37,653 nt of DNA from a virus. The notes under the pieces were generated by a model. The model saw only the letters and a program-made list of their open reading frames with translations. It did no database searches and was not told the origin of the DNA. The DNA is taken from positions 1 to 37,653 of the IMG/VR virus record IMGVR_UViG_3300037847_002535; one strand, 5' to 3'. Numbering within the stretch: position 1 is the first letter of the stretch; each line of letters begins with the position of its first letter. A program made the translations under genes and the position numbers. Positions 1 to 37,653 of this stretch are shown piece after piece.

Positions 1-1
1 C

Positions 2-928
2 GCGTTTCCTACACAAACTGTGGGTTATCAAAATTTCTATGGAGATCAAGCACAAGATATAGTTCCACAAGTAGTTGATCCATATGCACCAGTACAGTTT
101 GAACAAGCACCTCCACCTGTATTAAATCAACCAAGTCCTTTCCCAACAATGCCTATAGCAGGACCTCCTACTCAATTAGGAGATGATGTAGTAGAGCCAG
201 TACCTAGTAATCCAGGTATGGGTGATATAGGTAATTTAGTTCCTGGTGATCCAACTCCTAAAGCTATGGCAAAACCAACAATTCCAGAAGAAAGCGTAGA
301 TATAGCTAATTTTGTAAGTCCTAACTTGCAAAATATGCCACCTTTAGATTTTAGTAATCTACCCCCTGTAGATATAAATAATTTACCAAATTTTGATTTT
401 AGAGCAGAAGGTAAACAGTTAAAACCAGTTCCAGAGGGCAATAAAGGTTTAGCAAAATTACCTGATGATGTGAGAAATAAAATGGGTTTTATGCAAGCAG
501 GTGGACCTACTGAAATTATGCAAGACCCTTTAACTGCACAGTTAATACAGTTTTTGATGGGTGAAATACAAGACGATACTATTGTTGGAGACTTTATTAA
601 TAAATATGGCAATGAAGTGTTTATGCAAATTAGAGAACAAGTATTGCAAAGTATAGTTCCTGGATCACAAACTCAAGGTCAGATACAAGGCATGGCTAAT
701 GGTGGTATGCGAGATGATGTAACTGGAATGATAGGTGCAACACAACCAGTAGCTGTATCACAAGATGAATACATAATACCAGCAGATGCTATGTCTATGC
801 TTGGTGATGGTAGTTCAGATGCAGGTGCTAAAAAATTAGATGCAATGCTTGATAGGATTCGCATGACTAAAACAGGAACAACCAAACAAGCTAAAGAAAT
901 TGATGATAGCAAGGTAATGCCAGCATGA
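2..928 (+). CDS. Virion-associated protein, 5'-truncated
   Basis: The frame is open from base 2 to the TGA at 926-928. A GTG at 20 is in frame but has no ribosome binding site, and the codons before it read sensibly (AFPTQT), so the true start is probably outside the window. The first 120 residues are rich in proline and hydrophilic. The C-terminal 110 residues hold a motif run (MANGGM, then EYIIPADA, then LGDGSSDAGAKKLDAML and ending KVMPA) that I recall from structural proteins of marine podoviruses. Enzymatic function is unknown. It overlaps the next gene by ATGA and lies in the tail/internal-protein block, so a virion role is inferred from context. Confidence 0.7.
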   Translation, partial: AFPTQTVGYQNFYGDQAQDIVPQVVDPYAPVQFEQAPPPVLNQPSPFPTMPIAGPPTQLGDDVVEPVPSNPGMGDIGNLVPGDPTPKAMAKPTIPEESVDIANFVSPNLQNMPPLDFSNLPPVDINNLPNFDFRAEGKQLKPVPEGNKGLAKLPDDVRNKMGFMQAGGPTEIMQDPLTAQLIQFLMGEIQDDTIVGDFINKYGNEVFMQIREQVLQSIVPGSQTQGQIQGMANGGMRDDVTGMIGATQPVAVSQDEYIIPADAMSMLGDGSSDAGAKKLDAMLDRIRMTKTGTTKQAKEIDDSKVMPA

Positions 929-1389
929 ATGAAACAGCACAAAAACTAGAACAAGATATTGATATATCGTTAGTTTTACCTGGACAAGTAAGTATGATCT
1001 GGGATAAATGCGAAAAAATATTATTGCGTTCTTGCAAAAGGTCTGGTGGCAGAATAAATCCAAAAGATATTTATGTTAGATGTATTGAAAACAGAAGCAG
1101 TCTTTGGATTATATTTGAAACAGATACTTTAAATATTATAGGTTGTGGTATTACACAACTACATGATTATCCAAGTGGTTTGCGTATGTTAAATCTTGAA
1201 CATTTAGCTGGTAAACAATATTCAGAATGGGTCGATAAAGGTTTTGATACCCTATACAAATGGGCAAAAGACAATAAATGCGATGGTATAGAAGCATTAG
1301 GCAGACCAGGATTTTGGAACTGGATAAAGAAAGAAAAGGGCTGGAAGGAAACTTCTAGATTTTATGAACTTAAATTTGACAAGGATTAA
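925..1389 (+). CDS. GNAT-like phage protein, unknown function
   Basis: This 154-residue protein starts at the ATG of an ATGA overlap with the preceding gene, which implies translational coupling. The layout (LWIIFETDTLNIIGCGITQL, then KQYSEWVDKGFDTLYKWAKDNKCDGIEALGRPGFW) has the strand order and the terminal GR-x-G-[FW] signature of GNAT-fold proteins seen in podovirus tail regions. No acetyl-CoA loop (Q/RxxGxG/A) is evident, so it may be a structural derivative of the fold and not an active acetyltransferase. Its place among virion genes points to an internal or tail-associated protein. GNAT-like fold is inferred; function unknown. Confidence 0.6.
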   Translation: MNETAQKLEQDIDISLVLPGQVSMIWDKCEKILLRSCKRSGGRINPKDIYVRCIENRSSLWIIFETDTLNIIGCGITQLHDYPSGLRMLNLEHLAGKQYSEWVDKGFDTLYKWAKDNKCDGIEALGRPGFWNWIKKEKGWKETSRFYELKFDKD

Positions 1390-1391
1390 TT

Positions 1392-2576
1392 ATGGGCGGA
1401 GGAAGTGGAGGAAGTAGTGCACCTACAGAACAAACAGTCTATAGTGAATCTTTACCACCTTATGTAGAACCTTATTTTACGAGGTTACTGCAAAGAACTG
1501 AGGCTGAATCTTTACAGCCTTATACACCTTATGGTGCTTCAAGGATAGCTTACTTTTCTCCTGATGAGTTAAGTGCACAAGCTATGACTAGAGGTTATGC
1601 ACAAGCTGGCACACCAGAAGCCTTTAGACAAGCACAAGGTATATTAGGCGGTATAGATACAAGCAGAGACTCTCAATATACAGCAGGGACTTTTGATGCA
1701 GGATATGACCCAGCAGTAAGAACTTCTGGTTACACAGCTAATGTTCCAACATCAACTTATCAACCTATAGGGTTTGAACAAAACTTAACTAGGTTTATGT
1801 CACCCTATCAACAGGCAGTTACTGATGTTGCAAAGCGAGAAGCTATTAGGTCTTCTGACATATTAGGAGAACAAACTAGAGCACAGGCTGCACAGGCTGG
1901 AGGATTAGGTGGATATAGAGAGGCTATCTTACAAGCAGAACGTGAGCGTAATTTAGGTCAACGATTAGATGACTTACAGGTAACAGGTGGACAACGTGCA
2001 TTTGATGCTGCTACTAGACAGTTAGGATTAGAGAGAGCAGCAGACTTGAGTGCTGCACAATTAGGTTTACAACAACTTGGATTAGCTGAACAAGCTGGTC
2101 AAAGGCAAGAACAATTAGCACAACAAGCTTTTGCTTTTGGAGAACAAGCAAGACAAAGAGCAGCACAATTAGGTTTATCTGCACAGGCACAAGAAGAAGC
2201 TGCAAGACAGGCTCAAGAACGATTAGGTCAAAGTGCATTCCAATTACAGGGACAAATAGGACAGCAGGTAGCTGCTGGTTTAGGTTCATTAGGAGAAGCT
2301 ACTCAAAGGGATGTACAGCAAAGACTAGCTGCTCTTACAGGTATAGGCTCACAACAAAGAGCATTACAACAAGCAAGCTTAGATATTGGTTACGAAGACT
2401 TCTTGAGACAACAAGACTTACCACAACAACGTCTAGGATTCTTTAGTAATATTTTAAGAGGTGTTCCTGTTCAACCACAAAGGACTGTCAGTCAGTTCCA
2501 ACAACAACCTGGATTATTCCAACAAGCTTTAGGTCTTGGATTAGGAGGTCTAGGTTTATATAGGGGATTAAGTTAA
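1392..2576 (+). CDS. Gln/Ala-rich internal virion or ejection protein
   Basis: The 394-residue protein opens with a glycine/serine-rich tip (MGGGSGGSS) and a PPYVEPYFTRLL segment. Residues about 150-330 are very rich in Q, A, L, E and R with heptad-like spacing, predicting long helices or a coiled coil. The last 20 residues are glycine/leucine rich (LGLGLGGLGLYRGLS) and could contact a membrane. Marine phages often carry such a protein between a GNAT-like protein and very large internal proteins. A role in the ejected internal core is inferred. The next gene starts in its TAATG stop/start overlap. Confidence 0.6.
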   Translation: MGGGSGGSSAPTEQTVYSESLPPYVEPYFTRLLQRTEAESLQPYTPYGASRIAYFSPDELSAQAMTRGYAQAGTPEAFRQAQGILGGIDTSRDSQYTAGTFDAGYDPAVRTSGYTANVPTSTYQPIGFEQNLTRFMSPYQQAVTDVAKREAIRSSDILGEQTRAQAAQAGGLGGYREAILQAERERNLGQRLDDLQVTGGQRAFDAATRQLGLERAADLSAAQLGLQQLGLAEQAGQRQEQLAQQAFAFGEQARQRAAQLGLSAQAQEEAARQAQERLGQSAFQLQGQIGQQVAAGLGSLGEATQRDVQQRLAALTGIGSQQRALQQASLDIGYEDFLRQQDLPQQRLGFFSNILRGVPVQPQRTVSQFQQQPGLFQQALGLGLGGLGLYRGLS

Positions 2577-4456
2577 TGAGTCTTATAGATGTAGCAGCAG
2601 AATTAGAATTTGTTCCTGAACAGGAACTTATAGAATTATCTCAGAATCCTCAATCTAGATATCCACAGTTTTTAGTTTTATCTGAAGTGCAAAGACGCAA
2701 TCAGATGAGGCGTATGTATGAAAATCAAGTTAACAAAGCTGAACAACCCCTAACTACTGTAGCTGAAGAAAAAGTTATGGAGTTAGCACAGTCAAGTGCC
2801 ATGCCTAATGTCCCGTCACCTATGTCCAATGAGACGAGTCAATCACCCAGAGGATTGTTAGGTATGGCATCTGAACCTTCTCCTATAATGATGGAATCTG
2901 GTCGTTCAACAAGCAAAGACACATTGGAAGAAGTTAGTAATGAATTGCGAAGAATTGCAAGAACAAAAAAAAGCTTTGATGATTTTTCTGATGCAGTAGT
3001 AAATGCAGTCAAATTAGGAACAATGGATAGAGAAACTGCGGAAAGATTGTTGGTAGGAAATTCAGAATTGTTTTTAGATGCCAGCAGAAGTAAAGAATTT
3101 ACACCTTATTATGGCATTATGCCAACACCTTTTAGACTTAAAGAAGATTTAAGAGATATAATTAAAAAATCTCGTAATGAAATGCAACAAGAACAATTAG
3201 GTTTAGCATCTGGTCGTTCAACAAATTTTGAAGAACCTGTAGGTACAGTTTTACCTTTTCCAACTAAAGAGTTTGAAGGGACTACAAAAATAGGAGATGT
3301 AGGTTTGGGTGAAGTTTTAACTGGAATAAGTGCAGCAATTCCTGTAAATGTTGCTCCTAAAATTTTAGCCTTACAGAAAGCAATTAATACTTTAAAACCT
3401 TCTTTTGATAAAGCTATAAAAGCTTCTCGCAAAGGCAATGTTGAATATGCTCAATTAGACCCTTTGGTAAAAGCACAAGCTTCTAAGTATGTACAATTAA
3501 ATAAAGAAGCAGAAAAATTAGAAACATTAGCAGGTGCAGGTACTATTAGTGCAGTTGGTTTTGGTTTTAATACAGGTGTTGATAAGTTTGTTAAAGAGTT
3601 TGAAAAGAATAAAAATAAATCATCTGGTGGTTTAGTTAGTCTACAACAAGGCAGAACTACTGACTATCAAGAAAATATAGAAAGGTCTTTACAACCTGCA
3701 CAAGGTGGACAAAGAGGTGTGCCTTCAGATGACCCAAGATTATTTATGCCTTATGTTCCAGTCGAAAGTGGAGACAAGTCAAGAGCTAGAAGAACTGTAT
3801 TACCTCCAACCTTGTCTGGTGATTTGCAAGCACAAAATGAGCAAGCATTATTAAGAGAGTCTTTCGCTTCAACAGGTAATCTTGAAGAAACAGGAACTTC
3901 ACAAGCAAACATCTCTGAAGGTGAAACACCAAAAACAAACGCAGAAGGGACTAATGTACTTCAACAAATATTTGATACTAGCGGACAACTAGGATTGCCT
4001 AAAGTAGAAATACCTAGAATGACAGAGGAAGAAAAACAAAGAGAGTTAGGTATATATGCTTTAGGTATTATGGCTGATGCTTTTGGTACTGGAAAAAATA
4101 TAGGTGAAGCAGGTTCAAAATTAGGTAAAGGTGTACAGGGATTATTGGACATCAAGAGAACACAAAGACAAGATGATATAAAAGCTGATTCGGCAATTAG
4201 AGCACAGTCTGTAGAGGATATAACTTTAGCTAATACTTTACTTAAAACTCAATTACTTCAGGACCAATACAAAAAACAAGGAGAAACTAATAAAGTTAAA
4301 GCATTAGAAATTATACGAGAAGAAATAGAAAGATTAGGAAATACTATTCCTGATGAAAAAACTCAAAAAAGAATATTAAAATTACAGCTTCAACTTGATG
4401 CTGAATTAGAAAAAATGTTTGGTACAGAAGCTTTAGCTACATATCCAGGGATATAA
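2576..4456 (+). CDS. Conserved internal virion protein, unknown function
   Basis: A 626-residue protein beginning in the TAATG overlap with the gene before. The N-terminal 70 residues (LEFVPEQELIELSQNP, then YPQFLVLSEVQRRNQMRR and TVAEEKVMELA) are a pattern I recall from internal proteins of marine podo- and siphoviruses. The middle is low complexity and charged. A hydrophobic, glycine-containing stretch lies near residues 320-335, and the C-terminal 150 residues are predicted helical. No catalytic motif is visible. The four-gene overlap and the following giant protein suggest a group of ejected proteins; the molecular role is unknown. Confidence 0.6.
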   Translation: MSLIDVAAELEFVPEQELIELSQNPQSRYPQFLVLSEVQRRNQMRRMYENQVNKAEQPLTTVAEEKVMELAQSSAMPNVPSPMSNETSQSPRGLLGMASEPSPIMMESGRSTSKDTLEEVSNELRRIARTKKSFDDFSDAVVNAVKLGTMDRETAERLLVGNSELFLDASRSKEFTPYYGIMPTPFRLKEDLRDIIKKSRNEMQQEQLGLASGRSTNFEEPVGTVLPFPTKEFEGTTKIGDVGLGEVLTGISAAIPVNVAPKILALQKAINTLKPSFDKAIKASRKGNVEYAQLDPLVKAQASKYVQLNKEAEKLETLAGAGTISAVGFGFNTGVDKFVKEFEKNKNKSSGGLVSLQQGRTTDYQENIERSLQPAQGGQRGVPSDDPRLFMPYVPVESGDKSRARRTVLPPTLSGDLQAQNEQALLRESFASTGNLEETGTSQANISEGETPKTNAEGTNVLQQIFDTSGQLGLPKVEIPRMTEEEKQRELGIYALGIMADAFGTGKNIGEAGSKLGKGVQGLLDIKRTQRQDDIKADSAIRAQSVEDITLANTLLKTQLLQDQYKKQGETNKVKALEIIREEIERLGNTIPDEKTQKRILKLQLQLDAELEKMFGTEALATYPGI

Positions 4457-4459
4457 TAA

Positions 4460-7400
4460 ATGGCACAGTATAGATTACCTGATGGCAGAATCTTAAATGT
4501 AGATGATGATATTACACAAGAGAATGCCATAATATTACAGAATAAATTATCTGAGTTATACCCTGATTACTACCAACCTTATAAAGAAGAAGTAAAACAA
4601 ACTTTTGCAGGTCATACAGAAGAATTAGCTAAAGGTATTCCCAGAGGTTTATTAGGAACTTTTATTTCTGCTGGAGAAGGTGTAGCTAATTTATTTTCTA
4701 CTGGTAACGATAGTGCTGCATCTAAATATTTTCAGGATTTACAAGAAGAACTTAATAAAAGTTCTTTAGGAGTTGATGAAGGATATGAAGAAGCCTTCTC
4801 AGGTAAGCTTGGTGCTGGCTTGGGTTCTTTTGCATCTTTCTTTATTCCAGGCACTGTAGCTGGAAAAATAGCAGGTGTTACAGGTAAAGGTTTATCTGCA
4901 AAAGAAAAATTAAATAGGGCACAAAAGTTTGCTACTAGAGGTGCTTTGACTACAGCTATACCTGTTGGTATTGCAGAGCAAGGCAGAAATATACAAGCAG
5001 CTAAAGATTTAGGCGAAACTGTAAACGCAGGACAAGAGATAGCTTCTGAGATATTAGGTGGTGCTATAGGTGCAACAGAAATATATTCATTACAAAGATT
5101 ATTTAGATACATACCAAAGGGTTATAAAGAAAGATTAAGCATACCTCAAAAATTAACAGAAGCTGTTAAGACTGGTACGGCAGAAGCCTTTCAAGAATCT
5201 TTGGCTGGTATAGCACAAGATGCAGTAGCACTAGGAATATACTCAGATGAATTGCCAATGGCTGATAGTTTGTTTGATGATTTTACTGTAGGTGGTAGCG
5301 TTGGTTTTATATCAGATTTAGCTTTGCGTGGAGTTTTAGGTAAAAGAAGTATTGGTAATGAATATATAAAAGAATTAGAAGTCGAGGCAAGAAAGTTAAT
5401 AGAAGAACAAAGATTTCAAGCTAGAAAAGATTTTAGATTAGCCGAACTAGCTGACCAACCACTAGGTTTACCATTAATAGATTCATTACCAGAATCTACA
5501 CTTCAATTAAAAGATGTACCAATTATGGAAGAGTTTGAAATAATTACTAATCCTAATGGTACTTCTTCCATTGTAGGCATTAATACAGGTACAGACTATG
5601 GAGTTTTTGAAAATGTTGAAGATGCTGCTAAACAAGCAACTGTACTAAGAAAAGAATTAAGAAATGATTTTATAGATACAGCAGTCAAACACAACCTCTC
5701 TGTTAATGGATTATATGGCAACGGCACAGCTTATGTGTTGGGTAGAAAATTATATGACCCTGATGCTAATTTATTACCTGCTCAAGTAGTAGCAGCTTTA
5801 GACTCTACAATAAGTTTTAAACGTGCAGAAAAAGCACAAAAAATAATAGAAGCAGAAACTCAACTTGATAGTGCAATAATCAATGATTTAATGGGTGAAG
5901 CTACTTTAGAAGAAGGCTACATTGAGAAACTACAGGAACAAATTAACAGGTCAAAAACTTCTTACCCAATACAACCAAAAGATATAGACGCATCAAGTTT
6001 ACTTGGTCAGCTATATGCAAAAGTTAAAAAGAAAAATATACCAGTCAAATATTTTTATACCCCGCAAGAAGCCAAGCAAATTTTATCAGCTAAAGACTTT
6101 AATGACCTCATGTCTGAAAAAGCTGCAATAAAATTTAGAACCAGACCAAGACGTAAATCAGAGGATATATATAACAAAAGTAGAATTATAGATTCTTCAA
6201 AAGAAAATTTAGACAAAGTATTTGAACAAAAAAATATTGAAGTAGATTACAACTCACCAGCGTTTCAATATCTAGCAGAAAAAATTACAGGTGCTAAAAA
6301 ACTTGGTGCTATGAATAAAGGACAAAAAGAGTTGTTGGTAACAGAAGTTTTAAAACTACCAAGATTTAATATAAAGACTCCTTTACCTGACTATACGCCA
6401 CGACCCTATAATGTCAATGACTTAAATAACCTATATACAGATTATAAAGGTCAAAGAATAACTAATGCAGAAATAAAAGCTTTTGTCAAAAAAGCAAATG
6501 ATGGGTCAGATTTATCTCCAAAACAATTAAATCAACTAAAAGAAGATTTAATAAATAGTGGCAGAGCAAGAAAAGAAAAGAATCGTTTAATAATGAATGA
6601 TAACTTTGAATTAGAACAAGGTAAAAGGGCACAAAGTTTAAATGAAACTTCAGCGGAGTTCGCTACAAGATTGTCTGAGACCACACCCCTAACACAAGAT
6701 GAAATAGCAGACATAGTTGAACGTAATGCCTATGAAGAGTCAGAACAAGTTAGTGAGCAAAACATTTTAGAAGAGCAAGCTTTTGATTCTGCAAAAAAAT
6801 ATGCCAACTTAATTGAGGTTAGTAGACAAAGACTTAATGAACTTGGTTTAAAAGATATAGGCTTGAAGTTAGAAGATAGAATAAAGTCATCAACAGGAGT
6901 GCAAAAAGTAGGCGGCACTTATGTATTTAATCAAGAGGTTGGTGCAAGTGCTGAATATGATGAAGCTATGAAAAATGTTTTGATAGCTATGGAAAAAATT
7001 GACCCTGATGGCACTAAGACTGATGCTCAACTAGAGGAAGACATAGCTGGATTAATAGACCACGAGTCTATACATGCCTTGCGTTCATTAGATTTATTAA
7101 CACAAGCTGAATATAAAAATCTTTTAGCGTTTGCTAAAAATAAATTAAAAACTATTAAAGTAGAGTTTGAAGGTAGAACTATAACTGAGGCACAAAGAAT
7201 AGATAACTTGTATAGAGGAGATGCTCAGACAGTTATAGATGAAGAGTATGTAGCAGAGTTATTTAGAATTTATAGAAACAATCCTGATGCAATAAAAGGT
7301 AAGCCACGAACTACCATAAGAAAAATTATAGACTTTTTTAAAGGTTTCTTTGATGCAATTTTTGGGACAGGTTTTTCATCTCCAATAGGAGTATTGGAAG

Positions 7401-10400
7401 ATATTAGTGCTGGAGTAGTTGGTAAAAGAGAAAGAGATGTTATAAGAAGTAGTAGGAATACTGAATCTATATTGCCAACACCTTTATTTAGTAGGGCAGC
7501 TACAGAAACAGACCCTCCATACATGGACTTTAATCGCACACAGATAAGTAATTTTAGTAGTAATAAAGTGGGTTTTAATGATGGAGTAGAAATACCTTTA
7601 ACTCATGTTACAAGAATGCAAGTTGATGATTTTTTAAAACTTACCACAACTGGTAAAAATCAAATCAATGAAATAATAGAAGAAGGTCCATTATCTCGTG
7701 GCATTCGTCAGCAAGGTGCTGTATTTGACCCAGAAATAGCAGATGATGAAGCGACTGCTTCAACTTCTTCATTGCCAAGTTTATTGATTCAAGGAGATGG
7801 TCAAGTAGTTGCACATGAAGGTAGGCATAGAGTTGCATTAATAGGACAAGGAGGTGGTAGAACTATACCTGTATTTATACATTTCCCTCAAGGTAGAGTA
7901 GAACAAGATATACCTAATCCTAGTGGTCAAACTTTACAACAACAAGGCGTTACCTCTTTAAAAAATCAATTTCAAGAATTAGTAAGAGATAAGTATGATG
8001 ATTTTGTAATAAATGAGTTTAATGATTTTATTGTTCCTATAAGTAAATTAGGAGCAATAGCACCTTTACATAGAGATAGTCCTCAGACTAATGAAAAATT
8101 AAATTATGCAGTAGAGGTTGCTACTCAGCCTGACACACTTGCACCTATTGGCAATATACCTTTATTCTCAATAGATGGTCAGGCTACTTTTCCAAGATTT
8201 AACAAAGAGGGTGACGAGTTAGCTAAAAGAATATCTGAAGCAGAATCAGATGTTTATACTGCTAGTAGCATATTACAACAAGAAGGTTCTTTAGTTTCTA
8301 ATGCTACATATAAAAAGATGCGTGACAATTTGAATAGGGCAGAACAAAGATTAGCACAATTAAAAGCCTTACAAAAATCTAGTCCAAGATATATGCGTAC
8401 TGGCGTAGCTCCAAAAGATATGTTATTTCCAGGTGAAATAGAAACTGCTTTAGTAAATACCTTTAAACAAACTAATGGCAATCCAACTGCTAAAGATTTT
8501 AAAGCAGTATTAAAAGCTTTTGCACCAAGGACTAAAAAAGACCATGACTTAGTTGATTATGCTGATTTAAAAGCCGACTTTAAAGAAGCTATGGAAAGTG
8601 GAATAGACCATCTTTGGTATGAAAAGTGGGGTGTTAATATTCCTAACTTAGTAGGTTCTGTAAACATGAACGAGTTTTCAGGCGTATTTGGTGTTACATC
8701 AGGACAAGCAACACCTGAAAAAAACTTAAAAGATACTTTGCGTACTATGATTATTGCAAGGCAGATTAACCCTGAAAATAATCCTAAAGAATTTGTAGCT
8801 GAACTTAAAAGATTTCGTGTAGGTAAGAATGACCCACAGCGTCATAAAGATATTTTAAAAATATATGAGACAGGAATCTTCCAAAGAGCAGGCACAGGAC
8901 AAAAGACCGCCACCTATGCACTAGAAATTATGGAGTCTGCTAATAACAGTTTTACTCCCTTCTCTGTTATAGATAGGCACATGCTAAGAAAGTTTGGTAT
9001 TGACGAAAAAGCAGCTACTCCACAAGAATATAGACTGGTTCAGGGTATTCTTGCTTTACTTGCCACAGACACTCACAATATTAATGGTGAACGTAGAAAA
9101 TTTGATAACCCCAGACAGATACAAGCTGCATTGTGGGGTCATCAAAGATATGGAGGACCAACTAAAATTACTAATAAAGGTAGTTATCAGTCTTCAGTAA
9201 AATTTTCACAAAAAGAAATAAAAGAAATAAATGATATGATACAGGATGGGTCTTATTCTTTAGACACTTCTTTTTCAAATAAATTTATACACGCACCCAG
9301 ATACAGAAGTAATACAAAGTCTAATGTCTTTGATACTAATTTAGGAAGAAACATGGTTGAGGCTATGTTGAATAAAGTTCCTGCAACCATCATAGAATTT
9401 AAGATGGGTACAGAAAGAGGATATCTACCTAAAAGATTAGAAAAGTCTTTGCCTTTTTCTACATTTAATAACTATCAAGACCAAGTATTAAAAAAATTAA
9501 CAAGAGGTAATCAATTAAAATTTCTTGCTAATCTTGGAATACCACATGATATAACTAGGTCGGCAGGCACTTGGGACACTTACTTAAATCCAAATATATT
9601 AATTAAATATCCAGGTGTAGAACCAAGAACTATTAGGGCAGTAACTCAAGTAATGACAGATGCTTTAATGCAAGATGCTGCATATATATCTAGACCTGTA
9701 TCAGGAGGTAAACTATCAACAGGTTTATTGGTAGAAAAATTAGACACTAGAAACTTTACTGTAGATGAACTACAAGAACTTAATGATGATTTTAGTGCCA
9801 TACAAAGAGCAGGTCAGCCAGTAAGTTTTACCCTTGTGCCATCAAACAGAACAGGTCTTACATTACTAGACCCATTATCTTTTGTAGAAGGTTATGTTTA
9901 CACCAAAGAAGATGTTAACAATTTTTTAGATACTATAGTTCCTGTTTTAAAAAATAGGGGTTATACTGTTAAGAGATATGCTAACGAATCAGAGTATATA
10001 GAATATGGCGAACAAAAGGATTACACCGCAGGAACTAGACAAGCTATTAGAGGATTACGGGATAGAGGAGGTCTCCTCGAATCATCCGATTTACAAAGAA
10101 CCATCATCCGTGACCTTTATCTCCCAGCCTACGAAAGCTACAGACAGTTCGCAAAAGAAGTAGGCTTCGAGCCTAACCCAGTACCACCTTATTTACAGGA
10201 GAACTCTGCTCTTGCTGGAGAAGCTGACATCATAGATTATGATATAGCTGAAATACAAAGAGAAGCTGAAGTCAGGGCGGAATCCATGTCTGTCGGCAAC
10301 ATACCTAGATACAATGTTAATGCTAATCCTGTGGCGTTAAAGATTGCTTTTGATTTAGAAGCTAATCCTAATTTAGATATACCCCCCATACCAAGAAGAT

Positions 10401-13219
10401 TTAATAGAGATGCTGCACCTGTGCCTCCAGAATATCAGGAGACTGTCAATAAGATAGGAGGAGTCAATCAACCAGCAGAGTCTTTCGCAGAGAGTATAGT
10501 AAAGGTTTCTGAATATCCTGACCTAATAGGAAAACTATTATCTAGAGCAAGAGTTAACTACATAGATAAATTAAGTGATGCTGAAAAAGGAACATTGCAG
10601 TCTGCGGAACTTAGTCCAATAGTTGCAGAGTTACAGAACCTTGCCGACACATCTGGCATTAAAGCTTTGCGTTTATCAGAAAGAGCTAGGGGTATACTTG
10701 CAGAAATGTTGATGAGAGGTGTTCCTGTATTTAGCAGCTTAGATAACATTAATTTATCTCCAGAACTTAGAGCATATATAGAAAAACAAGATGACATAAC
10801 CTATGGTGTAACAAGTGTAGAAGACTTTGAACATGGCGGTATCATACAAATATTTGCACCTTTGTATGAGAATCCTAATGTAAACCTTGAACAGTTATTT
10901 AAGATATACGCTATAGCACAAAGAGGAACAAGACTAAACAAAGAAGGTAAAGAGACTCCTGTTGATGAAGATACCATAGCAAAAGCTGAAAAAATTAAAG
11001 AAGACTATCATGTTGTAAAACAAGTCTATGACCAGTTCCAACAATTCAATAATAAAGTTATTGATTACGCTGTAGACGCAGGAATATTATCCTTAGTTAG
11101 AACTAACGGGGAGCTTATACAAGATATTGTTTCTAGGTCTGATATCAAAACAAGCGAACTTCAAGATTTAGAATATGACCAGTTAATAGTTTTAGCTAAA
11201 GAGTTAAATCTAAATTTAGATGCAGACAATCAAATAGAAACTAGGGGCACAGCACAAATATGGAAAGATAACTCTGACTACTATCCTTTCTATAGACAAA
11301 TGTCTGATGAGTCTATTGGCGGTCCGAGAATAGCTTCTGGGTTTGTAGCAGGCAATCCATTAAATATTAAACTGAAAGGCAGCGAAGCTGCGATTGAGCC
11401 AGCACCATTAGAGGCTATCACTAATAATTTATTAGCTATCGTTACAGCTTCTATGAAGAATGATGGTTTAAGAAAAATGATGCGTGAGCATCAAGAATCA
11501 GGCTTGGCAACAATACTAGACAAACCTGAGTCTGGAGCAGATGTAATAACAGTATTTTTAAATGGACAAAAAACTTATTACAGAGTGGCAGACCCATTAA
11601 TGATTAATGGACTCGAAGCCATAGGCATGAATGACACAGGCGAGCTAATGAAATATCTGGCTATGCCAGCCAGCTTCTTACGAGAGATGGTAACGAGAGA
11701 CCCTGGATTTATGTTAGTCAACGTATTCAGAGATACCCTGTCCTCTTATGTAACTTCAGGTGCTAACTACAAACCATTCATAGACCAGATTAAAGCGATA
11801 AATGCAGATTTATCTGAACTTAAAAGATTCGGTATTCTAGGTGGTTATGATTATTCTAATGACCCCATGTCAATAGATTCTTACATTAAGAAAGAACTCA
11901 AGAAGATGGGTGTAGGAGAGAATGGTTCTTATGATGCTGCAACGGCTTTCACTAAATTATGGGATTATTTAGGTCAGGCAACGACTAGGTCAGATGCTTT
12001 AACAAGAAAGGCTGTAGCAGATAAAGTATTTGAATTGACAGGCAGTCAGGCAGAAGCAGCTTATCAAGCTCTTGAAGTAATAAATTTTGGAAGGCGTGGT
12101 GCTAGTCCTGTTTTCAGAATCATAACGGCAGCGATACCATTTTTAAATGCAAGGCTACAAGGTCTTGATGTTCTCTACAGGGCACATACAGGTAGGTATT
12201 CCGCAGTAAGAGTTGAGGGCGAGACCAGAGAAGATGTTGCATTGAATACAGCGTTAGCAACCTTGGGAAGGGGTGGTCTATTAGCACTATTGACTGGTCT
12301 ATATTATGCCTTGGTAAGTGATGATGAAGAGTACACCAATGCCAACAGGAATGTAAGGGATGATAATTGGATAATACCTCTGGCAGAAGGTATACCAGCA
12401 CTTAAACTTCCTATACCTTTTGAGGTTGGAGTTCTTTACAAGGTTATACCTGAGAGGGTAATAGACACCGCTTTGGGTGGTGACATCAATGAAACTTACA
12501 AAACCCTACAAAGACAAGCGATAACCACATTGAAAGTAGACCCACTAGGGTTTCAGGTAGTCAAACCTATCATGGAGGTAATCAATAATAGAAGTTCTTA
12601 TACAGGCGAAGCGATAGTACCCTACTATATGGAGAAAGGTTTAGAAGCTGGTTTGCAATCTAGATATTCTACCAATGAGTTAGCCAGAGTTATCGGTGAA
12701 TCACTAAATATTTCTCCAATCAAATTGGAATACATTATGAGCGGTTATGGTGGAACTATCGGTGGATATATTTTAGGCTTGGCAGATGCAACAACAAGGG
12801 CAGTAACTGACAGAGATTACATAACACCAAGAATAGACAAAGCACCTTTCTTAAAAAGATTCTTACAGACAGAATTAGGCGGAGGATTGCAACAACAATT
12901 CTATGAACTAAGAGAAGAAAGCGACAGGTTTCAACAGACTGTGAATGCTCTCAAGAGGGATGGTAGGTTTGACGAACTGCAAGCTTACATAAAGAACAAA
13001 TCAGGTTTAGCTAGAACAAGACCACAACTGCTGGCTCTTGAACGATACATGACACATTGGAGGAAGCAAAGGGATAGAGTGCTTTACTCTAAGTTAATCA
13101 CACCTGAACAAAAGAAAGAAATTATAGAAGACATGGAAGTACAAAGGGATATAAGACTAGCCTTTGTTCCTGAGTTACGAGAACAATCGGATATACCTTT
13201 TTTCTCTCTAGATATTTAA
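4460..13219 (+). CDS. Giant polyvalent-type internal virion protein with metallopeptidase motif
   Basis: At 2,919 residues this fills nearly a quarter of the window. The N-terminus (YRLPDGRILNVDDDIT, then TEELAKGIPRGLLGTFISAGEG) resembles the opening of large phage proteins carried into the host. Glycine-rich amphipathic segments lie at residues about 118-215. HESIH at 868-872, with EEYVAEL at 928-934 as a possible third ligand, is a gluzincin-like zinc peptidase signature. AHEGRHR at 1118-1124 recalls ParB/sulfiredoxin-like modules of polyvalent proteins. Residues about 1360-1560 form another conserved-looking globular region. Residues about 2410-2580 resemble the C-terminal polyvalent-associated (LPD) type, followed by a hydrophobic stretch near 2594-2620. 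No T7/N4 RNA polymerase or lytic transglycosylase motif was seen. Likely role: ejected multi-enzyme protein acting early in the host. Domain names are from memory. Confidence 0.75.
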   Translation: MAQYRLPDGRILNVDDDITQENAIILQNKLSELYPDYYQPYKEEVKQTFAGHTEELAKGIPRGLLGTFISAGEGVANLFSTGNDSAASKYFQDLQEELNKSSLGVDEGYEEAFSGKLGAGLGSFASFFIPGTVAGKIAGVTGKGLSAKEKLNRAQKFATRGALTTAIPVGIAEQGRNIQAAKDLGETVNAGQEIASEILGGAIGATEIYSLQRLFRYIPKGYKERLSIPQKLTEAVKTGTAEAFQESLAGIAQDAVALGIYSDELPMADSLFDDFTVGGSVGFISDLALRGVLGKRSIGNEYIKELEVEARKLIEEQRFQARKDFRLAELADQPLGLPLIDSLPESTLQLKDVPIMEEFEIITNPNGTSSIVGINTGTDYGVFENVEDAAKQATVLRKELRNDFIDTAVKHNLSVNGLYGNGTAYVLGRKLYDPDANLLPAQVVAALDSTISFKRAEKAQKIIEAETQLDSAIINDLMGEATLEEGYIEKLQEQINRSKTSYPIQPKDIDASSLLGQLYAKVKKKNIPVKYFYTPQEAKQILSAKDFNDLMSEKAAIKFRTRPRRKSEDIYNKSRIIDSSKENLDKVFEQKNIEVDYNSPAFQYLAEKITGAKKLGAMNKGQKELLVTEVLKLPRFNIKTPLPDYTPRPYNVNDLNNLYTDYKGQRITNAEIKAFVKKANDGSDLSPKQLNQLKEDLINSGRARKEKNRLIMNDNFELEQGKRAQSLNETSAEFATRLSETTPLTQDEIADIVERNAYEESEQVSEQNILEEQAFDSAKKYANLIEVSRQRLNELGLKDIGLKLEDRIKSSTGVQKVGGTYVFNQEVGASAEYDEAMKNVLIAMEKIDPDGTKTDAQLEEDIAGLIDHESIHALRSLDLLTQAEYKNLLAFAKNKLKTIKVEFEGRTITEAQRIDNLYRGDAQTVIDEEYVAELFRIYRNNPDAIKGKPRTTIRKIIDFFKGFFDAIFGTGFSSPIGVLEDISAGVVGKRERDVIRSSRNTESILPTPLFSRAATETDPPYMDFNRTQISNFSSNKVGFNDGVEIPLTHVTRMQVDDFLKLTTTGKNQINEIIEEGPLSRGIRQQGAVFDPEIADDEATASTSSLPSLLIQGDGQVVAHEGRHRVALIGQGGGRTIPVFIHFPQGRVEQDIPNPSGQTLQQQGVTSLKNQFQELVRDKYDDFVINEFNDFIVPISKLGAIAPLHRDSPQTNEKLNYAVEVATQPDTLAPIGNIPLFSIDGQATFPRFNKEGDELAKRISEAESDVYTASSILQQEGSLVSNATYKKMRDNLNRAEQRLAQLKALQKSSPRYMRTGVAPKDMLFPGEIETALVNTFKQTNGNPTAKDFKAVLKAFAPRTKKDHDLVDYADLKADFKEAMESGIDHLWYEKWGVNIPNLVGSVNMNEFSGVFGVTSGQATPEKNLKDTLRTMIIARQINPENNPKEFVAELKRFRVGKNDPQRHKDILKIYETGIFQRAGTGQKTATYALEIMESANNSFTPFSVIDRHMLRKFGIDEKAATPQEYRLVQGILALLATDTHNINGERRKFDNPRQIQAALWGHQRYGGPTKITNKGSYQSSVKFSQKEIKEINDMIQDGSYSLDTSFSNKFIHAPRYRSNTKSNVFDTNLGRNMVEAMLNKVPATIIEFKMGTERGYLPKRLEKSLPFSTFNNYQDQVLKKLTRGNQLKFLANLGIPHDITRSAGTWDTYLNPNILIKYPGVEPRTIRAVTQVMTDALMQDAAYISRPVSGGKLSTGLLVEKLDTRNFTVDELQELNDDFSAIQRAGQPVSFTLVPSNRTGLTLLDPLSFVEGYVYTKEDVNNFLDTIVPVLKNRGYTVKRYANESEYIEYGEQKDYTAGTRQAIRGLRDRGGLLESSDLQRTIIRDLYLPAYESYRQFAKEVGFEPNPVPPYLQENSALAGEADIIDYDIAEIQREAEVRAESMSVGNIPRYNVNANPVALKIAFDLEANPNLDIPPIPRRFNRDAAPVPPEYQETVNKIGGVNQPAESFAESIVKVSEYPDLIGKLLSRARVNYIDKLSDAEKGTLQSAELSPIVAELQNLADTSGIKALRLSERARGILAEMLMRGVPVFSSLDNINLSPELRAYIEKQDDITYGVTSVEDFEHGGIIQIFAPLYENPNVNLEQLFKIYAIAQRGTRLNKEGKETPVDEDTIAKAEKIKEDYHVVKQVYDQFQQFNNKVIDYAVDAGILSLVRTNGELIQDIVSRSDIKTSELQDLEYDQLIVLAKELNLNLDADNQIETRGTAQIWKDNSDYYPFYRQMSDESIGGPRIASGFVAGNPLNIKLKGSEAAIEPAPLEAITNNLLAIVTASMKNDGLRKMMREHQESGLATILDKPESGADVITVFLNGQKTYYRVADPLMINGLEAIGMNDTGELMKYLAMPASFLREMVTRDPGFMLVNVFRDTLSSYVTSGANYKPFIDQIKAINADLSELKRFGILGGYDYSNDPMSIDSYIKKELKKMGVGENGSYDAATAFTKLWDYLGQATTRSDALTRKAVADKVFELTGSQAEAAYQALEVINFGRRGASPVFRIITAAIPFLNARLQGLDVLYRAHTGRYSAVRVEGETREDVALNTALATLGRGGLLALLTGLYYALVSDDEEYTNANRNVRDDNWIIPLAEGIPALKLPIPFEVGVLYKVIPERVIDTALGGDINETYKTLQRQAITTLKVDPLGFQVVKPIMEVINNRSSYTGEAIVPYYMEKGLEAGLQSRYSTNELARVIGESLNISPIKLEYIMSGYGGTIGGYILGLADATTRAVTDRDYITPRIDKAPFLKRFLQTELGGGLQQQFYELREESDRFQQTVNALKRDGRFDELQAYIKNKSGLARTRPQLLALERYMTHWRKQRDRVLYSKLITPEQKKEIIEDMEVQRDIRLAFVPELREQSDIPFFSLDI

Positions 13220-13566
13220 ACTATTGACTCGTAGACTGCTATATCCTTTTCTTCTTTCAAAGGTTTAAGTTTAAAAAATCCTTCGTATTCAGGGAACTGT
13301 GCATGAAATAATCTAGCATAGAAGCAGATGTAGTCGTTACTTATCTTAAAGTCTCCACCGCTTGTTTCTATCTCAGCGTTCCACCTTATCCTATTTATGA
13401 TTGCCCAATGCGAGTAGTTTTTTCTACCGCTTCTGATTGCATCAAAGGTGTACAGTTTAAACTTGTCATAGACCTGTGGATTATTCTTGTGCCACTCCCA
13501 CCACTTCATCTTTCTTTCTTGCAACTCTTTTTTCTTTTGCTCAATTATTATCTCAGCCGAATTCAT
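13216..13566 (-). CDS. Conserved phage protein, unknown function
   Basis: A 116-residue protein with a basic, helical N-terminus and the core FDAIRSGRKNYSHWAIINRI followed by RWNAEIETSGGDFKISNDY. The pattern is familiar from many phage genomes as a small protein of unknown role, often near recombination genes. The ATG at 13566 is preceded by GGAG at six bases spacing, which fixes the start. It is the last gene of the minus-strand early block and its stop overlaps the stop of the giant gene by four bases, tail to tail. Confidence 0.7.
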   Translation of the reverse strand: MNSAEIIIEQKKKELQERKMKWWEWHKNNPQVYDKFKLYTFDAIRSGRKNYSHWAIINRIRWNAEIETSGGDFKISNDYICFYARLFHAQFPEYEGFFKLKPLKEEKDIAVYESIV

Positions 13567-13587
13567 TTCATCTCCAGAAAACTATAT

Positions 13588-13602
13588 ACCAGTAAATATT
13601 TT
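13588..13602 (+). repeat. ACCAGTAAATATTTT dispersed repeat, copy 1
   Basis: The 15-mer lies in the short gap between two minus-strand genes. Read on the minus strand it gives AAAATATTTACTGGT followed by TATATAG, with TTGCAA 18 bases upstream. It could therefore carry an extended -10 (TGGTATAT) of a promoter for the gene ending at 13216. The same 15-mer occurs at 22093, 22178 and, inverted, 21126. Promoter function is inferred. Confidence 0.6.
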
Positions 13603-13614
13603 TATTTTGCAACG

Positions 13615-13917
13615 TCATGGTTTGTCGTCAAGTATATCAAGCACTTTTTCCAATAACTGTTCTTCTGTTCCATACGCATCTATAAATCTTTTCTTGTAAG
13701 GATGTCTGCTTATAGGCTCTCTGTCGCTACCCATTCGGTGATGCTCAAAACAAAGGGGTAACACTTGGAAGTGACACCCCTCTTTAGTTTTGCCATTGAT
13801 ATGATGTATCTCGCTAGGAACTCCATAAAACCCCTGTAAGCGACAAACTATACAACCTATTCGGCTGACTTTATCCATGTGCCTTTTCTCTTTAGCAGTC
13901 GGATTCCTTCCCTTCAC
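13615..13917 (-). CDS. Ref-family/HNH-like nuclease
   Basis: A 100-residue protein with CIVC (CxxC) near residue 22-25, then EIHHING and LCFEHHRMGSD, and a C-terminal HPYKKRFIDAYGTEEQLLEKV. The HH...G...C..HH arrangement and RHP-x-K-xx-F tail match the Ref (recombination enhancement function, RecA-dependent nuclease) type of HNH proteins encoded by phages such as P1. It probably cuts DNA in recombination intermediates. Its place downstream of the ERF, SSB-like and exonuclease genes fits a recombination module. The start overlaps the upstream gene by 26 bases. Confidence 0.75.
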   Translation of the reverse strand: MKGRNPTAKEKRHMDKVSRIGCIVCRLQGFYGVPSEIHHINGKTKEGCHFQVLPLCFEHHRMGSDREPISRHPYKKRFIDAYGTEEQLLEKVLDILDDKP

Positions 13918-14077
13918 TTTCTTGTATGAGTTCGTACTCTACAGTTTCTGTAGGTGATGGTTTACATGGGGTTATCAACCTCCAAAAAGCTTTATTGCAA
14001 GCTTCCTCATAAGACTCAGCTTCTATAAAGTCGTAACGTACTTTCTTTTCTTCAACCCTAATTTGATAGACCTTCAT
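13892..14077 (-). CDS. Small unknown protein
   Basis: A 61-residue protein (MKVYQIRVEEKKVRYDFIEAES and onward) with a beta-rich start followed by a helix EEACNKAFWRL, the pattern of many small phage proteins with a beta-alpha layout. Its ATG overlaps the stop of the upstream gene (ATGA) and its end overlaps the Ref-type nuclease gene, so it is translated as part of the tightly packed block. No function recognised. Confidence 0.6.
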   Translation of the reverse strand: MKVYQIRVEEKKVRYDFIEAESYEEACNKAFWRLITPCKPSPTETVEYELIQESEGKESDC

Positions 14078-14415
14078 GCCCCATACCGCTTGCGTTCTTC
14101 TCTAGCGTTGACTGTCTTAGTCTGCCACTCTTGGAAGCCAACCTTCAAAGCATCTATCTTGACCTTTGTGCTGTCAACTAAACTCTCAGCAACACCCACA
14201 TTCAATCTAGCTTGAAACACTACCTCGGTATTATCTGCATAAATTTCTTGCGATACCGCAGTCTTGTGACCCTCTGCTAATGCTTTAAGTTTGGTCTGTG
14301 CGATTGTCTTCTTTAACTCTGCTTTCGCTTCGTGTGTATTTCTGACCGCAGTTTCTAAAGCATCAGCTAGATTTCTAATCCTATCAAACCAGCTTTCGTT
14401 TACCTCGTCACTCAT
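14074..14415 (-). CDS. Helical small protein, unknown function
   Basis: A 113-residue, mostly helical protein (DRIRNLADALETAVRN, KAELKKTIAQTKLKALAEGHKT). I set the start at ATG 14415 and not the GTG four codons earlier, because that ATG overlaps the stop of the Cys-rich 46-residue gene as ATGA. No motif identifies a function. Coiled-coil content suggests an oligomer. It lies within the recombination block. Confidence 0.6.
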   Translation of the reverse strand: MSDEVNESWFDRIRNLADALETAVRNTHEAKAELKKTIAQTKLKALAEGHKTAVSQEIYADNTEVVFQARLNVGVAESLVDSTKVKIDALKVGFQEWQTKTVNAREERKRYGA

Positions 14416-14552
14416 ATCCAACACTTGTAACCTGTGCAGTCTTTCTTAGTGTCACCGCAATGTTCACAATACTTTTCCATATACAAGGCTTCATCACCTT
14501 TGTATTTTTTTTGCCACTTTGCGTAGGCACGCTTAATAAAATCGTCTGACAT
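14412..14552 (-). CDS. 46-aa Cys-rich (zinc-ribbon-like) small protein
   Basis: This short gene was found by reading the gap on the minus strand. It has a near-ideal ribosome binding site (TAGGAGG, five bases before ATG at 14552) and a 46-codon frame beginning MSDDFIKRAYAKWQKKY. The C-terminal half contains C29-x2-C32 and C39-x4-C44 with a neighbouring His31 (YCEHCGDTKKDCTGYKCWI), so it may bind one zinc ion. The stop overlaps the next start as ATGA. The ribosome binding site, overlap and Cys pattern make it very likely real; function unknown. Confidence 0.8.
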   Translation of the reverse strand: MSDDFIKRAYAKWQKKYKGDEALYMEKYCEHCGDTKKDCTGYKCWI

Positions 14553-14560
14553 TATCCCTC

Positions 14561-14884
14561 CTAATTTTCTACTTCTAAAATTACATTGTCGTTTACCAGC
14601 TTGAAAACAACAACATCACCCACTTGTGCGTATTTCTTAATATCCTTAATGGATATCCTCCTATCACCCCTAGCGTTCTTAGTTCGATAACATCTAACTA
14701 CTGTAACCAAATCATTAGCAGTAGGTTTTTGTTTCTTAAACTCTGCTACGAAGTGATGGGAGTCACCACTAGCCATATCATCAAAAACCACACCCACATT
14801 TTTGACAAACTCTCTGACACTATTATTAGCATCAATGATATGTTTGTCTAACATGGTCTTTGTTAACTTTATCCTAGCTTCCAT
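14561..14884 (-). CDS. Unknown protein with possible DNA-binding fold
   Basis: A 107-residue protein if started at ATG 14884; an upstream TTG at 14896 that overlaps the preceding stop would add four residues. Neither has a strong ribosome binding site. The C-terminal half (VVRCYRTKNARGDRRISIKDIKKYAQVGDVVVF, quoted here in outline: basic strand, RRIS, then QVGDVVVF) looks like a small beta-barrel with basic residues, the type found in nucleic-acid-binding proteins. No family is assigned. It sits directly after the SSB-like gene. Confidence 0.55.
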   Translation of the reverse strand: MEARIKLTKTMLDKHIIDANNSVREFVKNVGVVFDDMASGDSHHFVAEFKKQKPTANDLVTVVRCYRTKNARGDRRISIKDIKKYAQVGDVVVFKLVNDNVILEVEN

Positions 14885-14892
14885 GACAAGCT

Positions 14893-15204
14893 TCAAAAAG
14901 GAATCCCATCATCATCAGGAAGGTCTTCAATCTCAACATCCTCGACAGGCTTTTGCTTTCTTTCAAACTCTTCTATAGAAGTGTATCTATGAACCTTTGA
15001 AGGGTTAGCTTTTTCAGGTCTTTCCCATTGAGCAATTTGTATCTCAACTTTGTCTCCCTTCTTAGCAGTATCAACCAAAGCTTTTAGAAACTTCTTTTCT
15101 ACCTCGATTATGCCTGTATGAGAAGGATGATTTTCGGCAGTCTTGTTTCGGTTAAGAAAAACTGTACCGCCTATCTTAGGTTTATCTTCGTAATTTTTAC
15201 TCAT
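14893..15204 (-). CDS. SSB-like protein with acidic C-terminal tip
   Basis: A 103-residue protein with a beta-rich core (GGTVFLNRN, HTGIIEVEKKF, DKVEIQIAQWERP) and an acidic tail ending DDDGIPF. The final Asp-rich segment closing in Ile-Pro-Phe is the hallmark of bacterial SSB C-terminal tips that recruit replication and recombination partners. It overlaps the ERF annealing gene by eight bases, as expected for a single-strand-binding partner. The core is shorter than a standard OB-fold SSB, so the family assignment is inferred from tip and context. Confidence 0.6.
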   Translation of the reverse strand: MSKNYEDKPKIGGTVFLNRNKTAENHPSHTGIIEVEKKFLKALVDTAKKGDKVEIQIAQWERPEKANPSKVHRYTSIEEFERKQKPVEDVEIEDLPDDDGIPF

Positions 15205-15904
15205 TGTCTTCTCCTTTTATTTCTTTGAGTTTATTTTCTTTAGTTTCAGCTAAGATTTCTTTTTTCCTAGCTACCAATTTGTTGACCAAGTCATCATAGA
15301 CACCCTTCAACTTAGGTATGCTTCTTAAAGAAAGTAACTTAGACTGATTTTCTATTTTCCACCTACCTATTTCTTCTTCAGACTTTCCATCTATCCAATC
15401 CATAGCTTCGTCTTTGAAAGCTTTAAGTTCTTCTTCGGTATAAGTGACAGTCAAATCTTCCACCTGCGACTCTGCGTTTTCAGAATATTTACTGGTCTCA
15501 GTTTTATTCTCAGTCACAGCCATATCCCAATCTTCCTCGGCTTGGTTTCCATCATCATCATTACCTGTGGGTAATCCACAAGCAGTCTGCAAACTATAGC
15601 GTTTTGCGTATGAAAGCGAACTACCATATCCTTGAGGTGTCTTTTTGTCTGCGATAACATAAACCTTACCACCTTTGACAACTGCACCATGTCCATGAAA
15701 CTCAGTCTCAACACATTGTCCATTGTCGGCTAAGTAAACCTTTTGCAAAAAGAAAATACCATTATCATTCAATGGTTTCTTTACTGCTCTTATTACTTCG
15801 TCTAAAGGTGCATATTCACTATTAAAATGTGGATTCTTACCTGTTGCTAATCCATGAGTCATTTCAGATTGTGCTTTGACTAAAGCATCTATTAGTTCTT
15901 TCAT
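15197..15904 (-). CDS. erf: ERF-family single-strand annealing protein
   Basis: A 235-residue protein whose first 120 residues match the ERF superfamily: LIDALVKAQSEM, YAPLDEVIRAVKKPLNDNGI, then GSSLSYAKRYSLQTACGLPTG followed by an acidic DDDGN run. ERF proteins of P22-like phages anneal complementary single strands during recombination and end repair. The C-terminal third is acidic and helical. The gene sits between an SSB-like protein and a PD-(D/E)XK exonuclease, the usual phage recombination set. It contains one copy of the dispersed ACCAGTAAATATT repeat, encoding TSKYS. Confidence 0.88.
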   Translation of the reverse strand: MKELIDALVKAQSEMTHGLATGKNPHFNSEYAPLDEVIRAVKKPLNDNGIFFLQKVYLADNGQCVETEFHGHGAVVKGGKVYVIADKKTPQGYGSSLSYAKRYSLQTACGLPTGNDDDGNQAEEDWDMAVTENKTETSKYSENAESQVEDLTVTYTEEELKAFKDEAMDWIDGKSEEEIGRWKIENQSKLLSLRSIPKLKGVYDDLVNKLVARKKEILAETKENKLKEIKGEDNE

Positions 15905-16095
15905 TAGCTTATCTCCTCAATAATATAATCATCAAGCGTTTCTTCTTGCATAAAACCATCATCTTCTCTAATAAGTTTATTACCCTCTTCTAGCCAAGCA
16001 TCTAAATCATCTGTAGTTCCTTGATATACTATGCCAACTTCGGGATATCCCCATTGGCTATAATCAAAGTAAATTTTATATTTTGGTTTATTCAT
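15904..16095 (-). CDS. Small acidic unknown protein
   Basis: A 63-residue protein (MNKPKYKIYFDYSQWGYPEVG and onward) with a beta-rich first half and an acidic second half (DDLDAWLEEGNK, EETLDDYIIEEIS). Start and stop each share a base with their neighbours (exonuclease upstream, ERF downstream), which supports a genuine, coupled gene. The acidic surface might mimic DNA or contact the exonuclease, but that is speculation. No family recognised. Confidence 0.6.
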   Translation of the reverse strand: MNKPKYKIYFDYSQWGYPEVGIVYQGTTDDLDAWLEEGNKLIREDDGFMQEETLDDYIIEEIS

Positions 16096-16904
16096 TATTC
16101 ACCCACCTCACTAGGGTCATAGTTTTTAGTTAATTTCCAATATGTTAATAAAGCATTAAACATATCAATGTGTTTGGAATGAGAAGCTTCATCCCATTGA
16201 TGACAGGCAATAAGTCCTGTCTCCTTTCTATCTACAAAGATAGAAACTCTTTTGGCTTTATCAAACCCACACCCTTGAGCGTAGGCTGACAGTTGCATAC
16301 CATGTTCATCAAATACCAATCTCTTTGGGTCTTTACCCTGTAACCCATCTTTGGTTTTAAAATCTATGAATATTCCATTCTTAGAATACAAATCAATCTT
16401 TCCTCCATAGCCTTCTTTTGCACAGAAGGAATCTTCTGCTATCCATTTTTCATTAGGGTAATGTTCATCTAGCCATTCTCTAATTGCTAAATAACTGTCT
16501 GAAGGTTTGCCTGACTGAAAGCCTTCTTCTATGTTGTGGTGAATCTCTGAGCCTCGGTCTGCTGATAGTCTGCCTACTATTTGAGAATGTTCTCTGACTC
16601 TTGCTACATACTCTTCTATGGTTTCGTCAACATCCATTTCGGTTAGGATTGCAGACTCTATCGCCTGAGTAATCTTCCACCTTTCTAAAGCTGGCTTGTG
16701 AGCAACACCCATAATCCCTGTAACAGATGGCACTAAGTTTAGTTTTCTAGCATCAGCTAATGTGGTTGGTCTCTCTTTACCATTAGCACCAATGATTGTA
16801 TACATGGGTTCACCTTCTTGTGAGTACCAATGACCTGACTCAGCCGTGTGTTTATCAAAATATTTACCAGTATTATTTTTTACTTCACTCACTTTGTTCT
16901 CCAA
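16095..16904 (-). CDS. PD-(D/E)XK exonuclease (Cas4/RecB-like)
   Basis: A 269-residue nuclease. Near the middle, SEIHHNIEEG supplies the His-containing helix typical of Cas4/RecB-family nucleases. GYGGKIDLYSKNGIFIDFKTK supplies the PD-type Asp (KID) and the D-x-K motif (DFK), followed by GMQLSAYAQGC, the usual Q-x-x-x-Y helix. The family degrades DNA ends to make single strands for an annealing protein, here the ERF protein encoded two genes downstream. The start overlaps the upstream gene by 16 bases. One variant of the dispersed repeat lies near its start (residues NTGKYF). Confidence 0.8.
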   Translation of the reverse strand: MENKVSEVKNNTGKYFDKHTAESGHWYSQEGEPMYTIIGANGKERPTTLADARKLNLVPSVTGIMGVAHKPALERWKITQAIESAILTEMDVDETIEEYVARVREHSQIVGRLSADRGSEIHHNIEEGFQSGKPSDSYLAIREWLDEHYPNEKWIAEDSFCAKEGYGGKIDLYSKNGIFIDFKTKDGLQGKDPKRLVFDEHGMQLSAYAQGCGFDKAKRVSIFVDRKETGLIACHQWDEASHSKHIDMFNALLTYWKLTKNYDPSEVGE

Positions 16905-17134
16905 ATACCAATAGCTTTGTCCATCTGCCTGACAGAAAAATCTTTGTTAGGGTTCTTGTGTTTAAATCTCAAAACAAAGTTCCTTATTGTTTTGTGTTCT
17001 TTAGCTACTTGAGTTTTTGACATAGGTACTTCTATCATGTCGTTTACTTCCATAGTCTCAAGGGGTATGTCGTACTTCCTTGGCTTACCTCTGTGTTTAG
17101 GTAAAGGTACACCCTTCTTAATTTCAAACTCCAT
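16889..17134 (-). CDS. Small basic phage protein, unknown function
   Basis: An 81-residue basic protein opening MEFEIKKGVPLPKHRGKPRKY, then METMEV-like NDMIEVPMSK and a final AIGIWRTK. This layout (GxPxPK, a MEVGD-like turn and a terminal hydrophobic-W-R) recurs in many phages and is annotated as a domain of unknown function, probably binding nucleic acid. The ATG lies four bases after the stop of the 55-residue gene upstream, and it overlaps the exonuclease start. Confidence 0.65.
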   Translation of the reverse strand: MEFEIKKGVPLPKHRGKPRKYDIPLETMEVNDMIEVPMSKTQVAKEHKTIRNFVLRFKHKNPNKDFSVRQMDKAIGIWRTK

Positions 17135-17138
17135 CTTT

Positions 17139-17306
17139 TTACTTTACTCCCTTTCTGTCTAACTTTTTGGCTAACCTTCTAAAGTTTCTGCTTTGCATCC
17201 AAATATCTTGGTTATGTTTATCTAGGTCTATACTTGGGTTTGCACACAACTTTCTAAGTTCTATCATTTTTTTTTCTACATGCTTTCTATTATTTTTTGC
17301 TTTCAT
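17139..17306 (-). CDS. 55-aa basic helical protein
   Basis: Found by reading the gap on the minus strand: ATG at 17306 preceded by AAAGGAGAG, and a 55-codon frame MKAKNNRKHVEKKMIELRKL continuing to KKLDRKGVK. It is strongly basic and helical, with one cysteine, and closes four bases before the next gene's start. The ribosome binding site and the spacing on both sides make it a likely real gene. No function recognised; nucleic-acid contact is plausible from the charge. Confidence 0.75.
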   Translation of the reverse strand: MKAKNNRKHVEKKMIELRKLCANPSIDLDKHNQDIWMQSRNFRRLAKKLDRKGVK

Positions 17307-17317
17307 GCTCTCTCCTT

Positions 17318-17587
17318 TTAATTTAGTTTAGTTGTAGGGGTTATCGCATCTTTGTGAAGTTCTAAGAAACCTCTTATGCCTTCATCATTTATAAAGAAGT
17401 CCATATCAAGATAGGTACTCCAGCCTTTGCCTGATTCTGACTCCCATTGTTTGTAAAATTCTTTTGCGGATTCACTACTGTCAAATACCTTGAGGTACGT
17501 TACCACACCTTTGCCTGTGTCTTCGTAACAGACGACACATGACTTACCTCTGTAAAAGCTTACGTCTTCGTCTGACCACCATGCCAT
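17318..17587 (-). CDS. Small unknown protein
   Basis: An 89-residue protein (MAWWSDEDVSFYRGKSCVVCY and onward) with a C-x2-C pair at the start, a beta-rich YLKVFDSS segment and a helix ESAKEFYKQW. Its ATG shares one base with the stop of the upstream RHH-type gene. Second gene of the leftward early operon; no family recognised. Confidence 0.6.
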   Translation of the reverse strand: MAWWSDEDVSFYRGKSCVVCYEDTGKGVVTYLKVFDSSESAKEFYKQWESESGKGWSTYLDMDFFINDEGIRGFLELHKDAITPTTKLN

Positions 17588-18651
17588 TATTTGTCCTCCA
17601 AGAATAAGAGTTCTTTTTCCTCTTTAGTTCCATAATGCCAAATGTATTTGCACAGTCTAGTTAACATTCCCATAGGGGATATGAGTGTGCCATCAGGATA
17701 GGGTTGTAGCCTTCTTAAATCTTGTATCGTAAGGTCACCTCTAGGGTCTGTGACTTTATCCCTCCACAAGTCTAAGGCTTGGCTTGTTAAAATTTTATTG
17801 TTCTTGCTAATGCCTTGACTCACTACCTTTGGGTCAACGACTAAAGTTCCCTTCAATGCTATACCCATTATCTCTAAATCTCCATGCCTGTAAAAATCGT
17901 AGCGACTCCAATTTTGGCTTGTAATTTTTTTATAATCATCTTCACTCACATGGCTTCTTGTTCTGTTCTTTTCTGTTTTGAGACTGCTAGGATTTACGTT
18001 GCGTTTAAATATGTCTTCCATATTTTGAGTATGCACTTTCAAAGCTTGCTCAAGTGTCATATATCTAGTGTCGCCTATTGCACACTTGATAATATTCTCT
18101 TGTACTTTTTTGTTTTTCGCCCTTGTGTAGTAAGTATTAGACTCAGCGTTTTGTCTTACAGAAAAACCAGCGTTATTAGAACAATGCACCCATTGTTCTT
18201 TTACTCTAACTCTGCCATCAGAATAAGTAACCCTTTCAGTAGCAAATGGTAGTTCGTTTACAAAGTCCTGAGTCAAAGGTACTTTTTCTCTGAACCTAAT
18301 TTTTTTAGATTCTTCGTTTAAACCTACCGCATGTCCTGATGATTTAACTTCAGGTATAACTATTGTTTCACGTGGAACATCTAGTATGCTCTCACTATGT
18401 ACTATCTGTCCTTGGGTTTCTTGGATAGCCACCTCAAGTTCTTTAGCTTGCCTTAATAGTTCATTTCTTCTTGCTTCCATTTCTTTGGTCGCACCTACCA
18501 GCAAATCTTTCTTATGCTTAACATGATGCTCTAATACATTTCTTACGAGCAAAGATTTATTAACCCCAAACTCTCTGTGTACCTCTGCCAACATCTCCCA
18601 TAGTGTGTCACCCACTTGCAAGGTAACGTGCTTTTCGTTTTTATTATTCAT
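17587..18651 (-). CDS. RHH-type N-terminal DNA-binding protein, first gene of the early block
   Basis: 354 residues from ATG 18651; a TTG seven codons earlier is less likely because it lies inside the inverted repeat of the promoter. Residues about 5-43 (KHVTLQVGDTLWEMLAEV, then GVNKSLLVRNVLEHHV) show the strand-helix-helix pattern of ribbon-helix-helix domains. A coiled coil follows (residues about 50-90). The remainder has DNA-contact-like basic motifs but no recognised fold. As first gene behind an inverted-repeat-flanked promoter it may regulate itself and the recombination block. Both the RHH call and autoregulation are inferred. Confidence 0.6.
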   Translation of the reverse strand: MNNKNEKHVTLQVGDTLWEMLAEVHREFGVNKSLLVRNVLEHHVKHKKDLLVGATKEMEARRNELLRQAKELEVAIQETQGQIVHSESILDVPRETIVIPEVKSSGHAVGLNEESKKIRFREKVPLTQDFVNELPFATERVTYSDGRVRVKEQWVHCSNNAGFSVRQNAESNTYYTRAKNKKVQENIIKCAIGDTRYMTLEQALKVHTQNMEDIFKRNVNPSSLKTEKNRTRSHVSEDDYKKITSQNWSRYDFYRHGDLEIMGIALKGTLVVDPKVVSQGISKNNKILTSQALDLWRDKVTDPRGDLTIQDLRRLQPYPDGTLISPMGMLTRLCKYIWHYGTKEEKELLFLEDK

Positions 18652-18671
18652 ATATTGTCCAAAATTTATCA

Positions 18672-18720
18672 ATCACTTGCACACACTATAGCACATAAAA
18701 TACAAAGATGGTCAAGTGAT
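18672..18720 (-). promoter_or_regulatory. Leftward early promoter flanked by inverted repeat
   Basis: On the minus strand TTGACC (18715-18710) and TATAGT (18690-18685) preceded by TGC form a -35 and an extended -10 with a 19-base spacer. A perfect 8-base inverted repeat, ATCACTTG (18672-18679 on plus) and CAAGTGAT (18713-18720), brackets these elements, 33 bases between arms. The layout resembles a repressor operator over the promoter of the recombination block. Spacer length is longer than ideal. Confidence 0.6.
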
Positions 18721-18791
18721 GTTAAAAAAAATTCATAATGATGTTATAGCGAAGAGTTGTAATTTAATCCAGCTTGAATTATTATCACACC

Positions 18792-19049
18792 ATGAAAGAA
18801 TTTATTGGGCAAAAAGAATTAGACAAATCAATTCTCAAACAAGCGATACGAGACATAGCTTCTAAAAATGATTTACTAATTAGGGATGCAGTAGATTTTT
18901 TTACTTCAGAAGATTTTAACGACCTTTGTAATAGATTGGGCATTCAAGAAGATGCCACGCTAGACTCCATAAAAAACTTAATTAGTTATCCTGTGCTACC
19001 TAAGAAAAGGTTAGCGGAGGAAATGGCACGTCTGTTAAATGACTTCTGA
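18792..19049 (+). CDS. Small unknown protein, first gene of rightward replication group
   Basis: 85 residues from ATG 18792 (MKEFIGQKELDKSILKQAIR and onward); a TTG six codons earlier is also in frame but neither has a clear ribosome binding site. The protein is helical (IRDIASKNDLLIRDAVDFF, SYPVLPKKRLAEEMARLL). It stands between the divergent early promoter region and the primase-helicase gene, so a replication or regulatory role is possible. No family recognised. Confidence 0.55.
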   Translation: MKEFIGQKELDKSILKQAIRDIASKNDLLIRDAVDFFTSEDFNDLCNRLGIQEDATLDSIKNLISYPVLPKKRLAEEMARLLNDF

Positions 19050-19064
19050 TAGGGATTAACTAAT

Positions 19065-19121
19065 CTAGAAGTTATCTAGATAGTTGTGAAGATAGTTAGA
19101 TGCTAACTAGCTAGTAACTAG
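19065..19121 (+). repeat. CTAG-rich leader before primase-helicase
   Basis: Five CTAG tetramers occur in 57 bases (19065, 19076, 19107, 19111, 19118), within repeats such as ATCTAGA, TAACTAG and CTAGATAG. A short hairpin AGTTAG-atg-CTAACT lies at 19094-19108. The segment ends just before the helicase ribosome binding site. It may be a regulator-binding region or part of a replication origin; function not shown. Confidence 0.5.
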
Positions 19122-19153
19122 ATAGTAGTATAACAATATTAGGAGGTTAAAAA

Positions 19154-20893
19154 GTGGATGTCAACAAAGAGGTAGAAGACTCTACCTACTCACTACCACA
19201 TGGACAACATAAAATCGTTTGTCCTATGTGCAAGAACGAAAGAAAAAACAAAAGGGATAAAGCACTCTCAGTCAACATTGACAACGAGAGAATAATTTAT
19301 AACTGCCATCATTGTGGTGGCAAGGGAGTAATTCACAAGAGGAGAAGTTTTAAAATGGAAGTTGTAAAGAAGGAAGAGAAAAAGGCAGTTGAAATACCTG
19401 ACACAAAACAAGACGAGGAATCTATAGCTTGGTTAGAGGGCAGAGGTATAAGCAAGCAAACTGCAAGCGACTGTGGAGTTGTACTGGGTAAGAAGAAATA
19501 TAAACCAGTCATAGGTTTTACCTATCCTGACGAGAGGGGGGGTATAGAAGCAATCAAGTATCGAAGTGCAAATGGAGAGAAGATTTTTTGGTGGGAGGGT
19601 AGTTGCAATAAACTTTGGGGAGAACAAACAGTCAACGAAGATTTGCCCACAGTTGAAAACACTATAGTAATTACAGAAGGAGAGTTAGACCAATTAAGTA
19701 TCAAAGAAGCTTTTAAAGATAGTTTCAATATCGCCTGTTACTCTGTGCCTTCAGGTGCACCAGCTAAAATTAATAAGGGAAAGATTGACCCAAGCGAGGA
19801 CAATCGGTTTAAGTTTTTGTGGAATGATAAAAAGAAGTTTGAGGATGTAGACAGGATAATCTTAGCAGTAGACTCAGACGATTCAGGCGAAGCTTTGGCA
19901 CATGAATTGTCTAGAAGATTAGACATAGCAAGATGTTATCGGATGGATTACAAGGGATGTAAAGATGCAAATGAATTGTTGCTTGGTGAGGGTGCTGATG
20001 TTTTGAGAGAGCAAGTATTAAATGCAGAGCCTATACCTTTACATGGTCTCAATTCCATTGACCATTACATAGAAGAGTTTCAAAGTCTTTATGACCAAGG
20101 CAAACCAAAGGGTGTGTCAACAGGCTACAAAAGTGTAGACAAACTTTTTACTCCAAGCACAGGTAACTTGATGGTGGTTTCAGGATATCCCAACGAAGGC
20201 AAGTCTGCTTTTGTAAATCAGTTGGTTGTCAATCTAGGAAAAACTTATGGATGGAAAACTTGTTTCTGTTCTTTTGAATTACCGCCTTCAGTTCACTCTG
20301 CTCTTTTGTCTCAAGTAATTACAGGCAAACCTTTCTTCATGGGTAACAATGCAAGGATGTCACAAACGGAAAAGTCACAGGCTGAATCTTGGATAAGGGA
20401 ACACATAGTCTTTCAAGACTATATGGGTGGTGAGCCAGCAACGATAGATGCCATACTTGAAAAAGCATCCTCTTCAGTTATGCGAAGTGGGGTTAGAGTT
20501 TTGGTTATAGACCCTTACAATTTTATACAGGTAGACAAACAGACAGGAAAAGAAACAGATATGATTAGCGATATGCTGACCAAGGTTCAGCAGTTCTCAA
20601 AAAGATTTGATGTCCTAACTATTTTTGTTGCCCATCCTATGAAACCTTTCAGCAAAGATGGAAAGAAAAGTGTTGTATCAGGCACAGACATAGCTGGAAG
20701 CATGGCATGGTTCAGTAAGTCTGACATTGGTGTCACAGTTTCTAGAGGTGACTTAGGTGCAGAGATACATTGTTGGAAATGTAGATTTGGATGGAATGGA
20801 AGTTTAGGTACTGCTATACTTTCTTTTAATCCTGTCAATGGGAGATACGAAGAGGTACAGAAACTTGAAGACGATTACGATTGGGAGTTCTAA
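19154..20893 (+). CDS. Primase-helicase, T7 gp4-like
   Basis: 579 residues, close to T7 gp4 (566). The GTG start follows TTAGGAGG by seven bases. Zinc-binding cysteines C23-x2-C26 and C51-x2-C54 open the primase part. The TOPRIM fold shows EGELD at 175-179 and DSDDS at 240-244. The helicase part has Walker A GYPNEGKS at 344-351, Walker B LVIDP with D453, and a RecA/DnaB-like end (GTDIAGSMAWFSKSD). It should unwind DNA and lay primers at the phage fork. No DNA polymerase is in the window. The preceding CTAG-rich leader is the only candidate control region seen. Confidence 0.92.
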   Translation: MDVNKEVEDSTYSLPHGQHKIVCPMCKNERKNKRDKALSVNIDNERIIYNCHHCGGKGVIHKRRSFKMEVVKKEEKKAVEIPDTKQDEESIAWLEGRGISKQTASDCGVVLGKKKYKPVIGFTYPDERGGIEAIKYRSANGEKIFWWEGSCNKLWGEQTVNEDLPTVENTIVITEGELDQLSIKEAFKDSFNIACYSVPSGAPAKINKGKIDPSEDNRFKFLWNDKKKFEDVDRIILAVDSDDSGEALAHELSRRLDIARCYRMDYKGCKDANELLLGEGADVLREQVLNAEPIPLHGLNSIDHYIEEFQSLYDQGKPKGVSTGYKSVDKLFTPSTGNLMVVSGYPNEGKSAFVNQLVVNLGKTYGWKTCFCSFELPPSVHSALLSQVITGKPFFMGNNARMSQTEKSQAESWIREHIVFQDYMGGEPATIDAILEKASSSVMRSGVRVLVIDPYNFIQVDKQTGKETDMISDMLTKVQQFSKRFDVLTIFVAHPMKPFSKDGKKSVVSGTDIAGSMAWFSKSDIGVTVSRGDLGAEIHCWKCRFGWNGSLGTAILSFNPVNGRYEEVQKLEDDYDWEF

Positions 20894-21383
20894 GTCTTAC
20901 AAAGTCAATGACGTTGGCAGTCCGCACTTGCACAAGCATAACAAGATAGGTCTAACACAAGTCAACAAAACTACCGCAAGAGCAATAGTCTATGACCAGC
21001 ATGTTATAGACAGGCTTTATCTTGAAGACTATATCAACGAACAACAACACGCAGTCTGTGATAAATACTTAGGGGTGATTGGAAAAAGTGGTGCGTTTGT
21101 GAGTAGCTCAAGTTCTGAGCTAGATAAAATATTTACTGGTCAATATTCTGACAAGCCTCCACGCTCGGTGTTACTAAGTTCGGTTCAGAAACTTTTATAC
21201 AACAGATGTGGTAGGGAGATAGAAAAAGAGTTTTGGAAGATTATGTGTAACAACCCAAAGAAAGTCACAGAAAAAGAAATAGCGGTAGTAATAATTAGTA
21301 GTAAAGCTTTGCAAGACTTTTGGTTTATCGGTCTTCAAACACCTGTGACTTTGTTTCAGCAAGCTTTGACAAACCCACTTTAA
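20838..21383 (+). CDS. Unknown protein overlapping primase-helicase
   Basis: Up to 181 residues. The ATG at 20838 lies 56 bases inside the helicase gene without a ribosome binding site; a TTG at 20865, with AGAGG eleven bases before it, is an alternative start. The conserved-looking part begins SPHLHKHNKIGLTQ and runs through DRLYLEDYINEQQHAVCDKYL, helical and basic. The segment KIFTGQYSD is encoded by an inverted copy of the dispersed repeat. The 3' end overlaps the convergent RHH gene by 59 bases. Function unknown; replication-linked by position. Confidence 0.65.
   Translation: MGDTKRYRNLKTITIGSSKSYKVNDVGSPHLHKHNKIGLTQVNKTTARAIVYDQHVIDRLYLEDYINEQQHAVCDKYLGVIGKSGAFVSSSSSELDKIFTGQYSDKPPRSVLLSSVQKLLYNRCGREIEKEFWKIMCNNPKKVTEKEIAVVIISSKALQDFWFIGLQTPVTLFQQALTNPL
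21126..21140 (-). repeat. ACCAGTAAATATTTT dispersed repeat inside a gene
   Basis: The exact 15-mer found in two intergenic regions occurs here on the minus strand, inside the coding sequence of the 181-residue protein, where the plus strand encodes KIFTG. Its identity in both coding and non-coding places argues that the DNA or RNA sequence itself matters. Confidence 0.6.
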
Positions 21384-21615
21384 TCTCAGGTTCGTGCATA
21401 GATTTCTCAAACTGCTTTGATAGTTCTATAGCTTCTTTAGTTTCCTGTTCCTCTGCATCATCTAAACTAACATTTAATCTCTCGGCTTCGCCATGTATTA
21501 AAGTTATTACCTGTGCGTTCCTTGAAAGGTTAGGTAACTTTCTTTTTCTTATAGCATCTAATAAGTCGCTGGTTTCTTTAGTACATCTAATGTAAATCGT
21601 CTTTTCTTCGCTCAT
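21325..21615 (-). CDS. Ribbon-helix-helix regulator (probable)
   Basis: 96 residues. TIYIRCTKETSDLLDAIRKR followed by LSRNAQVITLIHGEAERL has the strand, first helix and second helix of Arc/MetJ-like ribbon-helix-helix proteins, with the polar residues of the strand (T, Y, R) set to enter the DNA groove. The C-terminal half is acidic and helical. It is translated from a start overlapping the upstream gene by 29 bases and ends inside the convergent gene. A target could be one of the inverted repeats in the window; this is inferred. Confidence 0.65.
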   Translation of the reverse strand: MSEEKTIYIRCTKETSDLLDAIRKRKLPNLSRNAQVITLIHGEAERLNVSLDDAEEQETKEAIELSKQFEKSMHEPEIKVGLSKLAETKSQVFEDR

Positions 21616-21892
21616 GGTTGTCTTCGTATATTATTTCAGGGGTCTCTAAAACTTCTGCAACTGCGACACTATCTCTGCCAACTTGAAAGAACCTGTTGTC
21701 CTGTAAAGTTTCAATGGCATTAGCCAGCGAATGCTCGTTGGCTAGTAGTAAAGGATTATCTAGTAAAGTGATAGCATAAGTCATTGCATCAAGGTCATTA
21801 TCAAACAACCAAACGTAGTGCTTCCACTCACCAATCGAATTGTACTTATCACTAATATCCAAGACATAAGTGTGTCTTATAACTGCAAACAT
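21587..21892 (-). CDS. Small unknown protein, possibly leaderless mRNA
   Basis: A 101-residue protein (MFAVIRHTYVLDISDKYNSI and onward; WKHYVWLFDNDLDAMTYAI in the middle). No ribosome binding site precedes the ATG at 21892. Instead a TATACT -10 box ends seven bases before it, so transcription may start at or next to the start codon. It leads the two-gene unit with the RHH protein. No function recognised. Confidence 0.6.
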   Translation of the reverse strand: MFAVIRHTYVLDISDKYNSIGEWKHYVWLFDNDLDAMTYAITLLDNPLLLANEHSLANAIETLQDNRFFQVGRDSVAVAEVLETPEIIYEDNHERRKDDLH

Positions 21893-21899
21893 TCAATAA

Positions 21900-21905
21900 A
21901 GTATA
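21900..21905 (-). promoter_or_regulatory. -10 box for a probably leaderless transcript
   Basis: Minus-strand TATACT at 21905-21900 lies seven bases before ATG 21892. No good -35 is visible at the usual distance (TGCACT is the nearest). With no ribosome binding site in this space, a leaderless start is the simplest reading. Confidence 0.4.
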
Positions 21906-21929
21906 AAGCATTTTGATAGCAAAGTGCAT

Positions 21930-21964
21930 AAAAAAAGGGTAGGTAATTTGGATGACCTACCCTT
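21930..21964 (-). terminator. Rho-independent terminator, leftward
   Basis: On the minus strand a GGGTAGGT/ACCTACCC stem (21962-21955 with 21944-21937), ten-base loop, is followed by seven T (21936-21930). It would stop leftward transcription coming from the 22-kb side before the 21892 gene, and so separates the two transcripts. Confidence 0.75.
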
Positions 21965-21993
21965 CCTTTATTAACCATTAACCTAGGAGGTTT

Positions 21994-22068
21994 ATGCTGA
22001 GTTCAATACTATACTGCTTGCATTTTGATGTCAATAATTGTAATCAAAAAAATCTAAGTTGGTGTTAA
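21994..22068 (+). CDS. 24-aa candidate small ORF
   Basis: ATG at 21994 follows CTAGGAGG at four bases spacing, the best-looking ribosome binding site in the neighbourhood. The frame is MLSSILYCLHFDVNNCNQKN plus LSWC. The upstream TTAACCATTAACC run resembles the TTAAC leader element of the minus-strand operon genes. It could be a real micropeptide or a leader peptide; no gene follows on the plus strand until terS. Coding is supported only by the ribosome binding site. Confidence 0.45.
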   Translation: MLSSILYCLHFDVNNCNQKNLSWC

Positions 22069-22092
22069 TTTACCTGACCAGACTAACAGTTA

Positions 22093-22122
22093 ACCAGTAA
22101 ATATTTTTTTTTATGTTACTGG
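22093..22122 (+). repeat. ACCAGTAAATATTTT repeat, copy 2, with inverted CCAGTAA arm
   Basis: The 15-mer at 22093-22107 is followed by a T run and TTACTGG, so CCAGTAA and TTACTGG form a seven-base inverted repeat around an A/T loop. A third copy lies 71 bases downstream. The stretch 22069-22237 otherwise holds no gene. Confidence 0.6.
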
Positions 22123-22177
22123 GGAAAACTAAAGCACGTTAGTAACTACTATCACGCACACGCTGTTCAAAAAATAT

Positions 22178-22192
22178 ACCAGTAAATATTTT
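22178..22192 (+). repeat. ACCAGTAAATATTTT repeat, copy 3
   Basis: Exact 15-mer, preceded by ATAT and followed by ATTTT as in copy 1 at 13588. On the minus strand it reads ATATTTACTGGTATAT, which contains an extended -10-like TGGTATAT. Promoter or binding-site roles are both possible. Confidence 0.6.
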
Positions 22193-22237
22193 ATTTTTTC
22201 ACACCGAAGTGGAAGAGATTTTCACTAATTTGAGACC

Positions 22238-22274
22238 AAAAAAAAAGGCGGTAACTACCGAAGTAGCTACCGCC
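22238..22274 (-). terminator. Terminator of the MoxR-VWA operon
   Basis: Minus-strand stem GGCGGTAGCTAC / GTAGTTACCGCC (22274-22263 with 22258-22247, one mismatch) is closed by a stable C(UUCG)G tetraloop and followed by nine T (22246-22238). It lies 19 bases beyond the stop of the last gene (22293), the right place to end the leftward operon. A TTTAATTT run on the other side gives weaker activity for rightward transcripts. Confidence 0.88.
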
Positions 22275-22292
22275 TTTAATTTATTTATCTTC

Positions 22293-22592
22293 CTATCTAT
22301 CCTCCCTTAGTTCAACTTTATTATTGACAAGCTTGAAAGCAAGTCTCCTCGCTCTAGTCTTTTCTATAGACTCCTGAGATTCCAACCTTTCAGGGTAGAG
22401 TTTATCCAACCATTTTTCTACTATGAAAATGTTTTCATTGTAGAAACTTAACAAGTCAAACATCTCAGCTATTTTGAGATTATCTCCTTGCATGTCTTCA
22501 ATCCTCGTGCCTATGATTTGAGTATAGATATTAGAGTTAATGTCTATGAGAGCCTTGGCAGACTCTTCAAGAATTTCTTTTTCACTTTTCAT
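22293..22592 (-). CDS. Small helical unknown protein
   Basis: A 99-residue protein, highly helical and charged (MKSEKEILEESAKALIDINS, then AEMFDLLSFYNENIFIVEKWL and TRARRLAFKLVNNK). The start overlaps the upstream stop as ATGA. It is the last gene of the leftward operon, followed by a strong terminator. No family recognised. Confidence 0.65.
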   Translation of the reverse strand: MKSEKEILEESAKALIDINSNIYTQIIGTRIEDMQGDNLKIAEMFDLLSFYNENIFIVEKWLDKLYPERLESQESIEKTRARRLAFKLVNNKVELREDR

Positions 22593-22819
22593 TTGCTCAC
22601 CCTATCTACTTCTACAGAAAACCTTCCGATATGTTTTTTAACAATAGCAAGGCATCTATCTCTTTCCTCTTCATCAAACTTTTCATCACTTTCATTCCGA
22701 GTTTTACCTTGGTCTATCAGCGAACAAAGAGCATCACATAAATGATATTCAGTTAGAGAGTTGTATTCACAGTCTAAGAGTTCAAAAGTTATTTTGTACT
22801 CAACCTTTTTATTACTCAT
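22589..22819 (-). CDS. Small unknown protein
   Basis: 76 residues from ATG 22819 (MSNKKVEYKITFELLDCEYN); this ATG has AAGGGGGTGAGG directly upstream and overlaps the preceding stop by eight bases, so it is preferred over the GTG two codons earlier. Beta-rich start, acidic middle (ESDEKFDEEERDRC), helical end. Function unknown; translationally coupled to both neighbours. Confidence 0.6.
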   Translation of the reverse strand: MSNKKVEYKITFELLDCEYNSLTEYHLCDALCSLIDQGKTRNESDEKFDEEERDRCLAIVKKHIGRFSVEVDRVSK

Positions 22820-23144
22820 CCTCACCCCCTTCTAAATGAATAGTCTGTCCTACTTGAGACAGGCTAAACGTATTATCTTCATTGAGTTTAAGTCTGTAAG
22901 TAAAACCATCGTTTTCCTTTTCAAAATAAACAAAAGTAAGATTTTCTATAGCTTCTGCTACTTGCTTAAACCACTCTTCCCCATCAACATGATTGAGTAC
23001 AGGTGATATAGGCATTGAAACAGTATCAAGTTGTTTCATTGAAACAGTATCAAACTGCCTGTAAACACTATGCACAAGCTTGCTTGCTAATTGCTCGCCT
23101 GTTGCTTGTACATAGAGTTTATTTATTTTATTAAATGCTTTCAT
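22812..23144 (-). CDS. Small unknown protein with duplicated segment
   Basis: 110 residues from ATG 23144, chosen because GGAG lies six bases upstream; an ATG four codons earlier is inside that site. The N-terminal helix (MKAFNKINKLYVQATGEQLA) is followed by a tandem repeat QFDTVSM-KQLDTVSM, produced by a recent-looking DNA duplication. The end is acidic. It is the first gene behind hammerhead C, downstream of the VWA gene. Function unknown. Confidence 0.65.
   Translation of the reverse strand: MKAFNKINKLYVQATGEQLASKLVHSVYRQFDTVSMKQLDTVSMPISPVLNHVDGEEWFKQVAEAIENLTFVYFEKENDGFTYRLKLNEDNTFSLSQVGQTIHLEGGEDE
23013..23053. repeat. 17-base direct repeat inside the 110-aa gene
   Basis: CATTGAAACAGTATCAA occurs exactly at 23013-23029 and 23037-23053, 24 bases apart, which keeps the reading frame and duplicates the DTVSM peptide. 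Exact identity suggests slippage or unequal copying in the recent past. Confidence 0.8.
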
Positions 23145-23164
23145 ACATTTCTCCATTGGTTAAT

Positions 23165-23224
23165 AAACTAATTTCGGCACTTTTGTGCCATCATCAGGGA
23201 AAACACACATTTTCCGATTAGTTT
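23165..23224 (-). ncRNA. Hammerhead ribozyme C (type III)
   Basis: Minus-strand RNA folds as a complete hammerhead open at stem III. In order: stem III AAACUAAU with AUUAGUUU (8 bp, ending in the U16.1-A15.1 pair), cleavage-site C17 at 23216, stem I GGAAAA with UUUUCC around loop UGUGUG, core CUGAUGA (23197-23191), one extra U, stem II GGCAC with GUGCC around AAAA, then GAA plus A15.1. All invariant core bases are present; the single departure is the U between A9 and stem II. The chrysanthemum chlorotic mottle viroid hammerhead is known to tolerate an extra base there. The cut would fall 72 bases before ATG 23144. Confidence 0.88.
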
Positions 23225-23253
23225 TGAGAAAAACGACCTCCATATTTGAGCGT

Positions 23254-23319
23254 AGAGCAACGAACAGGAAGCAAGTTAACCTCGTATATGTCCGAAATTA
23301 ACTTGCCCTGTATCGCTCT
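23254..23319 (-). other. Long stem-loop after the VWA gene
   Basis: Directly after the VWA stop codon the minus-strand RNA forms an extended hairpin: nine perfect pairs GCAAGTTAA/TTAACTTGC (23271-23279 with 23298-23306), continued outward by ACAGG/CCTGT and AGAG/CTCT with bulges, and inward by TTTCG/CGAGG. No T run follows, so it is unlikely to be a plain terminator. It may protect the 3' end of the upstream mRNA left by hammerhead C cleavage. Confidence 0.6.
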
Positions 23320-23323
23320 CTAA

Positions 23324-24829
23324 TTAGCTGAAGTTCCTAACATCAACCTCAACTACGTCACCGAAAGGCATTTCAGAGGATTTTGCCTGATACTCGTTGG
23401 TGATTGCCCAAATAACAGGAACATTGGGTTCAACCTCAGGTGAGACCATGCCCCATCCATCAGTAAAGTAGATGAATGCACAAACATCATCAACATCATC
23501 TGAATGCTCATTGAAGAGATTGAAGGGAGGGTCAAAGGCAGTTCCACCTCCACCCCTCATTTCCAGTTCAATCTCGTCACCATTGGCTAGGTCAAAGACA
23601 TCCCAAAATTCTCCATGCTCGTTAGAATTGATTGTCGTATCGCAGTAACAAACATGAACCCTTTCAAGATTAAGAGACCTCACTATCTCGTCTATCTCAA
23701 CTGCATAAATGTTCAGTTCATGCTGAGAGATAGAACCACTAGTGTCTATCGCTATTGCTATCGCACCACCGCTAGGGTCTTTGATATTGCTAGGCAGATA
23801 AACACCTCTGTGAAAATGTCTCCTGTTAGGTCTTGCCCAAGATTGGTCTCTGCTGATAGACATATCTAACATATCTCTCAGCACTTCTCTCCAATCGCTG
23901 GTTTGACCTTTGACCTTTTCAACTGCACCTCTAAGGGAAGATGTTCCACCAAGGCTAGACATCTTGTCAGCCATGAACAACTTAGACCTTATGTTGTCAG
24001 CTATCTCGGTAATTTTTGCGGAGTCAAGTTCGTTACCTTGCTCGTCTGTTGGCTTGATAATCTCACCAACAAGGTCAGGCAAAGCATCAAACTTATCCAC
24101 ACTAGTTCCGCCACCATCAGAATATTTACCAGTCTCAGTTTCTTCACCCTCTTCAGAGTCTTCACCTTGACCGCCCTCACCCTCGTCAGAGTCCTCTTCT
24201 TCTTCAGAGTCATTAGGCTGGTTATCTGATTCTTGTTGTTGCCTTTGTTGTTCAGCAACATCATTAGCATCTTCCAACGCTTGCTGAAAAGCTTCATCAT
24301 CTGTGCTTAACACTCGATAAATTTCTTCAGCAGTCATGTTGTGGTATTCATAATTCCACAGTCCACCCTCAGGCAGTCTGTAATGTAGTTCGTACCACAA
24401 ATAGTTATTGATGGCATAATCACAAGCAACATTCCAAAGCTTGTGATTCCTGTTACCGAACCTCAAAGGATGTTCAAACACAACATGCAAAGCTTCATGT
24501 ATCAACACCGCTTCAACTCCCTCGTCAGAAGTCTTAGCAACGAAGTCAGCATTCCACTTTATCTGTGTGCCATCTGTAGCCATTGTCTGTATGTCAGTAG
24601 ACTCAACCAAAGGCAAGTTCAGTAGCATAGAAGCAATGCCGATATCTTTAGACATCAGCCTTGCTCTAGCCTTAATAACTTTTTGCTCTAGGTAATTGTC
24701 AAACAATTCTTGTGAAGTGTTTTTCTTCAAGATAGGTTCAACTTCAGTTTTTGCACATTCTTCACAAAAACCCCAAGCACCGCCTAAATTAATTTGGGCA
24801 TTACATTTAACACAATTATCTTGAGTCAT
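23324..24829 (-). CDS. Zinc-ribbon, metallopeptidase-like and VWA domain protein
   Basis: 501 residues from ATG 24829, which has GGAGG five bases upstream. C6-x2-C9 and C22-x2-C25 form an N-terminal zinc ribbon. HEALH at 111-115 with H120 belongs to the putative metallopeptidase domain of the DUF2201 type. A very acidic Glu/Asp/Gln/Ser linker follows (about 185-235). The C-terminal VWA-like domain carries the MIDAS motif DTSGS (D362) and FTDGWG. Such proteins act with MoxR/CobS-type AAA+ ATPases, as in CobS-CobT or RavA-ViaA, to remodel or metallate a target. The matching ATPase is two genes upstream. The start overlaps the 322-residue gene. Confidence 0.85.
   Translation of the reverse strand: MTQDNCVKCNAQINLGGAWGFCEECAKTEVEPILKKNTSQELFDNYLEQKVIKARARLMSKDIGIASMLLNLPLVESTDIQTMATDGTQIKWNADFVAKTSDEGVEAVLIHEALHVVFEHPLRFGNRNHKLWNVACDYAINNYLWYELHYRLPEGGLWNYEYHNMTAEEIYRVLSTDDEAFQQALEDANDVAEQQRQQQESDNQPNDSEEEEDSDEGEGGQGEDSEEGEETETGKYSDGGGTSVDKFDALPDLVGEIIKPTDEQGNELDSAKITEIADNIRSKLFMADKMSSLGGTSSLRGAVEKVKGQTSDWREVLRDMLDMSISRDQSWARPNRRHFHRGVYLPSNIKDPSGGAIAIAIDTSGSISQHELNIYAVEIDEIVRSLNLERVHVCYCDTTINSNEHGEFWDVFDLANGDEIELEMRGGGGTAFDPPFNLFNEHSDDVDDVCAFIYFTDGWGMVSPEVEPNVPVIWAITNEYQAKSSEMPFGDVVEVDVRNFS
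24121..24133 (-). repeat. Variant of dispersed repeat (ACTGGTAAATATT) in VWA gene
   Basis: Encodes TGKYS in the VWA protein linker. It differs from the main 13-mer only at the two central bases of CCAG (CTGG here). A similar variant lies in the exonuclease gene at 16857-16871. Confidence 0.45.
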
Positions 24830-25784
24830 CATTACCTCCAAGCTTACCTAAGATACCATCCTTGATGGGGTCTATAGCCTGTGTTAAATCTTCAGCTACA
24901 GATTTTCTCTTAGTCTCTTCTAACTCGCCATCACCTCTCAGGCTTGATACGTCATTGATTTTTGCTAACGCACCAACCAACTCAGCATGTGACTGATTAA
25001 TGAAAGGGTCGTTCCCCAAGATATCAGCATTGATAGAAGGCAGAACGTCTAACGCTTGCCTTAACTTATCGAAGCTTGAGTCTTTAAAGAAGACCTTGTC
25101 CGAGTCATAGTTATTTAATTTGTCCGCAATATGCTCGACCTGTTCTACCAAAGCTTCAACAGTAGTCTGAAAAACATTAGCAACATTTTTTCTGATTCTG
25201 CTTTCAGTAGCTTCTTCAATTTTTCTTTGAACACTAGCAGAGACATTAAGTCTAATGTCTCTAGAGTTACCTGTATCAGGAATAACCTGTGGCTCAATAT
25301 CAAATTTGAATTTAGAACGTATGTCCTCAACGTGGGGATAATCGTCAGGGTCATAAGCTTCACCGAGGTGTAACTTAGCATCCTCAACTAACTGTGGGTA
25401 CTCGTCACAGAACGCATCAACCTCTTTATAAAATTCAGTCTTTGCATCCTCTAAAGCTTGCCACACTCTATCAAATTCCCTGTTAGGACAAAGTCTCCAA
25501 CCGCTTACAACCTTTCCATCACCATCAGACGTATTGTCATCCCAAGGCAAAGTCAAAGGATAGTAAACATTGTTGCGTACTTGATTAATTATTCTCCTAA
25601 AATACTTGTTGGCATTCTTGCCGACCAAGTGTTTAGAAACGTGAAGAGAGTCCGACTCAGCATTCTTATCGTCTGCTAAATCTACTCTCAGTCTTTTGTC
25701 TGCTTTTATGCCACTCCAAAACTTCGTAGTTAAACGAATTAGCATGGCATTCTGCGACAAAGTAGTAGTAGTATTTTCTGTCAT
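24816..25784 (-). CDS. MoxR-VWA module middle protein (322 aa)
   Basis: A 322-residue, mostly helical, acidic protein. ATG 25784 follows TTTAGGAGG by five bases. Segments LIRLTTKFWSGIKADKRL, HLVGKNANKYFRRIINQVRN and FDRVWQALEDAKTEFYKEVDAF show no catalytic signature. Long helical stretches near residues 180-260 suggest a coiled coil. Its place between a MoxR-type ATPase and a VWA protein resembles three-gene sets in which the middle protein is of the DUF3150 type; that family name is a suggestion from memory. Likely an adaptor or target of the ATPase. Hammerhead E lies in its leader. Confidence 0.65.
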   Translation of the reverse strand: MTENTTTTLSQNAMLIRLTTKFWSGIKADKRLRVDLADDKNAESDSLHVSKHLVGKNANKYFRRIINQVRNNVYYPLTLPWDDNTSDGDGKVVSGWRLCPNREFDRVWQALEDAKTEFYKEVDAFCDEYPQLVEDAKLHLGEAYDPDDYPHVEDIRSKFKFDIEPQVIPDTGNSRDIRLNVSASVQRKIEEATESRIRKNVANVFQTTVEALVEQVEHIADKLNNYDSDKVFFKDSSFDKLRQALDVLPSINADILGNDPFINQSHAELVGALAKINDVSSLRGDGELEETKRKSVAEDLTQAIDPIKDGILGKLGGNDDSR

Positions 25785-25891
25785 AAAAACCTCCTAAACA
25801 AAATATATACTAGTTAATAATTATATTTCACTCTGCCCACTAGTGTGTTGCAGTTACCTGTGGTATTTGCAATACAGCAGTAGGTTCGTGA
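25785..25891 (-). promoter_or_regulatory. Structured leader of the 322-aa gene
   Basis: Downstream of the hammerhead E cut, the minus-strand RNA folds CTG-TATT-gca-AATA-cca-CAG into a hairpin, then holds a TTATTAACTAG element and a strong AGGAGG. The cleaved mRNA would thus begin with a short free end and a 5' hairpin. Confidence 0.5.
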
Positions 25892-25979
25892 AACCCTAAC
25901 ACCCTTGTCACAGGGTTAGGTCGTCACCGATACCTAGTTTAATGTTTCGTCTGAATCTCACAGAACTCCTCAGAGGGTT
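25892..25979 (-). ncRNA. Hammerhead ribozyme E (type I) overlapping the moxR stop codon
   Basis: Open at stem I. Stem I AACCCU (25979-25974) pairs with AGGGUU (25897-25892). Core CUGAGGA (25973-25967) matches CUGANGA exactly. Stem II G-C plus UCUG/CAGA with one bulged U is closed by a UGAGAUU-type loop, followed by GAA and A15.1. Stem III ACA/UGU holds two further hairpins: UAGG-UA-UCG(GUGA)CGA-CCUA and CCCU(GUGACA)AGGG. The cleavage base is U17 at 25898. The stop codon UAA of moxR contributes two bases to stem I. A competing CCUAAC/GUUAGG hairpin could switch it off. Confidence 0.7.
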
Positions 25980-27030
25980 AGTACTCCAAATCCCTATTCG
26001 CCAACTTGAAGGCTGAATAAGAATCGGTGTCAATGAGTTCGCTTCTCTTCTCTGTGCATTGTCTAACAAAGAAGATAGAAAACTCAGGTGTTGGGTAGCA
26101 CTCTTTGAAGAAGTCCAAAGCATTCTCAAAGTAAGTGAAAACTTTCTTATCGTTTGCATTTGTCACAACGTCAATCAATGCAGTAGCAGTAGCAAAACAA
26201 AGTCCAACATCTTCTATAGTCTGCTTACATCTTCCCTCAACTATTTCAGTCAAGTTCGGTATGTCGTTCATTAGCAGTAAGAAGTTCTTAAACTCAATCG
26301 CTTGCACTTCACCCACAAAGCTTTTGACTAGTTCCTGTATGATTGATTCATCAGGATTAGTCTTCAGCACGTCACTCAGATTAGTCCAAGTTCTAGGGGA
26401 AGGCTGAGAACCCAACTCTTTAGAATCGAAGTCATTCAACGCTTGTGGCTGGTAGTTAAGGTAACCCATAACTCTTGAGTCAACACCATGTGATGTTGCC
26501 CACTTTGACCAATCGTTGAAGTCATGTTCAAACTCTATCAAAGACACCCTACCCACAACATGAGAAGGTATCTTGTTAGAAGACGCTCTGTCGCTTGACC
26601 TGTTACCAGCACAAACAACTTTCCATCCCTCAGGCAGAACATATTCACCAAGTCTTTTCTCCTTGATTAATTGTCCAGCCAAAGTCTGAACGCTGGGGTG
26701 AGCCTGTGCAAATTCATCCAAGAACAAAAGACCTTCACCTTTTGTTGGAAGATTACCAAGGAACGCTCGCTTCTGATTATTGTCCTTATCAAGATAGGGC
26801 AGACCTCCAAGGTCTACCGACTCAAGCAAAGACAATCTAAAATCTATGAACCCAAACTCCTTTGAGTTAGGTGCGAGATTATCTACAGATAGCTTTCTGT
26901 TCCCAGCAAGTTCATTTGCTATATCAAGAACAACTGCCGACTTACCGACACCTGTTCCACCCAATAGGAAAGGAGTTATCCCCCCTTCCAAAGTTTTAAG
27001 AGCAATCGCTCTAGCTATTGATGGTTTCAT
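25978..27030 (-). CDS. MoxR/CobS-like AAA+ ATPase
   Basis: 350 residues. Walker A GGTGVGKS at 24-31, Walker B LLFLDEF at 101-107 and a sensor-1-like CAGNRSSD are all present, with the DLGGLP pre-Walker-B element that marks MoxR/CobS-type ATPases. The C-terminus is a helical lid. MoxR ATPases remodel a client recruited by a VWA partner; here the VWA gene is two genes downstream in the same operon. The start follows CTAGGAGG. The leader carries hammerhead D, and hammerhead E begins at the stop codon. Phage role unknown; assembly chaperone or host takeover are both possible. Confidence 0.88.
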   Translation of the reverse strand: MKPSIARAIALKTLEGGITPFLLGGTGVGKSAVVLDIANELAGNRKLSVDNLAPNSKEFGFIDFRLSLLESVDLGGLPYLDKDNNQKRAFLGNLPTKGEGLLFLDEFAQAHPSVQTLAGQLIKEKRLGEYVLPEGWKVVCAGNRSSDRASSNKIPSHVVGRVSLIEFEHDFNDWSKWATSHGVDSRVMGYLNYQPQALNDFDSKELGSQPSPRTWTNLSDVLKTNPDESIIQELVKSFVGEVQAIEFKNFLLLMNDIPNLTEIVEGRCKQTIEDVGLCFATATALIDVVTNANDKKVFTYFENALDFFKECYPTPEFSIFFVRQCTEKRSELIDTDSYSAFKLANRDLEY

Positions 27031-27059
27031 ATTACCTCCTAGAAATCATCAGTTAATGT

Positions 27060-27078
27060 TGCTTGCACCATGCAAGCA
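27060..27078 (-). promoter_or_regulatory. 5' hairpin of the cleaved moxR mRNA
   Basis: UGCUUGCA and UGCAAGCA pair over eight bases around a three-base loop, starting four bases after the predicted hammerhead D cut. It would cap the 5' end of the moxR message. A ribosome binding site CTAGGAGG follows before ATG 27030. Confidence 0.6.
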
Positions 27079-27157
27079 CCTAGAAGAACCTTGTTACAGG
27101 CACGACTATGAATCGTTTTAATCTTTTCGCTAGAATTTCACTAGCACGTCAGTAGGC
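27078..27157 (-). ncRNA. Hammerhead-like ribozyme D (type I)
   Basis: Begins on the base after the stop codon of the 72-residue gene. Stem I GCCUA (27157-27153) pairs with UAGGU (27082-27078). Core CUGACGU (27152-27146) departs from CUGANGA by U in place of A9. Stem II GCUAG/CUAGC is followed by GAA and A15.1; stem III AAGA/UCUU encloses ACGA/UCGU and CCU(GUAACA)AGG hairpins. Cleavage would follow C17 at 27083. The CCUGURACAAGG hairpin is shared with ribozyme E, which supports common descent. The A9 change may lower activity. Confidence 0.6.
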
Positions 27158-27376
27158 TTATTGAGTTCTCCACTTTTCGTTTTGCTCTCTGATTATCTTT
27201 TTCCATAATCTTTCGTTTCTTTTGTGTCTTATGGTACTTGCTCTCACATAGTCTTTGAATTCATCAAAATCAATACTAAGTGATTTAAGTAATGGTAAAT
27301 CAGATAGTTCTACTTCTATATCTCTATCTACATAAAGTTGAGTTAAAGCTTCATAAGTTTTTCTTGTTGCTTTCAT
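27158..27376 (-). CDS. Small basic unknown protein
   Basis: 72 residues (MKATRKTYEALTQLYVDRDI and onward), with a basic C-terminus (RHKRNERLWKKIIREQNEKW). ATG 27376 follows TTAGGAGG at five bases. It stands alone between hammerhead A in its leader and hammerhead D after its stop codon, so it could be released as its own mRNA. No family recognised. Confidence 0.65.
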   Translation of the reverse strand: MKATRKTYEALTQLYVDRDIEVELSDLPLLKSLSIDFDEFKDYVRASTIRHKRNERLWKKIIREQNEKWRTQ

Positions 27377-27406
27377 AATTCCTCCTAAGAATTAATTAGT
27401 TAATTT

Positions 27407-27458
27407 ACTGTTTCGCCCTAACAGGCATCATCAGAACAGGCACACACCTGTTGACAGT
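27407..27458 (-). ncRNA. Hammerhead ribozyme A (type III)
   Basis: Stem III ACUGU (27458-27454) pairs with ACAGU (27411-27407). The cleavage triplet is GUC with C17 at 27453. Stem I AACAGG/CCUGUU surrounds loop UGUGUG. Core CUGAUGA (27434-27428) is intact, followed by an extra U, stem II GCCU/GGGC with loop GUUA, then GAA and A15.1. CUGUC, the UGUG loop, CUGAUGA and GAAACAG are the landmarks of the satellite tobacco ringspot virus hammerhead in the same order. The cut falls 77 bases before ATG 27376. Confidence 0.87.
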
Positions 27459-27498
27459 CAGGGGAAACTTTTTAGGTCTCCCCCGCATTGGTTAAAAT

Positions 27499-27783
27499 TT
27501 AAACACTTAGCTGAAATTTATTGATGATGCTATCCCAAATTTCAATGGCTTCATCTGTTTTCATCCATTCGCCATTTTCCTTTTGTATCATTTGTGGAGA
27601 AAAATCACTCACCATCAAATCTAAAGCAGATAATATGAAATCTTTTTCTACTTCTGTAAGTCTGCTTTCCTTTTCTCTGAGCCTTCTTAATCTAGCCTTA
27701 ATTAATTTTTTAGCATGGTCTAAATTTCTAGCTTGAATTTGAGTTCCAGCTAGTTTCCCTTTTGTTACGTTAAATGTTTGCAT
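27499..27783 (-). CDS. Small basic unknown protein, first gene of the operon
   Basis: 94 residues (MQTFNVTKGKLAGTQIQARN and onward). A very basic helix KKLIKARLRRLREKE is followed by an acidic, aromatic C-terminus (DEAIEIWDSIINKF). ATG 27783 has TTTAGGAGG at five bases. It opens the leftward operon behind hammerhead B. Nucleic-acid binding is possible from the charge; no family recognised. Confidence 0.65.
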   Translation of the reverse strand: MQTFNVTKGKLAGTQIQARNLDHAKKLIKARLRRLREKESRLTEVEKDFILSALDLMVSDFSPQMIQKENGEWMKTDEAIEIWDSIINKFQLSV

Positions 27784-27818
27784 AATTCCTCCTAAAGAAT
27801 TAATTGGTTAATAATTCA

Positions 27819-27868
27819 ACTGTTTCTGCTTTCGCTTCATTCAGGCTGGACACACATCCAGCGACAGT
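27819..27868 (-). ncRNA. Diverged hammerhead ribozyme B (type III)
   Basis: Stem III ACUGU (27868-27864) pairs with ACAGU (27823-27819). Cleavage triplet GUC, C17 at 27863. Stem I GCUGGA/UCCAGC closes the same UGUGUG loop. The core reads CUGAAUGA, one base longer than CUGANGA, and stem II is only GC(GAAA)GC flanked by A on both sides, then GAA and A15.1. Stems III and I are perfect and co-vary with copies A and C, but the core insertion may cripple it. A rival hairpin GACAGTA/TACTGTC just upstream can sequester stem III. Confidence 0.65.
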
Positions 27869-28270
27869 AGGAGGTACTGTCAGTTAGTTTTTACTCTTCC
27901 CTAGACTCTAATCATTCAGCCGAAGCTTACTGTGATTATCCTCATGTACTTAATCGACTTTATGGTTCGCCTGACTAAGCATCCCTCAAGTAACCCAACG
28001 CTACTTTCACAGGGAGGGGAATTTCATCCCATCAAAGACTTGCAATAACTGTCACTTATTGTTCGTCACCTACGCCCATTTTTTCTGTTCTCGTCTCGTT
28101 CACATGAACCCTAGCTTTATATTTCACTAGGAGGGGGAGTCATCACGACTGCGTTCCATGTGGTACATATTAGCATCCCTATCCTCATTTGCAACTACAT
28201 TCTTATCTACATAAGTGAAAGCATCTTGCGAGCGTTCCCATAGAACCTGTGACGAGTTAATATTCCTCCT
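27869..28270. other. Gene-free divergent region between operon and terS
   Basis: About 400 bases with no convincing gene on either strand. It must hold the promoter of the leftward operon and probably of terS, but I see no clear sigma-70 pair. Several small hairpins occur: CAATAA/TTATTG near 28043, GTTCACATGAAC near 28099, CTTAT-ctac-ATAAG near 28203. On the minus strand AGGAGG (28270-28265) is followed by a 44-codon open frame from ATT (28261) to TAG (28127) with no standard start codon. Confidence 0.5.
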
Positions 28271-28756
28271 ATGGATGAGACAAAAAAACCGCAACTAGAG
28301 ATAGTAAAAAAGAAGGACCAACTGACCATAAAACAGAGAGCCTTTGTTGATGAAATAATCAAGGGCAAGTTGGGTAGCTACAAGGAAGCGTATGCGAAGG
28401 TATATGACGTAGCCTTAACCAAGGAAGGCAAGATACCGAAATGGGTAGAGGTTGAAGCAAGTAAGCTTGTGGCGAACCCTAAGATAGCACTAAGCATACA
28501 GAAGGCTATCGAGAGGAAGGAGACCTCGGCAGTTGCTTCTAACCTACGAATAAAGAATTATGTTTTGGAACGACTATACAAAGAGAGTCAGGAAGCAAGT
28601 TCAGATTCTAGCAGAGTGCAAGCATTACATTTGTTAGGAAAGACTGTTGCTCTGTTCTCGGATGTAGTAGAGACAAAAGAAGCACGAACCACAGACCAAA
28701 TAGAAGAGGAGATAGAGGAAAGGATATTGGCACTTCTAGAAGAGGATAATCAGTAA
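28271..28756 (+). CDS. terS: Terminase small subunit
   Basis: 161 residues. TIKQRAFVDEIIKGKLGSYKEAY has the Kx-x-F...G...EAY pattern of small-terminase DNA-binding domains, followed by a helical oligomerisation region and an acidic tail (DQIEEEIEERILALLEE) for contact with the large subunit. It recognises phage DNA and starts packaging. It precedes terL, although 469 bases separate them. The bases before ATG are CCTCCT, the reverse of a ribosome binding site, so initiation is unusual. Confidence 0.75.
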   Translation: MDETKKPQLEIVKKKDQLTIKQRAFVDEIIKGKLGSYKEAYAKVYDVALTKEGKIPKWVEVEASKLVANPKIALSIQKAIERKETSAVASNLRIKNYVLERLYKESQEASSDSSRVQALHLLGKTVALFSDVVETKEARTTDQIEEEIEERILALLEEDNQ

Positions 28757-29225
28757 CCGACCAGCACACCCACAGACGCACCCACGCATGCGACCCAAAC
28801 AGAGGTGCATGTGCATGTGCGTGAGAGCGACCTAATAAGAAGAGACAAATCCCAGCGAGTACCACCCTATTTTTGAGCCAGCTTCTCGTGCACCCGCACC
28901 CCCCTGTGTGCCCGCACGCACGCACGTCATATATACATAGTGATTTGCACATTTAATTACAACTATTCCCAACCATATCGCATTTTGCTATCAGGTTTTG
29001 TAGGTATGCCTACCCCCTTTTCCTAGAAAACGTCTAGGGACTCCTAGACCCGAAAAAAAATTGTTGCATTTTTTTGTGAAGGGGTGCATAGTTGTAGAAT
29101 CTGTAGGTAGATATACCTAGTTGATATCTAGTTTAGTATTCATCTAGGCTAGATTACTTCTCTCCTAGTTTGCTTCTAGTATTTTTGTTTAGTAATTTAT
29201 TAGTAATTAGTTATATACTAGATAG
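28757..29225 (+). other. Gene-free segment between terS and terL
   Basis: No supportable gene in 469 bases. 28757-28930 is G+C-rich and C-rich, unlike the rest, with GTGCAT repeats (28805-28823) and GCACGCACGCACGT (28914-28927), both strictly alternating purine-pyrimidine. 28990-29225 turns A+T-rich, with hairpins at 29000-29013 (GTAGG/CCTAC), 29032-29049 (GTCTAGG/CCTAGAC) and 29104-29119 (TAGGTA/TACCTA) and ten CTAG tetramers. Candidate packaging site (pac or cos) and terL promoter region; neither is proven. Confidence 0.5.
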
Positions 29226-30722
29226 ATGAGTAGTGTTCTAAGTAAGATTCAGAACTTATCAGTAGATGAGAAAGAAGAGTTATTAGGATTACTAGAGGAA
29301 CTTGAAGAGGCTAAGTCTCGGGAACACTGCCACGACAAGTTCCTCACCTTTGTTGGTGAGATGTGGTCTGCTTTTATACATGGTAAACACCATGAGATTA
29401 TGGCGGAGGCTTTTGAGAGAGTTGCGAATGGCGAACTTAAAAGACTTATTATCAATATGCCACCCAGACATACGAAGTCTGAATTTGCTTCCTATCTTTT
29501 ACCTGCATGGTTTCTAGGAAGATATCCCGATAAGAAGATTATCCAAACCGCACACACGGCTGAACTGGCTGTGGGATTTGGTAGAAAGGTTAGAAACCTT
29601 GTTAACAGTAAAGACTATAAGAATATATTCCCTAATGTGAGCTTGCAAGCTGATAGTAAAGCAGCAGGAAGATGGAATACCAACAAGGGCGGAGAATACT
29701 TTGCGATAGGTGTTGGTGGTGCTGTTACAGGTAAAGGTGCGGACTTATTAATTATAGACGACCCTCATAGTGAACAAGAGGGTGCTAGTTCTGATATAAA
29801 CATTTTCAATAGGACCTACGAATGGTACACCTCAGGTCCACGACAAAGACTACAACCCAAAGGAGCTATTGTTGTAGTTATGACTAGATGGCATCAAAAA
29901 GACCTCACAGGACAAGTTGTTGATGCGTCTATAAAGAGAGGCGGTGCAGACCAATGGGAAGTCATAGAATTACCCGCTATACTTCCATCAGGCAATCCAC
30001 TGTGGTCTGAGTTTTGGAAGCTTGAAGAATTAGAAGCACTTCGAGCAGAACTGCCCGCATCCAAGTGGTCAGCACAATATCAGCAAGACCCCACTGCTGA
30101 AGAAGGTGCTTTAGTGAAAAGGGAGTGGTGGCAAGATTGGAACTACAACGAACCTCCTCAATGCGAGTTCATCATACAATCTTGGGACACAGCATTTTTA
30201 AAGTCGCAGAGAGCTGACTACTCCGCTTGCACTACTTGGGGTGTATTTTATAAAGAAGATGAAGACGAAGGCTCAATAGTGCCTAACATCATACTGTTGG
30301 ATGCCTACAAAGAAAGATTAGAATTTCCAGACCTCAAAGTGGTAGCGATGGATAAGTATAAAGAATTTAAGCCTGATGCTTTTATTGTTGAGGGCAAAGC
30401 TGCTGGTATGCCTTTGATATTTGAATTAAGGCAAATGGGTATACCAGTACAAGAATACACACCCAGTCGTGGTAACGATAAGATATCTAGAGTAAACGCA
30501 GTCTCTGATTTGTTTGCTTCTGGAGTTGTATGGTGTCCACAAACAAGATGGGGTGAAGAAGTTATAGAAGAGTTTGCAGCATTCCCTAATGCAGAACATG
30601 ATGATTTGGTTGATAGCAGTACGCAAGCTCTGTTAAGATTTAGACAAGGCGGGTTTGTACCACTTTACTCAGATGAAGAGGATGAGCCTTTAGAACATAA
30701 TCGCAAAGCAGATTATTACTGA
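29226..30722 (+). CDS. terL: Terminase large subunit
   Basis: 498 residues. The ATPase half shows the terminase Walker A variant MPPRHTKSE (PPRHTKSE at 79-86) and Walker B LLIIDDPH with D178-D179. The nuclease half shows SWDTAF (D321) and EHDDLVD (D459/D460), the acidic residues of the RNase H-like cleavage site. It pumps DNA into the prohead and cuts it. The N-terminal 35 residues are Leu/Glu-rich and may bind the small subunit. ATG 29226 has no clear ribosome binding site and follows a CTAG-rich leader. Confidence 0.95.
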   Translation: MSSVLSKIQNLSVDEKEELLGLLEELEEAKSREHCHDKFLTFVGEMWSAFIHGKHHEIMAEAFERVANGELKRLIINMPPRHTKSEFASYLLPAWFLGRYPDKKIIQTAHTAELAVGFGRKVRNLVNSKDYKNIFPNVSLQADSKAAGRWNTNKGGEYFAIGVGGAVTGKGADLLIIDDPHSEQEGASSDINIFNRTYEWYTSGPRQRLQPKGAIVVVMTRWHQKDLTGQVVDASIKRGGADQWEVIELPAILPSGNPLWSEFWKLEELEALRAELPASKWSAQYQQDPTAEEGALVKREWWQDWNYNEPPQCEFIIQSWDTAFLKSQRADYSACTTWGVFYKEDEDEGSIVPNIILLDAYKERLEFPDLKVVAMDKYKEFKPDAFIVEGKAAGMPLIFELRQMGIPVQEYTPSRGNDKISRVNAVSDLFASGVVWCPQTRWGEEVIEEFAAFPNAEHDDLVDSSTQALLRFRQGGFVPLYSDEEDEPLEHNRKADYY

Positions 30723-30734
30723 TAGGAGTTTACA

Positions 30735-33206
30735 TTGGCTATAGACAAACCAGCTACACCCATAGATGGCTTAATAGAGAAAGAGCCTGAAGAGGAATTA
30801 CAAATTGCAATAGAGAATCCAGACTCTGTAGCCATAGCCACAGAAGATGGTGGTATGGTTATAGATTTTGACCCGCAAGAAGAAAAGCCTGATTCAGAGT
30901 TTGGCAGTAACCTTGTGGAATTTATAGACGACCAAGAATTAGAACACATAGGTTCTGATTTAATATCCGCATTCAATATGGATAGGGACTCTAGAAAAGA
31001 ATGGGAAGAGACCTATACCAAAGGATTAGACCAGCTAGGTTTAAAGATAGAAGAGAGAACTCAGCCTTGGAATGGAGCGTGTGGTGTATTCCACCCCATG
31101 CTATCAGAAGCAGTAATACGTTTTCAGTCACAGGCTATAGCAGAAATATTTCCTGCTGCTGGTCCAGTTAAGACCAAGATAGTTGGTAAGATTACTGACG
31201 ATAAAGAAAAACAGGCTCAACGAGTAGAAGACTATATGAACTATCTTCTGACTTATGAGATGGCTGAATACAGAACTGAAACAGAGAAGCTGTTGTTTTC
31301 TTTACCTTTAGCTGGTTCTGCTTTTAGAAAAGTTTATTACGACCCAACGCTAGGAAGACCTAGTGGTATCTTTGTTCCCTCAGAAGATGTGGTTGTTAAC
31401 TATGGTGCTAGTGATTTAGATACTTGTGAAAGAGCAACTCACGTTATGCGTATGTCATCTAATGATATTCGTAAGATGCAAGTAAACGGATTCTATCGTG
31501 ATGTAGAAGTAGCAAGCGGAGACCGCACTTATACAGACGTACAAGAAAAGTATGACGAGTTAACAGGAGAAATGCAAAACAACTCCTACGACCAAAGGCA
31601 TACTGTATTGGAGATGCAGGTTAATTTAGACCTCAAAGGTTTTGAAGATGAATCTAATGGTCAGCCTACAGGTATCGCATTACCTTATGTGGTAACTGTT
31701 GATTATCCTTCAGGCATAGTCTTGAGTATTCGTAGAAACTATTACGAAGATGACCCACAAAAGAAAAGACGTTCACACTTTGTGCATTATCAATACCTAC
31801 CAGGTATAGGTTTTTATGGGTTTGGTTTGATACACATGATAGGTGGTTTAGCTAAATCAGCAACCAGCTTACTGAGACAGTTAGTAGATGCAGGTACGCT
31901 ATCTAATCTACCAGGTGGTTTAAAGGCTAGAGGTCTTAGAATTAAAGGTGATGATACACCTATAATGCCTGGAGAATTTAGAGATGTAGATATAGCTGGT
32001 GGAGCTATCAAGGACAATATAACCTTCTTGCCTTACAAAGAACCATCAGGAACTTTGTATTCTTTGTTACAGAACATAGTTGAAGAAGGTAGAAGGTTCG
32101 CAAGCATATCGGATATGAAAGTATCGGATATGAACTCACAAGCACCTGTCGGAACTACCCTAGCTTTGCTAGAAAGAAACATGAAAGTTATGACTGCGGT
32201 ACAAGCAAGACTTCACGCTTCCATGCGTAAAGAGTTTGATATCTTAGTAAATGTCATAAAAGATTTTGGTGAGCCATCTTACCCTTACGAAACAGATGAA
32301 GAGGAAGATATTAAGATAACTGACTTCGATAAGCGAGTAGATGTTATGCCTGTATCTGACCCCAATGCAGCAACAATGGCTCAAAGAATTATGCAGTATC
32401 AAGCAGCATTTCAGTTATCGCAATCTGCTCCTGAGATGTATGACCTCAAAGAATTACACAGGCAAATGCTTGATGTATTAGGCATACAGGATGTTGATGA
32501 CATAGTTCCAGATGAAGATGATGTTCCACCTGTAGACCCTGTATCTGCGGTACAGAATCTAATAAACAATAAACCAGTCAAAGCTTATGAGTTCCAAGAC
32601 CATGATGCACATATACAGACTGTAGTATCTGCACAAGAAAATCCTGAGATACAAAAGCTGGTTGGACAATCTCCAAATGCTCCAAGTATTTTAGCATCAG
32701 GTTCTGCTTATATACTTGAACACTTAACTATGAAGTATAGAGATGAAGTAGAAAAAGAAATGGGTATTGAGTTACCTCCACTAGGAGAACCTTTACCAGC
32801 AGACGTAGAGAAGAGAATATCAGAGCTTGTGGCTGAAGCCTCAACTAGAGTATCACAAGCTGCCATGATAAAAGCAGAACAAGAAAGAATTAATCAGCAA
32901 ATGCAAGACCCACTAATACTAGCTAAACAAAGAGAGTTAGATATTAAACAAGCTGAAGTTCAACGTAAAGCTTTAGGAGACCAAGCTAGATTTACGTTGG
33001 CTGCTCAGAAACAACAAGACCAAGTTGAGTTGGAAAAAGAAAGAATAGAAAGCGAGCAAGCTATAGAGGGTGTTAAAATAGGACAAAGAATTGCAAGCGA
33101 TTTGCTAGAAAAAGAAATTGATATCAATAAGCAATCAGTAGATGACTTTAAGTCTGGTATTGACATGGTCAAAGAATTAGTTGATGATGTCAATAAGAAT
33201 GAATAA
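30735..33206 (+). CDS. Portal protein
   Basis: 823 residues, larger than the P22 portal (725). The TTG start has AGGAG six bases upstream, twelve bases after terL ends. Central segments (FVHYQYLPGIGFYGFGLIHM, SATSLLRQLVDAGTLSNLPG, DMNSQAPVGTTLALLERNMK) are typical of the head-tail connector portal of P22/podovirus type. The last 150 residues are a long Gln/Glu/Lys helix, as in portal barrels that reach into the capsid. It forms the dodecameric channel for DNA entry and ejection. Position after terL supports the call. Confidence 0.9.
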   Translation: MAIDKPATPIDGLIEKEPEEELQIAIENPDSVAIATEDGGMVIDFDPQEEKPDSEFGSNLVEFIDDQELEHIGSDLISAFNMDRDSRKEWEETYTKGLDQLGLKIEERTQPWNGACGVFHPMLSEAVIRFQSQAIAEIFPAAGPVKTKIVGKITDDKEKQAQRVEDYMNYLLTYEMAEYRTETEKLLFSLPLAGSAFRKVYYDPTLGRPSGIFVPSEDVVVNYGASDLDTCERATHVMRMSSNDIRKMQVNGFYRDVEVASGDRTYTDVQEKYDELTGEMQNNSYDQRHTVLEMQVNLDLKGFEDESNGQPTGIALPYVVTVDYPSGIVLSIRRNYYEDDPQKKRRSHFVHYQYLPGIGFYGFGLIHMIGGLAKSATSLLRQLVDAGTLSNLPGGLKARGLRIKGDDTPIMPGEFRDVDIAGGAIKDNITFLPYKEPSGTLYSLLQNIVEEGRRFASISDMKVSDMNSQAPVGTTLALLERNMKVMTAVQARLHASMRKEFDILVNVIKDFGEPSYPYETDEEEDIKITDFDKRVDVMPVSDPNAATMAQRIMQYQAAFQLSQSAPEMYDLKELHRQMLDVLGIQDVDDIVPDEDDVPPVDPVSAVQNLINNKPVKAYEFQDHDAHIQTVVSAQENPEIQKLVGQSPNAPSILASGSAYILEHLTMKYRDEVEKEMGIELPPLGEPLPADVEKRISELVAEASTRVSQAAMIKAEQERINQQMQDPLILAKQRELDIKQAEVQRKALGDQARFTLAAQKQQDQVELEKERIESEQAIEGVKIGQRIASDLLEKEIDINKQSVDDFKSGIDMVKELVDDVNKNE

Positions 33207-33402
33207 TGATATCAATGAGCAATCACTATCTGAATATTTAGGTAAAAGGATTCGGACATTGATGAATGAACATACTGATTTCTTAGCAACTGGAAGTGTA
33301 AAAGACTTTGAGGAGTATAAAAAGATATCAGGTATTATCGAGGGGTTAGCTCTCGCAGAACGAGAAATGTTGGACTGGATAGAACAACATACTCGTCAAT
33401 AG
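33199..33402 (+). CDS. Small unknown head protein
   Basis: 67 residues from ATG 33199, which overlaps the portal stop by eight bases; the longer frame from TTG 33181 (MMMSIR...) is less likely. Helical (SEYLGKRIRTLMNEHTDFLA, IIEGLALAEREMLDWIEQ). Between portal and GroES-like gene, so a head-assembly role is probable but unproven. An inverted CGAC/GTCG pair lies in the short gap after it. Confidence 0.6.
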   Translation: MNNDINEQSLSEYLGKRIRTLMNEHTDFLATGSVKDFEEYKKISGIIEGLALAEREMLDWIEQHTRQ

Positions 33403-33429
33403 GAACTCGACACCTATAAGTCGTGCAAT

Positions 33430-33825
33430 ATGAAAAAAGTAGTAGCAGAATCTAAAATAGAAGAACTCACACCTGAAGAGGTTGAGTCTAATAAAAAACA
33501 ATTACCTGACCCATCAGGCTATCGTATATTGGTAGCTATGCCTGTAGCAGATGAAAAGACTGAGGGCGGTATATTAAAGGCTAATCAAACTATTAAGGAT
33601 GAAGAAGTCAGTAATATATGTGGCATGGTAATTAAATTAGGTCCTGACTGTTATCAAGATGAAAGAAGATTCCCTAGCGGTCCTTGGTGCAAGGAAAAAG
33701 ATTGGGTGGTCTTTCGTGCTTATTCAGGCACACGCATGAAGATGTATGGTCAAGAGTTTCGTTTAATTAATGACGATACTGTGGAAGCAGTAGTTGAAGA
33801 CCCTACAGGAGTAGTTAGAGCATGA
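33430..33825 (+). CDS. GroES-like co-chaperonin
   Basis: 131 residues. LPDPSGYRILVAMPVADEKTEGGIL, then GMVIKLGPDCYQDERRFPSGPWCKEKDWVVF and SGTRMKMYGQEFRLINDD (quoted by segment) follow the chaperonin-10 fold: the mobile-loop region around DEKTEGGI, and a roof strand near GPDC. Phage examples (T4 gp31 and marine relatives) redirect GroEL to fold the capsid protein. Here the gene sits between portal and scaffold, matching such a role. It overlaps the scaffold gene as ATGA. No clear ribosome binding site is seen. Confidence 0.8.
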   Translation: MKKVVAESKIEELTPEEVESNKKQLPDPSGYRILVAMPVADEKTEGGILKANQTIKDEEVSNICGMVIKLGPDCYQDERRFPSGPWCKEKDWVVFRAYSGTRMKMYGQEFRLINDDTVEAVVEDPTGVVRA

Positions 33826-34871
33826 GTGAGCAAACAGTAGAAACTAAAATAGAAACTGAATTTCAACCTGATAGCACAGGCAATCTTGTACCTCAGTCTG
33901 AAGAAGAAAAATTCTTTGGAGTAAAAACTGAAATACCTACAAAGCAAGAAGCAGATAATAATTTGTCTGTAGAGGTTGTAGACGATATACAAGAGCCAGA
34001 AGTAGAAGAAGAGGTTGAAGAAGAAGTAGATGAAGCTACTTTAGATGAAGAAATCAAAAACTATTCTAAAAGAGCAGGCAAAAGAATAGACCAGCTTATT
34101 TACGAAAGAGAAGAACAGAAAAGACAAAAACAAGCTTTAGAAAGTCAAAGTCAGGAAGCTGTAACAAGGCTTAGAACTTTGATGCAAGAAAATCAAAGAT
34201 TACAAGCTATAGTAGACCAAGGCGGAGAAGTCTTAAACCAACAAGCTACTAACAATGCACAATGGGCAAAGTTAAATGCACAAGCTAAATTTAAAGCAGC
34301 TTATGACGAGGGTGATGCTGATGCTATGGCACAGGCTCAAGAAGAGTTAACTAAAGCGTCTTTAGCAGAACAATCTGCTGCACAGTATTCACAGAATTTA
34401 CAAAACCAACTAGTTCAACAATTAGAACAAGAACAGTTAAATAATCCTGTACAACAAGAACCACAACAGCTAGACCCTGATATGCAAGCATGGTCTTCAA
34501 GAAATCCTTGGTTTATGAGTACAGTTCCAGAGCATCAAGAAATGACATCTTATGCTATGACTATAGATAGAAGGTTACGCAACCAAGGTGTATTACCTGA
34601 GAATGATTCTAAGCTTTACTATGATGAAGTAGATAAAGCTATGCGTAACGAATACCCCAGTTTCTTTGGTGTGACTACAACGGAAGAAGTAGCACCACCA
34701 ACACAAGAAAAACGTCAGCCACAAAATGTGGTTGCACCCGCATCGAGAACAAGCGGGTCTAATAAAGGTTCTCGCAAAGTACGATTGAGCAAGGACCAGC
34801 TTGCGGTAGCACGGCAGCTTGGAGTAACCCCTGAACAATACGCAAAACAATTATTATTGGAGGAGTCCTAA
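33822..34871 (+). CDS. Scaffolding protein (probable)
   Basis: 349 residues, very acidic N-terminus (EVEEEVEEEVDEATLDEEI), then long Gln/Glu/Arg/Lys coiled-coil helices (residues about 85-215), and a basic C-terminus (SRKVRLSKDQLAVARQLGVT). Acidic start, central coiled coil and basic capsid-binding tail are the usual scaffold design. Location between the co-chaperonin and capsid genes agrees. It is expected inside the prohead and removed on maturation. Confidence 0.75.
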   Translation: MSEQTVETKIETEFQPDSTGNLVPQSEEEKFFGVKTEIPTKQEADNNLSVEVVDDIQEPEVEEEVEEEVDEATLDEEIKNYSKRAGKRIDQLIYEREEQKRQKQALESQSQEAVTRLRTLMQENQRLQAIVDQGGEVLNQQATNNAQWAKLNAQAKFKAAYDEGDADAMAQAQEELTKASLAEQSAAQYSQNLQNQLVQQLEQEQLNNPVQQEPQQLDPDMQAWSSRNPWFMSTVPEHQEMTSYAMTIDRRLRNQGVLPENDSKLYYDEVDKAMRNEYPSFFGVTTTEEVAPPTQEKRQPQNVVAPASRTSGSNKGSRKVRLSKDQLAVARQLGVTPEQYAKQLLLEES

Positions 34872-35384
34872 ATGGAAGAAAATAAAACGGAAGTAATAGA
34901 AGAATCTACAGAAGACTCTTTTGAACAAGTGCGTACTCCGAGAGGAGCAGAAGACCGAGAGGTCACCCAACACAATCAAGATTGGGAAAACCCCCTAAAT
35001 CTACCAAGTCCTAATAACCAAGAAGGTTGGGTCTTTAGATGGATAAGAACAAGCATCTTGGGTAATTCTGATAATCCTAATGTATCGAAGAAGTTCCGAG
35101 AGGGATGGATTCCATGTAGGGCAGAAGACCACCCTGAGTTGCATATCCAAATGATGGACTATAAATCTGAATGGGCAGAAAAAGGAAACATAGAGATAGG
35201 TGGACAACTGTTATGCAAGATGCCCTCTGACAAGGCTAGAGCTAGAGATGAACATTTCAGAAGCATGGCTCAAACTCAGATGGACTCTGTGGATAATGTG
35301 TATTTTAAAGACCAAGACTCTAGAATGGCGACCAAACAAGTCTTTGAAAGAAAATCAAAGACAACCTTTGGAAGAGATTCTTAA
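34872..35384 (+). CDS. Conserved head-region protein, unknown function
   Basis: 170 residues, starting one base after the scaffold stop with TTGGAGGAG upstream. Acidic N-terminus, then WENPLNLPSPNNQEGWVFRW, REGWIPCRAEDHPEL, GGQLLCKMPSDKARARDEHF and a final TTFGRDS. I recall this pattern from head gene clusters of many marine phages, where it precedes the capsid gene. No enzyme motif. A structural or assembly role is inferred. Confidence 0.65.
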   Translation: MEENKTEVIEESTEDSFEQVRTPRGAEDREVTQHNQDWENPLNLPSPNNQEGWVFRWIRTSILGNSDNPNVSKKFREGWIPCRAEDHPELHIQMMDYKSEWAEKGNIEIGGQLLCKMPSDKARARDEHFRSMAQTQMDSVDNVYFKDQDSRMATKQVFERKSKTTFGRDS

Positions 35385-35422
35385 TCTTGGATATGTAATT
35401 GTTTTAACACAAGGAGAAAATA

Positions 35423-36010
35423 ATGGCTTCATCAGCTACACCTTTCGGTGCTAGACCTGTAAGTTCGTTAGTGTCTTGTGCGTACAACGCTAAAATTACT
35501 CACTACAAAATTAAAAACGCTTTTGGAACAGATATATTCTATGGCGATTTTGTAAAGTGGGCAGACGATAACCCTAATACTACTATCCAAAAAGATACTG
35601 GTACTACGGCTTGTACTCCCATTGGAGTGTTTTTAGGATGTGCTTACACAGACCCTTCAACAGGTCAATTCACCCCAAACCAATATTATCCTGCTTCAAC
35701 AGCAGCAGATGATATCGTTGCTTATGTCGCATCTGACCCATTTATCGTAATGCAAATGCAGTCGGATGAGAGTTTAAACCAAGATGACCTTGGTAAGAAT
35801 GTTGCAGTTGTGCAAACGGCAGGCAGCACGTCTATCGGCACAAGCAGAAATGCTATTGACGGAAGTACAGCAGCTACTACCGCTACACTACCTTTAAAGA
35901 TTATTGACTTTGTTGATGGTCCAGATAGTGCAATCGGTGACAGCTTTACTGACGTTTTGGTGATGTTCAATGCTGGACATCAGTTACTTAACACAACAGG
36001 CATAGGATAA
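35423..36010 (+). CDS. Capsid accessory or decoration protein (probable)
   Basis: 195 residues, beta-rich and Thr/Ala/Gly/Asp-rich, starting MASSATPFGARPVSSLVSCA. The ATG has AAGGAG at seven bases. Immediately upstream of the major capsid gene, ten bases apart with its own ribosome binding site, which is the usual place of a decoration or minor capsid protein. No coiled coil or enzyme motif. Call rests on context and composition. Confidence 0.6.
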   Translation: MASSATPFGARPVSSLVSCAYNAKITHYKIKNAFGTDIFYGDFVKWADDNPNTTIQKDTGTTACTPIGVFLGCAYTDPSTGQFTPNQYYPASTAADDIVAYVASDPFIVMQMQSDESLNQDDLGKNVAVVQTAGSTSIGTSRNAIDGSTAATTATLPLKIIDFVDGPDSAIGDSFTDVLVMFNAGHQLLNTTGIG

Positions 36011-36020
36011 GGAGAATAAT

Positions 36021-36962
36021 ATGGCAGCTATATCAAGAGCGAATGAGCTCAAGCAGCTTCTTCCAGGTCTTAATGCCCTGTTTGGAGAAGAGTACAATAA
36101 CTACGAGAACGAGCACGAGCAAATTTATACAACTGAAAACTCTGAAAGAAGTTTTGAAGAGGAACTAAAGTTGTCGGGTTTTGCTGCTGCTCCTGTTAAA
36201 GACGAAGGTGCGTCAATATCTTTTGATACTGCACAGGAGTCTTTTGTAGCTCGTTATACACACGAAACAATCGCTTTAGGATTTAGTGTTACAGAAGAAG
36301 CAATGGAAGATAATTTATACGTTAGTCTTTCAGGCAGATACACTAAAGCTTTAGCGAGAGCAATGGCTTACACAAAACAAGTGAAAGCTGCTGCTCCGTT
36401 GAATAACGGCTTTACAAATTCATTCCAATCTGGAGATGGGGTTAACCTATTTACAGCAAGTGGTGATGGAGTAACAGGTGGAGATGGTCACCCTCTAGTA
36501 TCTGGCGGTAAGAACTCTAACAGACCAGTCACAGGTGCAGACTTGAATGAGACTTCATTAGAAGACAACATCATTCAAATCAGCAAGTGGACTGATGAAA
36601 GAGGTCTTAAAATTGCAGCTAGAGCTAGAAAGCTTATCGTTCCAACTGATTTGCAATTTGTTGCAACTCGTCTATTAGAAAGCGAGTACAGAATTGGTAC
36701 TGCTGACAATGACATCAACGCTATCAGAAACAATGGTGTTATACCTGAAGGCTATGCAGTTAATCATTATTTAACTGATACTAATGCCTACTTCATAACA
36801 ACAGATGTTCCTGATGGAATGAAGCACTTTGTCAGAAGTCCAATGACTACAAGCATGGATGGAGACTTCGATACTGGAAACGTAAGATACAAAGCTAGAG
36901 AAAGATATTCCTTTGGAGTATCTGACCCGCTTGGAATCTTCGGTTCACCAGGCTCAAGCTAA
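36021..36962 (+). CDS. Major capsid protein, HK97-type
   Basis: 313 residues. LPGLNALFGEEYNNYENEHE, FDTAQESFVARYTHETIALGFSVTEEAMEDNLY, then DGVNLFTASGDGV and LIVPTDLQFVATRLLESEYR (quoted by segment) are strongly patterned after major capsid proteins of Mu-like and marine podo-/siphoviruses. It has an N-arm, a spine-helix region and a beta-rich P domain, expected of the HK97 fold. AAGGAG precedes the ATG. A strong terminator follows, allowing high-level separate expression. Confidence 0.85.
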   Translation: MAAISRANELKQLLPGLNALFGEEYNNYENEHEQIYTTENSERSFEEELKLSGFAAAPVKDEGASISFDTAQESFVARYTHETIALGFSVTEEAMEDNLYVSLSGRYTKALARAMAYTKQVKAAAPLNNGFTNSFQSGDGVNLFTASGDGVTGGDGHPLVSGGKNSNRPVTGADLNETSLEDNIIQISKWTDERGLKIAARARKLIVPTDLQFVATRLLESEYRIGTADNDINAIRNNGVIPEGYAVNHYLTDTNAYFITTDVPDGMKHFVRSPMTTSMDGDFDTGNVRYKARERYSFGVSDPLGIFGSPGSS

Positions 36963-36971
36963 AATAAGAAG

Positions 36972-36995
36972 GGGGAGCTATGCTCCCCTTTTTTT
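36972..36995 (+). terminator. Terminator after major capsid gene
   Basis: Seven-base stem GGGGAGC (36972-36978) and GCTCCCC (36982-36988) with a TAT loop, followed by seven T. It stands nine bases past the capsid stop and should end the head operon's most abundant transcript. Confidence 0.9.
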
Positions 36996-37014
36996 CGTAT
37001 CTAGGTAATTTTTT

Positions 37015-37050
37015 CTATCGACTGACCTAGCAGACAAGCCAAGACGATAG
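37015..37050 (+). promoter_or_regulatory. Leader hairpin before the next structural gene
   Basis: CTATCG (37015-37020) and CGATAG (37045-37050) form an inverted repeat enclosing 24 bases, placed just before AAGGAG and ATG 37071. CTAG occurs nearby twice. Possible leader structure or promoter region for 37071; no sigma-70 boxes are convincing. Confidence 0.4.
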
Positions 37051-37070
37051 ATTTTTAAGGAGACTTAATT

Positions 37071-37598
37071 ATGGCAAACACAACCTTTAATGGACCAGTA
37101 AGGTCTGAGAATGGCTTTAAAGTCATTTCAAAAAATTCAAGCACAGGTGCTATATCAACATCTTTTACTTTAGATGGTTCAGGTATGCAAGTTGCACCTG
37201 TAGCTTTAGCTGATACAACGGCTATTTCTTTAACCGCAGCAACTCATGGTGGAAGGGTGGCAGTAGTGCCAGCACTTTCAGCAAACTGCACACTTTCATT
37301 GCCTTCACCTTCAGCAGGAGTTTATTTTAAACTAATTTATGGTGGTGCAGCAGAAGAAACAGAAAACCTTATTATTGATACAGGTTCAGATACTAATTTC
37401 TACTTAGGTGGAATTGTGCATCTAGACTCTAACGCAGATAATGTTTCTGTCTATGCTGATGGTGATTCAAACTCCATTCTTACTTTAACTGACTTTGGTT
37501 TATTTGATATAAACATATTAGCTAAAGACTCTACCAACTGGTATATTTGGGGCAACCAAGAAGGTGCAGATGCTCCAGCATTTACTGACCAATCATAA
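37071..37598 (+). CDS. Virion decoration/fibre-like protein
   Basis: 175 residues, beta-rich. MANTTFNGPVRSENGFKVIS is a start pattern I recall from structural proteins of marine phages (head fibre or surface decoration). The middle, TLSLPSPSAGVYFKLIYGG, resembles the trimeric beta sheets of phage surface proteins. AAGGAG precedes the ATG. It follows the capsid terminator. Exact location in the particle is unknown. Confidence 0.65.
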   Translation: MANTTFNGPVRSENGFKVISKNSSTGAISTSFTLDGSGMQVAPVALADTTAISLTAATHGGRVAVVPALSANCTLSLPSPSAGVYFKLIYGGAAEETENLIIDTGSDTNFYLGGIVHLDSNADNVSVYADGDSNSILTLTDFGLFDINILAKDSTNWYIWGNQEGADAPAFTDQS

Positions 37599-37608
37599 GG
37601 AGTAAACT

Positions 37609-37653
37609 ATGGCTGATGCAGTAACTTCACAAACCATCATTGATGGTGAAAGA
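37609..37653 (+). CDS. 3'-truncated gene at window end
   Basis: ATG 37609 follows AAGGAG by seven bases; fifteen codons remain (MADAVTSQTIIDGER) and the frame is open to the last base. Probably another structural protein in series with the previous gene; too short for more. Confidence 0.55.
   Translation, partial: MADAVTSQTIIDGER

Follow-up and report, generated by a model that had tools for sequence, protein, structure and literature searches.

Why should a self-cleaving RNA motif stand in each intergenic gap of a phage operon? The question is raised by a leftward-reading operon on the minus strand of a 37.7 kb virus record (the window, by which we mean the whole stretch of 37,653 nucleotides that was analysed), divergent from the terminase small subunit gene (terS). 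An earlier note had placed hammerheads in its five gaps, with 5'-OH ends at 23215, 25897, 27082, 27452 and 27862, and had read the series as a scheme for processing one transcript. Motif scans and reading of the sequence locate hammerhead-like RNA in all five gaps at these ends. We describe the five copies, their occurrence in related phages and the structures beside them, and then weigh what the series may do.

An operon with five hammerhead-like RNAs

The terminase large subunit of this virus is 54-59% identical to those of pelagiphages HTVC023P and HTVC027P, phage 023Pt_psg01 and phage DSL-LC04, and its portal and head genes match as well. All operon features given below are on the minus strand. 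A noncoding leader (27863..28270) lies between terS and gene 1, and ribozyme A would define its 3' end. Gene 1 (27499..27783; 94 aa) and gene 2 (27158..27376; 72 aa) are without a family match; other genes take the place of gene 1 in relatives, and a 77% identical copy of gene 2 is present in locus L084. They are followed by genes for a MoxR-type AAA ATPase (25978..27030; phrog_1297), a DUF3150-like protein (24816..25784; 24.8 bits against a cut-off of 24.9; overlapping the next gene) and a DUF2201 metallopeptidase-like/VWA-like protein (23324..24829), and by three overlapping small genes (22293..23144, comprising 22812-23144, 22589-22819 and 22293-22592) that are ribozyme-free between them. 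An intrinsic terminator at 22244..22277 ends the operon and is the single strong terminator found for it in the window. The operon gave no match to phages by blastn.

A strict descriptor scan of both strands of the whole window returned three copies only, all in the operon: B (27406..27458; type III; cut 27453/27452), D (25892..25979; type I; core CUGAGGA; cut 25898/25897), which starts within the ATPase stop codon, and E (23164..23224; type III; cut 23216/23215). Each has the features of the hammerhead class, namely the core CUGANGA with GAAA, three joining helices and an NUH cut site; B and E have one additional U between core and stem II. At a score of ≥14, 100 shuffled windows held 9 occurrences in total; this one window has three, each of them in a gap and on the operon strand. 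The Rfam model RF00008 (Hammerhead_3) finds B with E = 1e-4.

Copy C (27078..27157; type I; cut 27083/27082), directly after the gene 2 stop codon, was recovered in the window scan once one core mismatch was allowed. Its core, CUGACGU, departs from the consensus at A9 (A9U), and a similar copy in L234 reads CUGACGA; copy C is probably weak here, or dead and decayed, unless the deviating base is an assembly artefact. Copy A (27819..27868; cut 27863/27862) was read off the sequence as type III and is recovered by the extended scan described below. Its core is CUGAAUGA, in which an inserted base (A6a) interrupts CUGANGA, and it was overlooked by the first scan because of this additional base and a stem II of only 2 bp. 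The A6a insertion occurs in nature, and its activity is reported to be low; the canonical CUGAUGA stands at this place in L003 and L005.

That the motifs are hammerheads is supported in two ways. Helix positions placed from the core were paired at 97% in register, versus 24-44% when slid, and double changes with pairing kept were seen at 10-11 of 12 helix pairs; the descriptor itself demands pairing, which builds this test in part into the search and leaves only the variety of pairs as informative. The A15.1-U16.1 pair is fixed by the descriptor, so its constancy was not counted as evidence. Independently of the descriptor, a search of eight relatives with 4,227 Rfam families gave, at E ≤0.05, hammerheads and nothing else. 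The best Rfam scores, 34.8 bits in the window (copy B) and 39.4 bits in the relatives, are below the curated RF00008 cut-off of 48.5 bits, and at the gathering threshold Rfam has no match in the window or in 18 relatives. Curated cut-offs alone thus hide a large conserved ribozyme set and would overlook the whole system.

A hammerhead motif in nearly every gap of related phages

Relatives were gathered with the ATPase protein and its profile, which yielded about 80 IMG/VR loci with ATPases 52-100% identical; bacterial ATPase relatives served as control loci only. The strict scan (score ≥14) gave 240 matches in 80 related phage contigs, of which 240/240 were on the operon strand and 240/240 within the operon, although these loci are related and metagenomic, so that the counts overstate independence. 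The control loci (1.05 Mb) gave 7 scattered matches. Four of the records are 56-58 kb long, and in these the strict matches were confined to the operon; a looser scan of the same four added a few scattered single matches, which we take as chance.

Since copies A and C and most of those in leaders had escaped the strict first scan, a wider descriptor was adopted and the shuffles were re-run with the same rule. Many gaps at first scored as empty proved to hold variants with additional hairpins between stem II and GAAA, long stem III inserts or an AAGAAAC form. With the extended descriptor, and counting distinct sequences, hammerheads were found in 185/193 gaps of ≥60 nt in the relatives and in 45/50 leaders, versus 2/1,215 shuffled gaps. 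The claim that overlapping gene pairs go without a ribozyme proved sound at both scales: the three pairs of the window (24829/24816, 22819/22812 and 22592/22589) have none, and neither does any touching junction in relatives (0/54). Up to seven scanner matches occur in one operon (L223). Among the misses, a hammerhead is still recognisable by eye in L183, L196, L242, L243 and gap C of the window, and the remaining misses are ribozyme-free gaps or doubtful gene calls. L246 has the ATPase and no clear hammerhead. Type II matches also turn up in other contigs.

The ribozyme type at a given junction is constant in some places and not in others. At junction E, all 22/22 distinct ribozymes of the window and relatives are type III, and copy D has a counterpart at the same place in the nearest relatives (L001-L005). 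The junction before the ATPase holds a type I copy (C) here versus a canonical type III copy in L001-L005; this switch means that a cut is kept there, not one sequence. Near-identical ribozymes precede unrelated small genes (23 copies before 16 gene families; 15 copies before 9 families). Genes are exchanged as cassettes, and each appears to move as a single unit which, after cutting, would be independent of its neighbours.

Hairpins at the ends of the predicted pieces, and the leader copy

Hammerhead cleavage leaves a 5'-OH on one product and a 2',3'-cyclic phosphate on the other. Each predicted cut in this series leaves a hairpin downstream, as the earlier note had stated, and folding energies agree: stem I in type III copies, a separate hairpin in type I copies. 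The latter is not part of the ribozyme, and the first 40 nt after the cut have a mean folding energy of -10.2 kcal/mol (z -2.8); all type I copies with ≥40 nt past the cut fold below -4 kcal/mol there. In the window, stem I of copy B is the 5' hairpin of the gene 2 mRNA, and the separate hairpins lie at 27061..27077 after cut C (GCUUGC-AUGGU-GCAAGC) and at 25882..25896 after cut D. The spacing from cut to start codon has medians of 57 and 78 nt and leaves the ribosome site intact.

The upstream pieces end in hairpins as well. In type I copies the ribozyme begins right at the preceding gene's stop codon (median distance 0 nt; ≥15 nt of additional sequence in 5/87), and the predicted cut would leave stems II and III at the 3' terminus of the upstream piece. 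Before type III copies, a separate 3' hairpin precedes the ribozyme in 96/97 cases, with a mean of -23.8 kcal/mol (z -3.9). With either layout, therefore, each piece has hairpins close to its 5' and 3' ends. Examples are the 3' hairpin of the gene 1 mRNA (27459..27485; GGGGGAGAC-CUAAAAA-GUUUCCCC) and a long 3' hairpin after the DUF2201 gene (23254..23320), read from the sequence. A family of 3' hairpins chosen by loop alone (12 distinct copies; loop CUAAUAA nearly fixed) is 100% paired at its 9 stem pairs, 6/9 of them doubly changed, and this result does not depend on the ribozyme descriptor.

The copy in the leader differs from the others. In the window a hairpin, GACAGUA-CCUCC-UACUGUC (27863..27881), ends at the cut, and its 3' arm is shared with ribozyme A, where it forms the 5' strand of stem III; hairpin and ribozyme are therefore mutually exclusive. 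A hairpin ending at the cut is present in 43/44 type III leaders versus 16/111 other type III junctions, and CCUCC is in the loop region in 38/44 versus 11/111, respectively. The stem of the leader hairpin varies with pairing kept, and CCUCC has its complement in the ribosome sites before these genes (AGGAGG or UGGAGG). Stem III has a median of 4 bp in leader ribozymes versus 7 bp elsewhere. In leaders, the ribozyme state falls short of the best state lacking stem III by a median of 2.4 kcal/mol in stability, whereas at non-leader junctions it is the more stable of the two by 2.4 kcal/mol. The A6a insertion is found in the core of 15/45 leaders versus 7/199 other junctions. A leader ribozyme that is gated or slow is the simplest reading that these comparisons suggest.

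The leader itself, of about 300-400 nt, is 83-88% identical at the nucleotide level to those of L002, L005, L209, L211 and L223, even where the ATPase of the locus is only 56-58% identical; L003 and L004 have an unrelated leader instead. The leader RNA matched no Rfam family. Its folding energy is ordinary (z -0.75) and covariation is seen in just 8/78 predicted pairs, and for these two reasons we claim no structure for it.

Probable processing of one transcript, its rivals and known systems

From the regular placement of the ribozymes and the hairpins beside them, we consider it likely that the operon RNA cuts itself in each gap into single messages whose ends are protected by hairpins and which are insulated from their neighbours, with a leader ribozyme that is slower or gated. 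The whole operon would be transcribed as one RNA, and the hammerhead in every intergenic gap would cut it, so that each gene, or each block of overlapping genes, would have a message of its own. Every piece would begin with a 5'-OH beside a hairpin and end in a 2',3'-cyclic phosphate behind one. Neighbouring genes would then cease to influence its folding, its decay or its ribosome site, and cassettes could be exchanged freely. In the leader, the stem III strand would be held in the CCUCC-loop hairpin, making cleavage slower or gated, and the cut would free the leader RNA. The sequences show the motifs with their placement and strand, the hairpins at the ends and the exchange of cassettes. Cleavage in cells, protection of the ends, insulation and leader gating are what we infer; that a 5'-OH and hairpins would slow decay in the host is assumed by analogy with other systems, RiboJ among them. 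The scheme of the earlier note is strengthened by a ribozyme in nearly every gap of about 80 relatives and by hairpins at both ends of the pieces, but it has to accommodate the core defects of A and C and a leader copy unlike the others. The placement rule is so regular that function can be tested directly, since every junction predicts a 5'-OH end together with a 3' end capped by a hairpin.

A more specific form of this processing reading, which we hold tentatively and at rather less than even odds, is an operon controlled by RNA only. Unregulated hammerheads would insulate the cassettes, and the hairpin with its CCUCC loop, resembling an anti-Shine-Dalgarno sequence, would gate the leader ribozyme by holding its stem III strand. 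Opening of the hairpin would let the ribozyme cut, setting free about 400 nt of leader RNA and giving the first message a new 5' end. If true, this would be a natural gated hammerhead heading a ribozyme-processed operon.

The earlier note had named separate promoters in each gap as an explanation of the mRNA ends that would refute processing. On this view the mRNA 5' ends are transcription starts and the ribozymes are minor or relict. Gap D does contain a promoter-like region, rich in A and T, in which 25831-25802 is a weak sigma-70-like match; a TATTTACTGGT-like motif is repeated at 25819, 22188, 22103 and 13598. However, promoter-like matches in the region number 9 versus 15 in shuffles, most gaps have none, and a promoter in each gap would leave unexplained why a ribozyme stands in nearly every one; we regard this explanation as improbable, though gap D may have a promoter of its own. 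Similarly low is the chance that the ribozymes serve to lower expression, with the cut exposing messages to decay and ribozyme speed setting gene dose. The dependence of core variants on place, A6a being concentrated in leaders, looks as if speed were tuned, but hairpins at both ends of a piece run counter to what a decay signal requires, and the distance from cut to start codon preserves the ribosome site.

Two flanking hammerheads are the layout that gives circles in other systems, such as retrozymes. Every gene here is flanked in this way, and the predicted termini (5'-OH and 2',3'-cyclic phosphate) are of the kind that an RtcB-type ligase could join, so the pieces might be ligated into circular mRNAs or noncoding RNAs, as with retrozymes and viroid-like RNAs. 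We give this little credence: a search of window proteins that covered a subset of the ORFs turned up no RNA ligase, and spliced or circular products were sought from similar arrays by Perreault et al. 2011 (PMC3088659) and none were found. Least probable of all, to the point of being hardly credible, is that the ribozymes are kept chiefly as shared DNA for homologous exchange of cassettes, with RNA cutting incidental. Near-identical ribozymes before unrelated genes are what this would produce, but a recombination tract would preserve sequence rather than base pairing, whereas the stem sequences here diverge widely with the fold kept and a junction can swap its ribozyme type. Processing of one transcript remains the reading we prefer.

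Parts of this have precedents. Perreault et al. 2011 (PMC3088659) described clustered hammerheads that flank single prophage genes or short gene blocks, proposed the cutting of long transcripts into gene-sized mRNAs, and showed that three tandem arrays cleave in vitro and the Agrobacterium triple array in E. coli. The operon has the arrangement of such a processing array, with coding-strand ribozymes in the gaps separating genes of one transcription unit. The arrays of 2011 were without constant genes and the tested ones were short; here the operon is syntenic in about 80 phage contigs, with ribozymes in nearly every gap, end hairpins and a special leader copy. The novelty claimed for the series in the earlier note thus does not extend to clustered phage hammerheads or to the processing idea, both published in 2011. 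What appears to be new is the gap-by-gap system, together with the two-end rule and the leader switch. In the open literature (subscription papers were outside the scope) we found no report on these phages or on a gap-by-gap system. For HTVC023P, HTVC027P, 023Pt_psg01 and DSL-LC04, a strict scan of each record's first 50 kb gave no hammerhead, and a related ATPase operon was not found there either. As late as 2023 (PMC10085705) the reason for clusters of self-cleaving ribozymes near phage genes was still called unknown, and for hammerheads this family of uncultured marine phages offers a testable answer.

The closest engineered likeness is RiboJ. Loop I of the type III copies (UGUGUG) and the cut at CUGUC are similar to those of sTRSV, the parent of RiboJ. 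RiboJ is a hammerhead followed by a hairpin, which standardises the 5' end and raises mRNA about 2-fold in E. coli (PMC6206723). The type I copies, with a hairpin between the cut and the ribosome site, are its natural counterpart; unlike RiboJ, which is used singly after a promoter, the device here is repeated between genes and joined by 3' hairpins. If the processing reading is true, the operon would carry a natural form of the synthetic-biology insulator, repeated throughout its length. Phage morons, which are single genes with their own promoter and terminator, are likewise small, exchangeable and self-contained in their expression signals; independence here would stem from RNA cutting instead of a promoter and terminator of each gene's own, and would give phages a route for trading genes without disturbing their neighbours.

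Leader RNA and its ribozyme

The leader RNA, the noncoding stretch upstream of the first operon gene (window 27863-28270, minus strand), was also located in the related loci L005 (557-957), L209 (641-935) and L223 (2020-2324). It spans about 300-400 nt and is 83-88% identical among phages, including some whose ATPases match at only 56-58%, and it possibly represents a family of phage noncoding RNAs. In L003 and L004 it was swapped for an unrelated leader with the flanks unchanged. The leaders of many loci in L176-L249 (e.g., L227, L233, L240) carry a second form of the ribozyme, a type III whose loop I reads GAAUUAAC; its stem II is followed by AAGAAAC, and its stem III is very short.

Hammerheads with insertions and outside the family

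Some hammerheads carry an unusual core insertion of one or two additional hairpins between stem II and GAAAC (e.g., GACUC-AAAA-GAGUC), which changes in step as judged by eye; these hammerheads lie in the gap before the DUF3150-like gene (L203, L204, L223, L195, L240, L243) or 3' of the DUF2201 gene (L224, L213). Type I hammerheads in the former gap of L176, L179, L181 and L183 hold inserts of ~150-350 nt inside stem III, which contain hairpins of their own.

The multiple-hammerhead habit extends beyond the phage family of the window: the UGUGUG-loop hammerhead pattern search also matched phage contigs L016, L018, L036, L042, L059, L079 and L088, which are without matches to window proteins and carry two to four hammerheads each, some of type II.

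Recurring DNA motif and GroES-like gene

The motif TATTTACTGGT, a possible phage operator or promoter, is repeated with near variants across the window (22188, 22103, 13598 and 25819 on the minus strand; 15486, 16861, 21130 and 24123 on the plus strand), and in gaps of relatives motifs of this type are often near-palindromic. A GroES-like (Cpn10) protein gene (33430-33825, plus strand) sits amid the head genes of the window, the same placement as in related pelagiphages.
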